This document shows positions 1 to 64,000 of a DNA stretch of 64,000 nt, one piece after another. Each line of letters starts with the position of its first letter. The stretch's first letter is position 1. Location of the stretch: positions 1 through 64,000 of the IMG/VR virus record IMGVR_UViG_3300037042_006682, one strand, 5' to 3'. The notes under the pieces were generated by a model. It saw only the letters and a list, made by a program, of their open reading frames with translations, was not told the DNA's origin and did no database searches. The position numbers were made by a program, and so were the translations under genes. Source of the DNA: a virus.

Positions 1-311
1 TCGTCCGCCAGGGCCTCCGCGTCCCGCAGGCGCCAGCGCGCCGTCCACCAGTAGCCCAGGGGGCTGCGCGTCCACCGCAGGAGGACCCACGGGGTCCCGC
101 CCGCCCAGCGGGGGGCCCGCACCGTGAGGCGCACCTCGCCCCCGCCCAGGCGCCCCCGGATCGGGGCCCGCAGCCGCCCCTGCACCCAGCCCGCCGTGCG
201 CTCCAGGGGCGCCGTCCACCGCGCAGGCGCATTGGGCCGCACGCGCCCCCCGTGCGTCAGCACGGTCAGCACGTGGTCCAGGGCCAGCTGCACGGCGTCA
301 TCGGGGGTCAT
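1..311 (-). CDS. Hypothetical protein, N-terminal part (runs off window)
   Basis: About 103 codons are visible from an ATG at 311; the 3' end lies beyond position 1. The start overlaps the TGA of the upstream gene in an ATGA arrangement, which supports the start and translational coupling. The visible part begins MTPDDAVQLALDHVLTVL and is rich in Arg and Trp, with repeated short basic stretches. I recognise no family. By position, after the tail tube genes, it may be a tail or baseplate accessory protein, but that is inference only. Confidence 0.6.
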   Translation of the reverse strand, partial: MTPDDAVQLALDHVLTVLTHGGRVRPNAPARWTAPLERTAGWVQGRLRAPIRGRLGGGEVRLTVRAPRWAGGTPWVLLRWTRSPLGYWWTARWRLRDAEALAD

Positions 312-712
312 CGGCGGCGCTTGTCCCGCATGCTATCCGGCGGCCAGTCCATGCGATCCGCCGGGTCGCTCGGCTGCTTGGGCTCCTCATGGCGCACGTC
401 CACCGGGATGCTCGCGCGCCCCGGCAGCGTGATGCGCTTGCCCAGCTGCCCGGCCAGCATCTTCTGGACCTTAGCCGCGGGGACGTCCGCGCGCTCCAGC
501 GCGGCGCGAATCTTCCCCTCGTCCACCGGCCACTGCTCGATGGCGCCCTCGTTGACGTCGTAGATTTCTTCGTCGCTCAGGTCGGCCACCCACCCCTCGT
601 CCGGGTCCAGCACAAAGGCCGTGACCTTGACCCGCGTGTGGCTCGTGACCGTCTCCATGCGCTCCCCGCGCCCCTCGACCAGCGCCCGCAGGCGGCTGCT
701 CAGCGTGCCCAT
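308..712 (-). CDS. Hypothetical protein (134 aa)
   Basis: A soluble 134-residue protein beginning MGTLSSRLRALVEGRGER and ending in a basic tail (MRDKRRR). The middle has an acidic stretch (LDPDEGWVADLSDEE) followed by a helix-forming segment. There is no signal peptide or membrane segment. It sits 13 bases after the gene at 726 and overlaps the next gene by 4 bases, so it is part of the same polycistron. I do not recognise the family. Confidence 0.6.
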   Translation of the reverse strand: MGTLSSRLRALVEGRGERMETVTSHTRVKVTAFVLDPDEGWVADLSDEEIYDVNEGAIEQWPVDEGKIRAALERADVPAAKVQKMLAGQLGKRITLPGRASIPVDVRHEEPKQPSDPADRMDWPPDSMRDKRRR

Positions 713-725
713 CGTCGCCTCCTTG

Positions 726-1334
726 CTACATCCCGCGGCGGTCGCCCGCGGCGTTCTTGCCCGCCGTCGTCAGGCTCAGCGCCCCCGCCTTGTTCTTAGC
801 CAACATCTTCTTGGCCACCAGGGCATCGATCTCGTCCGATGTCACCTTGTTGTCCGCCAACAGCTCCTTCCGGTACGCCGACGTGAAGCCCATCATGGCC
901 AGGATGCGCGCCTCGCGCTCCGTCACGTCCGCGTTGCCCGGCAGCAGGGGCGCCAGCGCGCTCGGGTGCACGTAGATGCTCGCCGAGGTCCCGTGGTAGC
1001 CCGTGGTCCCCACGATCGCCGCCCCGTCCGGCGGCAAGGGGTAGCGCTCCTGCACGGTGTCGATCGACTGGCTCGTGAACATGTTGGCCCCGCCCCAGGA
1101 GCCCTCGGAGGCCTTGTAGACCCCGGTCGCCAGGTTGACGACCACGGCAAAGCCCTTCTGGCCGTCCCCCGCGTAGGGGTTCAGGTCGACATCCGTGCGC
1201 GCCGACACGTGGATGTCCCGGCGCCCGTAGCCCACGCTCTTCAGGGCCTTCTGCAGGGCCTCCGGCAGCTCCTTCACCGCCACCGCCGTGCCGCCGCTGA
1301 GTCCCTCTTCCAGTCGCCGCAACAACGCTCTCAT
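726..1334 (-). CDS. Hypothetical phage protein (202 aa), first of three tandem small genes
   Basis: A longer reading frame exists upstream, but the start MRALLRRLEEGLSGG at 1334 is preferred because it overlaps the upstream stop as ATGA. The core contains a hydrophobic beta-type stretch (KGFAVVVNLATGVYKASEG) followed by GSWGGANMF, a pattern I associate with hypothetical proteins in many phage genomes. The C-terminal 60 residues look helical (VTEREARILAMMGF to ALVAKKMLAKNKAG) and could be a small DNA-binding fold. Its first residues match those of the next upstream gene (MRALLTHLEEGF). Function unknown. Confidence 0.6.
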   Translation of the reverse strand: MRALLRRLEEGLSGGTAVAVKELPEALQKALKSVGYGRRDIHVSARTDVDLNPYAGDGQKGFAVVVNLATGVYKASEGSWGGANMFTSQSIDTVQERYPLPPDGAAIVGTTGYHGTSASIYVHPSALAPLLPGNADVTEREARILAMMGFTSAYRKELLADNKVTSDEIDALVAKKMLAKNKAGALSLTTAGKNAAGDRRGM

Positions 1335-1567
1335 GGCTTCCTCACCACGCGGTCCATCCGGCCGCGCTCCTTTAGCCCCGCCAGCATCTCGTCCTTCGCC
1401 GCCCCCACCCAGACCTGGCCCGTGCTCGGCGACCACAGGATCTCCTCGCCCGCCGCGTAGGCCCCGCCGCTCCCCGTGCCCGCGCGAGGCGCCGGCTTTA
1501 GCTCCAGGGGCAGACCCTCGCGGCGGACCCGGAAACCCTCCTCCAGGTGGGTCAGCAGGGCGCGCAT
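1331..1567 (-). CDS. Small hypothetical protein (78 aa), paralogue of its neighbour
   Basis: The start MRALLTHLEEGFRVRREG at 1567 is chosen by the resemblance of its N-terminus to the next gene (MRALLRRLEEGLSG); the upstream reading is Arg-rich shadow. It ends in an ATGA overlap. Residues 36-59 (GAYAAGEEILWSPSTGQVWV) align with the C-terminal half of the gene at 1572 (LAYKKGEEVLYYPNDKLILA), so the two appear to be diverged copies. No catalytic motif is visible. Function unknown. Confidence 0.55.
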   Translation of the reverse strand: MRALLTHLEEGFRVRREGLPLELKPAPRAGTGSGGAYAAGEEILWSPSTGQVWVGAAKDEMLAGLKERGRMDRVVRKP

Positions 1568-1571
1568 CGCC

Positions 1572-1838
1572 TCAGTAGCCCCCGCCCATGAAGGCCTCGT
1601 CGTCCCGCGCCGCCTGGAACTCGCGCCACGCCTTGTCCTTGTTGGCGCCCGCCAGGATGAGCTTGTCGTTGGGGTAGTAGAGGACCTCCTCGCCCTTCTT
1701 GTAGGCCAGGCCCTTGGCATCGGTCCCCGCAGCCTTCGCCTTCATCAGGTAGGGGTCACGCCCGCGCCCGCCGCTGCGCCCCCCCCACTCCACGATCGTC
1801 CGCAGGTCCGCGGCCAAGGCCCGTAGGTTCCGTGCCAT
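1572..1838 (-). CDS. Small hypothetical protein (88 aa), paralogue of its neighbour
   Basis: The reading frame is open further upstream. An AAGGAG Shine-Dalgarno at about 1845-1850 sits 8 bases from the ATG at 1838 (MARNLRALAADLRT) and only 2 bases from the alternative ATG at 1844, so 1838 is preferred. The C-terminal half (YKKGEEVLYYPNDKLILAG) resembles the gene at 1331. The ribosome binding site directly abuts an alternating pyrimidine-purine repeat at 1852-1869. Function unknown. Confidence 0.6.
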   Translation of the reverse strand: MARNLRALAADLRTIVEWGGRSGGRGRDPYLMKAKAAGTDAKGLAYKKGEEVLYYPNDKLILAGANKDKAWREFQAARDDEAFMGGGY

Positions 1839-1851
1839 CGTCATCGCTCCT

Positions 1852-1869
1852 TGCGCATGCGCGTACGCA
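1852..1869. repeat. 18-bp alternating YR repeat, copy 1 (TGCGCATGCGCGTACGCA)
   Basis: A junction copy located immediately upstream of the AAGGAG of the gene at 1572-1838. Near-palindromic and strictly alternating pyrimidine-purine over all 18 bases. Confidence 0.75.
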
Positions 1870-1878
1870 GCGCCGTTG

Positions 1879-2310
1879 TCACTTGTCCTCGACCAGCAGC
1901 CCCGGCTTGGGGCCGTCGACCACCGTGCGGTCCGCCGAGGGGCTGGCCTCACGGTCGGCCGCCTCCTGGTCCGCCACGTCCATGGCGCTCGTGTCCGCCC
2001 ACTGGGGCTGCGCCGCATCGGGGTCCCCCGCCGGCACCGCCGCGGGCGCCCGGCTGAGGGCCGCCGTGACCGCCGCCGCCACGGCCTCGCCCTGCTTGGC
2101 CGCCCGGCGCACCGCGATGGCCGCGCCCTGCTGCCCGTGGTCCGCGATGCCCTGCGCGAGGAGCCACGCCCCGACGAGCCCGAGGACCATCAGCATGATC
2201 TCCTCGTCGATGCGCTTCCCCGTCAGCGCGTTGGTCAGGTACGCCGCCACGCTGATGAGCATCACGATCAACTTCCGGCTCTCGATCTTCAGCTTCGCCA
2301 GCCACGTCAT
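1879..2310 (-). CDS. Putative phage membrane protein (143 aa)
   Basis: Two hydrophobic segments near the N-terminus (about residues 14-30, KLIVMLISVAAYLTNAL, and 37-56, EEIMLMVLGLVGAWLLAQG) are followed by a long hydrophilic tail rich in Ala, Asp and Pro. This is compatible with an inner-membrane protein with both termini in the cytoplasm. Two-span topology and small size are also seen in holins, but the gene is far from the lysis-like cassette at 12155-13764 and the tail is unusually long, so I do not call it a holin. It lies next to the tail tube genes. Confidence 0.6.
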   Translation of the reverse strand: MTWLAKLKIESRKLIVMLISVAAYLTNALTGKRIDEEIMLMVLGLVGAWLLAQGIADHGQQGAAIAVRRAAKQGEAVAAAVTAALSRAPAAVPAGDPDAAQPQWADTSAMDVADQEAADREASPSADRTVVDGPKPGLLVEDK

Positions 2311-2318
2311 GGATCACC

Positions 2319-2996
2319 TCACGCAGTCTTGATGAGCGCCGCGATGCCCAACCCGATGGGCGCCGCCGCCGCCATCATATCCGACTTGCTGGCCCCCAGC
2401 ACGATCTCCTCGATCGCGTGGGGCTGCAGCTCCAGCTCCATCATGCTCACCTCGGCGCTGTTCGCGTCGAAGTCCGTCCCCGCCTTGTACCGCGTGGGGA
2501 GGCAGTCCCAGAGGACCCAGACGCGCCCCGGCACGAACGAGGCGCCCTCCCAGGTCTCCAGCGGGGCCGGGAGGTCGAGGTTGTAGCCCCCCGCCTCCTG
2601 GAAGGCGTTCACGCCCGTGTAGTGGATGAGGAGCAGGGTGCGCTGCACCATGTCGGAGCCGCGCATCGCCCGCTTCACCCAGTCGTACAGCGTGTCGTCG
2701 TTCATGCGGGCCCCGCGCGTCAGCGAGATCGGCCCGCAGCCGCCCCCCTCGTAGGCCACCGTGGTCCACATGGAGTTGAGCTGCTTGATCTCCCGCGTCT
2801 GCAGGGTGATCTCCGGGGCCGTGATGCTCGCGAACCCGTACATGGGCGAGCCCAACACAAAGAAAGGGAAGGTCGTCGAAGGGATCAGGTCCAGCAGCCA
2901 GAAGCGATGCGTCTGCAACAGGTCGAACATGCGACTCTTGCTGACCGCCTTAAGCGTACCTCGCACATCGCTAGCCGTCTTCCGCACATCGACCAC
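2319..2996 (-). CDS. Tail tube-like protein (gp19 superfamily), second copy
   Basis: The start is a GTG at 2996 preceded by GAGG at 6-base spacing. The 225-residue protein has the tail-tube signature: an N-terminal strand (FWLLDLIPSTTFPFFVLG), a central strand pair (ITAPEITLQTREIKQLNS), then GGGCGPISLTRGARMNDDTLYDWV, which matches the 'ITLxRGxTxDxxLWxW' pattern of T4 gp19-like tubes. The C-terminal 25 residues are hydrophobic (IVLGASKSDMMAAAAPIGLG). It lies directly downstream of the canonical tube gene at 3046. It could be a second tube protein, a tube initiator or a tube-to-baseplate adaptor. Confidence 0.65.
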   Translation of the reverse strand: MVDVRKTASDVRGTLKAVSKSRMFDLLQTHRFWLLDLIPSTTFPFFVLGSPMYGFASITAPEITLQTREIKQLNSMWTTVAYEGGGCGPISLTRGARMNDDTLYDWVKRAMRGSDMVQRTLLLIHYTGVNAFQEAGGYNLDLPAPLETWEGASFVPGRVWVLWDCLPTRYKAGTDFDANSAEVSMMELELQPHAIEEIVLGASKSDMMAAAAPIGLGIAALIKTA

Positions 2997-3045
2997 TGCC
3001 TACCTCATGGCCCGCACCCCCCCCGCCGCGGGGAGACCGCAGGGA

Positions 3046-3564
3046 TCAGACAGCTTCTCCGTTGATAAACAATTGGACCGACTCGACCGCAAGGCCGAAC
3101 TCCGCGATCGACACGTCCCCGCTCGTCGCATCCATGTCCGCCGCGATCTTCACGCGAATCGGCACGCACTCCCGGCAGATGTATGTACGCCACGCGTCAC
3201 TGGCGCCAACCAAGTTCCCTTTGAAGGCCTCTTCTCGTGAGAAGTGCAGGATTTGAAGGTCAGCGCGATACTCACCACCCTTCGCCGCATTCTGGCCCCA
3301 GCGCCAGAAGTCGCTGTCGGACGCCGTGACGCCACGGGTCATGGTGACCTCGCTGAACGTCGGGATGCCGCTGAACTTCTGCGTAAAGATCGTCGTGCCC
3401 TCGCGGTACTCCACGGCGTCCATCGTCAGCTCGGGGATGCTCAGCGTGTTGAAGCCCGCCTGGACCTTGAACGCATCCGGCATCGTCGCATAACCGTCCC
3501 CAGGGACAAGCTGCACATGATAGCGGAAATTCTGATAAAAATCTGTCGAGATTGCCCGTGACAT
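3046..3564 (-). CDS. Tail tube protein (gp19-like)
   Basis: A 172-residue protein with an AAAAGGAGC ribosome binding site upstream of ATG 3564. It shows the full gp19-family order: N-terminal strand with FRYHVQLVPGDGY, AGFNTLSIPELTMDAVEYREG, then FSEVTMTRGVTASDSDFWRW (tube signature, about residues 69-88), then a C-terminal strand set (FGLAVESVQLFINGE). In related phages this protein polymerises into the inner tube through which DNA passes, inside the sheath. It is separated from the sheath gene only by a small gene and a homing endonuclease. Confidence 0.85.
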   Translation of the reverse strand: MSRAISTDFYQNFRYHVQLVPGDGYATMPDAFKVQAGFNTLSIPELTMDAVEYREGTTIFTQKFSGIPTFSEVTMTRGVTASDSDFWRWGQNAAKGGEYRADLQILHFSREEAFKGNLVGASDAWRTYICRECVPIRVKIAADMDATSGDVSIAEFGLAVESVQLFINGEAV

Positions 3565-3594
3565 GTCTGCTCCTTTTCGTGTCTAGCCCGGCCC

Positions 3595-4050
3595 TCAGCC
3601 CGGCAGCGTTTCCGTCCCGATGACGCCCGGCAGCGTCTGCGGCCAGCCCCTGAACGCGCACACCACCACGCGCCCCAGCGCGGTGCAGGCGAGCGAACTC
3701 TCCACCTTGAGCTTCCACCCCGGCGGCACAAAGACCCCGTTGCTGCCGAAGCGCAAGGAGCCCGTCCCCGCCGCGAGGCTCTCGACCTTGTAGACGTTGT
3801 TGGTGCCGTCCACGAGGCTCACCGTGATCGTCGGGGATCCCCCCGTGGGGAGGTTCCACGCCACGTACTCCACCCGCATGCCGACGCGCGCGTGAGCCGG
3901 GAAGAGCCCGCCCTTGGTCCCCGCCGTGAAGACCTGGATGCGCCCGCGCTCGATCGTCTCCTCCGAGCTGACGCCATCCGTGGCCGTCCCATCGATGTGG
4001 CCCGAGGTCGCCACCTCATGGATCTTCATCACCGCAAATACGTCCGTCAT
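3595..4050 (-). CDS. Putative virion protein between sheath and tube (151 aa)
   Basis: A beta-rich protein beginning MTDVFAVMKIHEVATSG with a central segment (VEYVAWNLPTGGSPTITVSL) typical of small jelly-roll or Ig-like virion proteins. No catalytic motif or membrane segment. Its ribosome binding sequence (GAGGGC) lies inside the last codons of the upstream homing endonuclease. Position between sheath and tube suggests a structural or decoration protein. The family is not recognised. Confidence 0.6.
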   Translation of the reverse strand: MTDVFAVMKIHEVATSGHIDGTATDGVSSEETIERGRIQVFTAGTKGGLFPAHARVGMRVEYVAWNLPTGGSPTITVSLVDGTNNVYKVESLAAGTGSLRFGSNGVFVPPGWKLKVESSLACTALGRVVVCAFRGWPQTLPGVIGTETLPG

Positions 4051-4052
4051 GG

Positions 4053-4955
4053 TTATGCCCTCACCGCCGCTGCCGCCATGTCGGCGACCTCGGCCCGTAG
4101 CTCGTCCACCGTGGTCGCCATGGCGTGGTGTTCATACCACCCGGCCTCCAGCCCCAGCGCCGCCATCTCGGCCGGCCCGATCAGCTTGAGCCGCGCGGCC
4201 TCGCGCGGGTACTGCGCCGCAAACGCCTTCACGCGCTCGATCGACACCGCATCCAACCACCCCTTCACCTCGTGGTACTCCTCGATCCCGTCGACCACCA
4301 CCACGAAGTCCGGGGTGTACTGCACGTGCTGCTCACCCGCGAGCTTGAAGCACCGCGCCTCGTACGCCCACTCGTAGCCCTCACGGTCCAGCCAGCCCGC
4401 GTAGAGCTGGTCCCACCGCGAGCCAAAGAACCAGGTGCGCCCCTGCGCGTCGACCGCGGCGGGGAGCCGCTTGCCCGGCGCCCGCGCCTTCGTGCCCGCC
4501 TCCTGAAGGCAGGATCTCACCACCTCACACGACACGCCGTACGCCCGCTCCAGATCCTGGAAGTTCTCGCCCGCGTGGTACCGGCGCACGAGGTCCGCCC
4601 GCTGCGCCACCGAGAGCTTGTGGCGCTTCACGTTCGCCCGCATCGTCACGCCACGTTGATTGAGGTACCGCAAGACGGTCGACTGTCCGATGCCCATCCG
4701 TTGCTGGATCTGCATCAAACTGAGTTCTTCATCAACGTAGAGCCGCGCCATCTCATCAATGGTCTCTTCCGAGGGCGAGTTGTGCGTCCGCGCCTTCCGC
4801 TGATCCAGCACTACACCGTTCCGCTTGAGCACGTTTCCGGCAGTCGCCACGCTTACTGAGAACCGATCCGCGATGGCCGCGACACGCCACCCCGCTGTAT
4901 GCGCCGCGACCATCGCCGCCTCTAATGCCGGTACTACTTTTTTTCCACGTTTCAA
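4053..4955 (-). CDS. Free-standing homing endonuclease, HTH plus PD-(D/E)XK-type nuclease
   Basis: A 300-residue protein. The start is a TTG at 4955 with GGAGG eight bases upstream. Residues 1-150 hold several helix-turn-helix-like repeats (IADRFSVSVATAGNVLKRNG, IQQRMGIGQSTVLRYLNQRG, LERAYGVSCEVVRSCL). Residues 170-240 carry the nuclease: WFFGSRWDQLYAGWL, then YTPDFVVVVDG and YHEVKGWLD, matching the E...PDF...EVKG order of TnsA/EDxHD-like nucleases. It lies between the sheath and virion-protein genes, where such mobile genes insert. Its tail supplies the next gene's ribosome binding site, so insertion left downstream translation intact. Confidence 0.8.
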   Translation of the reverse strand: MKRGKKVVPALEAAMVAAHTAGWRVAAIADRFSVSVATAGNVLKRNGVVLDQRKARTHNSPSEETIDEMARLYVDEELSLMQIQQRMGIGQSTVLRYLNQRGVTMRANVKRHKLSVAQRADLVRRYHAGENFQDLERAYGVSCEVVRSCLQEAGTKARAPGKRLPAAVDAQGRTWFFGSRWDQLYAGWLDREGYEWAYEARCFKLAGEQHVQYTPDFVVVVDGIEEYHEVKGWLDAVSIERVKAFAAQYPREAARLKLIGPAEMAALGLEAGWYEHHAMATTVDELRAEVADMAAAAVRA

Positions 4956-4997
4956 CCTTCAACCCTCCGTGGCAAAAAAACAACAACGATCACAACA

Positions 4998-7547
4998 TCA
5001 TACAAGCGCGCGCTGACTAAATCTGAAGACGATGAACTCCGCAGGCTTGTTCGGCGCGAGGCCCACGTCGACGAACATGATGCCCTGGTCCACGGTGTTC
5101 TGCGGGTTGTTGGTCCGGTCGCAGATCACGAAGAAAGCCTCCTTGGGCGAGGTCCCCGCGAAGTAGTTCTGCTGGAAGAGGCCAAGCAGGAACGTGTCAA
5201 GCTGGAGCTTCACGCGGCCCCAGAGCTGCGGACCGTTGTTCTCGAAGACGTGCACGTGGGTCGCGTTGAACACGCTCTTCTCCACGAACTGGAAGAGGCG
5301 CGTCATCTGGATGTAGGGCCACTCGCCGCCCGCGATGTCGAGGGTCTTGGCGCCCCAGATCACGCGGCCCGTCTGCGGCCAGCTCACGAGGCAGTTGAGC
5401 TTGTCCTGGTAGCAGATGCCCACCTGCAACGGGGTGAGGTCGCGCTCCAGGCCGATCTGCCAGCTCAGCGCGCCATCGCCCGTGCCGGCCGGCGCCTTGC
5501 CGACGTTCTTGTTGATGTCGGTCGTCGCGAAGCGCCCCGCCACGTGGCCGCCGCAGGGCAGGTTGATGGCCGCCTGGGTCACGGGGTCGGTCACGCGGAT
5601 GTGCGGGTAGTACACCGCAGCGTACTTCGTGAAGCGGCCCAGGGTGAACTTCTTCCAGTTCACGGCCTCCTGCGGTTCCAGGCCCTCCGGCGCGGTGAAG
5701 ATCGCGAACTTGTCCTTGCGGAGCATGGCGTAGTCGATGACGTCCGTGCAGACCAGCTCGTCGGTTTGGAAGTCAGCGACCACGACGCTCATCATCGCGT
5801 CCACCTGGTCGAGGGCGTAGAGGCCTTTGTAGTCCGCGACGAGCGTGGCGCCCGTCACGTCGCTGCGATCAAGGGCCGAGCCATCCGCGCCGTCGAAGAA
5901 CTGCACGACCACGGCCGCGCCGGGCTGCGTGTAGTAGGTCGCGGTCTGCGGCTTCGTGATCGGGGCCTGGGCGGGGTAGGTGTCCGCCGTGGGGCCCGCG
6001 GCCGGGTTGCCCGCGATCTTCCACGTCAGCGTGCAGGCGCCCGTGGTGTAGTCCACGCGGTTCGTGCCGTTGCTGTTGAGGGCGTAGGCGCCGCAGGGGC
6101 GCTGCAGGCTGAGGTTGCCGTTGCCATCGTCGATCACGACGGGGCCGTAGTAGAGCTGCGTGATGCGCACCGCTGCCACCCCGTCGAACGTATCGGCAAG
6201 CCCGCTCACGTCGAGGGCCAGGGCGCCCGTCAGGTAGTTCACGGTACCCACGGTGTCGCCCGTGCAGTTGCCGGCCACGACCACCTTGAGGTTGCCCGCG
6301 CCGTCGTCGCCCGCGATCTTGGCGCCGTCCCCGTCCAGGGTGAAGCTCACGAGCACGCCCGCCGCCACCGAGGTCTTCGCCGTTGAGGTGTTGAGGTGGA
6401 GCTGGGTCGGCGTCGCCGGGGTCCAGGCCCACGTGGTGTCCGTGATGAGCGGGATCGTCGTGATGATCGGCAGCGGGCTGTGCTTGAAGCCGAGCTGCAT
6501 CGCCAGGGTGGTCTTCGCCACCGAGGTGCCGATCTGGTACACGAACTCCTTGTTGGCGCCGTTGTAGGCCGGGGAGTTGCTGACGTCCCTGGCCGCATAG
6601 TGCGTGCCCGCCAGCTCCGGGGGCAGCTCGCGGTTGAAGGCCACGACCGCGGCGATGTCAGAACCCGCGCTGAGGTCGTTGAGCACCGTGGCGATGAACT
6701 GCGGGCTGCTCGCGTCATCGAGCACCACCCCCTGGTAGGTCTCGATGGTGTTCCAGCCCTGGATCTTCTCGACGTACTCGTCGATGGTCACGTCAAAGCG
6801 CGTGTAGCTCGCCGTCGCGGCCACGTAGTAGTCGGGGGTCCCGCTTACGACGGCACGATAGCTGTTGCCCGCGAGGCCCGGCCACTTCAGGTCGAAGCGG
6901 AAGGTCTCGTAGACCCAGCTCGCTGTGAGGAATTGGCCCGCGGGGAAGTCGGCTGGCGTGCCGAAGGTGAGGAACACCTCGCCGGTCTCGTAGTCGATCG
7001 AGCCCGTGGTGTCTACGCCATCATCGAACCCGCCCGTGCCCGTGATGGCGAAGGTGCCATCGCCGTTGTCGGTGAAGGTCCCGATCTTCGGCACGACCTC
7101 GCCGTCCGTCGTAGTCAGCACCAAGGAGACGGCCAGCGTGTAGGGGCTGGGGCCGTAGCTGCCGTGCGGGACCACGGGGGCCTTGGGCAAGCTGAAGCTA
7201 TAGCTCACCGCGCTGTCGCCCTCCACCACCTCCATGCCTTGGACGTCCTTGGTCAGGAAGCAACGCGCCTTCACGGCATCGGCCTCATGCACCACACGCA
7301 CGAAGTACAGGGTGGAACCGCCATTCTGGAAGAAGGCAAAGGCTTCCGTCGGGGCCAATGAGGCCGCCGTGAAGTCCCCGAACTTAGCCGTAAACTCCTG
7401 GAAGGAGGTCACGATGGTCGGTTTGTTCGTGGGGCCCTTCTTGGAGAACCCGATCAGGCCGAGGTTGCTGGTGCTCACGCCCTGGATGGGGCCCGGCCCA
7501 CTGCTGCGCTCCTCAATGTACACGCCCGGATAGTTACGCTCTGGCAT
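4998..7547 (-). CDS. Tail sheath protein (gp18-like), unusually long
   Basis: An 849-residue contractile sheath protein. The N-terminus (PGVYIEERSSGPGPIQGVST) and the early VTSFQEFTAKFGDF are the standard sheath start. The C-terminal 150 residues hold the conserved core: SWPQTGRVIWGAKTL, EWPYIQMTRLFQFVEKS, KEAFFVICD and GLAPNKPAEFIVFRFSQ. This core forms the inner contractile ring around the tube. About 450 residues in the middle (roughly 120-560) are Gly/Thr/Asp-rich beta-domain inserts likely displayed outside; they make the protein clearly longer than T4 gp18 (659 residues). The gene follows the tail terminator group. Confidence 0.92.
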   Translation of the reverse strand: MPERNYPGVYIEERSSGPGPIQGVSTSNLGLIGFSKKGPTNKPTIVTSFQEFTAKFGDFTAASLAPTEAFAFFQNGGSTLYFVRVVHEADAVKARCFLTKDVQGMEVVEGDSAVSYSFSLPKAPVVPHGSYGPSPYTLAVSLVLTTTDGEVVPKIGTFTDNGDGTFAITGTGGFDDGVDTTGSIDYETGEVFLTFGTPADFPAGQFLTASWVYETFRFDLKWPGLAGNSYRAVVSGTPDYYVAATASYTRFDVTIDEYVEKIQGWNTIETYQGVVLDDASSPQFIATVLNDLSAGSDIAAVVAFNRELPPELAGTHYAARDVSNSPAYNGANKEFVYQIGTSVAKTTLAMQLGFKHSPLPIITTIPLITDTTWAWTPATPTQLHLNTSTAKTSVAAGVLVSFTLDGDGAKIAGDDGAGNLKVVVAGNCTGDTVGTVNYLTGALALDVSGLADTFDGVAAVRITQLYYGPVVIDDGNGNLSLQRPCGAYALNSNGTNRVDYTTGACTLTWKIAGNPAAGPTADTYPAQAPITKPQTATYYTQPGAAVVVQFFDGADGSALDRSDVTGATLVADYKGLYALDQVDAMMSVVVADFQTDELVCTDVIDYAMLRKDKFAIFTAPEGLEPQEAVNWKKFTLGRFTKYAAVYYPHIRVTDPVTQAAINLPCGGHVAGRFATTDINKNVGKAPAGTGDGALSWQIGLERDLTPLQVGICYQDKLNCLVSWPQTGRVIWGAKTLDIAGGEWPYIQMTRLFQFVEKSVFNATHVHVFENNGPQLWGRVKLQLDTFLLGLFQQNYFAGTSPKEAFFVICDRTNNPQNTVDQGIMFVDVGLAPNKPAEFIVFRFSQRALV

Positions 7548-7632
7548 CTGTCGATCCCTCCGTCGCCCGCGCCGTCCGGGCGGGCCGTCTTGCTAGTTCC
7601 CCGCGCCTCACGCGCGCGCTGTTGCCCGTCGT

Positions 7633-8076
7633 CTACCGCTTGCGCCGCTGCCCCTCCTCGGGGCTCTCTGCCGCGTCCCCCACCTCCGCTGGCTGCTCCT
7701 GGTTCACCGTATCACCAGACAGCGGGGCAATCACCTTTTCCCCGGCCGCCACAGCTTGCTCTAGGGCCGTGGGCTCAACCACGCCCACGCTCACGGGGGG
7801 CAGATCGGGGTGGCGCGTAATGCCGCGCTCCGAGAAGTAGCCCGCGAACTTCGTGGGGGTCAGCGCCGTGCCGCCCCCCTCCACCTGCCTGGAGTGCACG
7901 CCGGGCTTCACATCCACAGGCTTGCCACAGGGGCGCAGGACCCCGCGCTTCACCATGGACTCCGTGCTCGGCACAAGCTGGTGGATCTCCACCTTGCCGT
8001 ACGGCGGCACCGCCACCGTGTTGCCCATCCCCGTCGCGACCGACTGCACCCGACTGCCCGTATAGAGGTACCACAT
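7633..8076 (-). CDS. Hypothetical protein in tail gene cluster (147 aa)
   Basis: The start MWYLYTGSRVQSVATG at 8076 overlaps the upstream stop by one base (TGATG), so the long upstream reading is not used. The N-terminal 100 residues look like a compact beta fold. The last 40 residues are Pro/Glu/Gln-rich and end in QRRKR. The gene lies between the tail terminator and the sheath and is probably a minor tail or neck component. I do not recognise the family. Confidence 0.6.
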   Translation of the reverse strand: MWYLYTGSRVQSVATGMGNTVAVPPYGKVEIHQLVPSTESMVKRGVLRPCGKPVDVKPGVHSRQVEGGGTALTPTKFAGYFSERGITRHPDLPPVSVGVVEPTALEQAVAAGEKVIAPLSGDTVNQEQPAEVGDAAESPEEGQRRKR

Positions 8077-8792
8077 CAGAACTTCGCTCCTTGCCCGCCC
8101 GCCGCAGGCCGGTAGTTGTACATCGCCAAGTCCACGACCTGCAGCGCCGGCCAGGTCTCCGACTCGCAGAGGTCGATCTCCGCCCGCACCGTCCAGGACA
8201 CCGTGAAGCCCACCGCGCGGTTCGCGATGTCCGTGAGGTCGGACACGTCCGAGATGTTTAGGTCGCCCGTGTCGTAGTGCCGCACATCGCCCTTGCTGTC
8301 GACAACTGACAGGGCAAACCACGGCGGCTTGCACGCCCGCAGGATCTGCATGAGCATCCGCGTGGCGTCCGTGCGCAAGCGCGCAAAGCCCTGCACGTCA
8401 TAGGCAAAGTTTAGGGGGTGCGCGTTCCAGCGCTCCGCGTACTGGTCGAAGCCACGCTCCCCCGTGGGGAGGACCACGGGACGCGCCCCCGGCGCCGCAA
8501 TGCGCTCGGTGCCGTACCACGGCGCCCGATCGTAGGCCACGTCCATGTTGTTGCGCTTGATCACGTATGACGGCAAGAGGTGGTGCTGGTAGGCGTCATC
8601 GGGCGCCCCCCAGTAGATAGGCACGCGCCCCCCGAGGTAGGCGAGGTCCGTGGGGAGGTCGCGCACGGCCACCGCGTAGGCCTGGCGCTGCGTGCCATCC
8701 ACGGCATAGCTCACCAGCTCGCCGCCGAAGGCCCGCATCACGCCCTCATCAAAGGCGCGGATGCCCACGGTGCTAAACGCGCTCTCGCCCAC
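8076..8792 (-). CDS. Putative tail terminator / sheath stabiliser (gp15-like)
   Basis: 238 residues from a GTG at 8792, with GGAG 5 bases upstream. The order of segments resembles T4 gp15: a VPIYWGAPDDAYQ stretch near residue 60, a LPSYVIKRNNMDVAYDRAPW stretch, then YDVQGFARLRTDATRMLMQI, and a C-terminal GFTVSWTVRAEIDLC strand. In T4 the counterparts are VPITYAS, LPRINLHLVDFSYNAP, IYELSIFTRYEDDM and RIEWSLTFEVNGW. gp15 caps the tail tube and joins head to tail. The position just before the sheath gene fits. The assignment rests on pattern resemblance and should be checked by profile search. Confidence 0.6.
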   Translation of the reverse strand: MGESAFSTVGIRAFDEGVMRAFGGELVSYAVDGTQRQAYAVAVRDLPTDLAYLGGRVPIYWGAPDDAYQHHLLPSYVIKRNNMDVAYDRAPWYGTERIAAPGARPVVLPTGERGFDQYAERWNAHPLNFAYDVQGFARLRTDATRMLMQILRACKPPWFALSVVDSKGDVRHYDTGDLNISDVSDLTDIANRAVGFTVSWTVRAEIDLCESETWPALQVVDLAMYNYRPAAGGQGAKF

Positions 8793-8812
8793 CTTAACTC
8801 CTCACCGCGGGC

Positions 8813-8830
8813 CGCGCATGCGCGTGCGCA
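8813..8830. repeat. 18-bp alternating YR repeat, copy 2 (CGCGCATGCGCGTGCGCA)
   Basis: Located in the 40-base gap between the acidic-tail gene (8833) and the tail terminator gene. Alternating pyrimidine-purine throughout. Confidence 0.75.
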
Positions 8831-8832
8831 GC

Positions 8833-9003
8833 CTACTCGTCGTCCTCGTCCTCGTCTTCATCCTCGTCCTCGTCCTCATCCTCGTCCCCCTCCTCGCCGG
8901 TCGCCACCGCGAGCGCCGTCTGCAACGCGCCGTTCTGGCGCCGCAGCAACTCCGTCTCGATGTCCCCGAGCGTGCGATTCAACTGATCCAACTTGTTCGG
9001 CAT
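8833..9003 (-). CDS. Small protein with extreme acidic tail (56 aa)
   Basis: Start MPNKLDQLNRTLGDIETE at 9003 with AAGGAG 6-7 bases upstream; an in-frame upstream start lacks a ribosome binding site. The first 35 residues form a probable amphipathic helix. The last 20 or so residues are an uninterrupted Asp/Glu run (EDEDEDEDE pattern), encoded by a 6-base tandem repeat visible at 8836-8890. Such tails mimic DNA or serve as electrostatic chaperones. Role unknown. Confidence 0.6.
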   Translation of the reverse strand: MPNKLDQLNRTLGDIETELLRRQNGALQTALAVATGEEGDEDEDEDEDEDEDEDDE

Positions 9004-9042
9004 GATGCGCTCCTTGGCTGTGCAACTCGACAACAGTCCGCG

Positions 9043-9969
9043 TTAAAACTTCCGGCGTGGCGCAAACGGCGCGATGCGCCGCGTAAAGGCCTCCGCCGCC
9101 CCGCCCAGATCACTTATACCGAGGGAATCCACCTCGGGCAACGAATGCCCCGTCCAACGCCCCGTTTCTACATAACGCACGTAGGCCTTCAGCAACTTCG
9201 GGATGGCCTTCCCCAGGGCCTCCAGCGCGGGACGCCAGTGCGCCTTGCCCTCGCCCCCGCCCAGCCCGAACTCGGCCCGTAGGACCGCCCACGCCACATC
9301 CTGGTGCACCTCGGCCCCCACGCCCTCGCCCGGCGGCTCGACCTTCGCGTTGATCACGCCCATCGCGCGCAGGCTCGACTCGATGAGATCGGCCTCGCGC
9401 CGACGCTCCGCCACGAAGTATGCTACCTCGTCGGGGCGCGCGGCCCGCGCCACGAGCGTCGCGTCCTGGGGGTCCGGCCGGATCGGCAGCCAGTCCGGCG
9501 GCCAGGGGCTGTACTTGGCCAACACCTCGACAAAGGGCCGCGCGCCGGGCCGCGGCACCACGAACAGCAGCGTGGTCCCCACCTGCTGCTCCGTGAGCCC
9601 CTCGGGCTGCCCCTCGAAGTACACCGCGACGCCCTCCCCCGCATCGACGCCCTCCAACAGGGCGATCTGGAGCTGCTCCGCATAGGGGATCGTCCCGAGG
9701 CTCGGCGCGCGGGCGCGCACCTCCTCGCGCAACACGTCGGCCAGCGCCAACAGGAACAGCGCGCGCCCCTTCACCATGCGCTTGGGGTAGAGCGTGAAGA
9801 ACCGCTTGATGTCCCGCCCCGTCTGGGGGGCCCACCCGAAGACCGGCACGGGCGAGATGGCCGCGCGGGGGGCGTTCCTCGCCTTGGTCCCCGCCGGGGG
9901 GCGGATGCGCTTCAGGGGGACCTTGCGCCCCTTGAACCGCTGCCCCGTACCCGTGAACGCCTTCGCCAC
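9043..9969 (-). CDS. Hypothetical structural-region protein (308 aa)
   Basis: Begins MAKAFTGTGQRFKGRKVPLK with a basic N-terminal 35 residues, then mixed alpha/beta sequence. No signal peptide, membrane span or recognised motif. It directly abuts the basic protein gene upstream (stop and start adjacent at 9969/9970). By position between neck and tail genes it may be a virion assembly protein. Family not recognised. Confidence 0.6.
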   Translation of the reverse strand: MAKAFTGTGQRFKGRKVPLKRIRPPAGTKARNAPRAAISPVPVFGWAPQTGRDIKRFFTLYPKRMVKGRALFLLALADVLREEVRARAPSLGTIPYAEQLQIALLEGVDAGEGVAVYFEGQPEGLTEQQVGTTLLFVVPRPGARPFVEVLAKYSPWPPDWLPIRPDPQDATLVARAARPDEVAYFVAERRREADLIESSLRAMGVINAKVEPPGEGVGAEVHQDVAWAVLRAEFGLGGGEGKAHWRPALEALGKAIPKLLKAYVRYVETGRWTGHSLPEVDSLGISDLGGAAEAFTRRIAPFAPRRKF

Positions 9970-10659
9970 TTATGCGCCCTGGGCCTGCACTTTTGGCTTG
10001 CGTTTCTTAGGCGCGTGTGCCTGCGCCTTGAGCGCCCGCCGCGTCTCGTGCCCCTTGACCGCCGCCGCGCTGCGCTTGGCCGCCACCTGCTGCACCGCCA
10101 AGGCCTTAGCCGCCTTCTTCTGCGTGCGCTGCGCGCTGATCAGCTTCGCCGCCATCTTGACGCGGCCCTCGCGCTGCTGCTCGGCCGGCTTCAGCCGCTC
10201 CATCCCCATGCGCCGCGAGGCGCCCTTGAGGTGCTGGCGGATGCCCTCCATCATGCTCTGGCGCTTGGTGCGCTTGGGCCGGAAGCCATAGTGACGCTTC
10301 ACCTGATTCTTCCAAAAGCGCATGGCCTGCTCGTAGTTCGGCTTGCCCCTCGCCACGATCCGCCCCTCAGTCGCCATGCGCGCCACCGCGCTCCACCAAA
10401 AGACCGCGGAGTCCGGGAACGGGATCTGCGCGGGATCGATCAGGTACCACGGCGGCTGCAGGTAGCGCCCGTACTTGACCTTGGCCTGCTCCATCGTCAA
10501 CTGCTCGGGCCGCGGGTTGCGCGTCGGCATGCGGGGCTGGATCGCCCGCGCCTCCAGCAAGGCCGCGAGGCGCCCCGCCAGCCCCTCGCTGCGTACACGC
10601 GTACGCAAGCCCCCCGTAATCGCCCGGAGGGCCCCCGCGAGCTGCCCCGCCGTCCTCAC
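9970..10659 (-). CDS. Basic hypothetical protein (229 aa)
   Basis: Starts at 10659 with an ATGA overlap on the upstream gene. The C-terminal 90 residues are very rich in Lys, Arg and Ala (RTQKKAAKALAVQQVAAKR, APKKRKPKVQAQ), suggesting nucleic-acid contact or an internal head or tail protein. The central part (YGRYLQPPWYLIDPAQIPFP) is more globular. Residues 18-24 (LRTRVRS) are encoded by a copy of the alternating YR repeat. Confidence 0.6.
   Translation of the reverse strand: MRTAGQLAGALRAITGGLRTRVRSEGLAGRLAALLEARAIQPRMPTRNPRPEQLTMEQAKVKYGRYLQPPWYLIDPAQIPFPDSAVFWWSAVARMATEGRIVARGKPNYEQAMRFWKNQVKRHYGFRPKRTKRQSMMEGIRQHLKGASRRMGMERLKPAEQQREGRVKMAAKLISAQRTQKKAAKALAVQQVAAKRSAAAVKGHETRRALKAQAHAPKKRKPKVQAQGA
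10590..10607. repeat. 18-bp alternating YR repeat, copy 3 (TGCGTACACGCGTACGCA)
   Basis: Inside the 5' end of the gene at 9970-10659, where it encodes L-R-T-R-V-R. Near-palindromic and alternating pyrimidine-purine. Confidence 0.65.
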
Positions 10660-11030
10660 GACGGCACCGCCGGCATCGACACGTGCGCGAGGGCCGGGCG
10701 CCCATCCGTCCGCGCCTTCGCCACGTACTGGGGCACGAGGGGCTCATGGCCCGCACAGACCCCAATGAGGCCGGGCTGGCCCGCCACACGGATCCCCGCG
10801 TGCGAGGCCGCCCCACACAGGAAGCAGTAGCCCGCGAGGTGCCCGAGGAGCGGCCCACTATACCAAGGGTAGGTGCCCCCGCCCCAGGGCCCGCAGCAGG
10901 CCGCCCCGCGCGCCGTGGCCTCGCAGTAGGGGAGCCCGCGCGCACGCCCCCACCAATAGCGGTCGCACATCGCGCACGCCCAGACGACACCCTCCCGCGT
11001 CGCCGCCCCCACGTCCCGCGCCGCGCTCAC
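10656..11030 (-). CDS. Zinc-ribbon type hypothetical protein (124 aa)
   Basis: The start is a GTG at 11030 in a GTGA overlap with the upstream gene; the longer reading frame is shadow. Two cysteine clusters are visible: CAMCDRYWWG with PYCEATARGAACC, and YCFLCGAASHAG with GVCAGH. This pattern suggests one or two bound zinc ions. It ends in an ATGA overlap. The surrounding genes are structural, so it may be a zinc-stabilised minor virion or assembly protein. Confidence 0.6.
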   Translation of the reverse strand: MSAARDVGAATREGVVWACAMCDRYWWGRARGLPYCEATARGAACCGPWGGGTYPWYSGPLLGHLAGYCFLCGAASHAGIRVAGQPGLIGVCAGHEPLVPQYVAKARTDGRPALAHVSMPAVPS

Positions 11031-11329
11031 GCAAACCTCGCGCTCACGCGGAACCGCGCGGTGTCCCCATGGCCCTGCCAGCCCGCCATCTCCACGTAGG
11101 CCTGCACACGGTAGTCCCCGGCCTGGTCCCAATCCCCCGCCTGCACGAAGTAGGCGATGCTCGTGGTGCCCTCCAGAGCGCCGACCCACGTCACCAACGT
11201 ACCGTCCGGCTTCTGCACATGCAGCGCACGCGTGGTCGCCGCCGTGATGTCCACGCAGGCGTCCACGACGATCTTCGTGCCGATGTCGCCGACGTAATAC
11301 TTCGAGATGCCATCGCAACAGTCAGCCAT
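11027..11329 (-). CDS. Small beta-rich virion-type protein (100 aa)
   Basis: Begins MADCCDGISKYYVGDIGTKI, followed by alternating strand-like segments (ALHVQKPDGTLVTWVGAL, IAYFVQAGDWDQAGDYRVQAY) that resemble small Ig-like or baseplate-accessory domains found near phage tail and neck genes. The two adjacent cysteines near the N-terminus are unusual. It is translationally coupled to the next gene by a GTGA overlap. Exact role unknown. Confidence 0.6.
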   Translation of the reverse strand: MADCCDGISKYYVGDIGTKIVVDACVDITAATTRALHVQKPDGTLVTWVGALEGTTSIAYFVQAGDWDQAGDYRVQAYVEMAGWQGHGDTARFRVSARFA

Positions 11330-11510
11330 CGGCCGGATCCTCCTCTAGCCCGAGCTTCGAGCACATCGCCAACGCAGGCGCCGCACACCCCGCAAGCTGC
11401 AGGGTGAGCGCCATCGGCCCCCGCAATGCCACCAGCGTAGCGCAGGGCGAACACGCGGCCAAGGTTTGCGCCACGCATGAGGTCACGCACAGGAGATCAT
11501 CGCTCGCCAC
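11322..11510 (-). CDS. Small cysteine-rich protein (62 aa)
   Basis: GTG at 11510 directly follows the TAG of the upstream small gene. The protein (MASDDLLCVTSCVAQTLAAC start) has six cysteines and a hydrophobic middle, and overlaps the next gene by 8 bases. Tight packing and the absence of any other frame here support it being real. A membrane-associated or metal-binding role is possible; no family is recognised. Confidence 0.5.
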   Translation of the reverse strand: MASDDLLCVTSCVAQTLAACSPCATLVALRGPMALTLQLAGCAAPALAMCSKLGLEEDPADG

Positions 11511-11675
11511 CTAGCAGCCCTCCGTGCGCTTAGTCGCACTGACCAGGCCCAGGCGCTGCGCGATCCGCGAGCACAGGCGCACGATCTCCCGCAGGCGCCC
11601 CGTCCAAATGCCCGCGTAGCCCTGCGTCGCCATCAAGCTCTTAGGCCCAAGCCCGCGCGTCACGATGCGGTTCAT
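11511..11675 (-). CDS. Very small hypothetical protein (54 aa)
   Basis: ATG at 11675 overlaps the TGA of the upstream gene (ATGA); the stop TAG is at 11511-11513. It begins MNRIVTRGLGPKSLMATQGY and contains an amphipathic helix (WTGRLREIVRLCSRIAQRLG). This small, basic type, beginning MN-I-V-T-GLG, is to my memory common beside head-tail joining genes in other phages. Without it there would be a 160-base hole in an otherwise gapless operon. Confidence 0.6.
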   Translation of the reverse strand: MNRIVTRGLGPKSLMATQGYAGIWTGRLREIVRLCSRIAQRLGLVSATKRTEGC

Positions 11676-12145
11676 GCGGGCACCCGCTCGAAGACATTCT
11701 CCATCGTGGGGAGCCCCGCCTGGTCCTTCAGGTCAAACGTCAAGATCGGCGTCACATCATCGGTGCCATAGAAGATCATCTGGTCACCGAGAATGCGCCA
11801 GCGCCCCGTCTCCACCTGCCGCACGAGCGCGAGGTCCGCCTGGAGCGCGAGGTCGTGCACCGTCACGTCCTCGACCACCACGCATAGCACGCCGTTGGCG
11901 TCGACGAGCTGGTACTCCGCCACATACTGCGCCACGGGGAGCGCCGGGGGGAGCCACACGAGGCGCCACGTGCTCGACGCCCCCACCTGCGCGAGGTCCG
12001 TCAGGGGGAGGACCTCAACCTCGCCCCCCCCCACCACGTGGTACACGCGCACCGCGGCGCCCGCCACGTCGAGCTTGGGCGTCCCGTCCAGGTCCACCGC
12101 GAGCACCTGAAGCACCACCTGCGCCGGGTTCGGCCGTAGCAGCAT
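11672..12145 (-). CDS. Hypothetical virion-type protein (157 aa)
   Basis: Begins MLLRPNPAQVVLQVLAVDLD and is dominated by beta-strand-like segments with Val/Leu alternation, ending DLKDQAGLPTMENVFERVP. This resembles small tail or neck accessory proteins with an N-terminal Ig-like domain. ATGA overlap with the next small gene. No enzyme motif is visible. Confidence 0.55.
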   Translation of the reverse strand: MLLRPNPAQVVLQVLAVDLDGTPKLDVAGAAVRVYHVVGGGEVEVLPLTDLAQVGASSTWRLVWLPPALPVAQYVAEYQLVDANGVLCVVVEDVTVHDLALQADLALVRQVETGRWRILGDQMIFYGTDDVTPILTFDLKDQAGLPTMENVFERVPA

Positions 12146-12154
12146 CCCACCTCC

Positions 12155-12637
12155 TCAGCGCGACAGCGCCATCCCTGTGACGATTGCCCCGAGCACCACG
12201 ACAGCCCCACCCAGCACGCCAGAAAAGATCCCCCAGCGACGTGCTCGCGCCTTTGCCGCATCCGCCTTCAACTGTGCGTCGCGCGCCCGTTCATCGGCAA
12301 TCACCTCACGCGCCAACGCCGCATCCGTCGCGCCCTTCTGTACCATGGCCTCCCCCTCATTCAACGCTGCCCGCATCACCTGGGTGGCATACAACGACTC
12401 AGCACGCGGCGCCCACTCAAGCAGCGCCCGGTAGTCCAACACGAGGTGCCCCAAATCCTTCCACTCATCGAGCGTGAAACACTTCTGGTCCACGCTGCCA
12501 ATACGACAGATCGTCCCCGATGGGACCAACCGCTCAGCGTTTGGTCGCGGGGGGAGAACCTCCTGTGCCCACGTGTTCCCGGCCATACAGCACAGTATCC
12601 ACAGCACTAATACTGGTCGCATCATCGATCGCATCAT
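12155..12637 (-). CDS. Exported protein with C-terminal membrane anchor, spanin-like candidate (160 aa)
   Basis: A strong AAGGAGGGG ribosome binding site precedes two tandem ATGs at 12637 and 12634. Residues 5-25 form a signal peptide (VLVLWILCCMAGNTWA, likely cleavage before QEVLPP). A long periplasmic helical part follows (about residues 70-130), and a C-terminal hydrophobic segment (WGIFSGVLGGAVVVLGAIVT) ends the protein. Its first 100 bases overlap the gene at 12534 in another frame, as in Rz/Rz1 pairs. The C-terminal anchor recalls single-chain spanins, but there is no canonical lipobox. Confidence 0.55.
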   Translation of the reverse strand: MMRSMMRPVLVLWILCCMAGNTWAQEVLPPRPNAERLVPSGTICRIGSVDQKCFTLDEWKDLGHLVLDYRALLEWAPRAESLYATQVMRAALNEGEAMVQKGATDAALAREVIADERARDAQLKADAAKARARRWGIFSGVLGGAVVVLGAIVTGMALSR

Positions 12638-12902
12638 GCCCCTCCTTCGTCTTTCTCACATCCGCCGCTGCGCCATCCCGCGTCGCCGCGTCCACCGCGT
12701 CCAACGCAGCCTTGGCTTCCTTGATCGGCCCCAACACGGGGGTCGGGTCGTATGGGGGCACCCCGGGCGACGGTACCACTGACGTGGGCTTGCGTAATCT
12801 ATGCCTTGCCATCACCGCGATCCATATCCCCACAAACATCCCCCCTGCCGACGCCGTAATCACCTTCCAGTGCCGCTTCGCCCAATCCCATGCCTTCTTC
12901 AT
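12534..12902 (-). CDS. Putative inner-membrane spanin subunit (Rz-like, 122 aa)
   Basis: Start MKKAWDWAKRHWKVITAS at 12902, overlapping the upstream stop as ATGA, with GGGAG upstream. One N-terminal membrane span (about residues 12-31, KVITASAGGMFVGIWIAVMA) is followed by a Pro-rich linker and a helical hydrophilic part (IKEAKAALDAVDAATRDG). N-in/C-out topology plus the overlapping downstream exported gene is the layout of i-spanin and o-spanin pairs that fuse the membranes at lysis. Assignment is by architecture only. Confidence 0.5.
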   Translation of the reverse strand: MKKAWDWAKRHWKVITASAGGMFVGIWIAVMARHRLRKPTSVVPSPGVPPYDPTPVLGPIKEAKAALDAVDAATRDGAAADVRKTKEGHDAIDDATSISAVDTVLYGREHVGTGGSPPATKR

Positions 12903-13258
12903 GCACGCTTCTCCCGAGGCGGGATCGGCCCCGTCTGTCCCACATTTCCACGTTTCCGCAACAACCACCAGATCGCGAGCCCCCCGAGCGTGTTCGCGAT
13001 CATGTCACGCCAACTGGCCCCGTACCGGAAGCACCCGTCCCAGATGATCTCCCATGCCCCCATCATCACGACCCACGCACACAACGGCCCCAAAATCTTC
13101 CCCCCCCACCGACTGAGCAGCCAACCGAGGAAGAACACCATGAGGAAATGCATCACCTTGTCGGGCAACACGATGTTCCACGACGCGGGCAACCCCAACT
13201 CATCGAGCCGCAACATCTCCCACCAGTAGTCCTCATGTTCCCAACGAAATGCCTGCAT
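12899..13258 (-). CDS. Multi-span membrane protein, VanZ/YfiM-like (119 aa)
   Basis: ATG at 13258 sits in a TGATG overlap with the hydrolase-like gene, with AAGGAGG upstream. Three hydrophobic segments are seen: KVMHFLMVFFLGWLLSRWGG, ILGPLCAWVVMMGAWEIIW and MIANTLGGLAIWWLL. The PDKVMHF and DMIANTLGG motifs match the pattern of VanZ-like and YfiM-like small membrane proteins. In a lysis-like cassette it could serve as a holin, but the motif resemblance is equally compatible with another membrane role. Confidence 0.55.
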   Translation of the reverse strand: MQAFRWEHEDYWWEMLRLDELGLPASWNIVLPDKVMHFLMVFFLGWLLSRWGGKILGPLCAWVVMMGAWEIIWDGCFRYGASWRDMIANTLGGLAIWWLLRKRGNVGQTGPIPPREKRA

Positions 13259-13764
13259 CACGCCTCCTTCCCAATGATCTCGAAATCCTCCCCATGCGCG
13301 AGGCAGAAATCCCGGATATCTTGGGGCGTCGTCAACTCACGCGGCAACTCGCCCGCCCAGGCCACTCCAGACGCCCGTAAGAAGATCGCGACCAACTCGG
13401 AACACTTCACCGCCGAGGTCTTCCATCGAATCCGTGTCACCTTGACGCGGAACCACTCCTTGAGGGTGAACACCCACGCGATCACGAGCAAGCCGCCGTA
13501 GTCGTACCGCTGCCCCATCTCGTCGGAGATCGCCGCGAGCCCGGCCCGCGCCCCAAACTTGCACCGATACTCGGCCACTACGTGATGCCGCGCCCGAACC
13601 GACGGCACCATGCGCACGCCCCCGATGCGCGCCTCGGCCACCATGCGCCGCCCCCACACCGGGAACTCGATCAGGCAGTGCGAGACCGGACTACGGGTGA
13701 TCCACCGGATCACCGCGCCCAGCGGCGTCTTCGAGGCGGTCAGTACGATGCGCACGTCATCCAT
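13258..13764 (-). CDS. NlpC/P60-superfamily (permuted papain-like) hydrolase
   Basis: A 168-residue protein. The segment SPVSHCLIEF (about residues 25-34) supplies a histidine, and KCSELVAIFLRASG (about residues 121-134) supplies a cysteine at the head of a helix. This His-first, Cys-later order is that of permuted NlpC/P60 (YiiX/LRAT-like) enzymes, which hydrolyse amide or ester bonds. There is no signal peptide. It is coupled to membrane and spanin-like genes, so a cell-wall hydrolase role at lysis is plausible. A virion-associated peptidase is the alternative. Confidence 0.6.
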   Translation of the reverse strand: MDDVRIVLTASKTPLGAVIRWITRSPVSHCLIEFPVWGRRMVAEARIGGVRMVPSVRARHHVVAEYRCKFGARAGLAAISDEMGQRYDYGGLLVIAWVFTLKEWFRVKVTRIRWKTSAVKCSELVAIFLRASGVAWAGELPRELTTPQDIRDFCLAHGEDFEIIGKEA

Positions 13765-13771
13765 GAGGCTC

Positions 13772-14719
13772 CTAGTTCAACGCGTTGGCCCGCGCCCGGT
13801 ACAGCGTCGCCGCCAACTGGATCAACTTCGCACTCGTATTGTGCAGCGTCACCTTGAAGATCCAGTGCGCGAGCACGCGGATCGGCTTCACGGCGGGCAC
13901 GATCAACGGGTAGTGATCCGTCCCGAGCAGCGGCAACTTGGTCACGAACTCGTTGAGCGCGATGTCTGCGTCAAACAGGTGATAGCCCCCTGTGCCCGCC
14001 GCGTTGAGCGTCACGGCCTCGGTCACGGGATCCCAGTCAAAGTAGCCATGCCCGCCCGGTGCTGGTACCGGCCGCACCTTGGTGAACGCCACATTCGCGT
14101 TCTCCTTGGCGGTCAGGTCGAGATCCCAGTTGCCCGTCCCTGGAGTCGCCGGGACGAACACGTGCGCCCCGCCCCCCACCGCCACCTTGTTGTAATCGCC
14201 CGCCCCAAGGTTCTCTACCCCCGCCGTGGCAGGCGCATAGACTGTGAGCGAGACGTGATCGCCGAGCGCAAACCCTATGTGCCCGAGATGCCCGCCCGCG
14301 AGGTACGACCACTGCACGAACTGGAACTCCTGCACGTCGTCGCCCTGGGCGTCCGCCTCGAACGTCAACAGCTCCGTGCCGATGGTCCCCGCCGCCACGT
14401 CATCGCTGGCCCCGCAGAAGTTGGTCAACACGCCCAGCGGGAAGAGGTTGGGCGCCGTGTACTTGCGCCCATCCACATCCTGGGGCTCCACGAGCGCTGC
14501 CAAGGGCACCCCACTGTGCGCCGCTACCAACGCCGCGAGTACGCCCACCTCGCCCTCGCTGAGCGTCGTCTTGAACCACAGATCACAGGCATCTCCCGAC
14601 GTGTCGATCCGCGTCAACGCCACCGTGATCGCACTGGTCGCCACCTCTTGCGTGAGTCGATCCGGTGCCACACGATGATCGGGGAAATCACTCGAGATGG
14701 AAAACTCGTACTTCTGCAT
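13772..14719 (-). CDS. Putative virion structural protein (315 aa)
   Basis: Starts MQKYEFSISSDFPDHRVAPD. The sequence is Gly/Ala/Thr/Val-rich with strand-like segments throughout and few charged clusters, typical of fibre-associated or decoration proteins. The segment AGGHLGHIGFALGDHVSL and the C-terminal FKVTLHNTSAKLIQLAATLY are representative. It sits in a block of five fibre-like genes (13772-18897). No enzymatic motif. Confidence 0.6.
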   Translation of the reverse strand: MQKYEFSISSDFPDHRVAPDRLTQEVATSAITVALTRIDTSGDACDLWFKTTLSEGEVGVLAALVAAHSGVPLAALVEPQDVDGRKYTAPNLFPLGVLTNFCGASDDVAAGTIGTELLTFEADAQGDDVQEFQFVQWSYLAGGHLGHIGFALGDHVSLTVYAPATAGVENLGAGDYNKVAVGGGAHVFVPATPGTGNWDLDLTAKENANVAFTKVRPVPAPGGHGYFDWDPVTEAVTLNAAGTGGYHLFDADIALNEFVTKLPLLGTDHYPLIVPAVKPIRVLAHWIFKVTLHNTSAKLIQLAATLYRARANALN

Positions 14720-14750
14720 GAATGTGCTCCCTCTGCCCCGCCCGAAATAA

Positions 14751-15383
14751 TCAGATCTTGCGATCTTCTACCAACAAGGACCCGTGAAACAAAGCAGGCG
14801 TGGTCAACGCCGTAATGCGCGCCGTCCCGCCCGTAGTCTTCCACTGAATCTTTACCGTATGCGAGGCCGCCGTCGCACTCTTCCGCAACACGATCGCCCC
14901 CGAATTCAACTGTGCGGAGGTCACACGCATCTGGATGCCCCGTTGCACCGTCCCATCCACTAGCACCTGAAAAGCAATATCCTGAAGCGTAGAGCAATCC
15001 GCACTTACCGAGAACCAGATGTGCAGGTACCCCGCCGTCTCCACCGTCAACGTCACGCTGAGCGCCGTCAAATCTACGAACGACGTGGAGGTCGTCGTGA
15101 CATCCGTCGTCACCTCGGCGAACCCCACCTGCCGGATCTCCGGCGCCGCGAGGTGGGCATCGATCTGGGCATGCGTGTTCGTCCCCCGATCGGCGATGTT
15201 CAGATGCGAGAGCTGATCCGATGCCCCCTGGGCATGGCTCGCCGCATGCGCCGTCGCCAGCGTCTCCTCGGTCCCATCGTCCTTCTTCGAGTACCAGCCG
15301 CCATCCAGCTTGGGATAGAGCTTCTGGAACCCCGTCGAAGGCGTGGCGTGCGTATCGCTCTTGCTGATATTCAACTCACCCAT
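14751..15383 (-). CDS. Putative fibre-associated structural protein (210 aa)
   Basis: Start MGELNISKSDTHATPSTG at 15383 with AGGAGG 8 bases upstream; the longer reading is not supported. The N-terminal half contains THAQIDAHLA, a motif of phage fibre and whisker-type proteins. The C-terminal half is a beta-sandwich-like domain (VETAGYLHIWFSVSADCSTL, VQRGIQMRVTSAQLNSG), comparable to tumour-necrosis-factor or C1q-like heads of fibres. Likely a trimeric fibre or receptor-binding component; the specific family is not recognised. Confidence 0.6.
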   Translation of the reverse strand: MGELNISKSDTHATPSTGFQKLYPKLDGGWYSKKDDGTEETLATAHAASHAQGASDQLSHLNIADRGTNTHAQIDAHLAAPEIRQVGFAEVTTDVTTTSTSFVDLTALSVTLTVETAGYLHIWFSVSADCSTLQDIAFQVLVDGTVQRGIQMRVTSAQLNSGAIVLRKSATAASHTVKIQWKTTGGTARITALTTPALFHGSLLVEDRKI

Positions 15384-15394
15384 CGTGCCGCCTC

Positions 15395-15778
15395 CTACAG
15401 GATGAACACGCGTCCCTCGACGCGTAGCTCCCCCTCCAACGTCAACTGATCCGCGATGATAAACTGATACGGAATCCGCACCCACGCCACTTCATCCGCA
15501 TAGACCCACTCGCGCATGTAGGCGAGCCCCGTGCCCCCGTGCGCCAGCTCCTTGAGCGTCATGGGCTCGGGCACCGCCACATCCTGGAACGTCAGGTTGT
15601 CGTCCGCATCCCGCGTGACGAGCACCTGCGAATCGTTCGAGATGTCGCTCTGGATCGCCACGCCCCGGCAATCGAGGAAGTCCTCGTGCACGTCGATCTC
15701 GGACGGCGACAGATCCGTCTCCGTCCCCCCATGGGCGGGATCCTCCCACTTCAGCGCTTGAGTACGGTCGATCACCAT
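15395..15778 (-). CDS. Small structural protein of fibre cluster (127 aa)
   Basis: Begins MVIDRTQALKWEDPAHGG and ends LRVEGRVFIL. The 'HGG...ELAHGGTGL...YQFIIADQLTLEGEL' organisation is typical of short phage fibre-linked proteins that form a triple-stranded beta helix with a conserved start. It lies 11 bases before the next fibre gene and just downstream of the HNH endonuclease. The ribosome binding site is weak (GGTGATAGG about 8 bases upstream). Confidence 0.6.
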   Translation of the reverse strand: MVIDRTQALKWEDPAHGGTETDLSPSEIDVHEDFLDCRGVAIQSDISNDSQVLVTRDADDNLTFQDVAVPEPMTLKELAHGGTGLAYMREWVYADEVAWVRIPYQFIIADQLTLEGELRVEGRVFIL

Positions 15779-15817
15779 GCGCCCAGCCTATCACCGGGCA
15801 GGGGGGAACTCCAAGGT

Positions 15818-16891
15818 TCAGGCGAGGGATGGTGTCGACTCGTCCGCGATGTGCTGGTGCGTGCGGCGGTTGATGACGTTATAAATAGTCATCGTCGTCA
15901 CCCCAAAGATTTGCGCCAATTCGACCGCAGAATGAGCATCGCAGTGCCTAGCCTTGCGGATGAACCGAACATCCTCATCACTCAAAAACACACGTCGCGA
16001 GAGATCTTGGGCATCACATGCCGCCGTTTGAACCTCTGCTACGTGGCTATAAGTACTACCATGTAAGATCCTATAAATCGTATCAACCGAAACACCGAAA
16101 ATCTTAGCTAGGCTACGACCGCTATGCCCATGACTATGCAAATCAAGTATCTCCACAACGGTGTCTTTGTTCTTGAAAACACAATGCCCCCTGAACTTAG
16201 AAACCATGTCCTGCGCATTATCTACGTGTGTGCCTAAAAACAGGTGTTCTGGATTCACACACGCCGGATTGTCACACCGATGCAGGACATTCTTCCCTTC
16301 AGGAATCGATCCGTGATGGATCTCCCAGGACACACGGTGCGCCAACACCTTCTCCTTGCGCGTCGCATCGTAGATCCGCCCATACGTCACCCCATCCACT
16401 GCCCCCTTCCATAGCCAACACCCCTCCGTCTTCTCCACATACTTCCAGAACCGTTCCTGTATCGGCACCGGCACCGGGCCATTACGCGACCCCATCCTAA
16501 TCTTGGATGCCTGTGTCTTCTGAATACGCTCCTCAGACTGCCTAACCCCCGTGTTCCAGTGCCGATCCCCACTGTAGGTCCGATGCTCCTCGTAGATCCC
16601 CTGGCGCCGCAACTGCGACACAATGCGCCGCTGTGTGGTCCCAAAGTGCTCCGCCAACAATTGCGGAGATCCCCCCGCTTGATACACCGCCGCCAACTCC
16701 TTGGCATCCACCTCCTGCTCACGCGCAACAAGCAACTGTGCTTCCCCCCGCGACCGCACCGGAATCCCCACCTTGGCCAACCGAGCCCGTATAGTGTTCG
16801 ACTTTAACCCCACCTCGTTAGCAATCTCCACCGAGGTCTTCTTTTCCACCACGTACCGCATCCACAAAAACTCACGCGTCAACTCCAGCAT
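15818..16891 (-). CDS. HNH homing endonuclease with helix-turn-helix modules
   Basis: 357 residues. The N-terminal 100 residues contain HTH-like modules (VEIANEVGLKSNTIRARLAK, LLAEHFGTTQRRIVSQLRRQ). The HNH core lies at about residues 175-235: LAHRVSWEIHHG, then VLHRCDNPACVNPEHLFLGT, the classic HNH_3 signature with Cys-x4-Cys support. Two more HTH-like modules (LAKIFGVSVDTIYRILHGS, LAQIFGVTTMTIYNVINRR) follow. It is less GC-rich than its neighbours and interrupts a block of fibre genes, which indicates a mobile gene. An AAGGAGG ribosome binding site lies upstream. Confidence 0.85.
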   Translation of the reverse strand: MLELTREFLWMRYVVEKKTSVEIANEVGLKSNTIRARLAKVGIPVRSRGEAQLLVAREQEVDAKELAAVYQAGGSPQLLAEHFGTTQRRIVSQLRRQGIYEEHRTYSGDRHWNTGVRQSEERIQKTQASKIRMGSRNGPVPVPIQERFWKYVEKTEGCWLWKGAVDGVTYGRIYDATRKEKVLAHRVSWEIHHGSIPEGKNVLHRCDNPACVNPEHLFLGTHVDNAQDMVSKFRGHCVFKNKDTVVEILDLHSHGHSGRSLAKIFGVSVDTIYRILHGSTYSHVAEVQTAACDAQDLSRRVFLSDEDVRFIRKARHCDAHSAVELAQIFGVTTMTIYNVINRRTHQHIADESTPSLA

Positions 16892-16968
16892 CGCTTCCTC
16901 CTTGGGTTCGCTGCCAGAGCCAGTATCAGTTTTTCAGATTAAAATCAATACGTGGAGAAAGTCGTGCT

Positions 16969-18363
16969 TTAAGCCAGCTTACGACCATAATCCGCGATGG
17001 CCACGTCGAGGTCCGTCGCGTTCTTGGCGTAGCCCACGCGGATGACCTGCCCCGGCTTGGGCACGTTCGCGTAGGTCACGAGGGCGCCCGTGGTGCCGAG
17101 GTAGTAGGGCTCGCCCACGGTCGCGCCGGACAGGCAGCCCGTGCATACGCCGCTCTTCACGACCTCGGAGGTCCCGGGGTTCGCCGCGCCACCCGTGCGG
17201 GCGATACCGATCGCGCGGGCATGCGGCGCCGTGTCGTTGTCGGCGACCGCGATCTCGTTGTTGGTGCCCGCCCAGCGGACCACCTTGCCCGTCGCCACAA
17301 CCTCGGTGTTGAGGTGCGTGTCCTCGACGCGCTTCGCCTCGTCGACCGCCGTCACGGTGTGCGTGTGCAGGGCATCCGCGTTCGACGCACTGCCCGCCGT
17401 GAGGGTGCCGAGGTTGGTCGCCGTCACGTTCACCGACACCACGCTGTCGTTGATCTTGAACGCCGAGGGCAAGCCCACGACCCGGAGCCCATCCCCGTCC
17501 ACGTCGAGGGTGTCCGGCGATTCGTCGAGCTTGACCGAGACACCCGCCGCGACCACCTGGAGGCCGCCCAGCGGCGCCGCGAGCACCGACACGGCCTTGG
17601 TCGGCGAGGTGCCCGTGAGCTGTAGGCCCGGATCGGTCGCCAGGGCCAGGCTGATGGCATCCGATCCGATCGCGATGCCGTCGCCCGCGCCCACGCCGAG
17701 GAGGTTGCCCGTCTTGTAGAGACCAGGACCGGCATTGATCTGGCCCGCGCCGGAGAACTGGACCCAGGTCGTACCGTTGTAGGTCCACGCGGTGTCTGCC
17801 CACATGCCCGCATCGCCGTTGATGAGCGCGGCCCATCCGTCGGTCGGCACCTCAAACGACCACGTATTCGCCGTGGCGTTGTAGGTCGCGATCTGGTTGG
17901 CCTTCGCGCTGAACGATCCCGTGGCACCCGTCGCCTTCACGATCACGCGCGTGTTGTTAGCCGGTTCACCCGCCGTGTTCGCCTGGACGATGACCCACGC
18001 GGTGCCCGACCACTCCACGATGTCGCCGTTCGCGACGGTCCCCGTGAGCCAGTTCTTGACCACGTAGCAGTCACCCGCCGCGGCCGGCACGGGATCCGCG
18101 CCCAAGAAATCCGCGTCGCTGACCATGTTGAGCACTTTGGCCGGGGCACGCCACGTGAGGCCGCTGACCATGTTCTCCAGGTACTGCTTGGTGACCGCGT
18201 CCTGGGCGTTGTCGGGATCGGCCAGGCCCGTGATCTTGTGGGACGCCATGGCGATGTTGCCGCCCATGGTGAGCCCGAACAGCGACAGGGTGTCAGATGC
18301 GGTATTCTGTTCCTCGTGGTAGCCGTAGGTCTCGTTGAAGAACAGGAACTTGCGCTCGGTCAT
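16969..18363 (-). CDS. Tail fibre / structural protein with DAVTK motif
   Basis: 464 residues. Near residue 30 the sequence ASHKITGLADPDNAQDAVTK is the hallmark of phage tail fibre shafts. Middle segments with NGTTWVQF and DGWAALINGDAGMW resemble DUF2793-like repeats. The C-terminal 130 residues (IGIARTGGAANPGTSEVV, VGEPYYLGTTGALVTYANVP) look like a receptor-facing or carrier domain seen in fibre proteins. It starts the fibre block, and the preceding intergenic space holds a GC-rich hairpin. Confidence 0.75.
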   Translation of the reverse strand: MTERKFLFFNETYGYHEEQNTASDTLSLFGLTMGGNIAMASHKITGLADPDNAQDAVTKQYLENMVSGLTWRAPAKVLNMVSDADFLGADPVPAAAGDCYVVKNWLTGTVANGDIVEWSGTAWVIVQANTAGEPANNTRVIVKATGATGSFSAKANQIATYNATANTWSFEVPTDGWAALINGDAGMWADTAWTYNGTTWVQFSGAGQINAGPGLYKTGNLLGVGAGDGIAIGSDAISLALATDPGLQLTGTSPTKAVSVLAAPLGGLQVVAAGVSVKLDESPDTLDVDGDGLRVVGLPSAFKINDSVVSVNVTATNLGTLTAGSASNADALHTHTVTAVDEAKRVEDTHLNTEVVATGKVVRWAGTNNEIAVADNDTAPHARAIGIARTGGAANPGTSEVVKSGVCTGCLSGATVGEPYYLGTTGALVTYANVPKPGQVIRVGYAKNATDLDVAIADYGRKLA

Positions 18364-18380
18364 TGAGATCCTCCTGGGTT

Positions 18381-18404
18381 AGCCCGCTGCACGCGGCGCG
18401 GGCT
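18381..18404 (-). promoter_or_regulatory. Intergenic hairpin before fibre gene
   Basis: A 7-bp stem (AGCCCGC / GCGGGCT) with a 10-base loop lies between the stop at 18418 and the ribosome binding site of the fibre gene. There is no T run, so it is more likely an mRNA-stabilising or processing hairpin than a terminator. Confidence 0.4.
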
Positions 18405-18417
18405 TCTAGCGCCGGCC

Positions 18418-18897
18418 TCAGCCGACGAGCGTGCCCTCTACCGTGATCATCACGCGCGCCGTCGCGGTGGTGTCCGCACTGGTCACCGTGCCATGCAGCG
18501 TCGCGTCGCCCGCGATGGCGGGCATGACCCCACTGACCGGCGCTAGGGGCAAGCTCTTGCCCGCCGCCGTAACGCCCGTCAGCGCCGTCGCCGCGAGGAG
18601 GTCCACCCCGCTGACCGTGGTGCCCACAGAGACCTCGGCATCGCCCGTCCCCGCGGTCAGGCCCGTCGCGATGATGCGCGAGGGCACGAACTTGCGCCCC
18701 TTCTCGCCCTTGAGGGTGAGCGTGAAGGCCCCGGTGCCGCCCGTAAGGACGCTGACCGCGACGGCCGCGACCTCGATGGCCATCTTGCCGCCCACGCTGG
18801 GGACCTCGAACAGCAGCTTCTCCGCCGCCGCCGTGGGGTCCGCGTCGTCGCTGAAGTGGTGCGTCGGGTTGAAGAAATTAAACTGCTTGTCTGGCAT
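18418..18897 (-). CDS. Putative virion decoration protein (159 aa)
   Basis: Begins MPDKQFNFFNPTHHFSDDAD, a start resembling that of the next gene (MTERKFLFFNETYGYHEE), so the two share an N-terminal docking sequence. The remainder is Ala/Thr/Val/Gly-rich beta sequence (MAIEVAAVAVSVLTGGTGAF), typical of small surface proteins of head or fibre. No catalytic motif. Role inferred from context. Confidence 0.55.
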   Translation of the reverse strand: MPDKQFNFFNPTHHFSDDADPTAAAEKLLFEVPSVGGKMAIEVAAVAVSVLTGGTGAFTLTLKGEKGRKFVPSRIIATGLTAGTGDAEVSVGTTVSGVDLLAATALTGVTAAGKSLPLAPVSGVMPAIAGDATLHGTVTSADTTATARVMITVEGTLVG

Positions 18898-18934
18898 GGA
18901 TGCCTCCTTCGCCCCCGACGCCCGCGACGCCGGG

Positions 18935-19342
18935 TCAGTTGTCCGTGGGGGCCGGCACGAGCCGCCCCGAATCCTGCACCAAATACTCGTCCAGGCTTAC
19001 GCCCAGGCGCCCTTGGATGCGCTCCCGCAGCGCGTTGTACTCACCCCGGATCCGCTCGATCGACGCCGTGTTCTCCGTCTGCTGCTTGCGGAACTGGTCG
19101 CGCTTTTGCTGATACTCGATCATGAGCAGCTGCTCCTGCACCGCCAGCTTGTCCCGCACCGCCACGTTCATCTCGATGCGCGCCGTGTGCAACTCGAGCA
19201 GCGCCATCTCCTCGCCCGTCATGTACAGGGCCTCCGTCTCGGGGCTCTCGGGGCTCTCGGGAGTCTCGGAAGCCGCCGCTGCCGTCACTGCCTTCAACGC
19301 CTTCGCCGCGCGCCGCACACCCTTCTTCATCTCATCGCTCAT
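18935..19342 (-). CDS. Coiled-coil protein (135 aa), assembly factor candidate
   Basis: ATG at 19342 has GGAGGAG at 8-base spacing, preferred over an adjacent GTG. A basic N-terminus (MKKGVRRAAKALKAV) is followed by a Ser/Pro/Glu linker (ETPESPESPETEA) encoded by a short tandem repeat. A long amphipathic coiled coil (about residues 45-115, RDKLAVQEQLLMIEYQQKR) comes next. This may be an assembly chaperone or a capsid-bound protein. Family not recognised. Confidence 0.6.
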   Translation of the reverse strand: MSDEMKKGVRRAAKALKAVTAAAASETPESPESPETEALYMTGEEMALLELHTARIEMNVAVRDKLAVQEQLLMIEYQQKRDQFRKQQTENTASIERIRGEYNALRERIQGRLGVSLDEYLVQDSGRLVPAPTDN

Positions 19343-19365
19343 CACAACGCTCCTCCTTCAGCTTG

Positions 19366-19797
19366 TCACATCTCAGCCATAGCCCGCTTCGTCAAAGGGC
19401 CGATCTCGCCCGTCAAAAATAACACGTCAACCGCGATCGGCGTACCAAATCGCTGGATAATTACCGCCCCAGCGTCCGACCAGGGACAGGTCTGCGTGGG
19501 GCGCCCATCAAGCCCCACCCACACGGGGCGCGCCGGATTCAGCCCTGCAAAGAGCCCGCGCACGAGCCCCACGCGCTGCATGATCCCCGTAGTCGGGGTA
19601 TCCTTGCGCACGAGCACGCCCAGGGCGGGCATACGCGCGTCCTGCGCGGGATCCGCCCGCGTCACGCGCCAGCGCCCCGTCCCCGTTGCCCCATCGCGCA
19701 GCGCTAAGCAATCCCCCACAGCATCACCTGCAAGGCAGGCCACTGGGATGGCCTCCTCCGCGTCGGTCCCAAAGCCGAAGCGCGCAACAACCGCCAC
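19366..19797 (-). CDS. Small head-type protein (143 aa)
   Basis: Starts at GTG 19797 (MAVVARFGFGTDAEEAIPVA). The sequence 'GDAVGDCLALRD...ALGVLVRKDTPTTGIMQRVG...PVWVGLDG' has the compact beta organisation of small head-decoration or capsid-stabilising proteins. Three cysteines are present. It is placed between neck and fibre genes. Function inferred from fold-like pattern and context only. Confidence 0.5.
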   Translation of the reverse strand: MAVVARFGFGTDAEEAIPVACLAGDAVGDCLALRDGATGTGRWRVTRADPAQDARMPALGVLVRKDTPTTGIMQRVGLVRGLFAGLNPARPVWVGLDGRPTQTCPWSDAGAVIIQRFGTPIAVDVLFLTGEIGPLTKRAMAEM

Positions 19798-19821
19798 ACT
19801 GCGCCCCTGTCCGCGCCCGCC

Positions 19822-20325
19822 CTACGGCAGGCGGCGCTCCGGCGCGAAGTGCTCGCGCCGCTTGACATTGATCGTCCATGCCACCGTCGTGGGGGTGTCC
19901 AAGACGTTCCCACTTCTTCCCACCTTCACGACGTCCCAGTAGTGCTCGAACACCGCCACCACGTCGTCCTCCTTGGGAGTCGCGCCTGCGGGGGCCGCCT
20001 GCTCCCACGCGAGGGCCGCCACGCGCATAATCGCGTCGTACTCGACCTCCTGACCCTCCTCGCGCACGCTGGGCTCGCGGTTCTCGCTCTCCTGGTACTC
20101 GATCAGGCACACCACGTCGAAGGGCGCAAACCACCCCCACACCTCGCGGCCCGGCGCGGGCCCCCCACCATACACGGGATCGCTCGGCTCGTTGTAGAGC
20201 GCATCCACGTGGGCCCCCCGGTTCAAGCGGTAATACTCCGCCGTCGGGCCCGTCATGGCCTGCCGCTCGGCCTCCAGCTTCTTGAGGTAGGCCGCATCCT
20301 CCGCGCCCCGGCACTTGATCGGCAC
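19822..20325 (-). CDS. Putative neck / head-tail joining protein (167 aa)
   Basis: A GTG start at 20325 with AGGGGGA upstream. Mixed alpha/beta sequence beginning MPIKCRGAEDAAYLKKLEAE; the central YGGGPAPGREVWGWFAPFDV is notable, with Trp and Phe clusters. It lies directly after two genes that look like neck proteins. I do not recognise the family; the assignment is by position. Confidence 0.45.
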   Translation of the reverse strand: MPIKCRGAEDAAYLKKLEAERQAMTGPTAEYYRLNRGAHVDALYNEPSDPVYGGGPAPGREVWGWFAPFDVVCLIEYQESENREPSVREEGQEVEYDAIMRVAALAWEQAAPAGATPKEDDVVAVFEHYWDVVKVGRSGNVLDTPTTVAWTINVKRREHFAPERRLP

Positions 20326-20334
20326 GCCGTCCCC

Positions 20335-20784
20335 CTATGCGTCGATCAGGTCTTTGGCCAGCCCGGTAAGGCGCTGCACCACGTCCGGGCGATCCCGCAA
20401 CACCGCCGGCATCACGTGGACCGAATACTGCCCGTGCTCCGGCACCAGCATCAGTTGCACCTCGCCCGGCAACAACCAGATCAGGGCCGTGCTGTAGAGC
20501 ATCTCCGCCTGCTGCCCCGTGGGGAAGCGGAAGACCAGCTCGCCGTCCGCCCACTTGCCCTGCAGGTTGGGCATCGGCTTGGCCTGCACCAGCTTGTTGT
20601 CACCGTGCCAAAACTGGTCGCTCTGGGGCGCGCTCTCCAACTCCTGCAAGAGGCGACTTGGCCCGCCCCGTTCCGCGCGCTCCGCCGGGGCCACGCCAGC
20701 CCCTAACGCTGCCCGGACGTCCGGGGGCAGCGCCGCGTAGGTGGCCTCCACGTCGCCCATCCAATCATGCACCGGCAATACCAT
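20335..20784 (-). CDS. Putative neck-region protein (149 aa)
   Basis: The ATG at 20784 (MVLPVHDWMGDVEATYAALP) is preferred over a GTG at 20790 because GAGGT lies about 7 bases upstream of the ATG. The C-terminal half (LLPGEVQLMLVPEHGQYSVH) has a beta-sheet pattern. Just upstream is a perfect copy of the alternating YR palindrome. Structural role inferred from neighbours. Confidence 0.5.
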   Translation of the reverse strand: MVLPVHDWMGDVEATYAALPPDVRAALGAGVAPAERAERGGPSRLLQELESAPQSDQFWHGDNKLVQAKPMPNLQGKWADGELVFRFPTGQQAEMLYSTALIWLLPGEVQLMLVPEHGQYSVHVMPAVLRDRPDVVQRLTGLAKDLIDA

Positions 20785-20799
20785 GGTCACACCTCGCTC

Positions 20800-20817
20800 T
20801 GCGCATGCGCATGCGCA
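20800..20817. repeat. 18-bp alternating YR palindrome, copy 4 (TGCGCATGCGCATGCGCA)
   Basis: A perfect palindrome in the 33-base gap upstream of the gene at 20335-20784, directly next to its ribosome binding site. Confidence 0.8.
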
Positions 20818-20823
20818 GCGTCG

Positions 20824-21534
20824 TCATCCCATAAAGAGCGGGATCGGCGGGGCCAGCTGGCGCGCCTTCTCCTCGCACTTGTCGATCAGTTGCTGCGCGT
20901 TGCTCAGCAGCGTGTCGCCGTTCATCGTCGTCGATCCGCTCGCCGTCGGGATCTCTGCAAACTTCGTGCGGATGTACCCGAGCGTCTCCATGGCCTGCGC
21001 CAACGCGTAGTCCAGGAGCAGCTGCTGCTCGTAGCCCTTGAGGTAGCTCAGCGCGATCGTCGACGCGAGGTAGAACACCATCACGCGCTCCCCGCTCGCC
21101 GGGGCCGGGCTCACGATCAGCTTGCGCCGCGCCCGGTCGTAGTCCCACGCGCGCTCCGCGCTCAACAGCCGCTTACCCATCTCTAGGTACTGCATGCGCT
21201 GCGCGATATCGACGTAACCCTGGTTGGGGGACAGCGCCATGAGGTCCGTCGCGTTCACCTCGACGCCCGCCCAGCGAAACATGTCAAAGAGGCTGTCGCT
21301 CTGCGCCTCGAACACGACCTCTACGGGGACCTCGCAGTCCGCGGGGAGGTCCACCTCCGACCCGTTGGTGAAGGTGATCACCGTCGCCTTCTGGTGCCCC
21401 ACCCACTGCTGGAGCCACAGGGAGGCCCGCATCACGGCATCCGCAAGTTGATCGTCGGTCAGCTCCACGCAGACCACGCCGTCGCCGAGCTTGCGCTTGA
21501 TGTAGTCGTGCACGGCCTGCTCGGTGAGTGCCAT
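20824..21534 (-). CDS. Putative neck / head completion protein (236 aa)
   Basis: Begins MALTEQAVHDYIKRKLGDGV and continues ELTDDQLADAVMRASLWLQQ, a helical N-terminus I associate with T4-like neck (gp13/gp14-type) proteins. A beta-rich middle (ATVITFTNGSEVDLP) and a C-terminal helical bundle (YEQQLLLDYALAQAMETLGY) follow. Such proteins close the portal after packaging and receive the tail. The position between capsid and tail genes is consistent. Confidence 0.5.
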   Translation of the reverse strand: MALTEQAVHDYIKRKLGDGVVCVELTDDQLADAVMRASLWLQQWVGHQKATVITFTNGSEVDLPADCEVPVEVVFEAQSDSLFDMFRWAGVEVNATDLMALSPNQGYVDIAQRMQYLEMGKRLLSAERAWDYDRARRKLIVSPAPASGERVMVFYLASTIALSYLKGYEQQLLLDYALAQAMETLGYIRTKFAEIPTASGSTTMNGDTLLSNAQQLIDKCEEKARQLAPPIPLFMG

Positions 21535-21543
21535 GGCGGTTCC

Positions 21544-22200
21544 TTATTGGGCGCCCAGTGCGTCCATCGCTGCGGCGGCATCGGACACGGCCCCCTCGGC
21601 CTCCGGGGCCTCCGCATCGGTCGCCTCTTCGGCATCCGCCTCCTCGTCCCCAGCCGCATCCGCCGCAGCCTGCGCCGCCTCGTCCGCGACCTTGGCCGCC
21701 TCATCGGCATACTTGCCCACGACGCCCATCACAGCCTGCTGAATGGCGTCCACAATGCCATAAAGATCCTCGGCCGGCGCGCCGCCCCGCTTGAGGGCAC
21801 CCATCGCCGCCTCGCCCACGGCCGCGAGCACGAGCTGCACGCCCTCCTCGCCGAACTGCGCCTGCGGGGAGACCGCCTGCTGAATGTCGGCCGGGAGATC
21901 CTCCGCCGAGACGGGGCTCTCCCCCTCCGGCGTCTCCTTCGCGCTCTGCTCGCGCAGCACCGCGCGATCCACCCAGAGGTGGCGCGGGACTTCCCCCTCG
22001 GGCGCGCGCGGCAGAAACAGGTAGACGTCCTCCCGAAAGAAGGCCGCCCCGTTGCCGCCCCGCACCACGAGACCCACAGGGGAGGACATCGCAACAATGC
22101 CCTCCGCTACGGGGTACCCGAGCCGTGTCACCACGGTTACACGCTCACCAGCCCCGAGCGTCGCCGCCGCCACGGCCCCATCCATGCGCCTGCGCCCCAT
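21544..22200 (-). CDS. Hypothetical head-region protein with acidic Ala-rich tail (218 aa)
   Basis: Begins MGRRRMDGAVAAATLGAGER, with a beta-rich first 75 residues (RVTVVTRLGYPVAEGIVAMS) that may bind the capsid. The C-terminal 60 residues are almost all Ala, Asp and Glu (AAQAAADAAGDEEADAEEAT). Such low-complexity acidic tails occur in scaffold-like and decoration proteins. The start lies 3 bases after the upstream stop. Confidence 0.5.
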   Translation of the reverse strand: MGRRRMDGAVAAATLGAGERVTVVTRLGYPVAEGIVAMSSPVGLVVRGGNGAAFFREDVYLFLPRAPEGEVPRHLWVDRAVLREQSAKETPEGESPVSAEDLPADIQQAVSPQAQFGEEGVQLVLAAVGEAAMGALKRGGAPAEDLYGIVDAIQQAVMGVVGKYADEAAKVADEAAQAAADAAGDEEADAEEATDAEAPEAEGAVSDAAAAMDALGAQ

Positions 22201-22203
22201 CGC

Positions 22204-22611
22204 TTATCCCCTACGCCGCACAGCCCGCACCGCGGCCTTCGCCAAGGGCGCCGCATCGCCACCCTCGCTCGGGGCATCGCCCTCCTCGCTCGGGGCATCG
22301 CCATCCTCGCTCGGGCTCCCCATCTCCTCACTGGGCGCAGCCTCAGGGGTGGGCATCGGGGGGGGCTCCGGGATCGGGGTAGGGGCCGGGACTGGCAGCG
22401 CCGCCTTGAACTGCGCCGCCGCGTCGAACACCTCGACCACGAGCCCCGCCTTGACCCACGCACTCAAATCGTGCTCCGTCTCCACCACCTCGCCAGGGCG
22501 GACGATCACGTCCTGCCGTACCGTCACCGCATAGGAGAGCCCCGGCCGCCGCTCCAGCACGTTTACGGCAAGCGCCTGCGCCTTGACCCCCTCCGCCAGC
22601 TTGTACTTCAT
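22204..22611 (-). CDS. Hypothetical head-region protein with Pro/Ser-rich tail (135 aa)
   Basis: Start MKYKLAEGVKAQALAVNVLE at 22611 with GGAGGAG upstream. A compact beta domain (SYAVTVRQDVIVRPGEVVET) is followed by a low-complexity tail with PAPTPIPEPPPMPTP and tandem SEEGDAPSEGGDA units, which are direct repeats in the DNA at 22255-22330. It is the first gene after a sigma70-like promoter, and so heads the operon of neck and tail genes. Confidence 0.55.
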   Translation of the reverse strand: MKYKLAEGVKAQALAVNVLERRPGLSYAVTVRQDVIVRPGEVVETEHDLSAWVKAGLVVEVFDAAAQFKAALPVPAPTPIPEPPPMPTPEAAPSEEMGSPSEDGDAPSEEGDAPSEGGDAAPLAKAAVRAVRRRG

Positions 22612-22630
22612 CGCTGCTCCTCCTCCGTGC

Positions 22631-22646
22631 GGCCCCGCACGGGGCC
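22631..22646 (-). promoter_or_regulatory. Leader hairpin
   Basis: GGCCCC / GGGGCC, a 6-bp stem with a 4-base loop, lies between the promoter at 22660-22688 and the ribosome binding site of the gene at 22611. It probably stabilises the 5' end of the transcript. Confidence 0.45.
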
Positions 22647-22659
22647 TGCGTCTGGCCTC

Positions 22660-22688
22660 ACTATAGCCGCCCCCACGCGCCTTGTCTA
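22660..22688 (-). promoter_or_regulatory. Sigma70-like promoter for the neck/tail operon
   Basis: On the minus strand, TAGACA (-35) and TATAGT (-10) are separated by 17 bases. It lies in the 171-base gap between the capsid gene and the gene at 22204-22611, with an expected start near 22653. The match to the sigma70 consensus is the best in the window. Confidence 0.65.
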
Positions 22689-22782
22689 ACAAGCACACAG
22701 CGCTGCCGCGCCCCCGCGGGGGGGCGGGCACCCTGGCTGGATCGATCGAGGAGGATCACGCCGCAAGGGGCGTGCGGAGGGA

Positions 22783-24375
22783 TCAGAAGGTCGAGGAGAC
22801 GCTCGGGAGCCCGCTGACGGTCACGACACCGTAGTACTCCGGGCGGAGCAGCTTGGTGGCGAAGCGCGACGCGAAGCCCTTCTTGAACGTGAACGTGTGC
22901 GGATCCTGCCAGGTCGGGGTGACCTGCAGCGGGATGTACGGCGCGAACACGTAGCCCGCGTCGAGGAAGTTCGAGCCGCGGAGCCCGACGAGCACCTTGT
23001 TGTCGTCCAGGAACGGATCCTGGTAGACCGTGAACTTCCGCATCATGGTGCCGACCATCTGGATGCCGTAGTCGCTCGTGAGCGGGCCGTAGCTCGGCGG
23101 CACGATCTGGCTGGCGCCGTTATCGAAGTCGTGGTGCGACGTGAGCTGGCCGAGCAGCGACACGACGGCCGGACTGGCGACGATGAAGTTCGCCGGGGCG
23201 CGCAGTGTGGTCTTGTGGATCTTCGCGGCCACCGCGTCGATCTGGGTCAGCAGGGCGCGGATGCTCTCGATCTCCCCCGGCACCGTCGGGCTGTAGCTGT
23301 AGGTCGCCTGGTGGGCGGCGCCAGCCACGAGGTCCGTGATGACCTTGCGGTCGATTTCCAACGCGATCTCGTTGGAGAGGCCGGCGACCAGCTCGGCCTC
23401 CATGTTGAGGCCGTGGAGGGCCCGCAGGTCGTCCATGGCTTCCTGCGACCACGAGGCGCGCAGCTTGTAGGGCTCGGCCGTCACGGTCGACATGGCCATG
23501 TCCATGCTGATGCCCGGCACCGCGGCGCCGGAGGTCGTGTTCACGAGTTCCCAGTTCACGTAGTACTGGACGTACACAACGTGATTCGCACTGAAGTTGC
23601 AGGGCGCGCCCGCAGCGGTCTGGGGCGTCAGGGCCCAGGCGCCCGTGCTGGTTGTGAACGTCCCCACGGCGTGACCGTGGTTGTCCGTGAGGGTGGTGCT
23701 ACCACCCGTCGGATCGAGCGTGGCGACCTTGTTCTCGGCGCCCGCCTCGACCGTGCGGTAGTAGAGCTTCACCGAGAAGGTGCGCTGGCCGCTGGTGCCC
23801 GGCGTGCGGATCGGCTTCCAGGCCGGGATGCGGCAGTTGCCCGCGCCCTGGTTCAGGGTGCCGGTGGCCGCACCGGTATCCGTGCAGAGCACGTCGTAGT
23901 CCACGAACTCGGAGGCGTAGTTCTTCGCGAAGTTGCGGATGAGGGCGTCGCCCGCGCTCAGCTCGCCGTCGTAGCCCTGGCTGTAGGGGTAGTCCGTGAT
24001 GCCGTTGGCCGGGATCTTCGCGCCCTTGCGGCCCTCGTACTTGTAGTCCCAGGTGAAGACCGCGCCGACCGGGGCCGACAGCGGCTGGACCGACGTGATC
24101 TGGTTGGCGATCAGGTTGGGGAATACCCGGCGCAGAACCGGGAAGATGTACTTGGTGAACGAGCCGACGTTCGTGCTCAGCGCATCCTCGCTGAGGTTCT
24201 TCATGTACGTGGCCTGGTTCTCCAGGAGGATGGCGGCGACGCCCTTGGTGTAGGGGTTGCGCACGCCGTCGGTGCCCTCCAGCAACTGGCCCCACTTGCG
24301 GCTGAGCTGGGAGACGTAGGACTTGTCAGAGATGGTCTTGCCACCATTCTCGGTCAGGATGTTGCGAGCTTCCAT
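22783..24375 (-). CDS. Major capsid protein (T4 gp23-like)
   Basis: 530 residues. The gp23-family signature lies at about residues 75-105 (FPVLRRVFPNLIANQITSVQ, then PLSAPVGAVFTWDYKYEGRK). The C-terminal half carries the P-domain/A-domain pattern (YKLRASWSQEAMDDLRALHG, GLSNEIALEIDRKVITDL, PANFIVASPAVVSLLG). About 100 residues in the middle (around 180-280) form a Gly/Thr-rich insertion, probably an outward domain. It assembles the head lattice around the scaffold and is expected to be trimmed by the protease encoded upstream. A GAGAGGA ribosome binding site is present. Confidence 0.93.
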   Translation of the reverse strand: MEARNILTENGGKTISDKSYVSQLSRKWGQLLEGTDGVRNPYTKGVAAILLENQATYMKNLSEDALSTNVGSFTKYIFPVLRRVFPNLIANQITSVQPLSAPVGAVFTWDYKYEGRKGAKIPANGITDYPYSQGYDGELSAGDALIRNFAKNYASEFVDYDVLCTDTGAATGTLNQGAGNCRIPAWKPIRTPGTSGQRTFSVKLYYRTVEAGAENKVATLDPTGGSTTLTDNHGHAVGTFTTSTGAWALTPQTAAGAPCNFSANHVVYVQYYVNWELVNTTSGAAVPGISMDMAMSTVTAEPYKLRASWSQEAMDDLRALHGLNMEAELVAGLSNEIALEIDRKVITDLVAGAAHQATYSYSPTVPGEIESIRALLTQIDAVAAKIHKTTLRAPANFIVASPAVVSLLGQLTSHHDFDNGASQIVPPSYGPLTSDYGIQMVGTMMRKFTVYQDPFLDDNKVLVGLRGSNFLDAGYVFAPYIPLQVTPTWQDPHTFTFKKGFASRFATKLLRPEYYGVVTVSGLPSVSSTF

Positions 24376-24436
24376 GGATCAGTTCCTCTCGTTGCGATCA
24401 AGGTCGTTGTTGCGATGCCGCGTCCCGCGCCCGCCC

Positions 24437-27202
24437 TCATGACAGGCCGGAAAGTTGCCGCATCGTTGCGGGGTCCAGGCCGAAGTCGGCCAAGTCGCCC
24501 GCGCCCGCCGTGCCTGCCCCGCGTGGGGCCACGGTCTCCTCCTCCAGCGTCGCCGGACGCCCCTGACCACGCGTCAACTGCGCGCGCATGCGCTCCAGCT
24601 GCCCGTCGCCCATCGTCGTCCGTCCCCGCTGCCGCACCAGCCGATCGACCTCATCTATGCTCGCAACACCCTCTAGCAACCCCATCAACTCGCGCCCGTT
24701 CGTCAACCCTGCGACGCTCTCGGCCTTGTACGCCGCGAGGTCTGCCGCGGCCCGCGCCTCGGCTAGATCCCGCTGTAGCGTGGCGACGCGCTGCTCGGAT
24801 CCCCGTGCGCGCGCCTCCAGGCCCTCGCCGCCTTCAACAGCCAGCTTCAACTGCATCTGCTTCTCGGCCAGTCTCTCGTGCAATTCCTGCGACTCCGCGA
24901 GGAGCCGCTTGCGCTCGCCCTCCCACCGCCGCGTGGCCTCGGCCAGCGGGTTGGGGGCAAGGGGGAGCTTCTCTAGCTGCCGCAGCACGCCACGCACGCG
25001 CGTACGCACCTCGGCCTCGTCTTCTAACAGCCCGGCGTCGGCCAGCAGCTCGCGCGCCATCGCCGCGTGCGGGTGCGTCCCCACGAGGCGCTCCGCGAGC
25101 AGCTGGAAGCCCGCCTCACGGGCCACCCCGCGATAGGCCTCCGCCTGCTCACGCAAGCCCGCGATCTCCGTGCGCTGCGCCTGCAGAGCCGCCGCCACGT
25201 GGTCCTCGGGGACCGCCGGCAGGTAGGGCCGCAGGAGCTGCGCCACCGTGGCCAGCACCGCGCCCGCACCGTCCGCCTCGGCCTCCTCCCGCAGCTCCGC
25301 GCGCACCTCGGCCCGCAGCCCCTGCAGGGCCTCGATGAGCCCGTGCTCGAAGCGCTCGCGCTCCTCCTCACGGGCCGCCGCCACGGCCGCCTCGACGTCC
25401 GTGCTCGCCGCCGCCTGGAGCGCCGCCTGCGCCTTCGCCAGGGCGCGCTCCATCAGCCCCTCCTCTAAAGCCGCCAGGGCCTCGGGGATCTGCGCCTGCA
25501 GGACGTCGGTCGCGTAGGGCGTGTTCACATCCTCATTGAAGATCTCGGGGTACGCCGTCTTCATCGCGGGGTCCGCCACGAAGTCCCAGGTCTTGAGATT
25601 GTAATCCTCGCATACGTCCTCGCCGTCCCCGCTCTCGCTCGGCTTCGTGCTCCCAAAGCCCCGCGAGCTGACGCCGATCTCCACCCCGTGGCGGATCAGC
25701 GCCGCAAGCGTACGGCCGTTCGGCGTATCGAGAATCTCCGCAGCCCCCAACACGAGCCCATCATCAGCGATGGATGCCTCGGTGATTAGGGCCGCCGCGC
25801 GCTGTAACATCGTCTTGCCATCGCTATTGCCCGTCCAGAACGCCTTACCCGCACGCTCCATGTAGAAGTTTCCGTGCATCACCGTCAGGCAGTAAATGTT
25901 GCCTTCGTGGTGGACCTCCTCGATGCCGAGGAAGCGCGGATCCAACCAGATATTCTCCGAGTTACTCAAGTGCAACTGGTACAGCGGCACCTTATTCTCG
26001 GCCTTGATCGTGTGCCCGGCGTACTCATAGTCCTTGTCCGGATCGATCCGCGACAGTGTCCCGGCCCCGCCATAGCGCACCGTGCACTCGTGTAGGTCAC
26101 GAATGAGGCGCTCGGAGACGGAAAAGACGTCCTTGCGCGAATAGGTCGCGTTCGACTCGCGAAGCGCCGTGGCCCACGCCTGTTTGTGCGTGATGCCTTG
26201 CTCCTCTAGCGCCGCGTCCTTCTTGTGCGCATTGACCATGCGCCCGTCGCCGATGCCGAACCAGAAGACCAGCTCACGCAGGGCGTCTGGCCCCAGAGCC
26301 TTGACGCCCTCGGGGATGTACCGTTCATAAGCGTTGCCAAGCCCCTTAAGATAAGTGTGGAAGCGCTTGTCCGTCATACGGAAACCCTTCTCATACTCAT
26401 CCCAGCGCAACTCGCTCGGGAACTTGTCCAGAATCTCGGCCTTCACGTACTCGCGCACCCACGGCGTCGTCAGGCTAATCACCACGCCATAACGACCGTT
26501 GTCCTCCGGCGTGCAGAACCCCTCAGCAAGGTAGATACCCATGAAGGCCGAGAACAAGTTGGCATCCATGCGCACGGGCTGCGTCACGTCGTTGTGGAAG
26601 CGGTTCCCGCCCTCTACGCTCGGGATGACGACCTCGGTCGGGGCCTCGACGCTATCCCACCGCGCCGTCTTCGGCACAGCATACTTTGCATACTTTCCGG
26701 GATCATCGGCAATCTCAGCAATCGTCGCGTAGTGTTCCTTGTCAGGATTCCCCTTGCGGGGCTTCTGCTGCAGCAAGAAACGATGCGCCGGAGTGAAAGT
26801 CGCATCAATCGATCGCCCCTGTACGTGGTAGGCAGGACCGCTATACGGCTGGTCCACGATGCCATCGACCGTCGAGAGCACCGCCTGGCCATCAATACGC
26901 GACCATACGCGATCGCCCACTGCCACATCGCGGAAGGCCTTCCATCCGCTGGCCGTAAGTACGCGGAAGTCATCCGAGGTCAAGCAGGGGTGGTCCAGCT
27001 CACTGAGCACGCGCCGCCGCTTGATGTTCTCCTGAAGCTTCTTGACCTCGCGCTCATAGATCGCACGGGAATAGCGCCGGCCATTCTGCGTCGGGGTGTC
27101 GTAGCGCCCAAACTCGCCGCGGGCCACGAGCTTGCCCGTGCCCTTGTCCTCGGTCAGGGTGAACGTCGTGGTGATCGTCTCAGTCAGCAGCTTGCCGCTC
27201 AT
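24437..27202 (-). CDS. Prohead protease fused to scaffold domain, interrupted by an intein
   Basis: 921 residues. After removal of the intein (residues 73-459) the 534-residue product starts as a gp21-like serine protease: LSELDHP supplies the catalytic His (H71) and VEIGVSSRGFGS (about 507-518) the Ser. The following part is a long Ala/Glu/Arg coiled coil (LAKAQAALQAAASTDVEAAV to VATLQRDLAEARAAADLAAY), typical of a prohead core. Scaffold and protease thus seem to be one protein. It lies directly upstream of the capsid gene and is coupled to a small gene by ATGA. Confidence 0.88.
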   Translation of the reverse strand: MSGKLLTETITTTFTLTEDKGTGKLVARGEFGRYDTPTQNGRRYSRAIYEREVKKLQENIKRRRVLSELDHPCLTSDDFRVLTASGWKAFRDVAVGDRVWSRIDGQAVLSTVDGIVDQPYSGPAYHVQGRSIDATFTPAHRFLLQQKPRKGNPDKEHYATIAEIADDPGKYAKYAVPKTARWDSVEAPTEVVIPSVEGGNRFHNDVTQPVRMDANLFSAFMGIYLAEGFCTPEDNGRYGVVISLTTPWVREYVKAEILDKFPSELRWDEYEKGFRMTDKRFHTYLKGLGNAYERYIPEGVKALGPDALRELVFWFGIGDGRMVNAHKKDAALEEQGITHKQAWATALRESNATYSRKDVFSVSERLIRDLHECTVRYGGAGTLSRIDPDKDYEYAGHTIKAENKVPLYQLHLSNSENIWLDPRFLGIEEVHHEGNIYCLTVMHGNFYMERAGKAFWTGNSDGKTMLQRAAALITEASIADDGLVLGAAEILDTPNGRTLAALIRHGVEIGVSSRGFGSTKPSESGDGEDVCEDYNLKTWDFVADPAMKTAYPEIFNEDVNTPYATDVLQAQIPEALAALEEGLMERALAKAQAALQAAASTDVEAAVAAAREEERERFEHGLIEALQGLRAEVRAELREEAEADGAGAVLATVAQLLRPYLPAVPEDHVAAALQAQRTEIAGLREQAEAYRGVAREAGFQLLAERLVGTHPHAAMARELLADAGLLEDEAEVRTRVRGVLRQLEKLPLAPNPLAEATRRWEGERKRLLAESQELHERLAEKQMQLKLAVEGGEGLEARARGSEQRVATLQRDLAEARAAADLAAYKAESVAGLTNGRELMGLLEGVASIDEVDRLVRQRGRTTMGDGQLERMRAQLTRGQGRPATLEEETVAPRGAGTAGAGDLADFGLDPATMRQLSGLS
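24991..25008. repeat. 18-bp alternating YR repeat, copy 5 (CACGCACGCGCGTACGCA)
   Basis: Inside the scaffold part of the protease gene, where it encodes V-R-T-R-V-R. Alternating pyrimidine-purine but only half-palindromic. Confidence 0.55.
25826..26986 (-). mobile_element. Intein in prohead protease (387 aa, LAGLIDADG type)
   Basis: Residues 73-459 of the protease reading frame. Block A begins CLTSDDFRVLTASGW (Cys1), block B is ATFTPAHRF, and the C-terminal block is YCLTVMHGNFYMERAG ending FWTGN before Ser460. Two dodecapeptide motifs mark a LAGLIDADG endonuclease: FMGIYLAEGFC (about 220-230) and LVFWFGIGDGRM (about 311-322). The site is immediately after the catalytic LSELDHP, so the enzyme should be inactive until splicing. 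The penultimate residue is Gly instead of the usual His. Confidence 0.9.
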
Positions 27203-27345
27203 CGCGTCCCCTTCTTCAGCCCGGCCTCGCGCCGGAGCGCCATCCGTACCACCTGCCCGAACCGCACTCGCCGGCTGGTCTTACGCGGCCCGCGGTCGGT
27301 CAAGCGAAGGGCACGGTCAGCGGGCCGCACTCCCATGAGCGCCAT
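27199..27345 (-). CDS. Small basic protein (about 48 aa), start uncertain
   Basis: The stop overlaps the protease start as ATGA, a sign of a real coupled gene. The first ATG is at 27345 (MALMGVRPADRALRLTDRG). The frame remains open up to the stop of the upstream gene near 27402, so a non-ATG start there is possible. The product is strongly basic (RKTSRRVRFGQVVRMALRRE), as in small T4-like prohead core proteins. No clear ribosome binding site is seen. Confidence 0.45.
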   Translation of the reverse strand: MALMGVRPADRALRLTDRGPRKTSRRVRFGQVVRMALRREAGLKKGTR

Positions 27346-27401
27346 CCGCTGACCGGCCGTCCGTCCCTTCCACTGCGGGCCCTCTAACAGGCCAGCCCGC
27401 G

Positions 27402-28460
27402 TCAGTTTCCCGACTCGTCCTCGTCGTCCTCGCCGTCCTCGTCGCCGAGGTAGTCGAAGTCGATCTCGCCGTCCTCGATCGACTCCATGATGCGCGTCAC
27501 GAGGTTGAAGCACGGGGCCAGCGTGGCCACGAACTCGTCCTCGTTCAGGGCGTCCTCGACCAGGGTGCCCGCGTTGGCGCGATCGATCACGGGGATCAGG
27601 GCCTCTTCGAGCACGGCGTCAACCTCGGGGGAGCCGTACATCTCGCTCATGAGGGAGAAGATGTTATTCAGGCGCTCGACGATCTCCGCCCGGCTGCCGG
27701 CCTGCACGCGGCTCTCGTGGAGCACGCTGCGGAGGTCGTTCGCGATCTCGCTGTCGGCCGAGGCCCCGAGGCTGCCGAAGCCGCTGACGGGCCCGCGCTT
27801 GCCAGCGCCTAGGAGCTTGCGGATCGGCTTGGCCGCGATCCGGGCCGCGAGCTTATTGCCCTTCGCGCCCAGCTTGGACGCGCGGACCTTCTGCACATTC
27901 TTGTACCAGGCCTTGGCCTCTCTCCTTGTTGCCGAACGCTTGAGTTGAGACTTATGGGTCGCACGGTATTTCCGCCCAATGATGCGCGCGGCGGCCCTGA
28001 TCCCAGCCGACCGGCGTTTTTTCTTCTGCCTCTTGCTGCCGCTCTTCGCAGCGAAAGTGAAAAAAGTTCCCTCTACGAGCTGCCCCTTGGTCCGCAGCAG
28101 CATCTCGACGACCTCCTGCGCACGCGCGGCCAGCGCGGCGTCGCCCTCGGGGAGGTCCTTCTTGCCCAGCTCCTCGAGGAGGGCGTCGATGTCCCCGGCG
28201 TCCATGCTCTCGAAGGGGAGGGCCGCGATCCTGTTGAACAGCTCGCGCGTCACCACGGGGCCGTCGATCGGGTCATGGTCCTCGGTCTGCGTTGTGCCGC
28301 TCACCGCGATGGTGTCGAGGCGCTTGACGCCGCCGCCCACCACGCTGTCCTCGGTGAGGACGTTCATCCCCGCGAGGGTGCGCTGGTCCTCGACCATCGT
28401 CGAGAGCCCCAGGGCCGCCATGTCCTGCTCGAACGTGCTGTCAATGATCCGCTGTGCCAT
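27402..28460 (-). CDS. Putative prohead core protein with basic centre (352 aa)
   Basis: Begins MAQRIIDSTFEQDMAALGLS. N-terminal 130 residues are helical and acidic. Residues about 138-225 form a very basic block (GSKRQKKKRRSAGIRAAARI, RATHKSQLKRSATRREAKAW, KLGAKGNKLAARIAAKPIRK). The C-terminus is acidic again and ends YLGDEDGEDDEDESGN. Charge-segregated helical proteins located between portal and protease are typical prohead core components (gp67/gp68 position in T4). The DNA of the basic block is less GC-rich than its surroundings. Confidence 0.6.
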   Translation of the reverse strand: MAQRIIDSTFEQDMAALGLSTMVEDQRTLAGMNVLTEDSVVGGGVKRLDTIAVSGTTQTEDHDPIDGPVVTRELFNRIAALPFESMDAGDIDALLEELGKKDLPEGDAALAARAQEVVEMLLRTKGQLVEGTFFTFAAKSGSKRQKKKRRSAGIRAAARIIGRKYRATHKSQLKRSATRREAKAWYKNVQKVRASKLGAKGNKLAARIAAKPIRKLLGAGKRGPVSGFGSLGASADSEIANDLRSVLHESRVQAGSRAEIVERLNNIFSLMSEMYGSPEVDAVLEEALIPVIDRANAGTLVEDALNEDEFVATLAPCFNLVTRIMESIEDGEIDFDYLGDEDGEDDEDESGN

Positions 28461-29328
28461 CGTCGCCGTCTCCTTGTTCGTTGGGGTCGCGGCCCCGCCC
28501 TGCGAGGTAGCCCGCGACGATCACCATGTGCCTGGCCCGCTCCGCGCACGTCCCATGCGCCCTTGCCATCCGCGCGACATCCCGTGGGACGTCCTCCAGC
28601 ATCAACCGTTCGGCACGTGTGAGCGCGGCCACCATGGCCTCCGCCTCGCCGATCAACGAACTCCTGATGGCGTCCAGGTCCGCTTCGCCCTTATCAAATC
28701 GCACGGATCGGCCCTCGTCAAGGATTTGGGCGTACGCCGCCTTGAGCCCCTCGACGGCCATCCGCAATTCGCCCACTGGGATCCCCGTGTCGGGGCGCCC
28801 CGCGAAGGTCGCGGGATCGGGGACGCGCGCCTCGCGCGCCCGCACCTCGCCCCACATGCGCCGGCGGATGCGCTCCGCGTCCACGAGGTACCAGCGCTGC
28901 CACGCCGCATCCTGCGCGGCCTCGATCTCCGCCACCGCGTCCACGAGCCAGTAGCGCTCCCCCGCCTCGACCAGATGGGCGAGGTTGCGCATGCGCATGC
29001 GCGAGGCCTCCCCCGCACACCGCCCCTCCGCGACGTCCCGCACGAGGGCCCGCACCTGCCCCGCCACGTAGCGCGGGACCTCGGCCTCGCCGATCGCCGC
29101 CACCGCGTAGGGCCCGTGCCCCCGCAGGGCCACCGCGCCGCCCACGCAGTCGTAGTCCACGCGCTCGAAGCGCTCCTCGTCGTCGACGACCACCGCGCGG
29201 TCCACCCACGTCGCGACGGCCCGCACGGGGCGCTGGAGCGCCGCGCTCGCCGCCCGCTCGATCTGGTCGATCAGCGCCTCGTAGCTCCCCGCCCGCATCT
29301 CCGCGAGCTGCGCCTCGGTGATGTACAT
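28441..29328 (-). CDS. Hypothetical head assembly protein (295 aa)
   Basis: Begins MYITEAQLAEMRAGSYEALI, helical throughout and Ala/Arg/Glu-rich. It lies between portal and prohead core genes and overlaps the next gene by 20 bases. The segment YWLVDAVAEIEAAQDAAWQR is representative. One alternating YR repeat lies within the gene (RMRMRN). By position it could be a portal-associated or core assembly factor. Family not recognised. Confidence 0.55.
   Translation of the reverse strand: MYITEAQLAEMRAGSYEALIDQIERAASAALQRPVRAVATWVDRAVVVDDEERFERVDYDCVGGAVALRGHGPYAVAAIGEAEVPRYVAGQVRALVRDVAEGRCAGEASRMRMRNLAHLVEAGERYWLVDAVAEIEAAQDAAWQRWYLVDAERIRRRMWGEVRAREARVPDPATFAGRPDTGIPVGELRMAVEGLKAAYAQILDEGRSVRFDKGEADLDAIRSSLIGEAEAMVAALTRAERLMLEDVPRDVARMARAHGTCAERARHMVIVAGYLAGRGRDPNEQGDGDDGTADH
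28986..29003. repeat. 18-bp alternating YR repeat, copy 6 (TGCGCATGCGCATGCGCG)
   Basis: Inside the gene at 28441-29328 (encodes R-M-R-M-R). It differs from the perfect palindrome at one end base. Confidence 0.6.
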
Positions 29329-29331
29329 CGC

Positions 29332-32300
29332 TTAATCCCTCCGCCCATGGCCCGCCGCCCGCCGATCCCGACGCGCCTGCCGAGCCTGTGCCTCTAGCGT
29401 CCGATCGATCCCCTCGACCCGCGCCGCCATGCGCTCCGTGAGCCGCGTGACGCGCCCGTGCTCGCTCAGCAAGCGGTCCAGCCGCGCCTTTACCGCCGCG
29501 TCGCCCTCCAGGGCGCGCCCGCGGGGCTCCTCCGCCTCGGGGACCGCCCCCTCGGCCGCCCCCATCTCCGGCGGGAGCCCGCCCTCGGCGCCCATCGGCC
29601 CCATCACGGTCTCCGGGTACTCCCGGATGATCTCCGCCTGCGTCGCCGCATCGCCCTTCATGGCCCCGCGCTTGTCCTTGCGCGCCTCGTCCGTCACGTA
29701 GATGGCCTCGTCCTGGGAGAAGCCAAACACGTGCTGGAGGATCCAGGGCTGCGGCACCAGCTCGCCAAGGCCCTGCGCGAGCTGCGCCTGCTGCAACCGC
29801 ACCTCCAGCTGCGCCAGCTCGAAGATATACGAGGGCACCGTCATGTGGAGGTCGAAGGCCACCGCATCGGGGTCGATCCCCAGCGCCGCAAGGTGGACCC
29901 GGCAGACCTGCTTCATGCCGTTGCGCACCTCGCGCTGCACCCGCATGGCCGCCCGCGCAAACCGCACGTCATCCCCGCTCGCGATGCGCCCCGTGGTCTC
30001 CTCCATCCCGAGGAGGCGCTTGGGGGTCTGCGCCGCGGCAAGCACCTTGTTGCGGAAGTACTCCAGGATGTCGAGGTCCTGGTTGTCCACACCCTGCAGC
30101 ACGTCGACGCGCGTGCTGTCCTTGCCCCCGCGCGTTGGCAACCACAGATCTTCCAGATTGGAGTTGCACACGAAGATCCCCGCACTGAGTCCGAAGGTGT
30201 GAGCCCCCTCAACGGTCAGCGTGTAGGTATCCTCGCGTTCCGCAATCCGATCTACAGCCACAACCTTGTGGTTATGCGCAATGGCCGACTGCCGGAAAGC
30301 CGTGAAGCTATCAAATCCGTGCTGCCGATAAGCGCGCAGCATTGAATGTCGGCAAACATTGGTCACCGGCTGAAAGCTGGCACCGTTCACCTCGGCCATG
30401 AGCTGTGGCGTCGTCTTAACAAACTGCGCCACCACATCCGCGCTAGCCGTTGGATGCTCCCCTAAGAACAATGCCACTTCAGCCATGAACAATGAGCTGT
30501 ACTGGATCGTGCGAAGTTTGATCACCCGCTGCTTGTTCTGCTCATCTCCCCAATAGGATCGCGCCGCCTCACTGCGAATCGCGTTGTCCTGTTTGTGCTT
30601 CTCCGAGACATTGTATGCACGTAAGTACTGACCACTGTCACGCAGACGATTGCTCTCGCTTACTCCCTTGGAAATACGCGCGCGCACCTCGGGTCTACGC
30701 CCCGCATCGACCATTAACCTCGCCGCATGCTGCTGCTGCTCGCGCATGCGCTGATCAAAGATCGGATCATCGGCACGCTTGCGCTTGATGGCCGTGTTCC
30801 CATCTTCCCCCCGCGCCGCATGCCAGGCTATGTGTTCCCCTGGCGTCAAAGCGCGCAAGGCCCACGGGGCATTGTTCCCACGTCCGAAATCGTGATGGAT
30901 GTGCATGCCCTCTGTCTTGAAACCACACTCACGCGCTACCACGCGATGCGTCACCACATACCTGCGCGTGTCCGGGTCGTAGAGGTGCTCGTACTTCCCG
31001 GACCTGCTATGCCACTCCCGCTCCGCAGGCTTAACCCGCAAGGGCATGAGGGCATCCCCAGGCTTGAGATCTTGCGCCTCGACCCGCTCCCCGCTGCGCC
31101 GGATGCACTTATGGTCCGGCGTCAAGCGTACCGTCTCGCCATTGTCGAGCGTAAGCTTGATCAGCTCGGCGTTTTGTCGCGTCTTCCCCGCCCACGCGAC
31201 CTTGCCCGGCACGAACTTCCCGTTGCGCGCCAGATCTACGGAATAGACCCACTGTTCCTCGCCACGCTCATGTGCCTCGGCCATCGCGACCAATGACCGC
31301 TCCGTCCCATCCAGCAATCGCACGCGCGTGTCCCCAGTGAGGCACTGCACATTATACCGAAAATCTATCTGATTAGTCGTCGGGTTAAAGACCTTCTTGC
31401 GCGAGTACTGCTGCTGGATCTTCTTGACGTGCGCCCAGCCCTCGGCCGGGGGCAGATCGCCCGTGTCGATGTAGAAGGCGTTCCGCGAGGGCCCGCGCGT
31501 GAGCTTTGTCACCAGCGCGGTGTCCTCCATCATCATGAGCCGCTTCCACGCCCAGCGCCCGCCGTCCAGCACGCTCACGCCGTAGACCGCCGTGGTGTCC
31601 TTCTGCCGCAGGCGCCAGTGCACGATCTCCCAGGGCTCGAACACCACGCACCCATTGACGGGCTTACGCTGGTCGCGCGCCACCTTCAGCGCCGCGTCGA
31701 ACTCGCGCTGCGTGAGCTTGAACTGCCCCGTGGGGTCCTGGATGAAGCCGAGGGTCGTCCCGTGGTTGTCCTGCACGCGCCGCATCGTGGGGGGCGCCAG
31801 GAAGTTGATCCCGACGACGCCCTGCTTGCCTACGAGGACCTCCCCGAAGCGATTGCCGTACTTGCCCAGCGTGCGGGCGAGCCCGTGGACGTCGTCCTCC
31901 AGGCGCAGGCGCCGCGTGAGAAGGTCCTCCAGCACGTCGCGCACGAGCTTGTCCTTCGAGGAGGCCCAGATGCTGCGCCCCGTGTTGCTGTCCGGGATCG
32001 AGGCGTCGTCCGCGTAGAGCGTGAAGATCGACGAGGTGAGGTCGTAGTCGTCCATGTCCTCAGCATCGCGGTACCGCTGCATGAGGTCGTCAGAAAGCTG
32101 GAGGGCCTGCGCGACGGGGCTGTTCGCGTCGAAGTTGCCGCCGGTCTGCAGGGCCAGGGCCCCCGTGTAGCCGTCCTTGGCGAGGAGCGGGTTGTCCTGG
32201 TGCTTGCCCGCGATCACGGCGCCCTGGGTCACGCCGCGGGGCGCCGTGGGGCCCTCCTGGGCCGGCCCGCTCCCACGCCCCAGCCAGCCCCGGATCTTGT

Positions 32301-32364
32301 CCCAGAGGCCCCCGCCCTTGTTTTCGGCCCCGGTTGGCTGCTGCTGCTGCTTGGGATCCGCCAT
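29332..32364 (-). CDS. Portal protein (T4 gp20-like), interrupted by an intein
   Basis: 1010 residues; without the intein (341-734) the product is about 616 residues. N-terminal part: DYDLTSSIFTLYADDASIPD, then DDVHGLARTLGKYGNRFGEV and the conserved FEPWEIVHWRLR. After the intein, SNLEDLWLPTRGGKDSTRVD, followed by LQGVDNQDLDILEYFRNKVL, matches the gp20 core region that precedes the clip and stem. The C-terminus is a coiled coil (LLSEHGRVTRLTERMAARVE). The portal forms the 12-fold vertex ring through which the terminase moves DNA. Confidence 0.9.
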   Translation of the reverse strand: MADPKQQQQPTGAENKGGGLWDKIRGWLGRGSGPAQEGPTAPRGVTQGAVIAGKHQDNPLLAKDGYTGALALQTGGNFDANSPVAQALQLSDDLMQRYRDAEDMDDYDLTSSIFTLYADDASIPDSNTGRSIWASSKDKLVRDVLEDLLTRRLRLEDDVHGLARTLGKYGNRFGEVLVGKQGVVGINFLAPPTMRRVQDNHGTTLGFIQDPTGQFKLTQREFDAALKVARDQRKPVNGCVVFEPWEIVHWRLRQKDTTAVYGVSVLDGGRWAWKRLMMMEDTALVTKLTRGPSRNAFYIDTGDLPPAEGWAHVKKIQQQYSRKKVFNPTTNQIDFRYNVQCLTGDTRVRLLDGTERSLVAMAEAHERGEEQWVYSVDLARNGKFVPGKVAWAGKTRQNAELIKLTLDNGETVRLTPDHKCIRRSGERVEAQDLKPGDALMPLRVKPAEREWHSRSGKYEHLYDPDTRRYVVTHRVVARECGFKTEGMHIHHDFGRGNNAPWALRALTPGEHIAWHAARGEDGNTAIKRKRADDPIFDQRMREQQQHAARLMVDAGRRPEVRARISKGVSESNRLRDSGQYLRAYNVSEKHKQDNAIRSEAARSYWGDEQNKQRVIKLRTIQYSSLFMAEVALFLGEHPTASADVVAQFVKTTPQLMAEVNGASFQPVTNVCRHSMLRAYRQHGFDSFTAFRQSAIAHNHKVVAVDRIAEREDTYTLTVEGAHTFGLSAGIFVCNSNLEDLWLPTRGGKDSTRVDVLQGVDNQDLDILEYFRNKVLAAAQTPKRLLGMEETTGRIASGDDVRFARAAMRVQREVRNGMKQVCRVHLAALGIDPDAVAFDLHMTVPSYIFELAQLEVRLQQAQLAQGLGELVPQPWILQHVFGFSQDEAIYVTDEARKDKRGAMKGDAATQAEIIREYPETVMGPMGAEGGLPPEMGAAEGAVPEAEEPRGRALEGDAAVKARLDRLLSEHGRVTRLTERMAARVEGIDRTLEAQARQARRDRRAAGHGRRD
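30163..31344 (-). mobile_element. Intein in portal protein (394 aa, HNH type)
   Basis: Residues 341-734 of the portal frame. Block A CLTGDTRVRLLDGTERS, block B RLTPDHKCIRR, C-terminal blocks DTYTLTVEGAHTFGLSAG and IFVCN before Ser735. The endonuclease part has an HNH signature (GMHIHHDFGRGNNAPWALRA followed by GEHIAWHA, about 487-516), then a helical DNA-binding extension. The penultimate residue is Cys instead of His. The insertion point is just before the conserved SNLEDLWLP segment of the portal. Confidence 0.9.
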
Positions 32365-32382
32365 GCCTCACGCTCCTCGCGC

Positions 32383-35300
32383 CTAACCCATCAAGAAGGG
32401 CAACATGGGGACCTCGGCCTCGCCCTCGGGGCCCGGCTGCCCGGTCACCCACGCGAAATCCTCGGCCTCGGCGCGCCCCTCGCCTGGTTGTAGCACCCCG
32501 AGGGGCACCCTCGGAACTTTTTTCAAAAGCCCCGCTACAACGCCCGCTACCGCATCGGCACAGTTGTGTACAAAGACCCCCACCGCCAGCGCGAAGTTAT
32601 GATGAATATCTACGGTCATGTCAAAGACCGGCGCCGCCTCCAAGGGCTCCACGTGGGCCACGCAATACTCATGGGGCTGCCCCGGCGGCTGCCAAGACAG
32701 GGGCATCAACAGATCCCCTGGCCTCAAGGCATGCGCTTCACAGAAGGTCCCCGCCCACAGCATAACCTCATGGTCAGGCGTGCAATCAAAGAACAGCCCC
32801 GTCTCCAGCCAAACGCGGAGCATCTCGCACTCCCCCACTAGGTGCACATTGCGCGCCCACGCGGGCACCACGTCCCCATTGGCATCGCACGCATAGCTCC
32901 AAAACTCGCGCCCCACCAGCTCACGTATGGGCACCGCCCTCCCATCCAGCATGGCAATCTTTGTCTCCCCAGAAAGGCAATCCTTCCCACCCGCCACGGG
33001 ATGGTCGATCTTGCCGCGGAGGCGATCGTGCTCTAGGGCCCGCAGCTCCCCGAGCAGGGGCGCGTGGGGGTACAACTCGATGCGCCGCTCGTAGATCGCC
33101 GAGCGCAGGGCCTCGTAGGGCACCATCGTCGCATCCACGCTCAAGATCTCCGAGGCCACGCCGCGCCGCTTCATATGCTGCAGAGTATCGACCGCTTGGT
33201 ATTGATCTGTCGAGAACCCGATCAACACAAACCCGTGTGCCTGGATGTCATAGATCACTGCCCGGATGTCGGCGAGCTGAATCTGCTCCCCCGGCGGGGG
33301 CCGCACCTGCAGCACGAGGTCGATCACGAAGGTCGGCGCGAGGTCCGTGTAGTGATCGCCCTCAGGCGTCCGCCGCACGACCTCCACCCAGCGCTCTATG
33401 TGCCCGCACGCGATCCCCGTGGCATCTCCTGACAGCGAGGTGTCGATGTGGACATAACGCAGGGCCCGCGGATTGCGCAGGGGCGTCCAGGCCTCCTCCG
33501 TAAACCCGCCCGGCAGGCGCCGCACCGAGGCCCTGGCCAGCTGATACCAGTGGATCACGAGGGGCTGCCCATACTGCCACGTCTGGTGATCTGCGGGGTG
33601 GCGCCGCGCCGGGTTCACAGCCTCCTGGATCTTCTCCGTGCGCTGGATGAACACGCTGATGGCCGTCGTGGGGACGCCCGCGATGTCGCGGATCGCATCC
33701 TCCAAGTTGGACTCGAAGTCCACGCGGTACTCCTCGGGAACCGCGATCACGCGCGCCTCGTCGGGGAGGGTCGCAAGGACCACCTCCTCGCCGGGGGGCA
33801 AGATGCGGCTGCGCAGGGAGCTGCCCCCGCAGAGCACCTGGAAGGTGCGCCCGCTGAAGGAGCCCGGCGGCTTGACCTCCCACGTGGCCATCTCCATCGC
33901 GTAGATCGAGGGGTCGTGGTGGGCCGCCGCGAGGCGCCGATCGATGAACGACCCCACCGTGTTCGCGCTCGACACCATCACGATCATGCCGGGGAGGTCC
34001 CCGCTCGCCTGCACGAAGCGCGACTTGATGCGGCGCTCCAGGGAGCGGTACGTGACCTCGGCGTGGTCGTAGTGCGCGAGGCTCTTCTGCTGGCCGTCTG
34101 CCGTGCGGATCTTCTGCTTGGTGGAGCGCACAAAGTTGGTGTTATGCACCACCACCCCATCCGCCACGAAGGTCTGGAACTCCGTCTCGATCGCGTAGGT
34201 CTGCTCGGGGGGCAACGGCGTCACCGCCGTCACGCGGGTCAGGCGGAGGTCGACGGGGAGGTCGGTGACGCGACAACGCTCGGGTCGGACGCCCCAGGCG
34301 GAGTCACGCATACCAGCAATCGCTGCCGCACGCGCCGTTGGGCAAGCCCATCCATGAATGCCTGGTTGATGAATGGTCCATCCCACACGGACGGGATGGT
34401 AGATCCGTTGATAACGATAAGGAACGGCTGCTGTTGCCGTTGGCAGTGCCCCCACATCGCCAACAACCGCGCTCTTGTTCGAGGCGCATAGAACGATGTC
34501 TTGTCCTTCCCCTCGACCACCACCGTCACCCCGTCGGCGCGATCCACCTCGAAGTCCGCCACCGTCAACCGCTGCTGTCCCCCGATCTCGTATGACACAA
34601 ACGGCAGTTGATCCTCGCCCCGGATCGCCACCACCCCCTCCTGCGCCATCAGGGCTTGCACCAGCACCAACTCCGCATCCGACCGACACGGTATCCGCTG
34701 CCCATCCGGCCCCGTCACCCAGTGCGTGTATGTCCGCTTGCGATCTCGGATCGCCTGCGCGTTCCCCGCGGAGATGCGCGTCCGCGACGCCTCCGTGTGC
34801 GGCGTCCCCGGCCTCCCCAAACGCGCCTCGCGTAGACGCCGCCTGTGCGCCTTGCTGAGCGGCTTGCCATAGCGTGGATTGTCCGCCCCCCACATCACGG
34901 GCGGCAATGCCATGCACCCCTCGGCAACCGCCTGTTTGGCCCTCTCTGACATTCGTTCTCGGGCGGCCGGATCCTGCATGAGACGCTTGTGCGCCTCGGA
35001 CATCTTGATCCGCGTCTCCTCGCTCACCGGCTTCTGAATACGCCCTCGCTGTGCCTCGGACATCTTGCGCCGCGTCTCCGCGCTGTGGTGCCATCCCGTC
35101 CGCAGCTTGGCAATCTCGCGCCTCCGCTGCCGCTGCTCCTCGTTCGGCACCCACCCCTTGCAGCCCCGCCGCGCCTCGGACATCTTGCGCCGCGTCTCCG
35201 CGCTGGCCGTCCGCCCCGTGTTGATCTCGCTGAGCTTCTTGCGCGTCTCCTCGGTATGCGTCCGCCCCGTATTCGCCTCGGACATCTTGCGCAGCTCGTC

Positions 35301-37818
35301 TTCGGTATGACGCCGCCTCTTGCCCGCCTCGCTGAGCTTTCCTCGTGTCTCCACTGAGACCTCGCGGCCTGCACACGCCTCGCGCATCTTCTGCTTGGCC
35401 TCCTCCGTATGCTTCTTGCCCTTGCGCGCCTCGCTGATCTTGCGCCGCGCCTCCTCGCTGAACACACGCCCCTTGCCTGCCGCACTCAACTTCTCGCGAT
35501 GTTCGTCCGTCAACGGCTTCCCACGCTTCGCCGCGCTGACCTTCGCCCGCGCTTCTGCACTCAACGTCTGCCCTTTCCTCGGCATCCCGCACCTCAACGA
35601 CCAGTTCGTCCCCGACCCGCACGTCCCGCGCGTAGCGGTACACCAGCCACGCGCCCTCCCGCACCAACACCGGGTGGTCCAGCGAGGGCGCCACCGCGCC
35701 CCCATCATAGGCCAGCTCCACTAAAGGCTGGACCGTCGAGGGGCGGATGGCAAAGCGACCGTACCGCACGCGCTGCGTCGCGTGATCGAGGCACTTTACC
35801 CGCCATCGAGATCGCTCTTCTGGCGCCATTGCCACAAGCGCGCCCACTGACAGATTTGTCTGTAACACGCCGCTTTTACAATGTAAAGCAGAAGTTGATC
35901 GAACACACTCGTCGAGGGCCGCGGCGAAGGCGTTAGTGCCCATGGAGCGCTCGGCGAGGTAGCTCGCGACGATCATCTGCACGTTGTAGGGGAAGTACGT
36001 CGCCTCGGTGTGGACGTCCGGTTTGAAGTGCTCTTGGAAGTACGGGCTGATCGCGAGCTTGTTGTCGATGGCCGACTTGAGGACCTGGCGCGCGAGGACC
36101 AGGTTGCGGCTCACGAGCACGATGCTCATCTCGGAGCCCGGCGACATGCCGTAGGAGGCCTGCGGGTTCACGAGGCAGCTCAGCTCGTAGAGGAGGCGGC
36201 ACATGGCGATCGAGAGGGCGGTCGTGTTGTGTACCACCACGCCATCCGCCACGAAGTTGCGCGGCCCCGGCACCTCCACGTCGTACACGTCCTCCAGCTC
36301 CCCGCTGCCCGGATCGTAGGACACCACCTGGTCCCAGAACAGATCGCCCCACCACGCGCACCACGGCGGCAGCGTGAAGGCCTGCTGCATGCGCACGAAC
36401 TTGGGGCGCCCCTGGTAACGAGACGCGCGCCACGGCGACCAAGCCTCGTTCCGCATCGGCCCCAGCTCCCGCCGTAGGCGTCGCAGCACAGCCGCGTTCA
36501 CCGGCATGATGTCCACGTTGGTGTTGCTGGCGGTCGCCCGCGCCGTTGCGAGGATCGTCGCGCAGCGGTCTTCCTTGCCCAGCACGGGTCCCACCGCCGT
36601 CAGGAAGCGCTCCAGGTTGTCAGCCTCCGTGACGAACAGGCGCCAGGCCGGCTTGGTGCGGAGTTCCCCCTTGTGCGTGTAGGTCTTCTGGCAGGGGTAG
36701 ATCCGCGAGTGTACGCCGAAGCGCAGGAGCAACTGCCCCACGTCGCGCACGAAGCCCTCGCTGGCCAACGTCAGCTCTGCCTTGCACGGCGCCTTGGGCT
36801 CCAAAGAGCCATCCGTCGCCCACAACCGATTGAGGAACAGCCCCAACTGCCGATCGGAAAGGCCAAAGAAGGCGGAAGGCACACGCTTGTCTCGCGATAG
36901 ATGGGCAAGGTCGTATTTATCTCGCACCCACGTCGTCCCGCAAGCACGCCACTCCTCACACTGACGTCCTCTGGTATCACGCGAGGTATCCTGTGCCACG
37001 CTCTGCACCACCAAGCGCATCGCGTCGGAGACCACATGAAAGCGCTCCATCACAGGTCCTGGCTTGTTGCAGAACGTCCAATTACTGCTTGTGCAACTAC
37101 CGTTTGCCAGCATGAACGCCACGAACTCGACCTCGGCGTCCGTGACCTTCAAAGGGTGCTCCGGCGGTGGCAGCGTGCGCGCCGTCCCCACTAGGGATCC
37201 GGGCTGCATCTCGCCCGCGGGCCGATACCCGTCCGGCGTCAGCACGGGGTGGTCCGGCGTGACCTCCACCCGCTTGCCGCTCAGCAGGCGCAGCGTCCCC
37301 ACGGGTTTGCGCCCCGCACATGTAACAATTGCTGGGCGCGTAACGGTACATCCCCTGTCCTGATCATAGGCCGCCACGTGCACCGCCCCCATCTCGTTCA
37401 GGGGCACCTCGCTGATCACACGCTGCTGCCCCAGATGGGGATCGTACAGCGTGCTCCGCGCACCCAGACACTTCCCCCACCCCGTGCTGCCCCCCAGGAT
37501 GACCTCGCGGTAGTGCGCGCCCGGCTCGAAGATCTCGATGAGCTTGCGCCGCAGGACCGGGTAGAGCGTCTGGCAGGACTCCCCCAGGTAGTAGGGATCA
37601 TCAATGAAGGTCGCCATGTCGACGGGGGCCACGCGGTACCGCTTCGCGTAGCACTCGTTGACGATCTCGGGGCGCCCCGCCTGCTCCTCATACAGGAGGG
37701 CCTCGAAGAGGCGCCGCTCATCGGGGGGCAGCGCCGCGAAGCGCCGCAGGAGGGCCGCCCGGCGCTCGGCCGGCGTGCGAACCGTCCGCGCGCGCCCCTC
37801 GGGGGTGCGGACGATCAT
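32383..37818 (-). CDS. Large terminase subunit (gp17-like) interrupted by three inteins
   Basis: 1811 residues, reduced to about 668 after removal of three inteins (117-531, 638-1226, 1614-1752). The spliced enzyme shows Walker A GGSTGWGK+TTALS, a Walker B region AFAAALDE+TNFV, the nuclease motif YVHIDTSLSGDATGIA (about 1455-1470), a middle motif GFSTDQYQAVDTLQ, and nuclease motif III GGKD+CADAVAG. The ATPase pumps DNA into the head and the RNase H-fold nuclease cuts concatemers. It is coupled to the small-subunit candidate by ATGA. The three junctions all fall at catalytic motifs. Confidence 0.93.
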   Translation of the reverse strand: MIVRTPEGRARTVRTPAERRAALLRRFAALPPDERRLFEALLYEEQAGRPEIVNECYAKRYRVAPVDMATFIDDPYYLGESCQTLYPVLRRKLIEIFEPGAHYREVILGGSTGWGKCLGARSTLYDPHLGQQRVISEVPLNEMGAVHVAAYDQDRGCTVTRPAIVTCAGRKPVGTLRLLSGKRVEVTPDHPVLTPDGYRPAGEMQPGSLVGTARTLPPPEHPLKVTDAEVEFVAFMLANGSCTSSNWTFCNKPGPVMERFHVVSDAMRLVVQSVAQDTSRDTRGRQCEEWRACGTTWVRDKYDLAHLSRDKRVPSAFFGLSDRQLGLFLNRLWATDGSLEPKAPCKAELTLASEGFVRDVGQLLLRFGVHSRIYPCQKTYTHKGELRTKPAWRLFVTEADNLERFLTAVGPVLGKEDRCATILATARATASNTNVDIMPVNAAVLRRLRRELGPMRNEAWSPWRASRYQGRPKFVRMQQAFTLPPWCAWWGDLFWDQVVSYDPGSGELEDVYDVEVPGPRNFVADGVVVHNTTALSIAMCRLLYELSCLVNPQASYGMSPGSEMSIVLVSRNLVLARQVLKSAIDNKLAISPYFQEHFKPDVHTEATYFPYNVQMIVASYLAERSMGTNAFAAALDECVRSTSALHCKSGVLQTNLSVGALVAMAPEERSRWRVKCLDHATQRVRYGRFAIRPSTVQPLVELAYDGGAVAPSLDHPVLVREGAWLVYRYARDVRVGDELVVEVRDAEERADVECRSAGEGQRGEAWEAVDGRTSREVECGRQGACVQRGGAAQDQRGAQGQEAYGGGQAEDARGVCRPRGLSGDTRKAQRGGQEAASYRRRAAQDVRGEYGADAYRGDAQEAQRDQHGADGQRGDAAQDVRGAAGLQGVGAERGAAAAEARDCQAADGMAPQRGDAAQDVRGTARAYSEAGERGDADQDVRGAQASHAGSGRPRTNVREGQTGGCRGVHGIAARDVGGGQSTLWQAAQQGAQAASTRGAFGEAGDAAHGGVADAHLRGERAGDPRSQADIHALGDGAGWAADTVSVGCGVGAGASPDGAGGGGGDPGRGSTAVCVIRDRGTAAVDGGGLRGGSRRRGDGGGRGEGQDIVLCASNKSAVVGDVGALPTATAAVPYRYQRIYHPVRVGWTIHQPGIHGWACPTARAAAIAGMRDSAWGVRPERCRVTDLPVDLRLTRVTAVTPLPPEQTYAIETEFQTFVADGVVVHNTNFVRSTKQKIRTADGQQKSLAHYDHAEVTYRSLERRIKSRFVQASGDLPGMIVMVSSANTVGSFIDRRLAAAHHDPSIYAMEMATWEVKPPGSFSGRTFQVLCGGSSLRSRILPPGEEVVLATLPDEARVIAVPEEYRVDFESNLEDAIRDIAGVPTTAISVFIQRTEKIQEAVNPARRHPADHQTWQYGQPLVIHWYQLARASVRRLPGGFTEEAWTPLRNPRALRYVHIDTSLSGDATGIACGHIERWVEVVRRTPEGDHYTDLAPTFVIDLVLQVRPPPGEQIQLADIRAVIYDIQAHGFVLIGFSTDQYQAVDTLQHMKRRGVASEILSVDATMVPYEALRSAIYERRIELYPHAPLLGELRALEHDRLRGKIDHPVAGGKDCLSGETKIAMLDGRAVPIRELVGREFWSYACDANGDVVPAWARNVHLVGECEMLRVWLETGLFFDCTPDHEVMLWAGTFCEAHALRPGDLLMPLSWQPPGQPHEYCVAHVEPLEAAPVFDMTVDIHHNFALAVGVFVHNCADAVAGVVAGLLKKVPRVPLGVLQPGEGRAEAEDFAWVTGQPGPEGEAEVPMLPFLMG
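32563..32979 (-). mobile_element. Terminase intein 3, mini-intein without endonuclease (139 aa)
   Basis: Residues 1614-1752. It begins CLSGETKIAMLDGRAVPIRE, has block B FFDCTPDHEVML, and ends AVGVFVHN before Cys1753. The length matches a splicing domain alone. The site is inside nuclease motif III (GGKD+CADAVAG). It has all canonical terminal residues (Cys1, His-Asn, +1 Cys). Confidence 0.92.
34141..35907 (-). mobile_element. Terminase intein 2 (589 aa), hosts an out-of-frame homing endonuclease gene
   Basis: Residues 638-1226. The splicing blocks are in the terminase frame: Cys638 in ALDE+CVRSTSALHC, block B SLDHPVLVREGAW (about 712-724), and C-terminal blocks TYAIETEFQTFVADG and VVVHN before Thr1227. 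Between about residues 742 and 1190 the terminase frame reads as low-complexity sequence (RGDAAQDVRG-type repeats). This is the shadow of a homing endonuclease encoded one base out of register. The frame contains no stop over this whole stretch. Confidence 0.88.
34239..35585 (-). CDS. Homing endonuclease nested out of frame inside terminase intein 2
   Basis: 448 residues from ATG 35585, with GAGG 6 bases upstream. Residues 1-190 contain about ten 17-residue NUMOD3-type repeats (SEEARRKISEARKGK, TEETRKKLSEINTGR, SAETRRKMSEARRGC), known DNA-binding modules of homing endonucleases. Residues about 300-380 resemble a PD-(D/E)XK nuclease (RSDAELVLVQALMAQEG, then VADFEVDRADGVTVVVEGKD). The C-terminal 40 residues overlap the intein C-terminal region and look less constrained. 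It would be translated from the same mRNA as the terminase but in another frame. Confidence 0.8.
   Translation of the reverse strand: MPRKGQTLSAEARAKVSAAKRGKPLTDEHREKLSAAGKGRVFSEEARRKISEARKGKKHTEEAKQKMREACAGREVSVETRGKLSEAGKRRRHTEDELRKMSEANTGRTHTEETRKKLSEINTGRTASAETRRKMSEARRGCKGWVPNEEQRQRRREIAKLRTGWHHSAETRRKMSEAQRGRIQKPVSEETRIKMSEAHKRLMQDPAARERMSERAKQAVAEGCMALPPVMWGADNPRYGKPLSKAHRRRLREARLGRPGTPHTEASRTRISAGNAQAIRDRKRTYTHWVTGPDGQRIPCRSDAELVLVQALMAQEGVVAIRGEDQLPFVSYEIGGQQRLTVADFEVDRADGVTVVVEGKDKTSFYAPRTRARLLAMWGHCQRQQQPFLIVINGSTIPSVWDGPFINQAFMDGLAQRRVRQRLLVCVTPPGASDPSVVASPTSPSTSA
36226..37470 (-). mobile_element. Terminase intein 1 in the Walker A motif (415 aa, LAGLIDADG type)
   Basis: Residues 117-531. 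Begins CLGARSTLYDPHLGQQ, block B RVEVTPDHPVLTPDG, dodecapeptides FVAFMLANGSC (about 232-242) and FLNRLWATDGSLE (about 328-340), and ends PRNFVADGVVVHN before Thr532. The site splits the P-loop as GSTGWGK+TTALS, so ATP binding requires splicing. The terminal motif FVADGVVVHN is almost identical to that of intein 2, suggesting common origin or gene conversion of the ends. Confidence 0.93.
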
Positions 37819-38591
37819 AAGGCCGGGGCCTCAGCCTCCCCCTCCGCCCCCACAATGTCGATGGTCTCGCCCCCATAGAGGTCCCCGTCATCGTCCGTGG
37901 CCAGGACCTTGAACTCCTCCAGCAGGGCGAGGACGCGCCCCCGCGCCGCGGGCCGCTGCAGCACGGCCGCCACCTCGTCCCCGAAGCGCTGCTGCACGTT
38001 GACCACGACGCTCTGCGTCATCACCACGGAGGCCCCCTTGCTGCCGTGGTTGAAGCCGTAGGCCTCCTTGACCATGTGCATGCGGCAGATGGTGTCGACC
38101 ACCTGCTGGGCCGCCTGCCCCACGGCCGGAAGCGGGATCCCCGCCTGCTGCTCGTAGGCCAGGCCCATATCCACCCGGCCCTTCAAGACGCGGTACATCT
38201 CCTCCAGCCGGCTAAACTCCAGCTCCTGGTCCTCCATGCGCTGGCGCAGCCACCCCGCCATGCGGAGCTGCGCGGCCCCCACGAACAACGCACTCGGCAT
38301 GTAGTTGACACGATATTCCTGGAGCTGGTTCTCCAGGGATCTGCGCGTGATCTCCAAACGCTCCTGCGCCTCATTATGGATGAAGGCTGCCGTCGCCTGA
38401 CACGAGTACCCCTCCGAGAGCATATCGCGCACCTGGGGCCAGCACGTGAGGGACTCCAGCTTACGCGCCGAGGCCGTCTTCGTCTTCCACCCACTCTGGG
38501 CGGGCAATACGGGTCGTTCGCGCTTCGAGACCGTAGGGGTCGCTTTGGGCTTCGGGTTCCCCTTCTTACCGACTGATCCAGCCGTCCGCAT
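37815..38591 (-). CDS. Putative small terminase subunit (258 aa)
   Basis: Immediately upstream of, and ATGA-coupled to, the large terminase. A basic N-terminus (GKKGNPKPKATPTVSKRERP) is followed by an HTH-like segment (VRDMLSEGYSCQATAAFIHN) and long helices (RRSLENQLQEYRVNYM, MEDQELEFSRLEEMYRVLKG). This is consistent with a DNA-recognising, oligomerising small terminase. No sequence signature is decisive; the position carries most of the weight. Confidence 0.6.
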   Translation of the reverse strand: MRTAGSVGKKGNPKPKATPTVSKRERPVLPAQSGWKTKTASARKLESLTCWPQVRDMLSEGYSCQATAAFIHNEAQERLEITRRSLENQLQEYRVNYMPSALFVGAAQLRMAGWLRQRMEDQELEFSRLEEMYRVLKGRVDMGLAYEQQAGIPLPAVGQAAQQVVDTICRMHMVKEAYGFNHGSKGASVVMTQSVVVNVQQRFGDEVAAVLQRPAARGRVLALLEEFKVLATDDDGDLYGGETIDIVGAEGEAEAPAL

Positions 38592-38636
38592 CGCTCCGCT
38601 CCGCTCGCAACATCAGCTGTCCACCTACAACGGGGC

Positions 38637-38654
38637 CGCGCATGCGCATGCGCA
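38637..38654. repeat. 18-bp alternating YR repeat, copy 7 (CGCGCATGCGCATGCGCA)
   Basis: In the 75-base gap between the membrane/coiled-coil gene (stop 38667) and the small terminase candidate (start 38591). Confidence 0.75.
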
Positions 38655-38666
38655 GCGCGCGCCCAC

Positions 38667-39218
38667 CTACTCGCCGCGTCCCCCCGCGATCCCCAGCTTC
38701 TCCCGGATCGCCGCGAGATCCGAGCGCAGCCCGCTCAACTGCTCCCGCATCGCGTCCAACTGCGGCTGAATGCGATCCCCCGCCAGCCGCAGGGCCGTCA
38801 CATGCTCCTGCATCACCCGCGCATCCGACGCCATCGCGCTCACACGATCCGAGACAAGGCGCACCTGCTCCTCCATGGCATCCTGCCGCGCCACCGTCGC
38901 CTGCAGGTTGAAGTACAAGGTCCCCGTCATGAAGACCAAGGGCACGATCCAGATGATGATCCGCACCCAGGTGTCCCGCGTGAGCCCCCCCGGCGTCGCG
39001 GGCGGGGGGGGCGGCGGGGGGCCATAGCCCTGCACCGGCCCATAGTACGCAGGCCCCTCGGGCACCGCGAACTGCCCCGTCACATCCTCGTAGGCCCCCA
39101 CTTGGCCGGACCGCCCCACGGGGTGCTCGGGCCCGCCCGAATTGGCGGGGCCCGGCCCATAGCCCCCTGGGCTCGGGGGCGGGGCCATGTGCGGGGGGCG
39201 CGGTCTGCGGCGGTCCAT
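38667..39218 (-). CDS. Membrane-anchored coiled-coil protein with Pro-rich N-terminus
   Basis: Likely start MDRRRPRPPHMAPPPSPGG at 39218; another ATG lies at 39221. The N-terminal 85 residues are Pro/Gly/Tyr-rich. One membrane span (about 90-110, WVRIIIWIVPLVFMTGTLYF) is followed by a coiled coil (LVSDRVSAMASDARVMQEHV, LDAMREQLSGLRSDLAAIRE). N-in/C-out topology with a periplasmic coil resembles inner spanins, but the Pro-rich cytosolic part and the place between terminase and DNA-metabolism genes are unusual. Function unknown. Confidence 0.6.
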   Translation of the reverse strand: MDRRRPRPPHMAPPPSPGGYGPGPANSGGPEHPVGRSGQVGAYEDVTGQFAVPEGPAYYGPVQGYGPPPPPPPATPGGLTRDTWVRIIIWIVPLVFMTGTLYFNLQATVARQDAMEEQVRLVSDRVSAMASDARVMQEHVTALRLAGDRIQPQLDAMREQLSGLRSDLAAIREKLGIAGGRGE

Positions 39219-39290
39219 CATGCTGCCAGCGTACCCGAACGCCCCGCATCTCCGCAAGGATCGCGTCGATCGCGCCGCGCGGGCGCGGGC

Positions 39291-39357
39291 AAAAAAAAGG
39301 GGCCGGCGACAAGCTAGGACCAGGGGGGGTGGTCGCGTTGCTCAAGTCGCCGGCCCC
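39291..39357 (-). terminator. Rho-independent terminator
   Basis: A perfect 12-bp inverted repeat (GGGGCCGGCGAC / GTCGCCGGCCCC, at 39346-39357 and 39299-39310) with a 35-base loop is followed on the minus strand by eight T residues (39298-39291). This is the clearest intrinsic terminator in the window. Confidence 0.8.
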
Positions 39358-39379
39358 ACAAGCCATCATGGGAGCCAAC
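39291..39379 (-). ncRNA. Candidate small phage RNA (about 89 nt)
   Basis: A promoter-like sequence at 39386-39415 and the intrinsic terminator at 39291-39357 bracket a non-coding stretch. The predicted transcript is about 89 nt, mostly one long hairpin ending in a U8 tail. No ORF with a ribosome binding site lies inside. If the promoter is used, the product is a short stable RNA; if not, the terminator simply ends the transcript of the gene at 39426. Confidence 0.5.
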
Positions 39380-39385
39380 GCCATC

Positions 39386-39415
39386 ACCGTAGCGGGCCAC
39401 CCCCGCTGCTGTCAA
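39386..39415 (-). promoter_or_regulatory. Promoter TTGACA-N18-TACGGT
   Basis: TTGACA at 39415-39410 and TACGGT at 39391-39386 with 18 bases between. The same pair with the same spacing occurs at 43916-43945. It lies between the stop at 39426 and the terminator. Confidence 0.55.
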
Positions 39416-39425
39416 GGGAGAAGCG

Positions 39426-40454
39426 TTAGGGCTTCGCGTTGCCGATGTCGGCCAGGGTGGTCTCGCCGAAGAGGATCTCCGGGGCGCCCCCCGCGAAGGC
39501 CACGAGGCGGACCTGCGTGAGGTCCTGCAGGGCCTTGAGGTGCCCGGCCAGGTCCAGCGTGGGATCGGGCAGCGCCGCGGCCGGGGCCTCCGGGGCCTCC
39601 GCGCCGGCCTGCTCCGCCGCCTCCAACAGGGCCCCGCCGTAGAGGACCTTGCCGTCCTTGGGGTCGACCGCCACGATGCGCCAGCCCGTCGCGTGCTCCA
39701 CCTGCGCGAGGTACTCCGCGGGCTCGTTGCGGTTCATGTTCGTCGCCAGGAACTCCGTACAGATCATCGCCAGAGCGTGCGGCTCGCTCTCCGAAGCCGC
39801 CATGTCGCACGCCTTCTTGATCGCCCGCTCCACCGTGTCGACTTGCGACCGCATGAGGTTCCGGCTCCACTTGACGGGCTTCTGCTGGATCTGGAGCTTC
39901 TCCTCGTCCTCGTCCGCCGCCGCGCTAGTCCCCAGGCCGTTGAGGCGCTCCTGCTCCGCGTCGACCTCGCCCCGCACGAGCTTCTGCACGTCGCGCGTGC
40001 TCAGGCCCTCCACGCGGCCCAGCCAGTGCTCCGCGTTCTCCGCCGTGACCACCGGCGCGAGGTCGCGCGCCTTCGAGGCCCCCAAGCGGTCGATGCGCTC
40101 CTGCAGGGGCGCCGGGAGCGTGCGCCTCCACGCCCAGATCTGCACGAGGTACTGGGCCTTGCGCAGCTCGAAGTCGACCTCCGACTCCACGTACTCCTTC
40201 CACGAGGCGAACCCCCACGTCTGGTACAGCACCTTGTCGTACACGTGCCAGAGGGCCTCGCTCAGCTTCCAATAGTTGCTCTCGACGTTCGCCCGCAGGC
40301 GCTTCACGTCCTTGCGCACCTTCTCGGGCGCCCACTCGGCGAGGCGATCCTCGATCCCCACCTCCGCCGCGGGTTCCCCCACGCACGCCAGCTCCGTGTG
40401 CAGCCGCTCCGTCAAGACCTCCAGCACTGCCAACTCATCCTGCTTCTTCGCCAT
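39426..40454 (-). CDS. Helical DNA-binding-type protein (342 aa)
   Basis: Start MAKKQDELAVLEVLTERLHT at 40454 with GTGGAGTG upstream; the longer frame runs through an alternating YR repeat and is not used. The first 200 residues are helical (NYWKLSEALWHVYDKVLYQT, FASWKEYVESEVDFELRKAQ), and LSTRDVQKLVRGE resembles ParB/KorB-like or sigma-linker helices. The C-terminal 140 residues contain a beta domain (LAQVEHATGWRIVAVDPKDG). I suspect a nucleic-acid role but recognise no named family. It is followed by the promoter and terminator pair. Confidence 0.6.
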   Translation of the reverse strand: MAKKQDELAVLEVLTERLHTELACVGEPAAEVGIEDRLAEWAPEKVRKDVKRLRANVESNYWKLSEALWHVYDKVLYQTWGFASWKEYVESEVDFELRKAQYLVQIWAWRRTLPAPLQERIDRLGASKARDLAPVVTAENAEHWLGRVEGLSTRDVQKLVRGEVDAEQERLNGLGTSAAADEDEEKLQIQQKPVKWSRNLMRSQVDTVERAIKKACDMAASESEPHALAMICTEFLATNMNRNEPAEYLAQVEHATGWRIVAVDPKDGKVLYGGALLEAAEQAGAEAPEAPAAALPDPTLDLAGHLKALQDLTQVRLVAFAGGAPEILFGETTLADIGNAKP

Positions 40455-40472
40455 CACTCCACTCGCTTTCCT

Positions 40473-40490
40473 TGCGTACGCGCGTACGCA
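40473..40490. repeat. 18-bp alternating YR palindrome, copy 8 (TGCGTACGCGCGTACGCA)
   Basis: A perfect palindrome in the gap between the resolvase gene (stop 40510) and the gene starting at 40454. Confidence 0.8.
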
Positions 40491-40509
40491 ACCCGCCGTC
40501 TGCCTGCCG

Positions 40510-41061
40510 CTAGAACAGCTTCTCTTGCTTCCACTCAAACGATCCTACGTCAACCGCCCCGCCCGTTAAGCGGTGTAGGTGCAGGGCCGCCACCGCCCAG
40601 GCGTCCGCCTGGTTGTGGTCCGCCACGGGCACCCCTTGCTTTAGCACGTGGGGCAGGATCTTGTCCTTCTTGAGGTTCCCCTTGCCGAAGATCTCCTTGC
40701 GGATCTGGCTCACGATGTAGAGCGCGGGCTCCACCCGGCACGCCAGCCACAGCTGCGTCTTCACGACCCCGTGCAGCTCCCCGAGGTCGTTCTGGGCCCC
40801 GCGTGCCCCCCAGGCGAACTGCTCGATGGCCACCCCGCAGGGGGCCGGTGCCGCCCGGTAGGCCCGCACCACCGCCGTCGCGATGTCGAGCATGCGCTCC
40901 ACGCGCTCCCGCGTCGTGGCCGTGCGCTTCAGCGCGTACCCCACGGTCTCCGCCGCCCAGACAGAGCCCGTGGCCCCGTCGAGCGTTACAAGGCCGGCCC
41001 CCCGATCCGAAAGATCGAGCCCGAGCACGCTCCCAAGGGTATTGTCTTGCCCGTTGTGCAT
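40510..41061 (-). CDS. RuvC-like Holliday junction resolvase
   Basis: About 183 residues. RuvC/RNase H-fold acidic motifs appear in order: VLGLDLSDRGAG (first Asp), VAIEQFAWGARG (Glu), and DHNQADAWAVAALH near the C-terminus (His/Asp). The spacing agrees with RuvC-family nucleases that cut four-way junctions. In the phage this would resolve branched DNA from replication and recombination before packaging. The start is uncertain among ATG 41061, TTG 41067 and GTG 41073; AGAGG at 41077-41073 best fits the TTG. Confidence 0.75.
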   Translation of the reverse strand: MHNGQDNTLGSVLGLDLSDRGAGLVTLDGATGSVWAAETVGYALKRTATTRERVERMLDIATAVVRAYRAAPAPCGVAIEQFAWGARGAQNDLGELHGVVKTQLWLACRVEPALYIVSQIRKEIFGKGNLKKDKILPHVLKQGVPVADHNQADAWAVAALHLHRLTGGAVDVGSFEWKQEKLF

Positions 41062-41083
41062 ATTCAAAACCACCTCTGACTAA

Positions 41084-41099
41084 AACTCCCTAGGGAGTT
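41084..41099. promoter_or_regulatory. 16-bp perfect palindrome (AACTCCCTAGGGAGTT), operator candidate
   Basis: It lies in the relatively AT-rich 55-base gap upstream of the resolvase gene, flanked by two direct copies of TTTTATGC (minus strand). It can pair as a 6-bp stem with a CTAG loop followed by TTTTA, so a weak terminator is also possible. Confidence 0.45.
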
Positions 41100-41128
41100 G
41101 TGCATAAAACACGCATAAAACGATCATT

Positions 41129-42244
41129 TCAAGGGCATTCAAACAATAAGGTCTGCCACGCCAACACCACGCACGCGGGCACCTGGCCATTGCCCAGGGC
41201 GCGAATGCGCGCCGGGCGCTTGTCACATTTGACGATCACGCGCGGCACCTGCGCCGCACCAGCGGCCTCGGCCGGGTCGGCCGCCCATTGGGTCCCCGTA
41301 ACGTGAGCCTCGCGCCATGCCGCCAGTGCGGGCGCGGCCAGCGGGCCCGGCGCAGTCCAACCCGGCACCCAGCCCATCAACCACTCAACCCAGGCGGGGT
41401 TCAGGGCTCCGCCCACCGATTGAGGGTATGCTCTAGCGATTTCCTCCTCTAAGTCTCCGTGTCCTCCATTCGCCTGCCTAGCGTGCGCAGAAGAAGCTAC
41501 ATTTCCGGGGTATAATCTAGCCTCCAGTTGCTGCACCTCTGTCCGCAGGTTGTGACCGCCCTCGCGGCCGCTATGCCCCGGCCCACCCCGACCATCGGCC
41601 CGCGTAGGCGTCGGGAACATCTGAAAGTGCTTATTGGCGTTGCCCCGCACGGCCTGGATCGGGTCGCCCCGGCCCCCGCGCTCTCCATCGGTGGCGCGGA
41701 TCGTCGGGAACCGCCGCACGACCGTCGCCAGCCCGTCCCCGCTCGTGGGGGAGAGGCCCGCCCGGTTATCATTCCCGCAGACCGTGATCGTGGGCCACAG
41801 CCCCACCGCCGCCATGCCGTCCAGGGAGTTGATCCCACCCCACTTCTTGACGTTTCCCCCGCCATTACAGTGCTTCTGGCCCGCCGTGTCCATCGCGCAC
41901 GGCGTCGGATACGTCGCTTCCAACGATCCAGATCCGCTCGCGGCGATGGGGCGCCCCGGCGTCGAGCGCGCCCAGCACGCCCCAGCACGCATCGTACCCC
42001 AGCGCGGCCAGATCTCCGAGTACGACATCAAGCCCCCGCCCAGTAAGCATTGGGCTGTTTTCCACGAGCACGTGACGGGGTCGTACCTCGCGAAGGATGC
42101 GAGCGAACTCCCGCCAGAGGCCAGATCGGGCTCCAGCGAGACCGCGCCCCGTCCCCGCGGAACTAATGTCCTGGCAGGGAAAGCCGCCCGAAACGACGTC
42201 AACAACGCCCCGCCACGGGCGTCCGTCGAAGGAACGAACATCAT
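41129..42244 (-). CDS. Cytosine methyltransferase, C-terminal/target-recognition part in separate frame
   Basis: The frame stays open upstream to 42739; a start near 42244 (MMFVPSTDARGG) is tentative. Sequence such as DPVTCSWKTAQC, SYSEIWPRWGTMRAG, YPTPCAMDTAG, FPTPTRADGRGG, LNPAWVEWLMGWVPGW and the motif X-like RALGNGQVPACVVLAW matches the C-terminal part of phage C5 methyltransferases. The catalytic motifs I-VIII lie in the overlapping gene at 41865 in another frame. About 300 bases therefore seem to carry conserved sequence in both frames. Together they would form a complete enzyme from two polypeptides or by frameshifting. Confidence 0.65.
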   Translation of the reverse strand: MMFVPSTDARGGALLTSFRAAFPARTLVPRGRGAVSLEPDLASGGSSLASFARYDPVTCSWKTAQCLLGGGLMSYSEIWPRWGTMRAGACWARSTPGRPIAASGSGSLEATYPTPCAMDTAGQKHCNGGGNVKKWGGINSLDGMAAVGLWPTITVCGNDNRAGLSPTSGDGLATVVRRFPTIRATDGERGGRGDPIQAVRGNANKHFQMFPTPTRADGRGGPGHSGREGGHNLRTEVQQLEARLYPGNVASSAHARQANGGHGDLEEEIARAYPQSVGGALNPAWVEWLMGWVPGWTAPGPLAAPALAAWREAHVTGTQWAADPAEAAGAAQVPRVIVKCDKRPARIRALGNGQVPACVVLAWQTLLFECP

Positions 42245-42434
42245 CCCAAATAGGGAACGGTGGCAGGTGCCCATCATTCTGTCGCTCGCAAAGTCGTCGG
42301 ACGCAAAAGGCGTCCAGCTCCACGGCGCAGACGGTCCGCCAGCCAAGGAGGGATCCCCCGAGGATGCCTCCACCAGCGCCGGCAAAGAGGGCAAGTTCAC
42401 GTAAGCCGTCAACAGCGCATTTGATAGATGCCAT
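41865..42434 (-). CDS. DNA cytosine-5 methyltransferase, catalytic part
   Basis: 189 residues with the ordered C5-MTase motifs: motif I LALFAGAGGGILGG (AdoMet binding), motif IV VVSGGFPCQDISSAG with the catalytic Pro-Cys, motif VI LVENSP, and motif VIII HRRERIWIVGSDV. Motifs IX-X and the target recognition domain are missing here and appear in the overlapping gene at 41129. It probably protects phage DNA against host restriction or marks it for packaging control. It ends DGHGGPEAL, within the overlapping frame. Confidence 0.82.
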   Translation of the reverse strand: MASIKCAVDGLRELALFAGAGGGILGGSLLGWRTVCAVELDAFCVRRLCERQNDGHLPPFPIWDDVRSFDGRPWRGVVDVVSGGFPCQDISSAGTGRGLAGARSGLWREFARILREVRPRHVLVENSPMLTGRGLDVVLGDLAALGYDACWGVLGALDAGAPHRRERIWIVGSDVSDAVRDGHGGPEAL

Positions 42435-42440
42435 GACACT

Positions 42441-43427
42441 TTATGGCTCCTTGCACGCCTTGGCGATGTCCCGCGCGAAGCACGCCGCGCGCTGCGGGCA
42501 CCACTTGGCCTTCCGATCCCCCTTGTAGCGGCACCCCGGCACGCAGCGCGCGGGCCACGGAGGCTTGGGGCCTGCGCATCCCGCCGCCCACCAGGCCTCC
42601 TGCGCGGCCAGCGCGGTCCGCACGTCCGCCACCGTCGCATGCACCTCGGCCACCGCCTCGGGGTCCGGGCGCACGAGGTGCTCCGCAAGGGCCCCCACCG
42701 CCGCGTCGGCCTCCTTGCGGATGTAAATGAGGCGCCCACGCGCGAGCCCCGCCCAGTGCATGTACATCCGCACCTGCAGCGTGTGCTCGCGGAACGGCGC
42801 CCCGCCCACGGCCGGGTCGATCATGGCGAAGGAGCGCGGGCTCACCGTCTTCAGCTCCACGACCTCTAAGGCCCCGTCCGCCCACCGCAAGATCCCATCG
42901 CAGTGCCCCGTGAGGTTGTGGGCGCAGTCCTGGAAGGCCAGCTCCACGTAGCGCCACCCCGCGCCAGAGGGGCAGGGGATCCATCCGTGGGCCAGGGCGG
43001 GTACCGGGGCCCTAGCGCCCACCACCCGCTCGACCGCACGGAACGCGGGCCCCCCCTTGATGATGGCCACATCCCGCTCCCACCACCCCAACAGGGTGAC
43101 CCCCGGCAGCAGGGGCAGCAGCTCCTCCTGCCACGCGCGGTGGTAGGCCGTGCCCACCGCCGTCGCCCACACGTCCTTGGCGTCGTCCTCGCGGACCACC
43201 ATGGGGGGCTCATCGGGCAGCAACACGGCGTGCGCCCGCCGCGCCCCCTCGGCCGCGATCACGGCCCCGCGCGGGCAGAGCCGCCCCAGGCCGCTCGCGC
43301 GGAAGGGCCCGTCGCTCGTGGGGATGGGGTGCCGCTCGCGCCGCACGACCCCCGCGAGGGCGCGCTGCACGGCGTCATCGGGGATCGTGGGACGGGCCCA
43401 CGCGTGGTCCGTAAAAGTCGCGAGCAT
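42441..43427 (-). CDS. Cas4/RecB-like PD-(D/E)XK nuclease
   Basis: 328 residues. The central motif GHCDGILRWADGALEVVELK (about 184-203) supplies the D...ExK catalytic core, followed by TLQVRMYMHWAG (the Gln motif of RecB-like nucleases). Cysteines in the C-terminal part (CVPGCRYKGDRKAKWC and AACF), with others upstream, could bind an Fe-S cluster as in Cas4 proteins. Such enzymes process DNA ends for recombination. It is the last gene before the methyltransferase and overlaps none. Confidence 0.75.
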   Translation of the reverse strand: MLATFTDHAWARPTIPDDAVQRALAGVVRRERHPIPTSDGPFRASGLGRLCPRGAVIAAEGARRAHAVLLPDEPPMVVREDDAKDVWATAVGTAYHRAWQEELLPLLPGVTLLGWWERDVAIIKGGPAFRAVERVVGARAPVPALAHGWIPCPSGAGWRYVELAFQDCAHNLTGHCDGILRWADGALEVVELKTVSPRSFAMIDPAVGGAPFREHTLQVRMYMHWAGLARGRLIYIRKEADAAVGALAEHLVRPDPEAVAEVHATVADVRTALAAQEAWWAAGCAGPKPPWPARCVPGCRYKGDRKAKWCPQRAACFARDIAKACKEP

Positions 43428-43436
43428 GGCCCCCGC

Positions 43437-43811
43437 CTATCGCTTGAAGACCTCATCAACACGCATGGTGAGACGGTGGACGGGCGTCATGTCGTTCATG
43501 GGGCCGTACATCTGCTGAAAGTGCACATACCAGGCCCGCGCATGCTCGAACCCCTCCAGGATGGCCTTGCGGTCGTCCTGACGGCGCTCCCCGAGGCCGG
43601 TCTTGTCCACGGTGGTGATGGTGGCGCGGGCCACGGGGACATCAGGACCGAGATCGACGCCCGGCAGGGGGCTCGCATGGGGGCTCGCCAGCATGACGAC
43701 GGTCCCCGGCGTGTGAGGGCATCCGCTGTCTTTATCGTAGAGACGGGAGATCGCAGTGGCTTCGCCGGCAAGGATCTTGCCGGTCTCGTAGCGGTCGAGG
43801 GTCACGGGCAT
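43437..43811 (-). CDS. ASCH-like domain protein (124 aa)
   Basis: Begins MPVTLDRYETGKILAGEATA. The pattern 'GKILAGEATAISR...PHTPGTVVMLAS' resembles ASCH domains (GxKxxExR, P-G-D-x-V), a beta-barrel related to PUA domains and often linked to RNA binding. The rest is mixed alpha/beta. It is the first gene after the promoter at 43916-43945, with GGAG upstream of its ATG. Confidence 0.55.
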   Translation of the reverse strand: MPVTLDRYETGKILAGEATAISRLYDKDSGCPHTPGTVVMLASPHASPLPGVDLGPDVPVARATITTVDKTGLGERRQDDRKAILEGFEHARAWYVHFQQMYGPMNDMTPVHRLTMRVDEVFKR

Positions 43812-43869
43812 CGGGGACTCCTACGGGGGGGAGGACACTGAGAGGCGACGCGGTCCAGGGATCCCCCCC

Positions 43870-43886
43870 GTGGGGCCGCGGCCCAC
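43870..43886 (-). promoter_or_regulatory. Leader hairpin
   Basis: GTGGGCC pairs with GGCCCCAC (one bulge) between the promoter at 43916-43945 and the start of the gene at 43811. Confidence 0.35.
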
Positions 43887-43915
43887 CCAGAGCGCGACAT
43901 GCGCGGGGCCCCAGC

Positions 43916-43945
43916 ACCGTACCGCGCAGGCCACAGATTTGTCAA
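43916..43945 (-). promoter_or_regulatory. Promoter TTGACA-N18-TACGGT
   Basis: TTGACA at 43945-43940 and TACGGT at 43921-43916 with an 18-base spacer, identical boxes and spacing to 39386-39415. It starts just after the stop of the gene at 43950, in a 138-base non-coding gap. Confidence 0.6.
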
Positions 43946-43949
43946 CCGC

Positions 43950-44243
43950 TTAAACGGGGGGCGCGAGGGCAACGCGCAGATCGGCGAGCGCGCCCTCCCC
44001 AGCCGCCTCGTGCATATCCAAGCCGATCCCCACGGCATCCCGCAGCAGCAAGGGGTGGATGCGGAGGCCCCCGGGCACCGCGGTGACGAGCGTGCCACGC
44101 CCCTCGTAGGTCACAAGGGCGGCGACGTGCCCCTCAAAGGGGCCATGCCACAACACGGTGGCCCCGACAGCCTCCAGGAGGGACACGAGCGTGGAGGCGT
44201 GCGGGGCACACCCCGTGAGATCTTGGATATGCGGGATGGACAT
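43950..44243 (-). CDS. Small hypothetical protein (97 aa)
   Basis: Begins MSIPHIQDLTGCAPHASTLV. A mixed alpha/beta protein (VGATVLWHGPFEGHVAALVT) with a single N-terminal Cys. No membrane segment. Last gene of the long operon that starts near 57956; a promoter follows. Family not recognised. Confidence 0.55.
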   Translation of the reverse strand: MSIPHIQDLTGCAPHASTLVSLLEAVGATVLWHGPFEGHVAALVTYEGRGTLVTAVPGGLRIHPLLLRDAVGIGLDMHEAAGEGALADLRVALAPPV

Positions 44244-44258
44244 GGCAATCCTCCTAGG

Positions 44259-44486
44259 CTACTCGCCGCGTGGGGCGAGGGTCGTATTGACCTCAGTATA
44301 CCAACACGCACAGACGCGCTGCCCGCTGGGGGTCCGCCCCACCGGGGCACTCCCCGTCAGGGCGGGATACGTCCGCGCACAGGCGACCTGGCATTGCTCC
44401 ATGCCCAGCGTGGGGGGCCGCACCCCGCAGGCCCCTGCCCCCACCAACAGGCCCCCCGCCAGCAGGAGCCCCCAGCGCTCACCCAT
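44259..44486 (-). CDS. Small lipoprotein or exported protein (75 aa)
   Basis: Start MGERWGLLLAGGLLVGAGAC at 44486, overlapping the upstream gene by 8 bases. A short hydrophobic N-terminus ends in GAGAC, a degenerate lipobox whose Cys could be lipidated. The mature part holds four more Cys (EQCQVACARTY, VCACWY). Exported small proteins of this type often block superinfection; that role is speculation here. Confidence 0.5.
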   Translation of the reverse strand: MGERWGLLLAGGLLVGAGACGVRPPTLGMEQCQVACARTYPALTGSAPVGRTPSGQRVCACWYTEVNTTLAPRGE

Positions 44487-44829
44487 GCGGCACCCCGCCC
44501 TCAACAAGAACCGCGAGGGCCCCCTCTGCCGCCATGAGGGCCCGCGCCCAGCGCCCCGCCTCGGGGTTCACGATGAGCCCATTGTCGCACACCGGGCAGA
44601 TCGGCTCGCAGAGCCGGCACTGAGGTTCGTGCACCTGCGGCGGCCCCTCCGGACACTCCATGCACCCCACGCACCCATGCGAGGCATCCCGCAAGGGGCC
44701 CGTGTAGCCACACTCCGCACAGGTGCCCGGCTCCACGGTCTGCCCATCAGGCTCCTCGCCGCGCAGATGGCGGATCACCTCGCACAGCGCGCACTCCACG
44801 ATCGCTAGGCGGTTCATCGCGTCATTCAT
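44479..44829 (-). CDS. Zinc-ribbon protein (116 aa)
   Basis: Begins MNDAMNRLAIVECALCEVIR with GAGGGAC upstream. Repeated Cys pairs (CAECGYTG, GCVGCMECPEG, CRLCEPICPVCDNG) suggest two or three zinc sites. No DNA-binding helix is obvious. One of a series of small Zn proteins in this operon. Function unknown. Confidence 0.55.
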   Translation of the reverse strand: MNDAMNRLAIVECALCEVIRHLRGEEPDGQTVEPGTCAECGYTGPLRDASHGCVGCMECPEGPPQVHEPQCRLCEPICPVCDNGLIVNPEAGRWARALMAAEGALAVLVEGGVPHG

Positions 44830-44836
44830 CTGTCCC

Positions 44837-45130
44837 TCAGCGCCGCGTCCCGTCGTGCGGCTCGATGATCGCCTGGACCCGCGCCTGGAGCTGCCGCTCC
44901 TCGGCCGGGGTCCACCCGCTGGCCCGCGCGACCGGCGTCGGGGGGGGCGCCTTGCGTACGCGCGTACGCAGCTTCGCGTCGCAGGCCTGCTCCTGGTGCA
45001 GGCGCCGCGTCAGCTCCGCCGCGACCCCCATGGCCTCGTGGCTCACCACCACGAGGAGGGTCGCCAGCAGCACGACGAGGCCGCTCATCACCGCGATCCA
45101 GATGCTCCGCACGTACACGCTCGTGTTCAT
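44837..45130 (-). CDS. Single-span membrane protein (97 aa)
   Basis: Start MNTSVYVRSIWIAVMSGLVV at 45130, ATGA-coupled to the gene upstream. Membrane span at about residues 10-30 (IWIAVMSGLVVLLATLLVVV), then a hydrophilic C-terminal domain. It contains a perfect YR palindrome encoding L-R-T-R-V-R at residues 54-59. Possibly an inner-membrane accessory protein; not recognised. Confidence 0.55.
   Translation of the reverse strand: MNTSVYVRSIWIAVMSGLVVLLATLLVVVSHEAMGVAAELTRRLHQEQACDAKLRTRVRKAPPPTPVARASGWTPAEERQLQARVQAIIEPHDGTRR
44953..44970. repeat. 18-bp alternating YR palindrome, copy 9 (TGCGTACGCGCGTACGCA)
   Basis: A perfect palindrome inside the coding region of the gene at 44837-45130, identical to copies 8 and 12. 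Confidence 0.75.
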
Positions 45131-45495
45131 GGCCGGGGCACCCCCTCGATCGTGGCGTAAAAGGCCGCCACGCCGCGGTGCGCCGTGCAGGCGAGCCCCC
45201 ACCCCGGTATCTGCACCACCTTGTCGTCGCCCACCTGCGGGGCGTCCGTGGTATCTCCTAGCCGCACCACGCGCCCGCAGATCCGGCAGGCCCCCACCCG
45301 CATCGCGGGGTCCGCGGGCCGCGGCGCGTAGGCCTGGTCCTCCCAGAAGGTCGCCCCGCAGGGGCATCGGTAGGCCAGCGTGGTGTTCCCGTTGGCCAGC
45401 AGGGACTGCCCCACGTCCGCCGGGATCGCCCAGCGCCCCGTGTCGGGATCCCGCACGGGGATCCCGCAGACGCTGCAGGTGCAGGGCTCCGTCAT
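45127..45495 (-). CDS. Zinc-ribbon protein (122 aa)
   Basis: Start MTEPCTCSVCGIPVRDPDTG at 45495 (ATGA). Cys pairs CTCSVCG, RCPCG and GACRICGRVVRLGD give two potential zinc ribbons. ATGA-coupled on both sides. Function unknown. Confidence 0.55.
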   Translation of the reverse strand: MTEPCTCSVCGIPVRDPDTGRWAIPADVGQSLLANGNTTLAYRCPCGATFWEDQAYAPRPADPAMRVGACRICGRVVRLGDTTDAPQVGDDKVVQIPGWGLACTAHRGVAAFYATIEGVPRP

Positions 45496-45980
45496 GGCGC
45501 CGGGGGCATCCAGGAGCCCGTCTCCAGGCGCGCCCCGAGGTAGCGCGCCACCGCGTCCAGGGGGCTGCTCACGATCCCCGCGACCTGGGGGCAGACCCCC
45601 GAGGGCTCGAACTTGGTGCCCCGCCACGCCGCCGTGAGGTCGTCGAGGCCCCACGCCCCGAGCTGCAGGAGCGTGCTCGCCTGCCGGCAGATCACCTCCA
45701 GCTGCGCCCGCGCATCGTCCACAATCTGCGTCGCCAGCTCGTCCGCCACGGGGTCCGCGTAGCCCTCCACATTTGCCCCCCGGCTAATGGTGATGGTGAT
45801 GTAGATCGGCCGATCCTCCGCAAACGCCATCTGCGCGTAGAGGTCATGCGCGCCGATCGTTAGCTTCGCGGTGCGCCCCACCGCCCCTCGCGCAAGACAC
45901 GCCTCACCCTGCGCCCAGACATCGCGATGTGGATACGCTTCCATGCGGGCAATACTACCACGGATCGCCACCCAACTCAC
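45492..45980 (-). CDS. Hypothetical protein (162 aa)
   Basis: A GTG start at 45980 makes a GTGA overlap with the upstream gene; an internal ATG at 45944 is an alternative. Central strands (PIYITITISRGANVEGYADP) and a helix (LATQIVDDARAQLEVICRQA) give an alpha/beta look. Family not recognised. Confidence 0.5.
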   Translation of the reverse strand: MSWVAIRGSIARMEAYPHRDVWAQGEACLARGAVGRTAKLTIGAHDLYAQMAFAEDRPIYITITISRGANVEGYADPVADELATQIVDDARAQLEVICRQASTLLQLGAWGLDDLTAAWRGTKFEPSGVCPQVAGIVSSPLDAVARYLGARLETGSWMPPAP

Positions 45981-47095
45981 GCTTCACAACGCCCCAAAAG
46001 AATCGCCAAGTACTCATCTGCAATCGCACGATCACTATTCTTCTCCGGCTCAGGCAGCTCTGCATAGGGGGTCTTGGCCTGGCGGTACCACTGCGCGATG
46101 GCCTCGTGCCCCCACGCGAGCCCCGCCCCGCCCTCAGCATCGGTCGTCAGCGCGATGAGCCCCGCGTGCTCCCCCTGCCACGCCATCCAGCGCGCCCACA
46201 CCATGTGGACGTGATCCGCGAGGGCCTCCCGCCGCTCGCGCATGCGCATACGCAGCGCCGCGTCCGCATCGGTCAGGATCCCGATGGCCCACCCCACGTC
46301 CGCCCGCAGGAGGGACTCCAGGACCCGCCGCGCCCACTCCGCCAGCGTGGATGGGGGCACATGTAGCCCCGCCTCGCCGGTCAACAGGCACAGCGCATCG
46401 AACACGGCGAAGGCCGCGGTCTCCTGCGCATCGGCCCGCAGCGCCTCGGCCGGCGGGGCACCCGCCGTCAGCTGGGCCCGCTCCGCCTCGCGCTCCTGCC
46501 GCTGCTTCGTCAGCAGGAAGTCGTGCATGGCCATCATGGCGTTGGCGAACCAGCCCCGCATGAGGTCAAGGTCCGCCGTGGGATAGTGCGCGCAGTAGAG
46601 GCGCGCCCAGGCGTCCGCATCCGGGTTGCAGTGGATGCTGTGGTCGTAGTCGGCCACATCGACCGCGTCCTCGGGCTGGCCCTCGGCGGGCTGGTCGGGC
46701 GTGTCGTCACAATACGGCGCCACGGGGCCCAGGCACCGCGCGGCCAGCCCCTGCGTCACGCGCACCCCGTGCCCGCCCTCGTCGGTCCAGAGGCCCCCGC
46801 TGCCGTCCCGCACCACGCGGCGCACCACGCGCTTCTCGGCGCCATCCGCGCCGTCCTCCTCGAACCAGAAGTACCCCTCCACGCCCGGCTGCACGCCCTC
46901 GAACGTGGCCAGCAGGGCCCGGTCCACGGCCGCCCCGATCGCATCACTCAGCGCATCGTCGTGGTAACTCCGCGAGCCATCTGGGTGCGTCGTCCACCCC
47001 TCCACGGGACCCAGGGCGTCAATCGTCCGGTCCAGGGCCGCCAATCCCTCCGCTGGGGCCGACGTCCCCCCGCTATGCTTTGCCTCCTCACGCAT
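45977..47095 (-). CDS. Hypothetical protein (372 aa)
   Basis: ATG at 47095 (MREEAKHSGGTSAPAEGLAA) with AGGAGG 7 bases upstream. The N-terminal half has an acidic beta segment (VEGYFWFEEDGADGAEKRVV); the C-terminal half is a helical bundle (TLAEWARRVLESLLRADVGW). Contains a YR repeat coding for L-R-M-R-M-R. No enzyme motif is recognised. Part of the early small-gene operon. Confidence 0.5.
   Translation of the reverse strand: MREEAKHSGGTSAPAEGLAALDRTIDALGPVEGWTTHPDGSRSYHDDALSDAIGAAVDRALLATFEGVQPGVEGYFWFEEDGADGAEKRVVRRVVRDGSGGLWTDEGGHGVRVTQGLAARCLGPVAPYCDDTPDQPAEGQPEDAVDVADYDHSIHCNPDADAWARLYCAHYPTADLDLMRGWFANAMMAMHDFLLTKQRQEREAERAQLTAGAPPAEALRADAQETAAFAVFDALCLLTGEAGLHVPPSTLAEWARRVLESLLRADVGWAIGILTDADAALRMRMRERREALADHVHMVWARWMAWQGEHAGLIALTTDAEGGAGLAWGHEAIAQWYRQAKTPYAELPEPEKNSDRAIADEYLAILLGRCEA
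46237..46254. repeat. 18-bp alternating YR repeat, copy 10 (CGCGCATGCGCATACGCA)
   Basis: Inside the gene at 45977-47095. Alternating pyrimid­ine-purine throughout, near-palindromic. Confidence 0.6.
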
Positions 47096-47504
47096 CAAGA
47101 TCCTCCTGATACGTCTCGTACCACTCTAGCATGTCCGCCGATGGCCAGGACATGGACGCATCACTGGGCAGGACAACCGATCCGCGGGCATCGCTGCAGA
47201 TCTGCTTGGCCATCGCCGCCGCCTGCTCGTTCGCCGCGTCCTCGTCGAGCGCCTCAACCCGGAACTCCAGGTCCACCGTCGCCGTCGCGCGTACCTTAAA
47301 CTTCGCCATGATCCGCTCCTTCTGTGGCGTCCTCGCCACGTAGCACTCGCAGTCCGCCGCGCCAGGGTCCGAGGCCCGCTGAAAACGGGCATACCCAGCG
47401 TGCTTCTCAAACGCCAAAAATGGCGCTGTTGCCCGGCACTCGCCATGGTTGGCATCCCCAGGGAGACACCGCCGCCAGTGCCCACACGTCCCGCACGTCC
47501 TCAT
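47088..47504 (-). CDS. Zinc-binding protein with an internal start (138 aa; short form 73 aa)
   Basis: From ATG 47504 (ATGA overlap) the protein starts MRTCGTCGHWRRCLPGDANH, with Cys at CGTC, GEC and CEC, a small zinc-module type common in phages. In the same frame, with no stop between, an ATG at 47309 (MAKFKVRATATVDLEFRVEA) has its own AGAAGGAG ribosome binding site. The gene may therefore make a full-length form and a C-terminal form with a ferredoxin-like fold pattern, or represent a recent fusion. Confidence 0.5.
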   Translation of the reverse strand: MRTCGTCGHWRRCLPGDANHGECRATAPFLAFEKHAGYARFQRASDPGAADCECYVARTPQKERIMAKFKVRATATVDLEFRVEALDEDAANEQAAAMAKQICSDARGSVVLPSDASMSWPSADMLEWYETYQEDLDA

Positions 47505-48124
47505 CGCGTCACCCCATGCCACGCTACCGCGATGGCGTCGTAGATCACCTTCCGCTGGGCATCGGTGAAGGCCCACCGCACCCCCACGTTTGCGTCCGCC
47601 CACTCCACCGGAGACCCTCCACGCTCCTCGCTCACCGCGCACCAGTCCGCGACCATCTCGTACAGGTAGAGGTCGAGCATCCGCGTCGCATCCACGATCT
47701 TGGCGGGCGGCGCATCTCGGTCCTGCGGGTTGATGCACGCCGCGCGGATCCGCACGTCGGGATCCCAGTGCTCGGGGTGGTGCGGGTTCACCCGCACGTG
47801 CAGCTCCGTCGCTGCCCGCATCCGCCCCTCCATTCCCGGAGGCGGATCGAAGGGCACCCCGAGGTCCCGGCAGCGGTACTGCCACGTCACCCAGATATAG
47901 GGCTCGCGCTCGGGCTCGCGCAGCTTGCTCTGGTCGTGCACCTCCATCCGGCATATCAGCTGCCCCGCCATTGTGTCGGAAAGCGCATCCGCCAGCCGCC
48001 GGCAATACTTCTGCACGAGGTCGATGTGCCGGTAGGTGCGCCGCTCGAAGTGCGCCACCATCTCGTCCACCCGCTGCTGCCACGCCAGCGTCGGCACGTT
48101 CACGCCCTTCACGTCAATCGGCAT
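47501..48124 (-). CDS. DUF5662-like protein (207 aa)
   Basis: Start MPIDVKGVNVPTLAWQQRVD at 48124 with GGAGG upstream. The sequence RTYRHIDLVQKYCRRLADAL and MEVHDQSKLREPEREPYIWV resembles the 'HI..V......HD.SK....E...Y' pattern of DUF5662 proteins; a second cluster is VRVNPHHPEHWDPDV. The conserved His/Asp residues suggest an HD-like metal site, as in phosphohydrolases. Function remains unproven. Confidence 0.6.
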   Translation of the reverse strand: MPIDVKGVNVPTLAWQQRVDEMVAHFERRTYRHIDLVQKYCRRLADALSDTMAGQLICRMEVHDQSKLREPEREPYIWVTWQYRCRDLGVPFDPPPGMEGRMRAATELHVRVNPHHPEHWDPDVRIRAACINPQDRDAPPAKIVDATRMLDLYLYEMVADWCAVSEERGGSPVEWADANVGVRWAFTDAQRKVIYDAIAVAWHGVTR

Positions 48125-48719
48125 CACGCTTCTCCTCCGCGTAGGCCAGGGCCTGCGCCAGCGCCCGTCGCCGCACGTAGCGGAAGTCCGGCTGTTGGTA
48201 TCCTTTGTCGTGCGTCCTCAAGACCACGAACCCGTAGCAGCGCAGGTTCATAAAGATCGCGCCGTCCCAGCCCGCCATGGGCTCGCAGCAGGCGTTGCGC
48301 ACCGCCACCCGCACATACCACGCGATCTCCTGCTCAGACACCGCCGCCGTGGCCTCCCCCACCGCGTCCAGGGCCTCCCGCAGGCGATCCGCCGACGCCT
48401 CGCCGTCCGCATAGGCCCGCACCACCCGCAGGGCCTCGGCGCAGGCGGGGTGGGCGTCCTGTGCGCTCTCCCGCGTCCACTGCGCGAGGTCGGCCGCCAG
48501 ATGGCGCCGCCGCCGCTCATCCAACACGTGCTCCACGAGCAGCCACGTGAGGTCGCGGATATCCACGTCGGGGTCCTTCGCGAGGGCCGCCACCTCGGCG
48601 GGGGCCAACTCCGCGCGCCCCGCCCAGAACTTGGCCACCCGCTTGGGGGTCCATACCCCGCTGGGCTTGCGGGCCAGCACCATTGCCTCCGTGAGGCCCG
48701 TCGGGCGCTCCGCGCTCAT
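48114..48719 (-). CDS. Hypothetical helical protein (201 aa)
   Basis: Start MSAERPTGLTEAMVLARKPS at 48719 in ATGA overlap. Helical, with LTWLLVEHVLDERRRRHLAA and a C-terminal basic helix (YVRRRALAQALAYAEEKRDA). A segment of HEAT-repeat-like character (VAALAKDPDVDIRDLTWLLV) is seen. Family not recognised. Confidence 0.5.
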   Translation of the reverse strand: MSAERPTGLTEAMVLARKPSGVWTPKRVAKFWAGRAELAPAEVAALAKDPDVDIRDLTWLLVEHVLDERRRRHLAADLAQWTRESAQDAHPACAEALRVVRAYADGEASADRLREALDAVGEATAAVSEQEIAWYVRVAVRNACCEPMAGWDGAIFMNLRCYGFVVLRTHDKGYQQPDFRYVRRRALAQALAYAEEKRDAD

Positions 48720-48979
48720 CGAGGCTCCCCCTCCTGCTGCTGCCCCTCCCAGCGAAACGTCGGCTCGCGCACGGCCCACTCGTGATCCGCCGGGCATCGC
48801 CCCACGAGGCGCTCCGAGAGGCCAACCTCCGGCACCATGAACCCTTGGTGCCGCACCGCATCCACGCGCCGCCCGCACCACGGGCACACGGCCATCCGCA
48901 GGGCCTCCTCGACATCCGCCGCCTTCTGCGCCCCGATCGCACTCAAGGTCGCGCTAATCTGCCCGATAATCCCGATCAT
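48716..48979 (-). CDS. Zinc-ribbon protein (87 aa)
   Basis: Begins MIGIIGQISATLSAIGAQKA. One zinc-ribbon candidate (VCPWCGRRVDAVRHQG with GRCPADHEW) in the middle. The first 25 residues form an amphipathic helix. ATGA-coupled. Function unknown. Confidence 0.5.
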   Translation of the reverse strand: MIGIIGQISATLSAIGAQKAADVEEALRMAVCPWCGRRVDAVRHQGFMVPEVGLSERLVGRCPADHEWAVREPTFRWEGQQQEGEPR

Positions 48980-48988
48980 ACCGTTCTC

Positions 48989-49354
48989 CTAAACTGACCC
49001 ATACAAGGACAAGCATGGCCTCACCCCCACCATCTTGCCAAAACACACGCCCGAGCACGCGGGATGCACCCCGCTCCAGTGCGCCTCAATCTCGGGCACC
49101 TGCCGCCCGCACTGCTCGCAGACCACGCACTCCCCCAACGGCACGTAGTCCCCGTGCCCCTGCGTGGGGAACTGCGCCGCGGTCGGGTCATCGACCGTCC
49201 CGTCCGGGCGCACGCACCACCAGTGAGGTTGTTTGCCCCACGCCGCATCGTGGTAGTACCCCCGCACGAGACGCAAGGAGGGGTCCGCCTGGCAGCGCGC
49301 CTCGGCCAGCGCCTGGCAGCGCCCGCGCAACGTGCGATCAATCATCCCCGTCAT
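48989..49354 (-). CDS. Zinc-ribbon protein (121 aa)
   Basis: ATG at 49354 overlaps the upstream stop; a second ATG is at 49345. Cys pairs CVVCEQCGRQ and ACSGVCFG lie in the C-terminal half. The N-terminal half is Trp/His-rich (YYHDAAWGKQPHWWCVRPDG). Function unknown. Confidence 0.5.
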   Translation of the reverse strand: MTGMIDRTLRGRCQALAEARCQADPSLRLVRGYYHDAAWGKQPHWWCVRPDGTVDDPTAAQFPTQGHGDYVPLGECVVCEQCGRQVPEIEAHWSGVHPACSGVCFGKMVGVRPCLSLYGSV

Positions 49355-50388
49355 CGGTCCTTCATCTCCAGCATCCTCTTCGTATCCGCTGCTATCACCG
49401 CCCGCGCCCGATCCCGTTCCGCATACGCCGTCCGCAGGATCGCGACCAACGCCGTGATCTTCTCGGCCAAGGTATCACCCGCCGGTCCCCTGGGGACCAT
49501 CTCGCCCACGGCCTCCAACGCCCGATACGCCGCGTCGATGCGCGCCCGCAAGGCCCCCGCCTCCCGCTGCCACTTATCCACCTTGGCGGCCAAGCGCGGG
49601 ATCCCCTGCACGATGTGGCTCCGCCCCACGTCGCAAGGGCAGTGCACACGCGCAACCTCGCAGGCTTCCGTCCACAGCCGTTCGGTGTCCGCTAGCCGCT
49701 CCCGCAGGGACTCCGCCTCGCATTGAGCGGCATCGTAGTGCCGCTTGGCGATTAGCTCCTCGCCAGGATCTAAGAGCACCAAATGGTCGGCATAACCCGT
49801 GTCTATCACTTCACACGAAACGCGCCCAAAGTCCCCACTGGGACCTGTATCCGGATCATGGGTACACACCTCATGCTTCCAGGTGTCCTTGCCCACACTT
49901 TGTTGAAGCGCGTCCACCTCCCGCTTACACCGATCCAACGCCATCTCCAGATCCCGCCGCTGTCCCAGCAGCGACGCGGCAAAGGTCTCCAACCGCTCCG
50001 ACAGGGTCTCCAGGTCCCCCATCTCCCCGCCGTACCCGAGCGCCCGGAACGCCTCGCACACGGCGTGGACGATGCCCTTGTAGGCATGGGCCTTCGCCCA
50101 CCAGTAGTCGACCGAGTTGCCCTTGTAGATCATCGACCGCGCGAGCGGTTCCATCTGCGCCTCGACCGCCTCCAACTCCTCGCGCGCCGCGTCCCGCTCG
50201 GCGGTCAACCGCGCCACCACCGTCCGGTGCAATAACTGGGGGACCGTGGGCGCCGGGGGATCGAGCGGCCGGGCCACCGGCAAATCCGCCGCATGCAGGT
50301 GGTGCCCGCAGTCGAAGCACACTTCTTGCGAGATGTTCACATGCCCCGACCCGCAGATCGGACACGTCACCCAGGCACTTGTGCTCAT
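49351..50388 (-). CDS. Coiled-coil protein with N-terminal zinc ribbon (345 aa)
   Basis: Start MSTSAWVTCPICGSGHVNIS at 50388 (ATGA). A four-Cys zinc ribbon (CPICGSGH and CFDCGHHLH) is followed by coiled coils (VARLTAERDAAREELEAVEA, RRDLEMALDRCKREVDALQQ, CEAESLRERLADTERLWTEA). The architecture suggests a scaffold or DNA-bridging factor. No ATPase motif. Confidence 0.55.
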   Translation of the reverse strand: MSTSAWVTCPICGSGHVNISQEVCFDCGHHLHAADLPVARPLDPPAPTVPQLLHRTVVARLTAERDAAREELEAVEAQMEPLARSMIYKGNSVDYWWAKAHAYKGIVHAVCEAFRALGYGGEMGDLETLSERLETFAASLLGQRRDLEMALDRCKREVDALQQSVGKDTWKHEVCTHDPDTGPSGDFGRVSCEVIDTGYADHLVLLDPGEELIAKRHYDAAQCEAESLRERLADTERLWTEACEVARVHCPCDVGRSHIVQGIPRLAAKVDKWQREAGALRARIDAAYRALEAVGEMVPRGPAGDTLAEKITALVAILRTAYAERDRARAVIAADTKRMLEMKDR

Positions 50389-50582
50389 TGCGTGGCCTCC
50401 TCCTCCAGCAGCGCCACCACCCACCCGAACAGGGCGAGCTGCTCGTCGAGGTCCGCCTCGCCGTACCAGTCGGCCAGCACCTCGGAGTGCGCCCGCAGGG
50501 CCGCCTCAAACCCCACCAGCGCCGCGTAGTGCCCCTGCTCGGCCTCGTGCGCCTGGATCCAGCGGTCAATCACCGTCGACAT
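50385..50582 (-). CDS. Small acidic protein (65 aa)
   Basis: Start MSTVIDRWIQAHEAEQGHYA at 50582; the longer reading is shadow. Helical and acidic, ending FGWVVALLEEEATQ. It overlaps the upstream gene by 17 bases and the next by 4. Function unknown. Confidence 0.5.
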   Translation of the reverse strand: MSTVIDRWIQAHEAEQGHYAALVGFEAALRAHSEVLADWYGEADLDEQLALFGWVVALLEEEATQ

Positions 50583-50889
50583 CGCGCGCCTCCTTGGGAT
50601 CCAGGCCGTACCGCCCCAGGATCTCCCGGCGCAGGGCCCGCGCCTCCCGGATCTGCCGGTTGACCTCGACCAGGACCGCCCAGTCCGCCGCCTCTGCGCG
50701 GGGTGGATCCTCCACCTCATCTGGTGGGCAGATGCAGTAGGAGTCCCGGCGCGCCCCCTCGGGCCACCGATCCCGGCATTGGGGGCACTGGCGCTCGTAG
50801 GGCCACCCGATCGCGCAGAAACACCCGGAAACGTGCTTGTGGCAATACGCCCCCGCCTCGACCTGCCGCTCGTCAATCTCTACGCTCAT
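50566..50889 (-). CDS. Zinc-binding protein (107 aa)
   Basis: Begins MSVEIDERQVEAGAYCHKHV. Cys/His cluster in the first 60 residues (YCHKHVSGCFC, RQCPQCRDRW, YCICPPDE) is compatible with two zinc sites. The C-terminal part is helical. ATGA-coupled upstream. Confidence 0.5.
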   Translation of the reverse strand: MSVEIDERQVEAGAYCHKHVSGCFCAIGWPYERQCPQCRDRWPEGARRDSYCICPPDEVEDPPRAEAADWAVLVEVNRQIREARALRREILGRYGLDPKEARDVDGD

Positions 50890-51158
50890 GGCTCCTCCTC
50901 CGCGAACAGCAGGTCATAGCCGATGGCCGACATGCTCAGGCCCACTAGCGTCGCCAGGTCGCGTCGGCGGTTCTGCCGATGCCGCTCCGTGCGCCGCACC
51001 GACTCCCGCTGCTCCGGGGTGAGACCCTCCCACCAGGCCGCCCGCTCGATCGCGTTGCGCTCCCGCAGCGCCTCCTGCTGCGCCCGCAGGGCAGCATCCC
51101 GCTCGAACGCCTGCGCCCGCCGCTGCCCGAGGTCGCCCCGTCGCCGTGCCTCGCCCAT
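50886..51158 (-). CDS. Small basic helical protein (90 aa)
   Basis: ATG at 51158 in a TGATG overlap (MGEARRRGDLGQRRAQAFER). Highly charged helix of Arg/Glu/Gln for 65 residues, then a short hydrophobic end (LVGLSMSAIGYDLLF). Function unknown. Confidence 0.5.
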   Translation of the reverse strand: MGEARRRGDLGQRRAQAFERDAALRAQQEALRERNAIERAAWWEGLTPEQRESVRRTERHRQNRRRDLATLVGLSMSAIGYDLLFAEEEP

Positions 51159-51448
51159 CAAAGGTCCTCCTCAAACAGCAGCAACCCGCGCGCCGGGATG
51201 CGATCATCAAACCCACGCTCGTACTCGTACACGCACATCTCGTGGATGTACTCAACGCCGTCCGTGTGACGAATCGCAATCATGGTCTTGTCCTTAATCT
51301 TGGCCCCGCACCCCGGAGCGCTGCACCGCTGCGTGGGCGGCATCCCATTAGGCACGACCCACGCCGGGTAGGTCTGCAACCCTGGCGTGTTGTTCTCAAA
51401 CTGGTTCATGGGATCGCATAAAGACGCTTGTTCACGCTTGCTGCTCAT
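51158..51448 (-). CDS. Small hypothetical protein (96 aa)
   Basis: Begins MSSKREQASLCDPMNQFENN. CSAPGCGAKI plus a later Cys may form a zinc site. The codon use is slightly less GC-rich than its neighbours. Adjacent to the next gene without a gap (51448/51449). Function unknown. Confidence 0.5.
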   Translation of the reverse strand: MSSKREQASLCDPMNQFENNTPGLQTYPAWVVPNGMPPTQRCSAPGCGAKIKDKTMIAIRHTDGVEYIHEMCVYEYERGFDDRIPARGLLLFEEDL

Positions 51449-51673
51449 CTATTGCGCCCCCTTATCGCGCGCTAGCCCCTCACCCACGTGGGCGGGGCAG
51501 TAATCCCACAATCTCTCCCCACCATCGATCACCACCCAGATTCCATCCCTTGCGGGCCAACCACGATCACCTATGTGCCGAGCCCTCTGCTTCTCGCATC
51601 CTGGATAATCGCACCCCACCTTGACGAGGACACACTCTTCAGACCCCTCTCGCACCGCGTAATGGCGCGTCAT
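51449..51673 (-). CDS. Small zinc-binding protein (74 aa)
   Basis: Begins MTRHYAVREGSEECVLVKVG. Cys/His pattern CDYPGCEKQRARH and YCPAHVGEG suggests one zinc ion. It is coupled by ATGA to the next small gene. Confidence 0.5.
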   Translation of the reverse strand: MTRHYAVREGSEECVLVKVGCDYPGCEKQRARHIGDRGWPARDGIWVVIDGGERLWDYCPAHVGEGLARDKGAQ

Positions 51674-51819
51674 GGCCGCACCACCCCCATGTCATGCGCC
51701 GCCAGCCTATGGCGTGCGTACTCCGTCACATCCTCGCAGAGCGGATCGCCCGGATCCTCCCCCTCGGGAAGCCAGAAGTAGCAGTCGCTCTCGGGATGCA
51801 GCCACAGCCTGTATTCCAT
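51670..51819 (-). CDS. Very small hypothetical protein (49 aa)
   Basis: Start MEYRLWLHPESDCYFWLPEG at 51819, acidic and aromatic. The longer frame upstream is shadow. The stop overlaps the next start as ATGA. Function unknown. Confidence 0.5.
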   Translation of the reverse strand: MEYRLWLHPESDCYFWLPEGEDPGDPLCEDVTEYARHRLAAHDMGVVRP

Positions 51820-51829
51820 CGTCAGCGGC

Positions 51830-51988
51830 TCACTCAAAGTCAAAGTCCCAGGTTCCCTGCGCATCCTCCGTGATGTTGCATAGGCCCTTCCCCAGCCGCA
51901 GGGCCTCGGCCTGCTCCGCCAGTTGCCCCGCCGTGAGGGCCGCCCATCGTAAAGACGGGGCACTCTGGGATCCCCGCAAGCTCCACAT
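51830..51988 (-). CDS. Very small protein overlapping the end of its neighbour (52 aa)
   Basis: ATG at 51988 (MWSLRGSQSAPSLRWAALTA) has GGGGAG 8 bases upstream. The product ends in a plausible acidic helix and tail (AEQAEALRLG to GTWDFDFE). It lies almost entirely within the 3' part of the gene at 51840-52388 in a different frame. In that region the larger frame reads as low-complexity Gly (MGGPHGGATGGAGRGP), so the small frame may be the true one. Confidence 0.4.
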   Translation of the reverse strand: MWSLRGSQSAPSLRWAALTAGQLAEQAEALRLGKGLCNITEDAQGTWDFDFE

Positions 51989-52388
51989 GCTCCGCGCTCC
52001 CCGGCTGGATCAGCCGCTGCTTGATGTCGTACTCCCACAGACAGCCATGCCCCGTCGCCGCATCGAAGTTCCAGCGGTCCCAACGGTCATAGTTGCCCGT
52101 CGTGTAGATCTGCCCCTTGCGCCGACTCGTCATGCGGCGCTCACAGAGCGCGGCGGGCTCATGGTCGAAGATGACCACCGCGTCCCCCGACCGGAGCCCC
52201 GCGAGCCACGCCTGGTATTGCGCGTCCCTCATGACGCCACCCTCCGCTCGCTCCCCCGCGGGGATCCGGGGCACCCCCATCTGGCAGAGCACGCACCGCT
52301 CCTCCCCCGCATGCTCCCCCGCGACGAGGGGCCGCGCCGCAACAACGCGGTGCAGGTAGAAGCCGTCAATCTCCGTGGGCTCGCTCAT
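51840..52388 (-). CDS. Hypothetical protein (182 aa), C-terminus doubtful
   Basis: Start MSEPTEIDGFYLHRVVAARP at 52388 (ATGA). Contains CVLCQMGVPRIPAG and MRDAQYQAWLAGLRSGDAVV, the latter beginning a beta domain (VIFDHEPAALCERR, IYTTGNYDRWDRW) that could bind a small ligand. The last 45 residues are Gly-rich and overlap the 52-residue gene. A frameshift or sequencing slip near 51950 would explain this, but so would a true overlap. Confidence 0.5.
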   Translation of the reverse strand: MSEPTEIDGFYLHRVVAARPLVAGEHAGEERCVLCQMGVPRIPAGERAEGGVMRDAQYQAWLAGLRSGDAVVIFDHEPAALCERRMTSRRKGQIYTTGNYDRWDRWNFDAATGHGCLWEYDIKQRLIQPGSAEHVELAGIPECPVFTMGGPHGGATGGAGRGPAAGEGPMQHHGGCAGNLGL

Positions 52389-52711
52389 GCGCGCTCCCGC
52401 TTCTCCATCTCCACGATGGCCGTATCGCGCCGCACCCGCAGGGCCTCCTGCAGGGCCCGCTGGCACCCTGGGCAGATGGCCGCGAGGGACTCCGCCGTCC
52501 ACGCGCCCTCCGTGAGCCCCACCGTCGTGTGCATGAAGCCGTGGGCCGTGCCGTGGAGCCACGACACGCAGACCGCCGTCAGCGGGGTCATCCCCGTGGC
52601 GAGGCGCGGGAGCTGGAAGACCGCCCGCTCGCGCCGCTCATAGCCCCCCTCCGCGGAGAACTGCTCCCCGCACACGTCGCACAGGTAGGTCGTCGCCAGG
52701 GGGGTGCTCAT
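52385..52711 (-). CDS. Zinc-binding protein (108 aa)
   Basis: Begins MSTPLATTYLCDVCGEQFSA. CDVC near the N-terminus and CPGC near the C-terminus form a split zinc ribbon across a helical middle. ATGA-coupled on both sides. Confidence 0.55.
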   Translation of the reverse strand: MSTPLATTYLCDVCGEQFSAEGGYERRERAVFQLPRLATGMTPLTAVCVSWLHGTAHGFMHTTVGLTEGAWTAESLAAICPGCQRALQEALRVRRDTAIVEMEKRERA

Positions 52712-53049
52712 GACGCCACCCGGATGCGCGCGGGGCGCCCGTCCACGACATCCCGCAGGGGGTGCAGGGGGCTCACGTCCACGAGCTTCACGAGGTGGCC
52801 CGTGCTCCCCCGCATGTCCATGTAGGTCCCCGCGTCCAGGTTGATGTAGGCGCGGGAGAACTCGTTAAACAGCACGCCCACGGTGCCATCCTGCTCGATC
52901 TTCAAGGTGCGCAGCCCGCGCTCCTGCCCGTTGCCCTCCGTGACCCAGATCGCGAAGGTATGCTCCGCGCGCAAGGCCAGGGCCGCCCCGCGCAGCCGCT
53001 CGATGACCATCCGTAGATCCGCCCACGATGCCGTCATCTGTTGTGCCAT
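52708..53049 (-). CDS. Small hypothetical protein (113 aa)
   Basis: Begins MAQQMTASWADLRMVIERLR with GGAGGAC upstream. Alpha then beta (TLKIEQDGTVGVLFNEFSRA), ending GRPARIRVAS. First gene after the promoter at 53113-53141. Function unknown. Confidence 0.5.
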   Translation of the reverse strand: MAQQMTASWADLRMVIERLRGAALALRAEHTFAIWVTEGNGQERGLRTLKIEQDGTVGVLFNEFSRAYINLDAGTYMDMRGSTGHLVKLVDVSPLHPLRDVVDGRPARIRVAS

Positions 53050-53059
53050 GTCGTCCTCC

Positions 53060-53141
53060 GGGCGCAGCGCCCACCGGCCGGGGGCGCGCCATGCGCACCG
53101 GGCCTCCTGGAAACATGCGCACGATCGCCCAGGTTTGTCAA
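53060..53141 (-). promoter_or_regulatory. Promoter plus leader hairpin
   Basis: TTGACA at 53141-53136 with a 17-18 base spacer before GCATGT or CATGTT at about 53118-53112 (weak -10). A leader hairpin GGGCG-CTG-CGCCC follows at 53060-53072, next to the ribosome binding site of the gene at 53049. The -10 match is poor, so activity is uncertain. Confidence 0.45.
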
Positions 53142-53151
53142 CACAAAAGCA

Positions 53152-53892
53152 TCACCCCACCCCGTCGATGGGGTGCAGGCGCAGCGCCCGCCCATCCTGC
53201 TCCAGGCGCACCCCCGGCACCTTGCCCTCCTGGATCCACGTCCGCAGGCTGCCGATCGCCGTGGCCTCCGTGCGGTAGTGGTGCTTGATGCCCGCGAAGC
53301 CGATGTCGGTGAGCGTCGGGACCCGCCCCCCGATGGCCTCCTTGAGCGTGCATCCGGGGTGGGCCCGCACCACTTGGGCGAGGTTGCGGCAGGTCTCCTT
53401 GAACGGGGTCCAGCCCCCGCCGCAGGGGCTCCCCGCCGCAAGAAAGGTCTTCTGCTCCTCACAGAGCCACCGCCGCAGGTGGACCGCGCGCCCATGCCGG
53501 TGGAGGCGCGGGGGGTAGTGCGTGTTGTCCACGAGCTTGTCGATCGCGCTGCCCCCGTAGAGGGCCTCCAGGGGCCGCACCCCGATGACCCCGAGGCCCC
53601 ACGCGCGCACGATGTGGTTGAAGGCCGGCCCCAGGTGCAAGTAGTGGTAGGGCACCGCCACCGAGGCATAGTGCGCGTACTGCCGCCACCACTGGGCCTG
53701 CTCCAGGACCTCGACGTTGAGGCGGACCTTGGCCTCGACCACCCACACGAGGGGGCCCCGCGTGGCCACGATGTCGCAGCTCCGCTCGCCGCCCTTGCCG
53801 TTGCGGACCTCCTGGTACACATCCCAGCCCCCCGCGCGCAGCCAGGCCACCACGGGGGCCGCCACGTCGACCTCGGCGAGCCGGGGCTTCAC
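53152..53892 (-). CDS. PD-(D/E)XK-type endonuclease candidate (246 aa)
   Basis: A GTG start at 53892 (MKPRLAEVDVAAPVVAWLRA) overlaps the upstream stop as GTGA. The motif YQEVRNGKGGERSCDIVATR followed by LVWVVEAKVRL (about residues 30-65) matches the E...D...ExK core of VRR-NUC/Hjc-like nucleases. The C-terminal half holds winged-helix-like segments (LAQVVRAHPGCTLKEAIGGR). Possibly a structure-specific nuclease. Confidence 0.6.
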   Translation of the reverse strand: MKPRLAEVDVAAPVVAWLRAGGWDVYQEVRNGKGGERSCDIVATRGPLVWVVEAKVRLNVEVLEQAQWWRQYAHYASVAVPYHYLHLGPAFNHIVRAWGLGVIGVRPLEALYGGSAIDKLVDNTHYPPRLHRHGRAVHLRRWLCEEQKTFLAAGSPCGGGWTPFKETCRNLAQVVRAHPGCTLKEAIGGRVPTLTDIGFAGIKHHYRTEATAIGSLRTWIQEGKVPGVRLEQDGRALRLHPIDGVG

Positions 53893-54101
53893 GGGCCATC
53901 CCCGTCGAGACAATCACAGATGTAGTCAAGCCGCCTGGCATCCACTTGGTATCCGTGGGCCCGCGCCTCATCTCGCAGAAGAACCACGCGCTCCCGCAAG
54001 TCCGCCAAGGCCCCCGCCCAGCGCCGCACCCGTTCCTCCTCCTGCTCTGCCGCAGACAAGGGCGCCGGAAGGTCGGGAAAGATCACCATCTGCATGCTCA
54101 T
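53889..54101 (-). CDS. Small helical protein (70 aa)
   Basis: Start MSMQMVIFPDLPAPLSAAEQ at 54101 (ATGA). Charged helix with EEERVRRWAGALADLRERVV. Function unknown; coupled to the nuclease candidate downstream. Confidence 0.5.
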   Translation of the reverse strand: MSMQMVIFPDLPAPLSAAEQEEERVRRWAGALADLRERVVLLRDEARAHGYQVDARRLDYICDCLDGDGP

Positions 54102-54631
54102 GGCTGGGCCTCCCAGTGCCCGTGGCTCCCGTCCTCGACGCCCACGTAGCCCCGCCCGCAGTCCGGGCACACCAGGGGCCATCCCGCCCGCACCACGAGG
54201 GGGGCCCGCACGCGCTCCCCGCAGGCGCACTCCATCTGGCCCCACCCGTGGTGGGGACAGGGGTCGTCACAGAAATCATCGCAGGTGCAGCGCCCCGCGA
54301 CGGCGAGCGGCACAGGGGCCTCCGGGGGCCGCACCACCCCCGCCAGCGTCCGCCACGCCCCCTCGACCCAAGGCGCAAGCGTCTCCCGGCCCGCCATGGT
54401 CAGCGAGGCCTGGGGGCACGGCACGAAGGCCCCATCGTCGTCGACCTCCCCCGTCACCGCGAGCAGGGCATCCGCCGCCGCGCGCACCCGCGCCAGCTCC
54501 GCCCGCAGGCGCTCCAGCTCCGCCGCCAGCGCCCCCGCGATGGACCCGTCTTCGACCAGCGCCATCACGCGGTCCGCCGCCGGCTGGGCCAGCCACCCGC
54601 GTACCACCCGCTCGTGCGTGCTCGTGCTCAT
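54098..54631 (-). CDS. Coiled-coil / zinc-ribbon protein (177 aa)
   Basis: Start MSTSTHERVVRGWLAQPAAD at 54631 with AAGGAGA 6 bases upstream. The YR repeat lies directly before that ribosome binding site. N-terminal coiled coil (AAELERLRAELARVRAAADA), then a Cys-rich part (CTCDDFCDDPCPHHG, ECACGERV, CPDCGRGY) likely binding two zinc ions. Function unknown. Confidence 0.55.
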   Translation of the reverse strand: MSTSTHERVVRGWLAQPAADRVMALVEDGSIAGALAAELERLRAELARVRAAADALLAVTGEVDDDGAFVPCPQASLTMAGRETLAPWVEGAWRTLAGVVRPPEAPVPLAVAGRCTCDDFCDDPCPHHGWGQMECACGERVRAPLVVRAGWPLVCPDCGRGYVGVEDGSHGHWEAQP

Positions 54632-54882
54632 GGCTTCTCTCCTTGCGCACGCGCGTGCGCCGCGTGGACCTCGCGGAAGGCCGCCCCCACGCGCCCCATC
54701 CACGCCGTCTCATCCGCGTTGAGGGGCCAGACCTTGATCTCCACCTGGACGCCCCCCACGCGCTCGATCAACTTGTCGAGGGCCGCCTGGACCTCCGTGA
54801 TGGCCCCCTCGGGGACCCCCGGCCACGGCGTCACGACCCCGTGCGCCGAGCGCCGCTTGTTCCAGCCCCGCTCCTCACTCAT
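54628..54882 (-). CDS. Small hypothetical protein (84 aa)
   Basis: Begins MSEERGWNKRRSAHGVVTPW. A mixed alpha/beta small protein (AITEVQAALDKLIERVGGVQ, VEIKVWPLNADE). Its last codons are formed by a YR repeat (H-A-R-A-Q). It overlaps the SMC-like gene by 8 bases. Function unknown. Confidence 0.5.
   Translation of the reverse strand: MSEERGWNKRRSAHGVVTPWPGVPEGAITEVQAALDKLIERVGGVQVEIKVWPLNADETAWMGRVGAAFREVHAAHARAQGEKP
54644..54661. repeat. 18-bp alternating YR repeat, copy 11 (TGCGCACGCGCGTGCGCC)
   Basis: Sits at a gene junction: within the last codons of 54628-54882 and directly upstream of the AAGGAGA for the gene starting at 54631. Confidence 0.7.
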
Positions 54883-56179
54883 GGGGCACCTCGCGGATCG
54901 CGCCGTCCTCGATGATCACGGCCCCCGGCCCCCGGTCGCCGACGACCTCGATCCAGACCTGGGCGTCCGCCTGCTCGGCCATCGCGACCACGGCCGCCAG
55001 CGAGGCGTCGTCGAGCAGCGCGCCCTCCCGCAGCAGCACGACGCGGATCTGGGGGTTGGACGCGAAGCCCAGCCCCACCGCCACGCGGAGCTGCTCCGCC
55101 GAGGAGCACTGCGCCAGGGGGATGCCGCCCCACGTGACCCCGCGCTCGTCGAGGCCGAGCCCCACGAGCCCCACCTCGGCCACCGCCGCGGCGACCTTGG
55201 CCTCCCGCGCCGCGTCCATCGCCGCGAGCTGCGCCGTGAGGTCCCCGCTCGCAGCCTCCGCCTGGGCGAGGGCCGCCTGGCTCGCCGCCCACGCCGCATG
55301 CGCGTCCCGCTTCCGCACCACCTCGTTGGCCGCCCGGATCTCGTCCTGGATGTCCCCCACCGTCCGGCGCCCGCGCAACCGCTCCTGCGCCTCTGCGACG
55401 GCCAGCTTCTTCTGCTCTGCGACCTCGCGCAGCCGATCCGCCTTGGCCCGCGCCTCCCCCAGCTTGGCCTGGAGCTGCGCGATCTCGGCCTCCAGCTCCC
55501 GCACGCGCGTGGCCATGGCGTCGGCCTCCCACCGCGTCCGCCCCGCCTCGGCATCGGCAGCCTTCACCATCTCCGTCGCGGCATCGAACGTCCGCAGCTC
55601 GGCCAGGAGGGCCTCCGTGTCGCGCCCCTCCGCGGGCACCACGGGCTCCGCCCCGAGCGCCGCCCGCAGCCGCCCGACCTCGCGGTTGACCTCGGTCCGC
55701 TGGTCGAAGGTCCGCTTGCGCTCCGCGTCGAGGGCCGCCACGTTGGTCCCGAGAATACCCTCCAGCTGCTTGACCTGCCCCTTCACGTCTGCCCGCACGA
55801 AGTCCAGGGGGTCAAAGGTGAGCGCCCCCACCATGCGGTCGAGGATCTTCTGAGGCGACTGCAAGGCGTCCCCCTCCGCGTTGCGGACCACCAACGTGGC
55901 CCCACCGGGCTTGATCACGCGCTCGACGGTGAGTCCCCCGAGGTCTACGCGGATCGTCGCGCGCTCCTCCCCCGCGCGGATCGGCATCTCGGGCAGCGCC
56001 CGGCCCCCGCCCAGAGCGTAAAACAGCGAGTCGAGCAGGCTGCTCTTCCCCTGCGCGTTGGCCCCCCCAATGATCACCGCGTGCTTGGCGGGGTCGAAGG
56101 CGACCGCCCGCAGGCGCTTCACGTTCTCCGCCTCCAGCCGCACCACGCGAAACGTCTTGTCCGTCTGCTCAGCTTCCAC
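54875..56179 (-). CDS. SMC/RecF-like coiled-coil ATPase (434 aa)
   Basis: Walker A IGGANAQGKSSLLDS (about residues 37-51), a central coiled coil (RTRWEADAMATRVRELEAEI to LREVAEQKKLAVAEAQERLR), an ABC-signature-like SSAEQLRVAVGLG and a Walker B-like stretch IRVVLLREGALLDD. This order is that of short SMC-type ATPases such as RecF or the Rad50/SbcC/gp46 family. It likely handles DNA ends in recombination-dependent replication. No nuclease partner (SbcD/gp47) is recognised next to it. Confidence 0.75.
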   Translation of the reverse strand: MEAEQTDKTFRVVRLEAENVKRLRAVAFDPAKHAVIIGGANAQGKSSLLDSLFYALGGGRALPEMPIRAGEERATIRVDLGGLTVERVIKPGGATLVVRNAEGDALQSPQKILDRMVGALTFDPLDFVRADVKGQVKQLEGILGTNVAALDAERKRTFDQRTEVNREVGRLRAALGAEPVVPAEGRDTEALLAELRTFDAATEMVKAADAEAGRTRWEADAMATRVRELEAEIAQLQAKLGEARAKADRLREVAEQKKLAVAEAQERLRGRRTVGDIQDEIRAANEVVRKRDAHAAWAASQAALAQAEAASGDLTAQLAAMDAAREAKVAAAVAEVGLVGLGLDERGVTWGGIPLAQCSSAEQLRVAVGLGFASNPQIRVVLLREGALLDDASLAAVVAMAEQADAQVWIEVVGDRGPGAVIIEDGAIREVPHE

Positions 56180-56191
56180 GCGCCACTCCTC

Positions 56192-56734
56192 TCAGCGGTC
56201 AAGCCCCAGCGTGAGGCCATCCGCCCACTGCTTATCAGCCCTCTGTTGGTCTACAAGCGCATACCAGCCCGCGTCGATCGCCCGCACCGACACCAGGTAG
56301 GCGCAGTCCTCCGCGTGGCGGTTCAGGTGGGCCTCGGCCAGGCCGCACGTGCAGGCCCGCAGCTCCCCGTGGCGGCGCGCGCGGTAGGCCTCGTAGGCCG
56401 CCAGCTCTTCTTCTGACCACTGCGTAATTTGTCGATCCATCATTCCACCTTCCCGAAGCTTGCGATGTCGAAGGAAAACAGCAGGCACGGCTGCACCTGC
56501 CCCTCCTCGCACCACGCCCGGATCGGGCACGTCCCGCGCCGCCTCACGCGCCAGGAGGCCCTCATCACGTATCACGCCCAGGCGCCAGAGCTGCGTGCAG
56601 GCGTCATCGAAGGCCCCCCGCGCCGCCGCCGCCCACAAGAGGTCCGCCGCCTCGGGGGCCATGGGCTGGTGCACCGCCGCCGCCGTGTACTGCGCAAAGA
56701 TCGCGACCAAGGCTTCCTTCGGATTCACCGCCAC
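56192..56734 (-). CDS. Hypothetical protein (180 aa), possibly two fused small genes
   Basis: A GTG at 56734 (MAVNPKEALVAIFAQYTAAA) follows GAGAGGTGC. The second half begins at two tandem ATGs at 56443 and 56440 (MMDRQITQWSEEELAAYEAY) preceded by AAGGTGG, so it may also be made separately. That half has a Cys/His cluster (CTCGLAEAHLNRHAEDC), a zinc-finger type motif. The join between the halves (VPDPGVVRGGAGAAVPAV) is low-complexity and overlaps another short frame. Confidence 0.45.
   Translation of the reverse strand: MAVNPKEALVAIFAQYTAAAVHQPMAPEAADLLWAAAARGAFDDACTQLWRLGVIRDEGLLAREAARDVPDPGVVRGGAGAAVPAVFLRHRKLREGGMMDRQITQWSEEELAAYEAYRARRHGELRACTCGLAEAHLNRHAEDCAYLVSVRAIDAGWYALVDQQRADKQWADGLTLGLDR
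56440..56565 (-). CDS. Candidate very small gene in alternative frame (41 aa)
   Basis: ATG 56565 to TGA 56440: begins MRASWRVRRRGTCPIRAWCE, ends CLLFSFDIASFGKVE. Its stop overlaps the internal ATG of the surrounding gene as ATGA, as at other true junctions here. The non-repetitive ending contrasts with the low-complexity reading of the main frame in the same place. Confidence 0.35.
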   Translation of the reverse strand: MRASWRVRRRGTCPIRAWCEEGQVQPCLLFSFDIASFGKVE

Positions 56735-56748
56735 CGTGCACCTCTCGC

Positions 56749-56766
56749 TGCGTACGCGCGTACGCA
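56749..56766. repeat. 18-bp alternating YR palindrome, copy 12 (TGCGTACGCGCGTACGCA)
   Basis: A perfect palindrome in the gap between the stop at 56780 and the GTG at 56734, directly upstream of its ribosome binding site; identical to copies 8 and 9. Confidence 0.8.
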
Positions 56767-56779
56767 ATATCGCCCGTCG

Positions 56780-57322
56780 CTAGAACGGGATCTCATCGTT
56801 TGGATCGCCTGCCCACGCCCCGGCCGTGCCCGCGGGGGGCTCTGCCGCCGGCCCCCAGCACGCCGCGGCCTCCCCCGCCGGGGCGAATCCCGGCAACGCC
56901 TCTTGGCCCGAAGACGAGGCACTCCGCTCCGCCCGCCGCGCCTCGGGAGGGCTCCAGTCCTGCCAGTTGATGATCCCGCGGCACTCAGGGAAACTCGCGC
57001 ACCCCCAGAAGGGCTTGCCATCAGCCTTGCGCATCCGCCGCACCATCTTCCCCCCGCACAAGTGACACGGCGGCCCTACCGCGTCCTCCGCGCGAGGGGC
57101 GGGCGGGGTCGGCACGGGGGCATCCACCCTAGCGGGGGAGGTCGCCTGTGCAGTCTCCCCCCCGCTGCGCTCGAATACGCCCACGACGACAACGCCCTCC
57201 GCACACGCCGCACAGCCCAGCGCCCCCACGGGATCCCAGCCCTCGGCCACAAGGGCTTGCAGGCGCCGCTCCACGAGCACCGCTGTGTCCGGCCCCAGGA
57301 CCACCGCACGCCGATCACGCAT
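56780..57322 (-). CDS. Topoisomerase-type zinc finger protein with SSB-like C-terminal tip (180 aa)
   Basis: N-terminal 50 residues contain the DUF1737-like pattern VAEGWDPVGALGC. Residues 86-116 form a topoisomerase-type zinc finger (CHLCGGKMVRRMRKADG, then FWGCASFPECRG). The C-terminal 60 residues are a flexible Ala/Pro/Gly linker that ends DPNDEIPF, nearly the tip of bacterial SSB proteins (DDDIPF) that recruits replication and repair enzymes. A phage ssDNA-binding or recruitment protein is the natural inference, although no OB fold is recognised. Confidence 0.6.
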   Translation of the reverse strand: MRDRRAVVLGPDTAVLVERRLQALVAEGWDPVGALGCAACAEGVVVVGVFERSGGETAQATSPARVDAPVPTPPAPRAEDAVGPPCHLCGGKMVRRMRKADGKPFWGCASFPECRGIINWQDWSPPEARRAERSASSSGQEALPGFAPAGEAAACWGPAAEPPAGTAGAWAGDPNDEIPF

Positions 57323-57956
57323 CGTGCTGCCCGTCGCGCACCTTGTTGAGCATGGCGATCGTCTGCGTCATCTTCACGCGGTGCTCGCACTCCTTGTCGC
57401 AGGTCTCGCACGCGCAGGCATGCCCCGGATCCCCATCCGTGCGCACCATGCGCAGGTGCCCCCCGAGCGCCCGCTCCGCGTCAGCGAGGACCGCCTGCTC
57501 CGCCAGCGAGAGATCCGCGGGGTCGACCACTTCCTCGTCGTCCTCGCCGTACTCGCAGGTCATGCACTCCGGGCTCTCCCCGCACATGCCATCGCACGCG
57601 TAGGGGCAGTCCACGCCCTCCGCGTCAAACCCTGCGCGATAGGCCTCGATCACGTGCGCGACCAACGCGGCCCCATTGGCCTCCGCGGAGCCCACGTCCG
57701 CCGCCTCGACCTGCTCCGCGGCCGAGATCTCCGCCAGCTTGAGCCCGACGGTCACCCCGAACGCCCGCTTCGCCGCAGCGAACGCCGCCTCCCGCTGCCA
57801 CCGCCCCAGGTTCGCCTCGTCGATCGCATCGGGCCCCTCGATCGCCGGGTGGTCCTTGGAGTACTCTATAAACGCCGCGGCAAACGCCGCCGCGAAGACC
57901 AGCTTGTCCCCCATCGCCATGGGCTCTACCGACGCCTTCTCATGATCGCGTGTCAT
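57315..57956 (-). CDS. Hypothetical acidic Cys-rich protein (213 aa)
   Basis: Start MTRDHEKASVEPMAMGDKLV at 57956 with GTGGAG 5 bases upstream; a GTG at 57962 is an alternative. Helical N-terminal part (VFAAAFAAAFIEYSKDHPAI), then a Cys cluster (CPYACDGMCGESPECMTCEYG) and another near the end (CACETCDKECEH). Possibly zinc- or Fe-S-binding. Function unknown. Confidence 0.5.
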   Translation of the reverse strand: MTRDHEKASVEPMAMGDKLVFAAAFAAAFIEYSKDHPAIEGPDAIDEANLGRWQREAAFAAAKRAFGVTVGLKLAEISAAEQVEAADVGSAEANGAALVAHVIEAYRAGFDAEGVDCPYACDGMCGESPECMTCEYGEDDEEVVDPADLSLAEQAVLADAERALGGHLRMVRTDGDPGHACACETCDKECEHRVKMTQTIAMLNKVRDGQHDA

Positions 57957-57958
57957 TC

Positions 57959-58183
57959 TCACTCCACTTCTCGCAACTGCTTCCGCAGCCCTAGTAGGCG
58001 CGCGTGGATCCGCTCCCGCGCGCGTCGCACTTCAGGGGCCGGCAACCATCGGGAATACCGCCCCGTAAACCGTATCCTCCGCTCCTGGTCCACGTCGCGG
58101 TCGATTGCCGCCTCCGCATCCTCCAAGAGCGCGATCCACGCCCGAATCCGGGCCCGCTCGATCCGTTGCGTTGTCGATCCCAT
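57959..58183 (-). CDS. Small basic helical protein (74 aa)
   Basis: Start MGSTTQRIERARIRAWIALL at 58183; the longer frame would run through the non-coding gap. Helical, with VRRARERIHARLLGLRKQLR. Stop overlaps the next start as GTGA. The 175-base gap upstream holds a structured sequence with a tRNA-like T arm. Confidence 0.5.
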   Translation of the reverse strand: MGSTTQRIERARIRAWIALLEDAEAAIDRDVDQERRIRFTGRYSRWLPAPEVRRARERIHARLLGLRKQLREVE

Positions 58184-58358
58184 CGGTCGGAGCGGCCGGC
58201 CTCGAACCGGCCCCCCGCGGGCGCCAGAGGAATGGCGCGTGGTCGTGTATCCGACGCCCGCGGGCGGGTCCCAACCCCGCCCCGAAAGCCCATGCCGCCC
58301 ATCCACAAGAGTTTGGCCATTAGTGGTCGAACGCTATAAACGGCATGGGCACGAACTC

Positions 58359-59063
58359 CTACTGCGGATCGCCAGCCCCCAGCTCGGCTTCCGCCTCGCG
58401 CACAATCAACTCCAGGGGGCGCCCCCCCAGCAGCGAAAACAGGTACACCGTGCTCGCCACACTGAGGCCCCGCCCCGCGCGCAGCGCCAAGCGAGCCTCC
58501 TCGCGCATGCGCACGCACGCCTTGTCGGGCAAGCTCACCGTACCTTCCCCCGGCAACACCAGCGGCAACTGGCGGGTCGCCTCCGGGACCTCCGGGGCCT
58601 CCGGCATCGCCGGCGCAAAGGGTACCCCCATGACGGCCTCGATGGCCCGCCGTAGGGGCAGCGTCCACACCTGGGCCCCGCCCAACTGCCGCGACAGGGT
58701 GGCATGGCTCACCTTGAGGCCACTCCGATCGACCTCGTCCCGCAGCCGCTCGTACGTCCACTTGCGCCGCTTCAGCTCCGCGCCGACCGCCGCGCGGAAC
58801 GCCACCCCCTCCGCGGTCTCGCCCCGGCGCAGCATCGCGCGGTCATAGCGGGACCGCCACAGCACCACGTCCCCCATGATGTCCTCCCACCCAGGGATGC
58901 TGTTGAGCCGCTCCACCGTGGCATCCCAGGTGACCTGGCGCGCCGCATCCTCGTCGCGCATCGTGATCATCGTCGCCATCCGGGGATCGCTGGGGAGCAG
59001 GTGGTCCGCCCGCCGTGGGGCAGTTCCCCGTCCATTGTTCGTCTTGCTCTTGCTCTTGCTCAT
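58359..59063 (-). CDS. Helix-turn-helix type protein (234 aa)
   Basis: Preferred start MSKSKSKTNNGRGTAPRRAD at 59063, with AAGGAGCTGAAGG upstream. Residues about 98-125 (YERLRDEVDRSGLKVSHATL) resemble a Cro/C1-type HTH (loop then SHATLSRQLGG). A basic Lys/Ser start and a C-terminal helical domain are present. It may be a transcription regulator of the early genes. Contains a YR repeat (V-R-M-R-E). Confidence 0.55.
   Translation of the reverse strand: MSKSKSKTNNGRGTAPRRADHLLPSDPRMATMITMRDEDAARQVTWDATVERLNSIPGWEDIMGDVVLWRSRYDRAMLRRGETAEGVAFRAAVGAELKRRKWTYERLRDEVDRSGLKVSHATLSRQLGGAQVWTLPLRRAIEAVMGVPFAPAMPEAPEVPEATRQLPLVLPGEGTVSLPDKACVRMREEARLALRAGRGLSVASTVYLFSLLGGRPLELIVREAEAELGAGDPQ
58502..58519. 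repeat. 18-bp alternating YR repeat, copy 13 (CGCGCATGCGCACGCACG)
   Basis: Inside the gene at 58359-59063; the weakest copy, alternating but not palindromic over its full length. Confidence 0.5.
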
Positions 59064-59108
59064 CGCCTTCAGCTCCTTACCGCAGCACTCAGCTGTCATC
59101 CGAGGCCA

Positions 59109-59489
59109 CTAGGCCTGGGGCATCGCCCCCAGCATGGCCCGCAGCCACCCCCCAAAGGCGCGCGCCTCGGTCTCCGAGAGCCGCGCCCCGTGGCCCTCCA
59201 CGTTCAGGCGGAGGGTCAACTCGTCACACGCGATCCCGAACCCGCACGTCACGGCCCCGTCATCGGAGGCCCACCCCAGCGCATCCACGAGCTGGAGCGC
59301 CTGGACGTGCTCCTCGCGCTGCTTGCGGGCCGCCTGCGCCGCGCGGTCCGCCGCGCGCCCCTGCGCCGCCACGTCCCGCAGGGCCTCGACCGCGATCCCG
59401 CGCCGCGCCGTTGCCGTAGAAGCCACAGCCGTCGGCGTCTCGCTCGACCGCAGCTTGCGCACCTTCGCCACCTGCTTCTTACTCGCCAT
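59109..59489 (-). CDS. Hypothetical protein (126 aa)
   Basis: Start MASKKQVAKVRKLRSSETPT at 59489. Basic N-terminus, then a helix (ADRAAQAARKQREEHVQALQ) and a beta-type end (VTCGFGIACDELTLRLNVEG). Its GGAGGG ribosome binding site lies inside the last codons of the upstream homing endonuclease. Function unknown. Confidence 0.5.
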   Translation of the reverse strand: MASKKQVAKVRKLRSSETPTAVASTATARRGIAVEALRDVAAQGRAADRAAQAARKQREEHVQALQLVDALGWASDDGAVTCGFGIACDELTLRLNVEGHGARLSETEARAFGGWLRAMLGAMPQA

Positions 59490-60222
59490 TAGATGGACCC
59501 TCCTTGTTTGAAACAGATGCTTCTGCTTTCAAAGCACATCTCCGCTTTGCGGAAGCACGCATCTTTATCTTTGTTTCTTCTGAAATAACCCGTCCCTTTA
59601 ATGCAGCACTAAGCTTGTTCTTTGTTTCATCAGAAAACACCCTTCCCTTATGAGCATCACTCATTTTTCGCTTTGCATCATCCGAGTGGCGCTTACCAGT
59701 GTTTATCTTTTTAAGCTTATCTTTCGTTTCATCAGAAACCTTCTTTCCAGCCATGCTCTTTCCAAGTCGTCTGGCACGTTCACGCTGCTCATCAGTTGTA
59801 ATACATTTCAACAATTCACTGTGACGAGTGCGCATCTCATCTGTCCAAACACGATTTCTATTTGCCGCAGCTACAGCCTCTCCAATATAAGCAGGCCGCT
59901 TTCTCCATCCACCGCGTCCACTAACAGAAGGAAGATGGTTATATCGAAGATCAACCGGAGTATTATCTATAAACTCCTGTTCTGCTTCCCTCAAACCATC
60001 AACATCATCAACACGTCTAAGGATTAAGAAATCAAAGCTATCAGCACCAAAAATAGCAAAGTCATGGGTGAGCAGGCTGTTTGAACGTCTGCCCGTTGAT
60101 AAGCAATACAAGTGCTGGGAAATCCTTCTCTTCATGTTCTTTGTTGATCCAATATAAATCATCCAGTTTGTTTTATTTTTAATGCAATAAACACCAGGCC
60201 CTCTGTCGAATACATCACTCAT
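59479..60222 (-). CDS. GIY-YIG homing endonuclease with NUMOD3 repeats
   Basis: 247 residues. GIY-YIG core at the N-terminus: GPGVYCIKNKTNWMIYIGST, Arg in KNMKRRISQHLYCL, and the catalytic Glu in LREAEQEFIDNTP. The C-terminal half has NUMOD3 repeats (SDETKDKLKKINTGKRHS, SDDAKRKMSDAHKGR, SDETKNKLSAALKGR). The DNA is far more AT-rich than all surrounding genes, a clear sign of recent transfer. It overlaps both flanking genes by a few bases without destroying their starts. Confidence 0.92.
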   Translation of the reverse strand: MSDVFDRGPGVYCIKNKTNWMIYIGSTKNMKRRISQHLYCLSTGRRSNSLLTHDFAIFGADSFDFLILRRVDDVDGLREAEQEFIDNTPVDLRYNHLPSVSGRGGWRKRPAYIGEAVAAANRNRVWTDEMRTRHSELLKCITTDEQRERARRLGKSMAGKKVSDETKDKLKKINTGKRHSDDAKRKMSDAHKGRVFSDETKNKLSAALKGRVISEETKIKMRASAKRRCALKAEASVSNKEGPSNGE

Positions 60223-60631
60223 CTAGATCCCGTCCCGTAATAGCAACAAAGCAGCTCAAAGGCATCATCACCCAATCTAACTCGACGTCCGCCGCGGGCG
60301 CCCCCCCGGCGATTGCCACCGCCAGCGCGGGCCGCTTGCCCTGCACGAGGGCCTCCCGCGCGACCTTCACCAGCCAGGCACGCTTGAGCGCCAGGCTGGC
60401 CTTCTCCGTCCGCTTGCACTCGAGCAGCCACCCCACGCCCCCGCCGTGCGCCTCGGCCACGACGTCCCCCTTGGCGTAGGGCGAGCACCCGCTTCCCTTG
60501 ACGCGCCGCCCCCGCATGGCCGCCGCCACGCGCCGCTCCTGCGCCTTGGGCGCCCCCACGTGCGCGTGGTCCCGTCCCCGGTCCTGACGGTCCACGGCGT
60601 CCTCCGCATAGCGCTGGGGCAGGTGCCGCAT
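60215..60631 (-). CDS. PD-(D/E)XK (Hjc/RecU-like) nuclease candidate (138 aa)
   Basis: Start MRHLPQRYAEDAVDRQDRGR at 60631 in a TGATG overlap with RecA. Motif SPYAKGDVVAEAHGGG followed by WLLECKRTEKASLALKRAWL gives the D...ExK core; the order fits small junction resolvases or VRR-type nucleases. Coupling to the recombinase supports a role in recombination. The last codons overlap the mobile GIY-YIG gene by 8 bases, so its C-terminus may have been altered by the insertion. Confidence 0.65.
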   Translation of the reverse strand: MRHLPQRYAEDAVDRQDRGRDHAHVGAPKAQERRVAAAMRGRRVKGSGCSPYAKGDVVAEAHGGGVGWLLECKRTEKASLALKRAWLVKVAREALVQGKRPALAVAIAGGAPAADVELDWVMMPLSCFVAITGRDLDE

Positions 60632-61971
60632 CAGACCCCCTTAGCCACGCCGTCGATCATGGCGGCCAGCAGGGCCTCGCGCACGCGCCACCGCGCGCCC
60701 TCCGCAAAGAGCTTCTCGGTGGCCGCCGTCTTCGTGGGGCAGCGCACCGTGTCCTCGCCAGGGAGCCGCACAAACCACTTCGATCCGTCCTTGCCGAAGA
60801 GCCCGTGGCGCTCCGCGAGGTCCAGGACGAAGTCCCGCTCGTCGACCTGCCCCGCCTGGGGCCCCCGCACGATCAGCGTGTAGGCCCCCGCCGCGCGGCT
60901 CGCGAACGTCTGATTCTTCTCGCTCAGGAAGTTGACCCGCACGGACTCCCCCAGCTTGATCTGGCCGTCCGCGCTCACGTCGCCCTTCGCAAACACGTCC
61001 TCCGCCTCCCAGCCGCTCGCCCAGAGCTTGATGCGCAGCATGGCCATGAAGCGCGGGGCGTGCCCCCCAGTCGTCTTCGTCTTCGGCGCCCAGGGGTCCG
61101 TCGCCATGCTGTCGCGCATCTGGTTGATCCAGATCTGGGTCAGCTCGCGCCCCCGGTAGCGGTAGAGGTCATTCGTCGCGGAGACCATGCGCCGCACGAG
61201 CCGCCCGATCAGGGCTGAGGACCCGCCCCGCTTGCCCTCCTTCTCGGCCGCCTCCTCGATCTCCGCGCTCGGGATCATCGTGGCCAGGCTGTCGAGCACC
61301 ATGAGGTCCACGGCCCCCGTCAGCGCCGTGGCGCAGTACATGTCGATGGCCTCCTCCGCGGAGGTCGGCTGGCTGTAGTGCAGGATCCGCGCGTCCACCC
61401 CCAGCTTGGCCGCCCAGGCCCAGTCGATCTTGCCCTCGATGTTGTACAGGGCGCAGCGCAGCTCCTCGTAGGAGTTCTCGCGCATGGCCGCGATGCGCTC
61501 GCGGTACTCCACATCCGTCTCCTGCCGGTCCTTCTTGCCCGCCTCCTGGAAGTACAGGCGCCGCGGGCGATGGGCCCCGGACCGCACGCAATCGCACTCC
61601 CCCTCCACCGCGTACTCCGCCGGCTTCACCAGCTCCCCCGACAGGGGATCGAAGACGTCCTCGGAGATCTGCACAACCCGACGGCTGCGCGGGGGGCAAT
61701 AGCAGTTCGCGCAGAGCTTCTGCGCCTCCCCGATCGCCCGCAACGCCGTGACGGTCTTCCCGCTGTTCTCCATGCCGAACAGCTCGGTCTCGCCCCCCAC
61801 CGGGATGCCCCCGCCGATCGCGAAGTCGAGCGCGAGGCTCCCCGTAGGGATGCGCCGGGTGCCCGGCGGCCGGATGGCCGTCGCTAATCCAAAGGCCCCT
61901 TGGCCGTGTTGCTTGACGATCTGCGCCTGCAGCGCCTTCAGCGCCGCGAGCCGGCTGGTCCCCTCCGCCAT
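60631..61971 (-). CDS. RecA/UvsX-family recombinase with Cys-rich insertion
   Basis: 446 residues. Walker A GMENSGKT (about 66-73) and Walker B LMVLDSLATMIP identify the RecA ATPase; GGHAPRFMAMLRIKL resembles the L2/DNA-binding end. Between strands, residues 87-130 contain Cys-rich sequence (CANCYCPPRSRR and GECDCVRSG) absent from ordinary RecA, possibly a zinc site. It catalyses strand exchange in recombination-dependent replication. Coupled to a PD-(D/E)XK nuclease and near a Gp157-type gene. Confidence 0.85.
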   Translation of the reverse strand: MAEGTSRLAALKALQAQIVKQHGQGAFGLATAIRPPGTRRIPTGSLALDFAIGGGIPVGGETELFGMENSGKTVTALRAIGEAQKLCANCYCPPRSRRVVQISEDVFDPLSGELVKPAEYAVEGECDCVRSGAHRPRRLYFQEAGKKDRQETDVEYRERIAAMRENSYEELRCALYNIEGKIDWAWAAKLGVDARILHYSQPTSAEEAIDMYCATALTGAVDLMVLDSLATMIPSAEIEEAAEKEGKRGGSSALIGRLVRRMVSATNDLYRYRGRELTQIWINQMRDSMATDPWAPKTKTTGGHAPRFMAMLRIKLWASGWEAEDVFAKGDVSADGQIKLGESVRVNFLSEKNQTFASRAAGAYTLIVRGPQAGQVDERDFVLDLAERHGLFGKDGSKWFVRLPGEDTVRCPTKTAATEKLFAEGARWRVREALLAAMIDGVAKGV

Positions 61972-61978
61972 GGTGCCC

Positions 61979-62548
61979 TCACTTCACCTGCAGGCAGGTC
62001 TTGTTCGTGATCAACTTCGCGCCCTCGACGGGTTTGCCCGCCTTGAGGCGGTCGCCGATGGCCTTCTTGTTGAGCTTGGGCTCCCACGTCACGATCTCCG
62101 CGTCGTCCTTGTGCAGCTTGGCGAAGACGTCCGGCTCCTCGATGTCGACCGAGGCCGGGTTCTTCTTGATCAGGACGCTCGCGTAGTTCTCGGTCTCCAG
62201 CTTCTGGACCTTCGCGATCTCCATCGCCGCCTTCACGTAGTCGTAGAGCCGGTCCTGCTGCGCCTCCAGGGCGCGCGCGTGCTCGGTCAGGGACTTTGCC
62301 CGGTCGCGGAACATGCGCGCCCGCGTCCCCGCCTCGTCGCCCACCCAGAGGCAGCGGTCGATCTTCGTGGCGAGGTCGCCCTCAGCCGCCTGCAGCTCCA
62401 CGAACAGGGCGTCGGTGACCTCGCCATCCAGCTCGTCGATCGCGAACAGCACCTCGCGGAACCGCGCCACGATCTCCATCAGGCTCGACTTCTTGCTGGG
62501 GACAACAGTGGTTTCTGTGCTTGCTTGCGTTGCGTCCATGACATCCAT
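61979..62548 (-). CDS. Gp157-family protein (189 aa)
   Basis: Begins MDVMDATQASTETTVVPSKK; the core MEIVARFREVLFAIDELDGE, then RARMFRDRAKSLTEHARALE and ENYASVLIKKNPASVDI, matches the Siphovirus Gp157 family (Pfam Gp157), a coiled-coil protein found with phage recombination genes. In related phages it lies next to RecT/RecA-type genes; here it directly precedes recA. First gene after the promoter at 62597-62625. Confidence 0.8.
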   Translation of the reverse strand: MDVMDATQASTETTVVPSKKSSLMEIVARFREVLFAIDELDGEVTDALFVELQAAEGDLATKIDRCLWVGDEAGTRARMFRDRAKSLTEHARALEAQQDRLYDYVKAAMEIAKVQKLETENYASVLIKKNPASVDIEEPDVFAKLHKDDAEIVTWEPKLNKKAIGDRLKAGKPVEGAKLITNKTCLQVK

Positions 62549-62554
62549 CCTTCC

Positions 62555-62625
62555 GCGCCCCTTGGGCGCTGGTTGACAAATCCGCCGACCTGATCTTGTC
62601 TACACCCCGCAAGGGTGTTTGTCAA
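62555..62625 (-). promoter_or_regulatory. Promoter plus leader hairpin for the gp157-recA operon
   Basis: TTGACA at 62625-62620, 17-base spacer, TAGACA at 62602-62597. A leader hairpin GCGCCC-AAG-GGGCGC lies at about 62555-62569, next to the start at 62548. A second GTTGACAAA lies inverted at 62572-62580 on the plus strand. Confidence 0.6.
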
Positions 62626-62631
62626 CGCCTT

Positions 62632-62841
62632 TTAGCGGGGATCGATCGCCCGCACGGCCCCCGCCGTCAGCTCGCTCGTGCGCACCAAGTAGGCCACAAT
62701 GTCGTCCTCGCGCGGGTCGCATCGCTCGACCGCCACCCAGTCCCGCGAGCGGAACGCGAGCACGCGATGGGGCCGCCCCCGCCACCCCACGAGCTGCCCC
62801 ACGCGGAGCCCCGCCACCCGCCGCCGGGCAGGAGGCGCCAT
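62632..62841 (-). CDS. Small beta-barrel type protein (69 aa)
   Basis: ATG at 62841 (MAPPARRRVAGLRVGQLVGW) with GAGGCCGAGG upstream; an ATG at 62865 is an alternative. A basic start is followed by strand-rich sequence (RPHRVLAFRSRDWVAVERCD), a small SH3/OB-like pattern. Last gene before a promoter. Function unknown. Confidence 0.5.
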   Translation of the reverse strand: MAPPARRRVAGLRVGQLVGWRGRPHRVLAFRSRDWVAVERCDPREDDIVAYLVRTSELTAGAVRAIDPR

Positions 62842-62851
62842 GGCCTCGGCC

Positions 62852-63508
62852 TCATGCTGGGGCATAGGCACCAGGAACAGGAAGGGCTTGATTCGGTGGT
62901 CTGGCTTTGTTCGGTTCACGGCTCCCCAGGACCGCGCGGATGTCGCGGCCGTCTCCTGGCAGATCCAAGCCGATCCCATGCCACCCGTCAACCTTCTCGC
63001 GCGCGAACAGTTCCACACGGCGCTGCGGCCCGTAAAGGCGCTGGATGCGTTTGGCCACCTCATAGGGCTTCGCACTGTGCAGCCCCACAGGCCCCGTCAC
63101 CTCCGCCAAAATCCCCGCATCGACCCGCTTACACCCCTTCCCCCGCACCCCCTCAAGGACAAACTCACAGTTGCCCCGCGTACCATGCCCCATGCCCATG
63201 AACGGCTGGCCCGACCGCGCATAAACCTTGCGCCACACAAAGGCGATCCGACGATAGGAAAAGCCCCACGCCGCCAAAACCTGCACGGCCTCCAGCAACA
63301 GCGGACTCGTCGCCCATAGAAAGCAATTAGCATCGGGGGCACAGATCGCCGCAACGTCGAGCGCACACAGATCCTCTACTGTCAACAAAGGATACTTGTG
63401 CGCTACCCCGCGCTGGCCAGCCCGCGCTTTGTCTTTATATGTCCAAGGGTTGTCTGACAAAACAATACCAAAAGACCCCGCATCCTCGGGGCGCGCCATG
63501 GGGCCCAT
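62852..63508 (-). CDS. MT-A70-family adenine DNA methyltransferase (218 aa)
   Basis: Start MGPMARPEDAGSFGIVLSDN at 63508 in a TGATG overlap. The catalytic motif SDNPWTYKDKAR corresponds to DPPW of the MT-A70 family. WATSPLLLEAVQVLAAWGFS and RIAFVWRKVYARSGQPFMGM continue the family pattern, and CEFVLEGVRGKG plus HSAKPYEVAKRIQRLYG close the fold. It probably N6-methylates adenines to evade restriction. Coding region once more overlaps the next gene by a few bases. Confidence 0.82.
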   Translation of the reverse strand: MGPMARPEDAGSFGIVLSDNPWTYKDKARAGQRGVAHKYPLLTVEDLCALDVAAICAPDANCFLWATSPLLLEAVQVLAAWGFSYRRIAFVWRKVYARSGQPFMGMGHGTRGNCEFVLEGVRGKGCKRVDAGILAEVTGPVGLHSAKPYEVAKRIQRLYGPQRRVELFAREKVDGWHGIGLDLPGDGRDIRAVLGSREPNKARPPNQALPVPGAYAPA

Positions 63509-63888
63509 CACCCGCACCGCACCGCGTAGCGGCGTCGTGGCCCCGCCCGCCGCCCCTGCGCCGCGCCCCCAGCCGCCAGCTTCGCCCGCGCCCGCACCGC
63601 CGCCCGCCCCGCCTCGCGCGTGGCCTGCCGCGGAACGTCCACCTCCGCGCACGGCGGCGCCAGGTAAGCCACCCCCTTGTGCGGGGTCTCTGCCGCCACG
63701 AGGTAGCGATCCTCCTGCGGGCTCATGGGCGCCCCATGCAGGGCGCTCATGCACGTCCCCACTGGCAAGTAAATGTAAGCAGATCGCCCCGCCGGCACGA
63801 CCGCGACCACCTGCCCCTCGCGCGCCTCGCCACACCCACGTGGCACCCAACGCACCACGTCCCCTACCGCGTGCTTATGCAAATCCAT
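63508..63888 (-). CDS. Hypothetical protein (126 aa)
   Basis: ATG at 63888 (MDLHKHAVGDVVRWVPRGCG) in a TGATG overlap with AAGGAGAAG upstream. N-terminal beta-rich segment (REGQVVAVVPAGRSAYIYLP), then a C-terminal very basic tail (AGGAAQGRRAGPRRRYAVRC). Resembles small regulatory or KOW-like proteins only superficially. Function unknown. Confidence 0.5.
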   Translation of the reverse strand: MDLHKHAVGDVVRWVPRGCGEAREGQVVAVVPAGRSAYIYLPVGTCMSALHGAPMSPQEDRYLVAAETPHKGVAYLAPPCAEVDVPRQATREAGRAAVRARAKLAAGGAAQGRRAGPRRRYAVRCG

Positions 63889-64000
63889 CACAACTTCTCC
63901 TTGTTGGGCGCCTTCCGTGCCCGCTTGGCCGCGATCTTCGCGGCCAACTTAACGGCTGTCTTGACAACCCGCGCCCGCGCCGGCTTAAGAACCGCCACAG
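63888..64000 (-). CDS. Lysine/alanine-rich basic protein, C-terminal part (starts outside window)
   Basis: The final 36 codons of a gene entering from beyond 64000: ...AVLKPARARVVKTAVKLAAK, then IAAKRARKAPNKEKL and a TGA that overlaps the next ATG (TGATG). The sequence is histone H1-like (Lys/Ala/Pro) and could coat DNA, but only the tail is visible. Confidence 0.5.
   Translation of the reverse strand, partial: VAVLKPARARVVKTAVKLAAKIAAKRARKAPNKEKL

Follow-up and report, generated by a model that had tools for sequence, protein, structure and literature searches.

Among described inteins, that of the mycobacteriophage Bethlehem gp51 RDF can be likened by description, not by sequence, to the element analysed here. 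It is likewise a phage class 1 intein with an endonuclease and a natural penultimate Gly, and it sits in a different host gene (PMC5050341). Its splicing has been measured. As reported there, the natural precursor was completely spliced at time zero, and exchange of the Gly for His led to more than 5 h being required for about half to splice (PMC5050341). According to the same source, other inteins respond differently to penultimate changes, and an upstream His in block F can take over. Homologous inteins are found in the same protease of Nitratidesulfovibrio phage SRB7757 / Desulfovibrio phage 7757 (PV062637, OR395405, intein unannotated; 33% identity, end TGN/S, with the slash marking the splice junction) and of the huge phage LR756508 (29% identity, end WTGN/S). 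In both, the insertion is located one codon later than in our case, after HPS and HPD, respectively. The DNA methylase insert of mycobacteriophage ShiLan is homologous over its full length (24.6% identity, end ITGN/S) and belongs to a different host gene. On the level of the fold, the archaeal VMA inteins TliVMA and PhoVMA and PI-SceI share the combination of Hint and LAGLIDADG domains over residues 1-387 (Z 24.1, 21.4 and 19.5 to 20.4, respectively) at 11 to 15% identity, again in a different host gene. In the open PMC literature, as far as its accessible text extends, we found no published description of a gp21 intein, which is not proof of absence. The accessible parts of the Felix O1, CBB, PaBG and IBB_35 papers report none, and the CampHawk paper, considered as such a report, places its intein in the UvrD helicase.

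The window analysed here is a stretch of 64,000 nucleotides that forms part of a virus record of 161,208 bases. The interrupted gene and all inteins described below lie on its minus strand. The open reading frame 24437-27202 encodes a precursor of 921 aa in a single open frame that runs through the insert. Its extein scores 41.3 bits against Pfam Peptidase_S77 (gp21), above the 27-bit cut-off, and matches phrog_207 'head maturation protease' with E 8.5e-34, which identifies the gene as that of a gp21-like prohead protease. It is surrounded by a T4-like head cassette with a Gp23-like capsid protein (22783-24375), a portal (29332-32364) and a terminase-like protein (32383-37818). The intein comprises 387 residues, Cys1 to Asn387 (precursor residues 73-459; 25826..26986), and separates an N-extein of 72 residues ending in LSELDHP (26987..27202) from a C-extein that includes the catalytic Ser motif GVSSRG (24437..25825). 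The junctions read RRRVLSELDHP/CLTSDDF and KAFWTGN/SDGKTML. They are fixed independently, as 34 of 37 loci are intein-free and read through the site without an insert; intein-bearing relatives at the same site show 81, 58 and 57% intein identity. The G+C content is 0.60 for the intein compared to 0.70 for the extein.

The sequence-only reading had placed the intein at 25826-26986, directly after the catalytic His motif of the protease, with a C-terminal Gly-Asn instead of His-Asn. The open frame together with intein-free and intein-bearing relatives confirms these coordinates to the base and the junction with them, the alignment to the T4 protease confirms the location, and the sequence indeed ends in Thr-Gly-Asn before Ser+1. 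A chance or frameshift artefact is ruled out by the open frame, the family conservation and the exact junction in the 34 intein-free loci. T4 gp21 (solved chain 5jbl) is the same kind of host protease without an intein, distant from the protease of the window. Aligned with the intein-free relative L015 (E 7e-7), it shows Ala opposite the His of the HP motif and GVASRG opposite GVSSRG, so that both catalytic motifs align. The Ala in 5jbl would be a mutation that inactivates the catalytic His. By this alignment, the catalytic residues in the precursor are His71 (codon 26990..26992) and Ser513 (25664-25666, within the C-extein); for the gp21 protease family, His, Ser and Asp are named as catalytic (PMC5694885). 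Because His and Ser are located on different exteins, a working protease active site should need splicing, in line with the earlier claim that head maturation depends on it.

An IMG/VR scan with the intein alignment gave 148 relatives, of which the best 80 were taken (79 loci, 76 of them within gp21 genes). Adding the window and two phage records (L007, L008) to the 76 loci gives a family set of 79 rows with 65 distinct inteins. The rows are mutually related, so that a count of 65/65 does not represent 65 independent events. All 65 inteins start with Cys and end in Gly-Asn (TGN in 49, SGN in 16), followed by Ser (54) or Cys (11) at the +1 position. In the window, these residues are Cys1 (26984..26986), the first nucleophile, the dipeptide Gly386-Asn387 (25826..25831) and the acceptor nucleophile Ser+1 in the C-extein (25823..25825). 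Block B is Thr-Pro-Ala-His (26783..26794) with Thr65 and His68 each conserved in 65/65. Block F contains Cys366 (25889..25891; Cys in 64/65), at position F:4 if compared with the block scheme in the accessible part of a review, and position G:5 is Thr in 49 and Ser in 16 inteins. The endonuclease acids are Glu155 (26522-26524; Glu in 60, Asp in 5) and Asp247 (26246-26248; Asp in 65/65). Splice-junction residues are all conserved down to about 30% identity. For the window and L002, dN/dS is 0.13 overall, 0.08 in the Hint part and 0.12 in the endonuclease. It ranges from 0.05 to 0.27 over 15 chosen pairs of 2080 possible, with synonymous sites near saturation in some. Judged by these ratios, selection on the intein is purifying.

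The three loci outside gp21 that were dropped from the family, L104 and L108 (both 2947-4089) and L113 (2944-4122), are stand-alone ORFs of 381 and 393 aa, respectively, that are homologous to the intein. They have neither exteins nor a terminal Asn (ends FWSG-SIN and FWS-TI) and may be endonucleases that became free and still carry a relic of the Hint domain.

The AlphaFold2 model, based on 63 aligned sequences, has a mean pLDDT of 92.1 and a pTM of 0.91. Its best match among solved folds is the TliVMA intein including its endonuclease (model residues 1-387, 308 residues, Z 24.1, rmsd 4.9). Next follow Hint domains, with the class 3 AceL NrdHF intein (144 residues, Z 18.1, rmsd 2.1) being the closest of the endonuclease-free solved inteins, compared to Z 16.2 for the next one. 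The match to I-DmoI spans model residues 139-345 (Z 13.5) and supports a LAGLIDADG (DOD) homing endonuclease domain at residues ~139-345 (25952..26572), with two helices carrying the conserved acids at 155 and 247. Against Pfam Intein_splicing (PF14890) the score is 11.8 bits (E 0.21), below the cut-off of 35.8. The intein is divergent by sequence and clear by its predicted fold. Cys1, block B Thr and His, the terminal Asn, the +1 Ser or Cys and the predicted Hint fold are as in class 1 inteins. The His before the final Asn, which is usual in class 1 and not obligatory, is absent from all 65. Assignment to class 3 is ruled out by the invariant Cys1 and by the absent Trp of the class 3 Trp-Cys-Thr motif, since position B:12 is Trp in 0/65 inteins (Phe in 54), even with F:4 Cys and G:5 Thr present at the frequencies given above. 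We read the element as a mobile class 1 intein that is probably active.

Closely similar phages carry alleles with the intein (L001, L002, L004) and with an uninterrupted protease (L014, L015, L016). In the comparison of L004 (with) and L014 (without), consecutive segments of 30 nt downstream of the site share 21, 30, 30 and 30 identical nucleotides, and upstream segments share 23 next to the site, then 30 and 30. Divergence between intein-bearing and intein-free alleles thus peaks close to the insertion site, at a distance of up to ~30 nt. L014 and L016, both intein-free, have 12/30 nt identical in the same 30 nt stretch. The flank of the site is therefore variable anyway, and the peak of divergence is not unique to intein carriage. 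The +1 position is Asp or Glu instead of Ser in the nearest intein-free alleles. Of the 23 intein-free loci that were scored (23 of 34, leaving out 8 near-copies and 3 distant ones), 19 have Ala, Asp, Glu or Gln there. The flank pattern is consistent with a short tract being exchanged along with the intein, the element bringing its own +1 nucleophile; the pattern looks the same for either direction and for gain or loss. In an archaeal case, a wrong +1 residue was described to stop splicing and not endonuclease recognition (PMC10643990).

Counting that of the protease, the region between 25826 and 37470 holds five inteins, spread over three genes of the head (protease, portal and terminase-like); their penultimate residues are G, C, H, H and H. 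The portal intein (30163-31344) ends VCN/S. In the terminase gene, the first intein (36226-37470) follows GSTGWGK and ends VHN/T, the second (34141-35907) follows ALDE and ends VHN/T, and the third (32563-32979) follows GGKD and ends VHN/C. The portal intein is matched in G001 and G008 and replaced by a divergent insert in G010. The portal is uninterrupted in G002, G004, G005, G006, G007 and G009, and G003 has no portal match. For the terminase, G001, G003 and G004 have no match and the distant G007, G009 and G010 were not placed. Among the others, the first site is empty in G005, G006 and G008 and holds a copy without the endonuclease part in G002. The second site carries an intein in G002 and G006 and is empty in G005 and G008. 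At the third, G002 and G006 have no insert, G005 has a longer one and G008 a short one. Such patchy distribution of full, endonuclease-less and empty sites is, as judged from these comparisons, the pattern of mobile elements, unlike that of a required timer.

The second terminase intein (589 aa) contains an insert rich in Gly, Ala, Arg and Gln, which is the out-of-frame translation of a homing-endonuclease gene. A nested ORF (34239-35708, 489 aa), on the same strand and in a different frame, holds 8 NUMOD3 motifs (E 3.6e-29) and matches the phrog_314 homing endonuclease (E 3.6e-29). All 3/3 copies (window, L142 and L143) keep the two frames open. Conservation is higher in the nested frame, with 354/479, 320/471 and 389/472 identical residues compared to 227/358, 209/358 and 290/368 for the intein frame, and changes between the copies favour third codon positions of the nested frame. 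A hidden HNH endonuclease within a phage methylase insert has reportedly been described in one study.

We consider it about 85% probable that the element is a mobile intein with a LAGLIDADG homing endonuclease, inserted in the catalytic-His motif of a gp21-like protease, and that it is an ordinary class 1 intein and not a timer. The Hint domain most likely excises itself after translation by the class 1 route. Cys1 would attack the Pro-Cys bond, Ser+1 would take over the N-extein and Asn387 would cyclise, joining the protease His and Ser on one chain. Most likely, the endonuclease cuts gp21 alleles that lack the intein, and the element would be copied across with a short flanking tract that supplies the Ser+1 needed for splicing. 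Splicing and nuclease activity, the direction of transfer and the order of the steps are what we infer. We propose that the conserved DNA and the lethality of lost splicing account for the location of the intein beside the catalytic His, rather than any use of the intein as a timer by the phage. We count three points against this explanation: the Pro at the -1 position, the score below the Pfam Intein_splicing cut-off and the flank divergence between the two intein-free alleles L014 and L016.

As a rule, a Pro at -1 is regarded as unfavourable for the first acyl shift. The literature on this point, including the accessible text of PMC10189870, yielded nothing useful. In the family, the -1 residue differs between two adjacent insertion sites. 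Site a, directly after HP (HP/C), is occupied in 19/65 and has Pro at -1 in 19/19. Site b, one residue later (HPx/C), is occupied in 46/65, and its -1 residue is Glu (19), Asp (15), Ser (6), Pro (2), Gln (2), Thr (1) or Ala (1). The register of the C-extein compared with intein-free proteases fits for 19/19 inteins at site a and for 45/46 at site b (1 misfit), so that the spliced protease would have unchanged length at either site. On a quick intein tree with several long branches, the two sites require three changes compared to a shuffled mean of 16.6. This tree pairs L059, from site a, with L060, from site b, as sisters.

An alternative that would bypass the -1 Pro is a mixed-class mechanism, in which a triad of Cys366, His68 and Thr385 performs part or all of the first step and Cys1 acts as second nucleophile. 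We regard it as unlikely. The class 3 triad is Cys-His-Thr at the same block F, block B and block G places (PMC7664689), the three residues are conserved in our family to the extent given above, and the closest endonuclease-free fold is that of a class 3 intein. However, Cys1 is invariant here, unlike in class 3, and B:12 Trp is missing throughout. F:4 Cys is, according to the accessible part of a review, the second commonest residue at this position among inteins at large, and the block G Thr is present in class 1 gp41-1 as well (PMC7664689). Extended to the clade, this alternative would combine Asn cyclisation without either helper His, a second nucleophilic centre of Cys366, His68 and Thr or Ser385 that enables splicing after -1 Pro, and moves of the site by one codon with the spliced length kept. 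In this extended form we likewise hold it to be doubtful.

The sequence-only reading had suggested that Gly in place of the penultimate His slows Asn cyclisation, so that slow release of the protease would time head maturation. The protease is truly interrupted at its active site, and, according to the accessible part of a review, the residues that usually assist include the penultimate His. Nevertheless, we consider such a built-in delay very improbable. Comparison of the penultimate position in relatives, which had been proposed along with the delay, gives Gly in 65/65. The Gly is encoded by GGA (31), GGT (25), GGG (5) and GGC (4), and with four codons in use it is maintained at the protein level. 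The Gly-Asn end is found outside gp21 too, in the ShiLan methylase insert (L009) and the Lak-A1 insert, and in 8/8 cellular-genome relatives that reach residue 387 (10 loci, of which L168 and L170 fall short). These relatives (L162-L171) are inteins that interrupt other genes in genomes of archaea and bacteria. The 65/65 and 8/8 counts rule out that the penultimate His was lost recently or in this intein only. In the one measured comparison considered here, the Bethlehem gp51 intein is fast with its natural Gly and slowed by His (PMC5050341), which speaks against slow splicing from Gly-Asn. As close relatives lack the intein, a timer is not required, and T4 gp21 has an activation switch of its own, since in its pre-active form the N-terminus blocks the active centre and activation occurs on prohead completion (PMC9958956).

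The same reading had offered a variant splicing mechanism as the other option. His is found in the HNF-register column of block F in 3/65 inteins and one place before in 13/65, including the window intein with His371, which may act as a local helper. In 19/65 inteins the last 26 residues contain no His at all, and besides His68 no His column of the family alignment is conserved in more than 37/65. With both helper His often missing, the gp21 intein clade must, as far as the alignment tells, either have another way of assisting Asn cyclisation or dispense with assistance. Alternative assistance is therefore possible for most members. Read from the family alignment, the penultimate Gly is a long-standing trait of the clade, not a recent defect and not a sign of slow removal.

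Least probable of all is an intein that no longer splices or only cleaves, leaving the protease as two fragments or otherwise supplied: the -1 Pro and the penultimate Gly could hinder splicing on paper, but the junction residues and low dN/dS are retained, the catalytic His belongs to one extein and the Ser to the other, and the +1 residue is Ser or Cys in 65/65 inteins as opposed to the residues of most intein-free loci.

For the mobile class 1 intein that we favour, we conclude that a missing penultimate His alone does not mean slow splicing, as Gly is a clade-wide constant here. To the recurrent intein sites, our analysis adds the catalytic-His motif of the gp21 protease. Intein-bearing and intein-free natural alleles, together with two sites at adjacent codons, provide material for studying homing, the choice of the +1 residue and Asn cyclisation free of helper His.

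Follow-up and report, generated by a model that had tools for sequence, protein, structure and literature searches.

Canonical large inteins carry a LAGLIDADG or HNH endonuclease fused in frame between the two halves of the Hint splicing domain. Other arrangements keep the endonuclease apart from the splicing element: Dassa et al. in 2009 reportedly described fractured genes, in which split inteins have a free-standing homing endonuclease gene (HEG) between their halves, and the HEGs of group I introns, which overlap the intron/exon frame, are translated apart from the element that splices. The closest precedent lies outside inteins: the ShiLan domain and the insertion in gp60 of Pacc40 each place an HNH gene out of frame in the gene of a phage methylase (Arsenault, Gosselin, Gogarten 2025, PMC11855218). 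In these insertions the host frame is open, its in-frame translation is featureless, and the distribution is patchy and homing-like; they are without a splicing domain, the inserted residues are presumed to remain part of the host protein, the HNH proteins are of 160-195 aa, and no Shine-Dalgarno (SD) sequence was detected (PMC11855218).

Here we describe the second intein (intein 2) of a terminase gene (TerL) in a stretch of 64,000 nucleotides (the window) from a 161,208-base IMG/VR virus record. As in the canonical large inteins, it has the splicing blocks, an endonuclease between the Hint halves and what appears to be a homing cycle, but the endonuclease is encoded in the +1 frame, apparently as its own polypeptide, while the in-frame linker is an unstructured shadow sequence. 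The intein-associated and putatively separate HEG polypeptide is a likeness to fractured genes, from which the locus differs in that a single ORF overlaps the HEG, whereas in a fractured gene both the intein and its host are divided between two polypeptides; the host TerL is one continuous ORF in all members of the family described below. The HEG would be translated apart from the splicing element as in group I introns, although splicing would here take place at the protein level and no intron RNA was found with Rfam. As in ShiLan, the HEG lies out of frame within its host gene, and the reading frame of the latter is open; the differences are that a complete Hint domain encloses it, that the nuclease belongs to another family, that an SD sequence is present, and that the host is TerL. 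In text searches of the literature for inteins whose endonuclease is overlapping, out of frame or in an alternative frame, no such intein came up, and the statement of an earlier note on this DNA, that no intein of such design had been described, still appears to hold for inteins, with the qualification that the related non-intein design was published in 2025. The results point to a real, conserved and apparently undescribed intein variant, which is very probably a mobile intein with a homing endonuclease that is translated from its own internal start as a second protein, its gene being overprinted on the linker in the +1 frame.

The terminase gene and its second intein

The TerL gene and the parts of intein 2 in the TerL frame are the following.

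32383 to 37818, minus strand: TerL precursor ORF with three inteins (ORF call; Pfam Intein_splicing in three stretches; C-extein compared with phage terminases)
34141 to 35907, minus strand: intein 2, Cys1 to Asn589, at Walker B, LDE/CVRST...VVHN/TNF with slashes at the junctions (AlphaFold Hint fold; exact empty site in L041)
35587 to 35907, minus strand: N-terminal splicing segment, intein residues 1-107, with Cys1 and block B SLDH (invariant C1, S75, H78 and others; pLDDT about 90)
34279 to 35586, minus strand: TerL-frame shadow loop, about residues 108-543 (stop-free, disordered in the model, without family match)
34141 to 34278, minus strand: C-terminal splicing segment, about residues 544-589, EQTYAIETEFQTFVADGVVVHN, followed by +1 Thr (invariant columns; pLDDT about 90)

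The precursor ORF has 1811 codons, and its C-extein shows about 30% identity to terminases of isolated phages and had no relatives in the cellular genomes searched. Intein 1 lies inside Walker A and carries an in-frame LAGLIDADG domain, intein 2 lies inside Walker B, and intein 3 is small and located at KD/CAD. Pfam matches in the TerL frame were of Intein_splicing and LAGLIDADG only. The earlier note had regarded the splicing blocks of intein 2 as normal, and the Pfam match, the invariant residues and the modelled fold all agree with this: residues C1, H78, H588 and N589 are invariant in nine homologues, with Thr at +1, and the matches of the AlphaFold model in the PDB (Foldseek) were inteins, including mini-inteins. 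In the alignment of nine TerL-frame inteins, invariant columns are confined to residues 1-100 and 539-589, with none in the shadow loop through residue 538, and no Pfam family was matched by the TerL frame of this loop of about 450 residues. The AlphaFold model gave a pLDDT of about 90 at residues 1-107 and 544-589 and below 50 at residues 108-543, a stretch which closely matches the extent of the HEG (codons 108 to 556).

The features of the nested gene are as follows.

34239 to 35585, minus strand: nested HEG in the +1 frame, 448 aa, ATG to TGA (ORF; Pfam NUMOD3; homologues; selection)
35590 to 35595, minus strand: Shine-Dalgarno sequence GAGGTG, 4 nt ahead of the nested ATG (an SD precedes the start codon of each of the ten homologous genes)
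34860 to 35570, minus strand: NUMOD3 repeat array, the DNA-binding part, bounds approximate (Pfam PF07460, E = 1e-29, 8 stretches)
34320 to 34745, minus strand: TnsA-like PD-(D/E)XK nuclease domain with invariant E305, D344, E358 and K360 (HEG alignment, Pfam, AlphaFold, fold search)

The HEG is read in +1 with respect to TerL, and its TGA lies just inside the C-terminal splicing segment. On re-examination, what had been given earlier proved exact for position, strand, protein length (448 aa), start codon (ATG) and GAGG site. Profile searches of both frames, which the earlier note had proposed, matched NUMOD3 in the nested frame and Intein_splicing in the TerL frame; the ten NUMOD3-type repeats counted before are only about right in number, since 8 stretches were significant in Pfam, and the repeat family itself is supported at E = 1e-29. 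The HEG also matched a PHROG annotated as 'homing endonuclease'. The PD-(D/E)XK-like domain suspected earlier was borne out and is specifically TnsA-like. Its sequence profile gave a weak TnsA match which was later confirmed by fold search, where the AlphaFold model (pLDDT 92.9) matched TnsA 1T0F at E 4e-6 and TM 0.62; Pfam TnsA-like_N was found in 4 of 8 members with a best E of 2.4e-9, and the HEG alignment shows no variation at E305, D344, E358 and K360. Both the nuclease fold and the E...D...ExK motif are shared with TnsA of Tn7 (PDB 1T0F, 1F1Z), from which the window protein differs in not being a transposase subunit and in joining its nuclease to NUMOD3 repeats within a homing gene. A phmmer search of the HEG C-terminus against the PDB gave no match, the HEG matched the 50,697 sequenced phages through NUMOD3 only, and relatives of the nuclease domain were found neither in these phages nor in cellular genomes.

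Related inteins, empty sites and the nested start

A scan with the TerL C-extein yielded the loci L041-L046 and an alignment-based scan yielded 72 TerL loci. In total, ten distinct TerL inteins in twelve contigs share the nested nuclease, all of them at DE/C and all in the +1 register. Two of them, L042 and L043, have nested genes of 75% and 68% identity to that of the window in the same register, the alignment-based scan added L049, L067/L068/L069, L081, L094 and L101, and a scan with the nuclease domain added L118 and L122. The GC content of the family ranges from 38% to 66%, with 38% for L081 and 51% for L094, and the intein of L094 had no relatives among the 50,697 sequenced phages. The most distant member is L101 (4902-10559), a TerL with three inteins in which the Hint domain of the Walker B intein is very diverged, with a local match at residues 37-103 only, and in which the nuclease domain is 26% identical to that of the window while the +1 design is retained; this may reflect either an independent origin or deep ancestry. 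The ten cases are not fully independent of each other because all occupy a single site of the TerL gene and come from uncultured phages. An assembly error or simple double frameshift, which the earlier note had considered, was ruled out by the recurrence of the arrangement in ten diverged versions on independent contigs; in the nine other distinct inteins the endonuclease is always in +1 and never fused in frame. Both this family, with its empty and degenerate states, and the TnsA-like identity of the nuclease go beyond the earlier reading.

Canonical inteins with an in-frame endonuclease occur in the same TerL genes, namely as intein 1 of the window and after GDC in L122. The latter, the second intein of the L122 TerL (GD/CVTADT), carries in frame both NUMOD3-like repeats and an HNH-like domain, and in-frame and out-of-frame NUMOD3 endonucleases therefore coexist in one gene. 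Tandem copies of the nuclease domain were seen in two nested HEGs, three in L067 (5491-7908) and two in L122 (5503-6936); as judged by eye, the ExK or D residues are missing from the later copies and the first alone looks catalytic.

An SD sequence of at least 4 nt at a spacing of 3-11 precedes 10 of 10 HEG starts in comparison to 25% of ATGs in the same DNA, and the start codon is ATG in nine genes and TTG in L101. The SD sequence is retained although the TerL-frame peptide over it changes (VEV, MED, WRR). A search for a promoter-like site preceding the HEG found none. A competitor of internal initiation is a programmed +1 frameshift near intein residue 108, which would produce the HEG product as an N-extein/N-intein/HEG fusion or a conditional endonuclease in the in-frame style. 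This reading draws on the register, which is +1 in all members, and on the HEG frame being open upstream of the ATG in some of them (the window and L094), but all members have a properly spaced SD with ATG or TTG exactly at the homologous protein start, the HEG frame of L101 has a stop three codons before its start, and no slippery motif was recognised in an unsystematic look. The conserved SD and the upstream stop in L101 make internal initiation likelier than frameshifting, which we consider unlikely. With respect to the earlier claim of a separate endonuclease polypeptide nested out of frame in an intein with normal splicing blocks, the architecture stands and is found to recur, and the separate polypeptide is what we infer from it.

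The distribution of the intein bears on its mobility. Homing elements are expected to occur in full, empty and degenerate states. Walker B is uninterrupted at about 46 TerL loci, and L041 and L044 have no intein at this site. For L041 the empty site is exact at the DNA level, with the junction GACGAG/ACCAAC and flanks 93-96% identical to the window, so the insertion is precise and the host gene is also known uninterrupted. Mini-inteins of the same family without the HEG were found in L079/L080, L133 and L136, and L133 corresponds to L122 after loss of 1290 nt (430 codons) from the stretch that separates the start of the HEG from its last helix. The full, empty and HEG-deleted states would fit a homing cycle, and the distribution appears consistent with it. 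The nested protein could alternatively be some other DNA-binding or DNA-cutting phage protein sheltered in the intein rather than its homing endonuclease, given that its function is deduced from domains only and that catalytic residues are lost in the tandem copies of L067 and L122. We regard this as quite improbable, as NUMOD3 is a hallmark of homing endonucleases, also reflected in the PHROG annotation, and the patchy presence, with empty sites and HEG-deleted forms, is what characterises a homing element.

Selection and stop codons in the two frames

Substitutions were classed by their effect in both frames, and omega was calculated for each frame from pairs of homologues. The comparison of the two frames suggested in the earlier note showed purifying selection on the nested frame, with omega of 0.22-0.35 for the HEG (saturated for the L081/L094 pair), in comparison to 0.8-1.1 for the TerL-frame loop. 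Selection therefore preserves the sequence of the nested protein, and in the TerL-frame loop it preserves only the open frame; apart from stop avoidance the loop is neutral (omega about 1.0).

The TerL and HEG frames are both open over the entire 1347 nt, as had been noticed earlier, with zero TerL-frame stops. Under synonymous-codon shuffling of the window HEG, 9.4-9.8 TerL-frame stops were expected and 0 of 5000 shuffles reached the observed zero, while the third frame, serving as an internal control, has 10 stops, near expectation. Synonymous shuffles were made for eight HEGs, and the stops expected were 9.6 for the window, 10.7 for L042, 16.9 for L043, 9.6 for L049, 43 for L067, 24.6 for L081 (GC 38%), 17.2 for L094 and 10.0 for L101. 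For all ten distinct HEGs, the expectation from codon context was about 195 TerL-frame stops in comparison to 0 observed. The single-coding TerL exteins of the same loci, with L067 left out, had 156 stops in the same register in comparison to 173 expected, and a second open frame of at least 200 aa was found in 0 of 32 ordinary NUMOD3 genes. The shuffle of a single locus is weaker than it looks because ordinary genes in the GC-rich window also have open +1 runs, the longest spanning about 230 codons at an expectation of 6 stops, and we therefore relied on the homologues. A chance open frame was ruled out by the shuffles and pooled test, the extein controls and the 32 ordinary NUMOD3 genes. By eye, one double-open stretch was seen elsewhere in the window at 14754-15375 (minus strand), where the other frame of a 246-aa ORF is open for 207 codons with about 6 stops expected by synonymous shuffle, and this is probably due to chance.

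These counts also bear on the two remaining readings. HEGs typically sit in introns and T4-like bypass elements are known, and by analogy the HEG segment could be removed before TerL is translated, by an RNA intron within the intein or by ribosomal bypass, so that the loop would never be made. A nested RNA intron was rejected as no Rfam intron match was found; removal or skipping would leave the 0 stops in comparison to about 195 expected unexplained, and the L133 relic has lost a whole number of codons with the frame kept, which makes this reading very unlikely. That a free-standing HEG recently fell into the linker as a degrading passenger, the open TerL frame being luck in DNA whose high GC3 reduces stop frequency and which has +1 open runs of about 230 codons elsewhere in the window, is hardly credible given that the arrangement is also found at 38% and 51% GC (L081, L094) and in ten diverged inteins, that omega is 0.22-0.35 for the HEG, and that 0 stops were seen where 24.6 and 43 were expected in single genes.

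Proposed mechanism and meaning of the overlap

For the mobile intein with an internally initiated endonuclease, we infer the following course of events. Ribosomes on TerL would read through the entire insert, and the Hint halves (residues 1-107 and 544-589) would meet around the unstructured shadow loop and splice, leaving an intact TerL. Other ribosomes would begin at the internal SD and ATG and release a free nuclease of the NUMOD3-TnsA-like type, which would cut intein-less TerL at the Walker B codons, so that repair would copy the intein together with the HEG. The HEG would be free to evolve only as long as no TerL-frame stop arises. A disordered loop of 450 residues, or about 820 as in the shadow loop of L067, might impair splicing; the prediction is that Hint domains splice around disordered linkers of 450-820 residues, which would be useful for intein engineering.

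We consider it likely that such overprinted inteins form a new class of mobile inteins, in which the endonuclease frame extends over the entire linker and selection on the host frame only bans stops. The design would be old enough to span 38-66% GC and to include nuclease domains that are 26% identical (L101). Splicing and mobility, which were thought to be welded together in inteins, would come apart in the design of intein 2, and a route is indicated by which a free-standing nuclease gene could colonise a protein-splicing element without fusion. The locus may also count among the cleaner natural cases of overlapping genes, with one frame constrained in sequence and the other merely stop-free, and it suggests reading all frames in the featureless linkers of other inteins and in odd insertions like ShiLan.

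Two further observations were made in the window. Truncated-looking NUMOD3 repeats, 40% identical to the nested HEG, are located at 59536-59880 (minus strand) in an open frame of 247 codons, and no nuclease domain was seen there. The gene adjoining TerL encodes a T4-like portal protein (29332-32364, minus strand) and contains an intein with an apparently in-frame HNH/NUMOD-like endonuclease.
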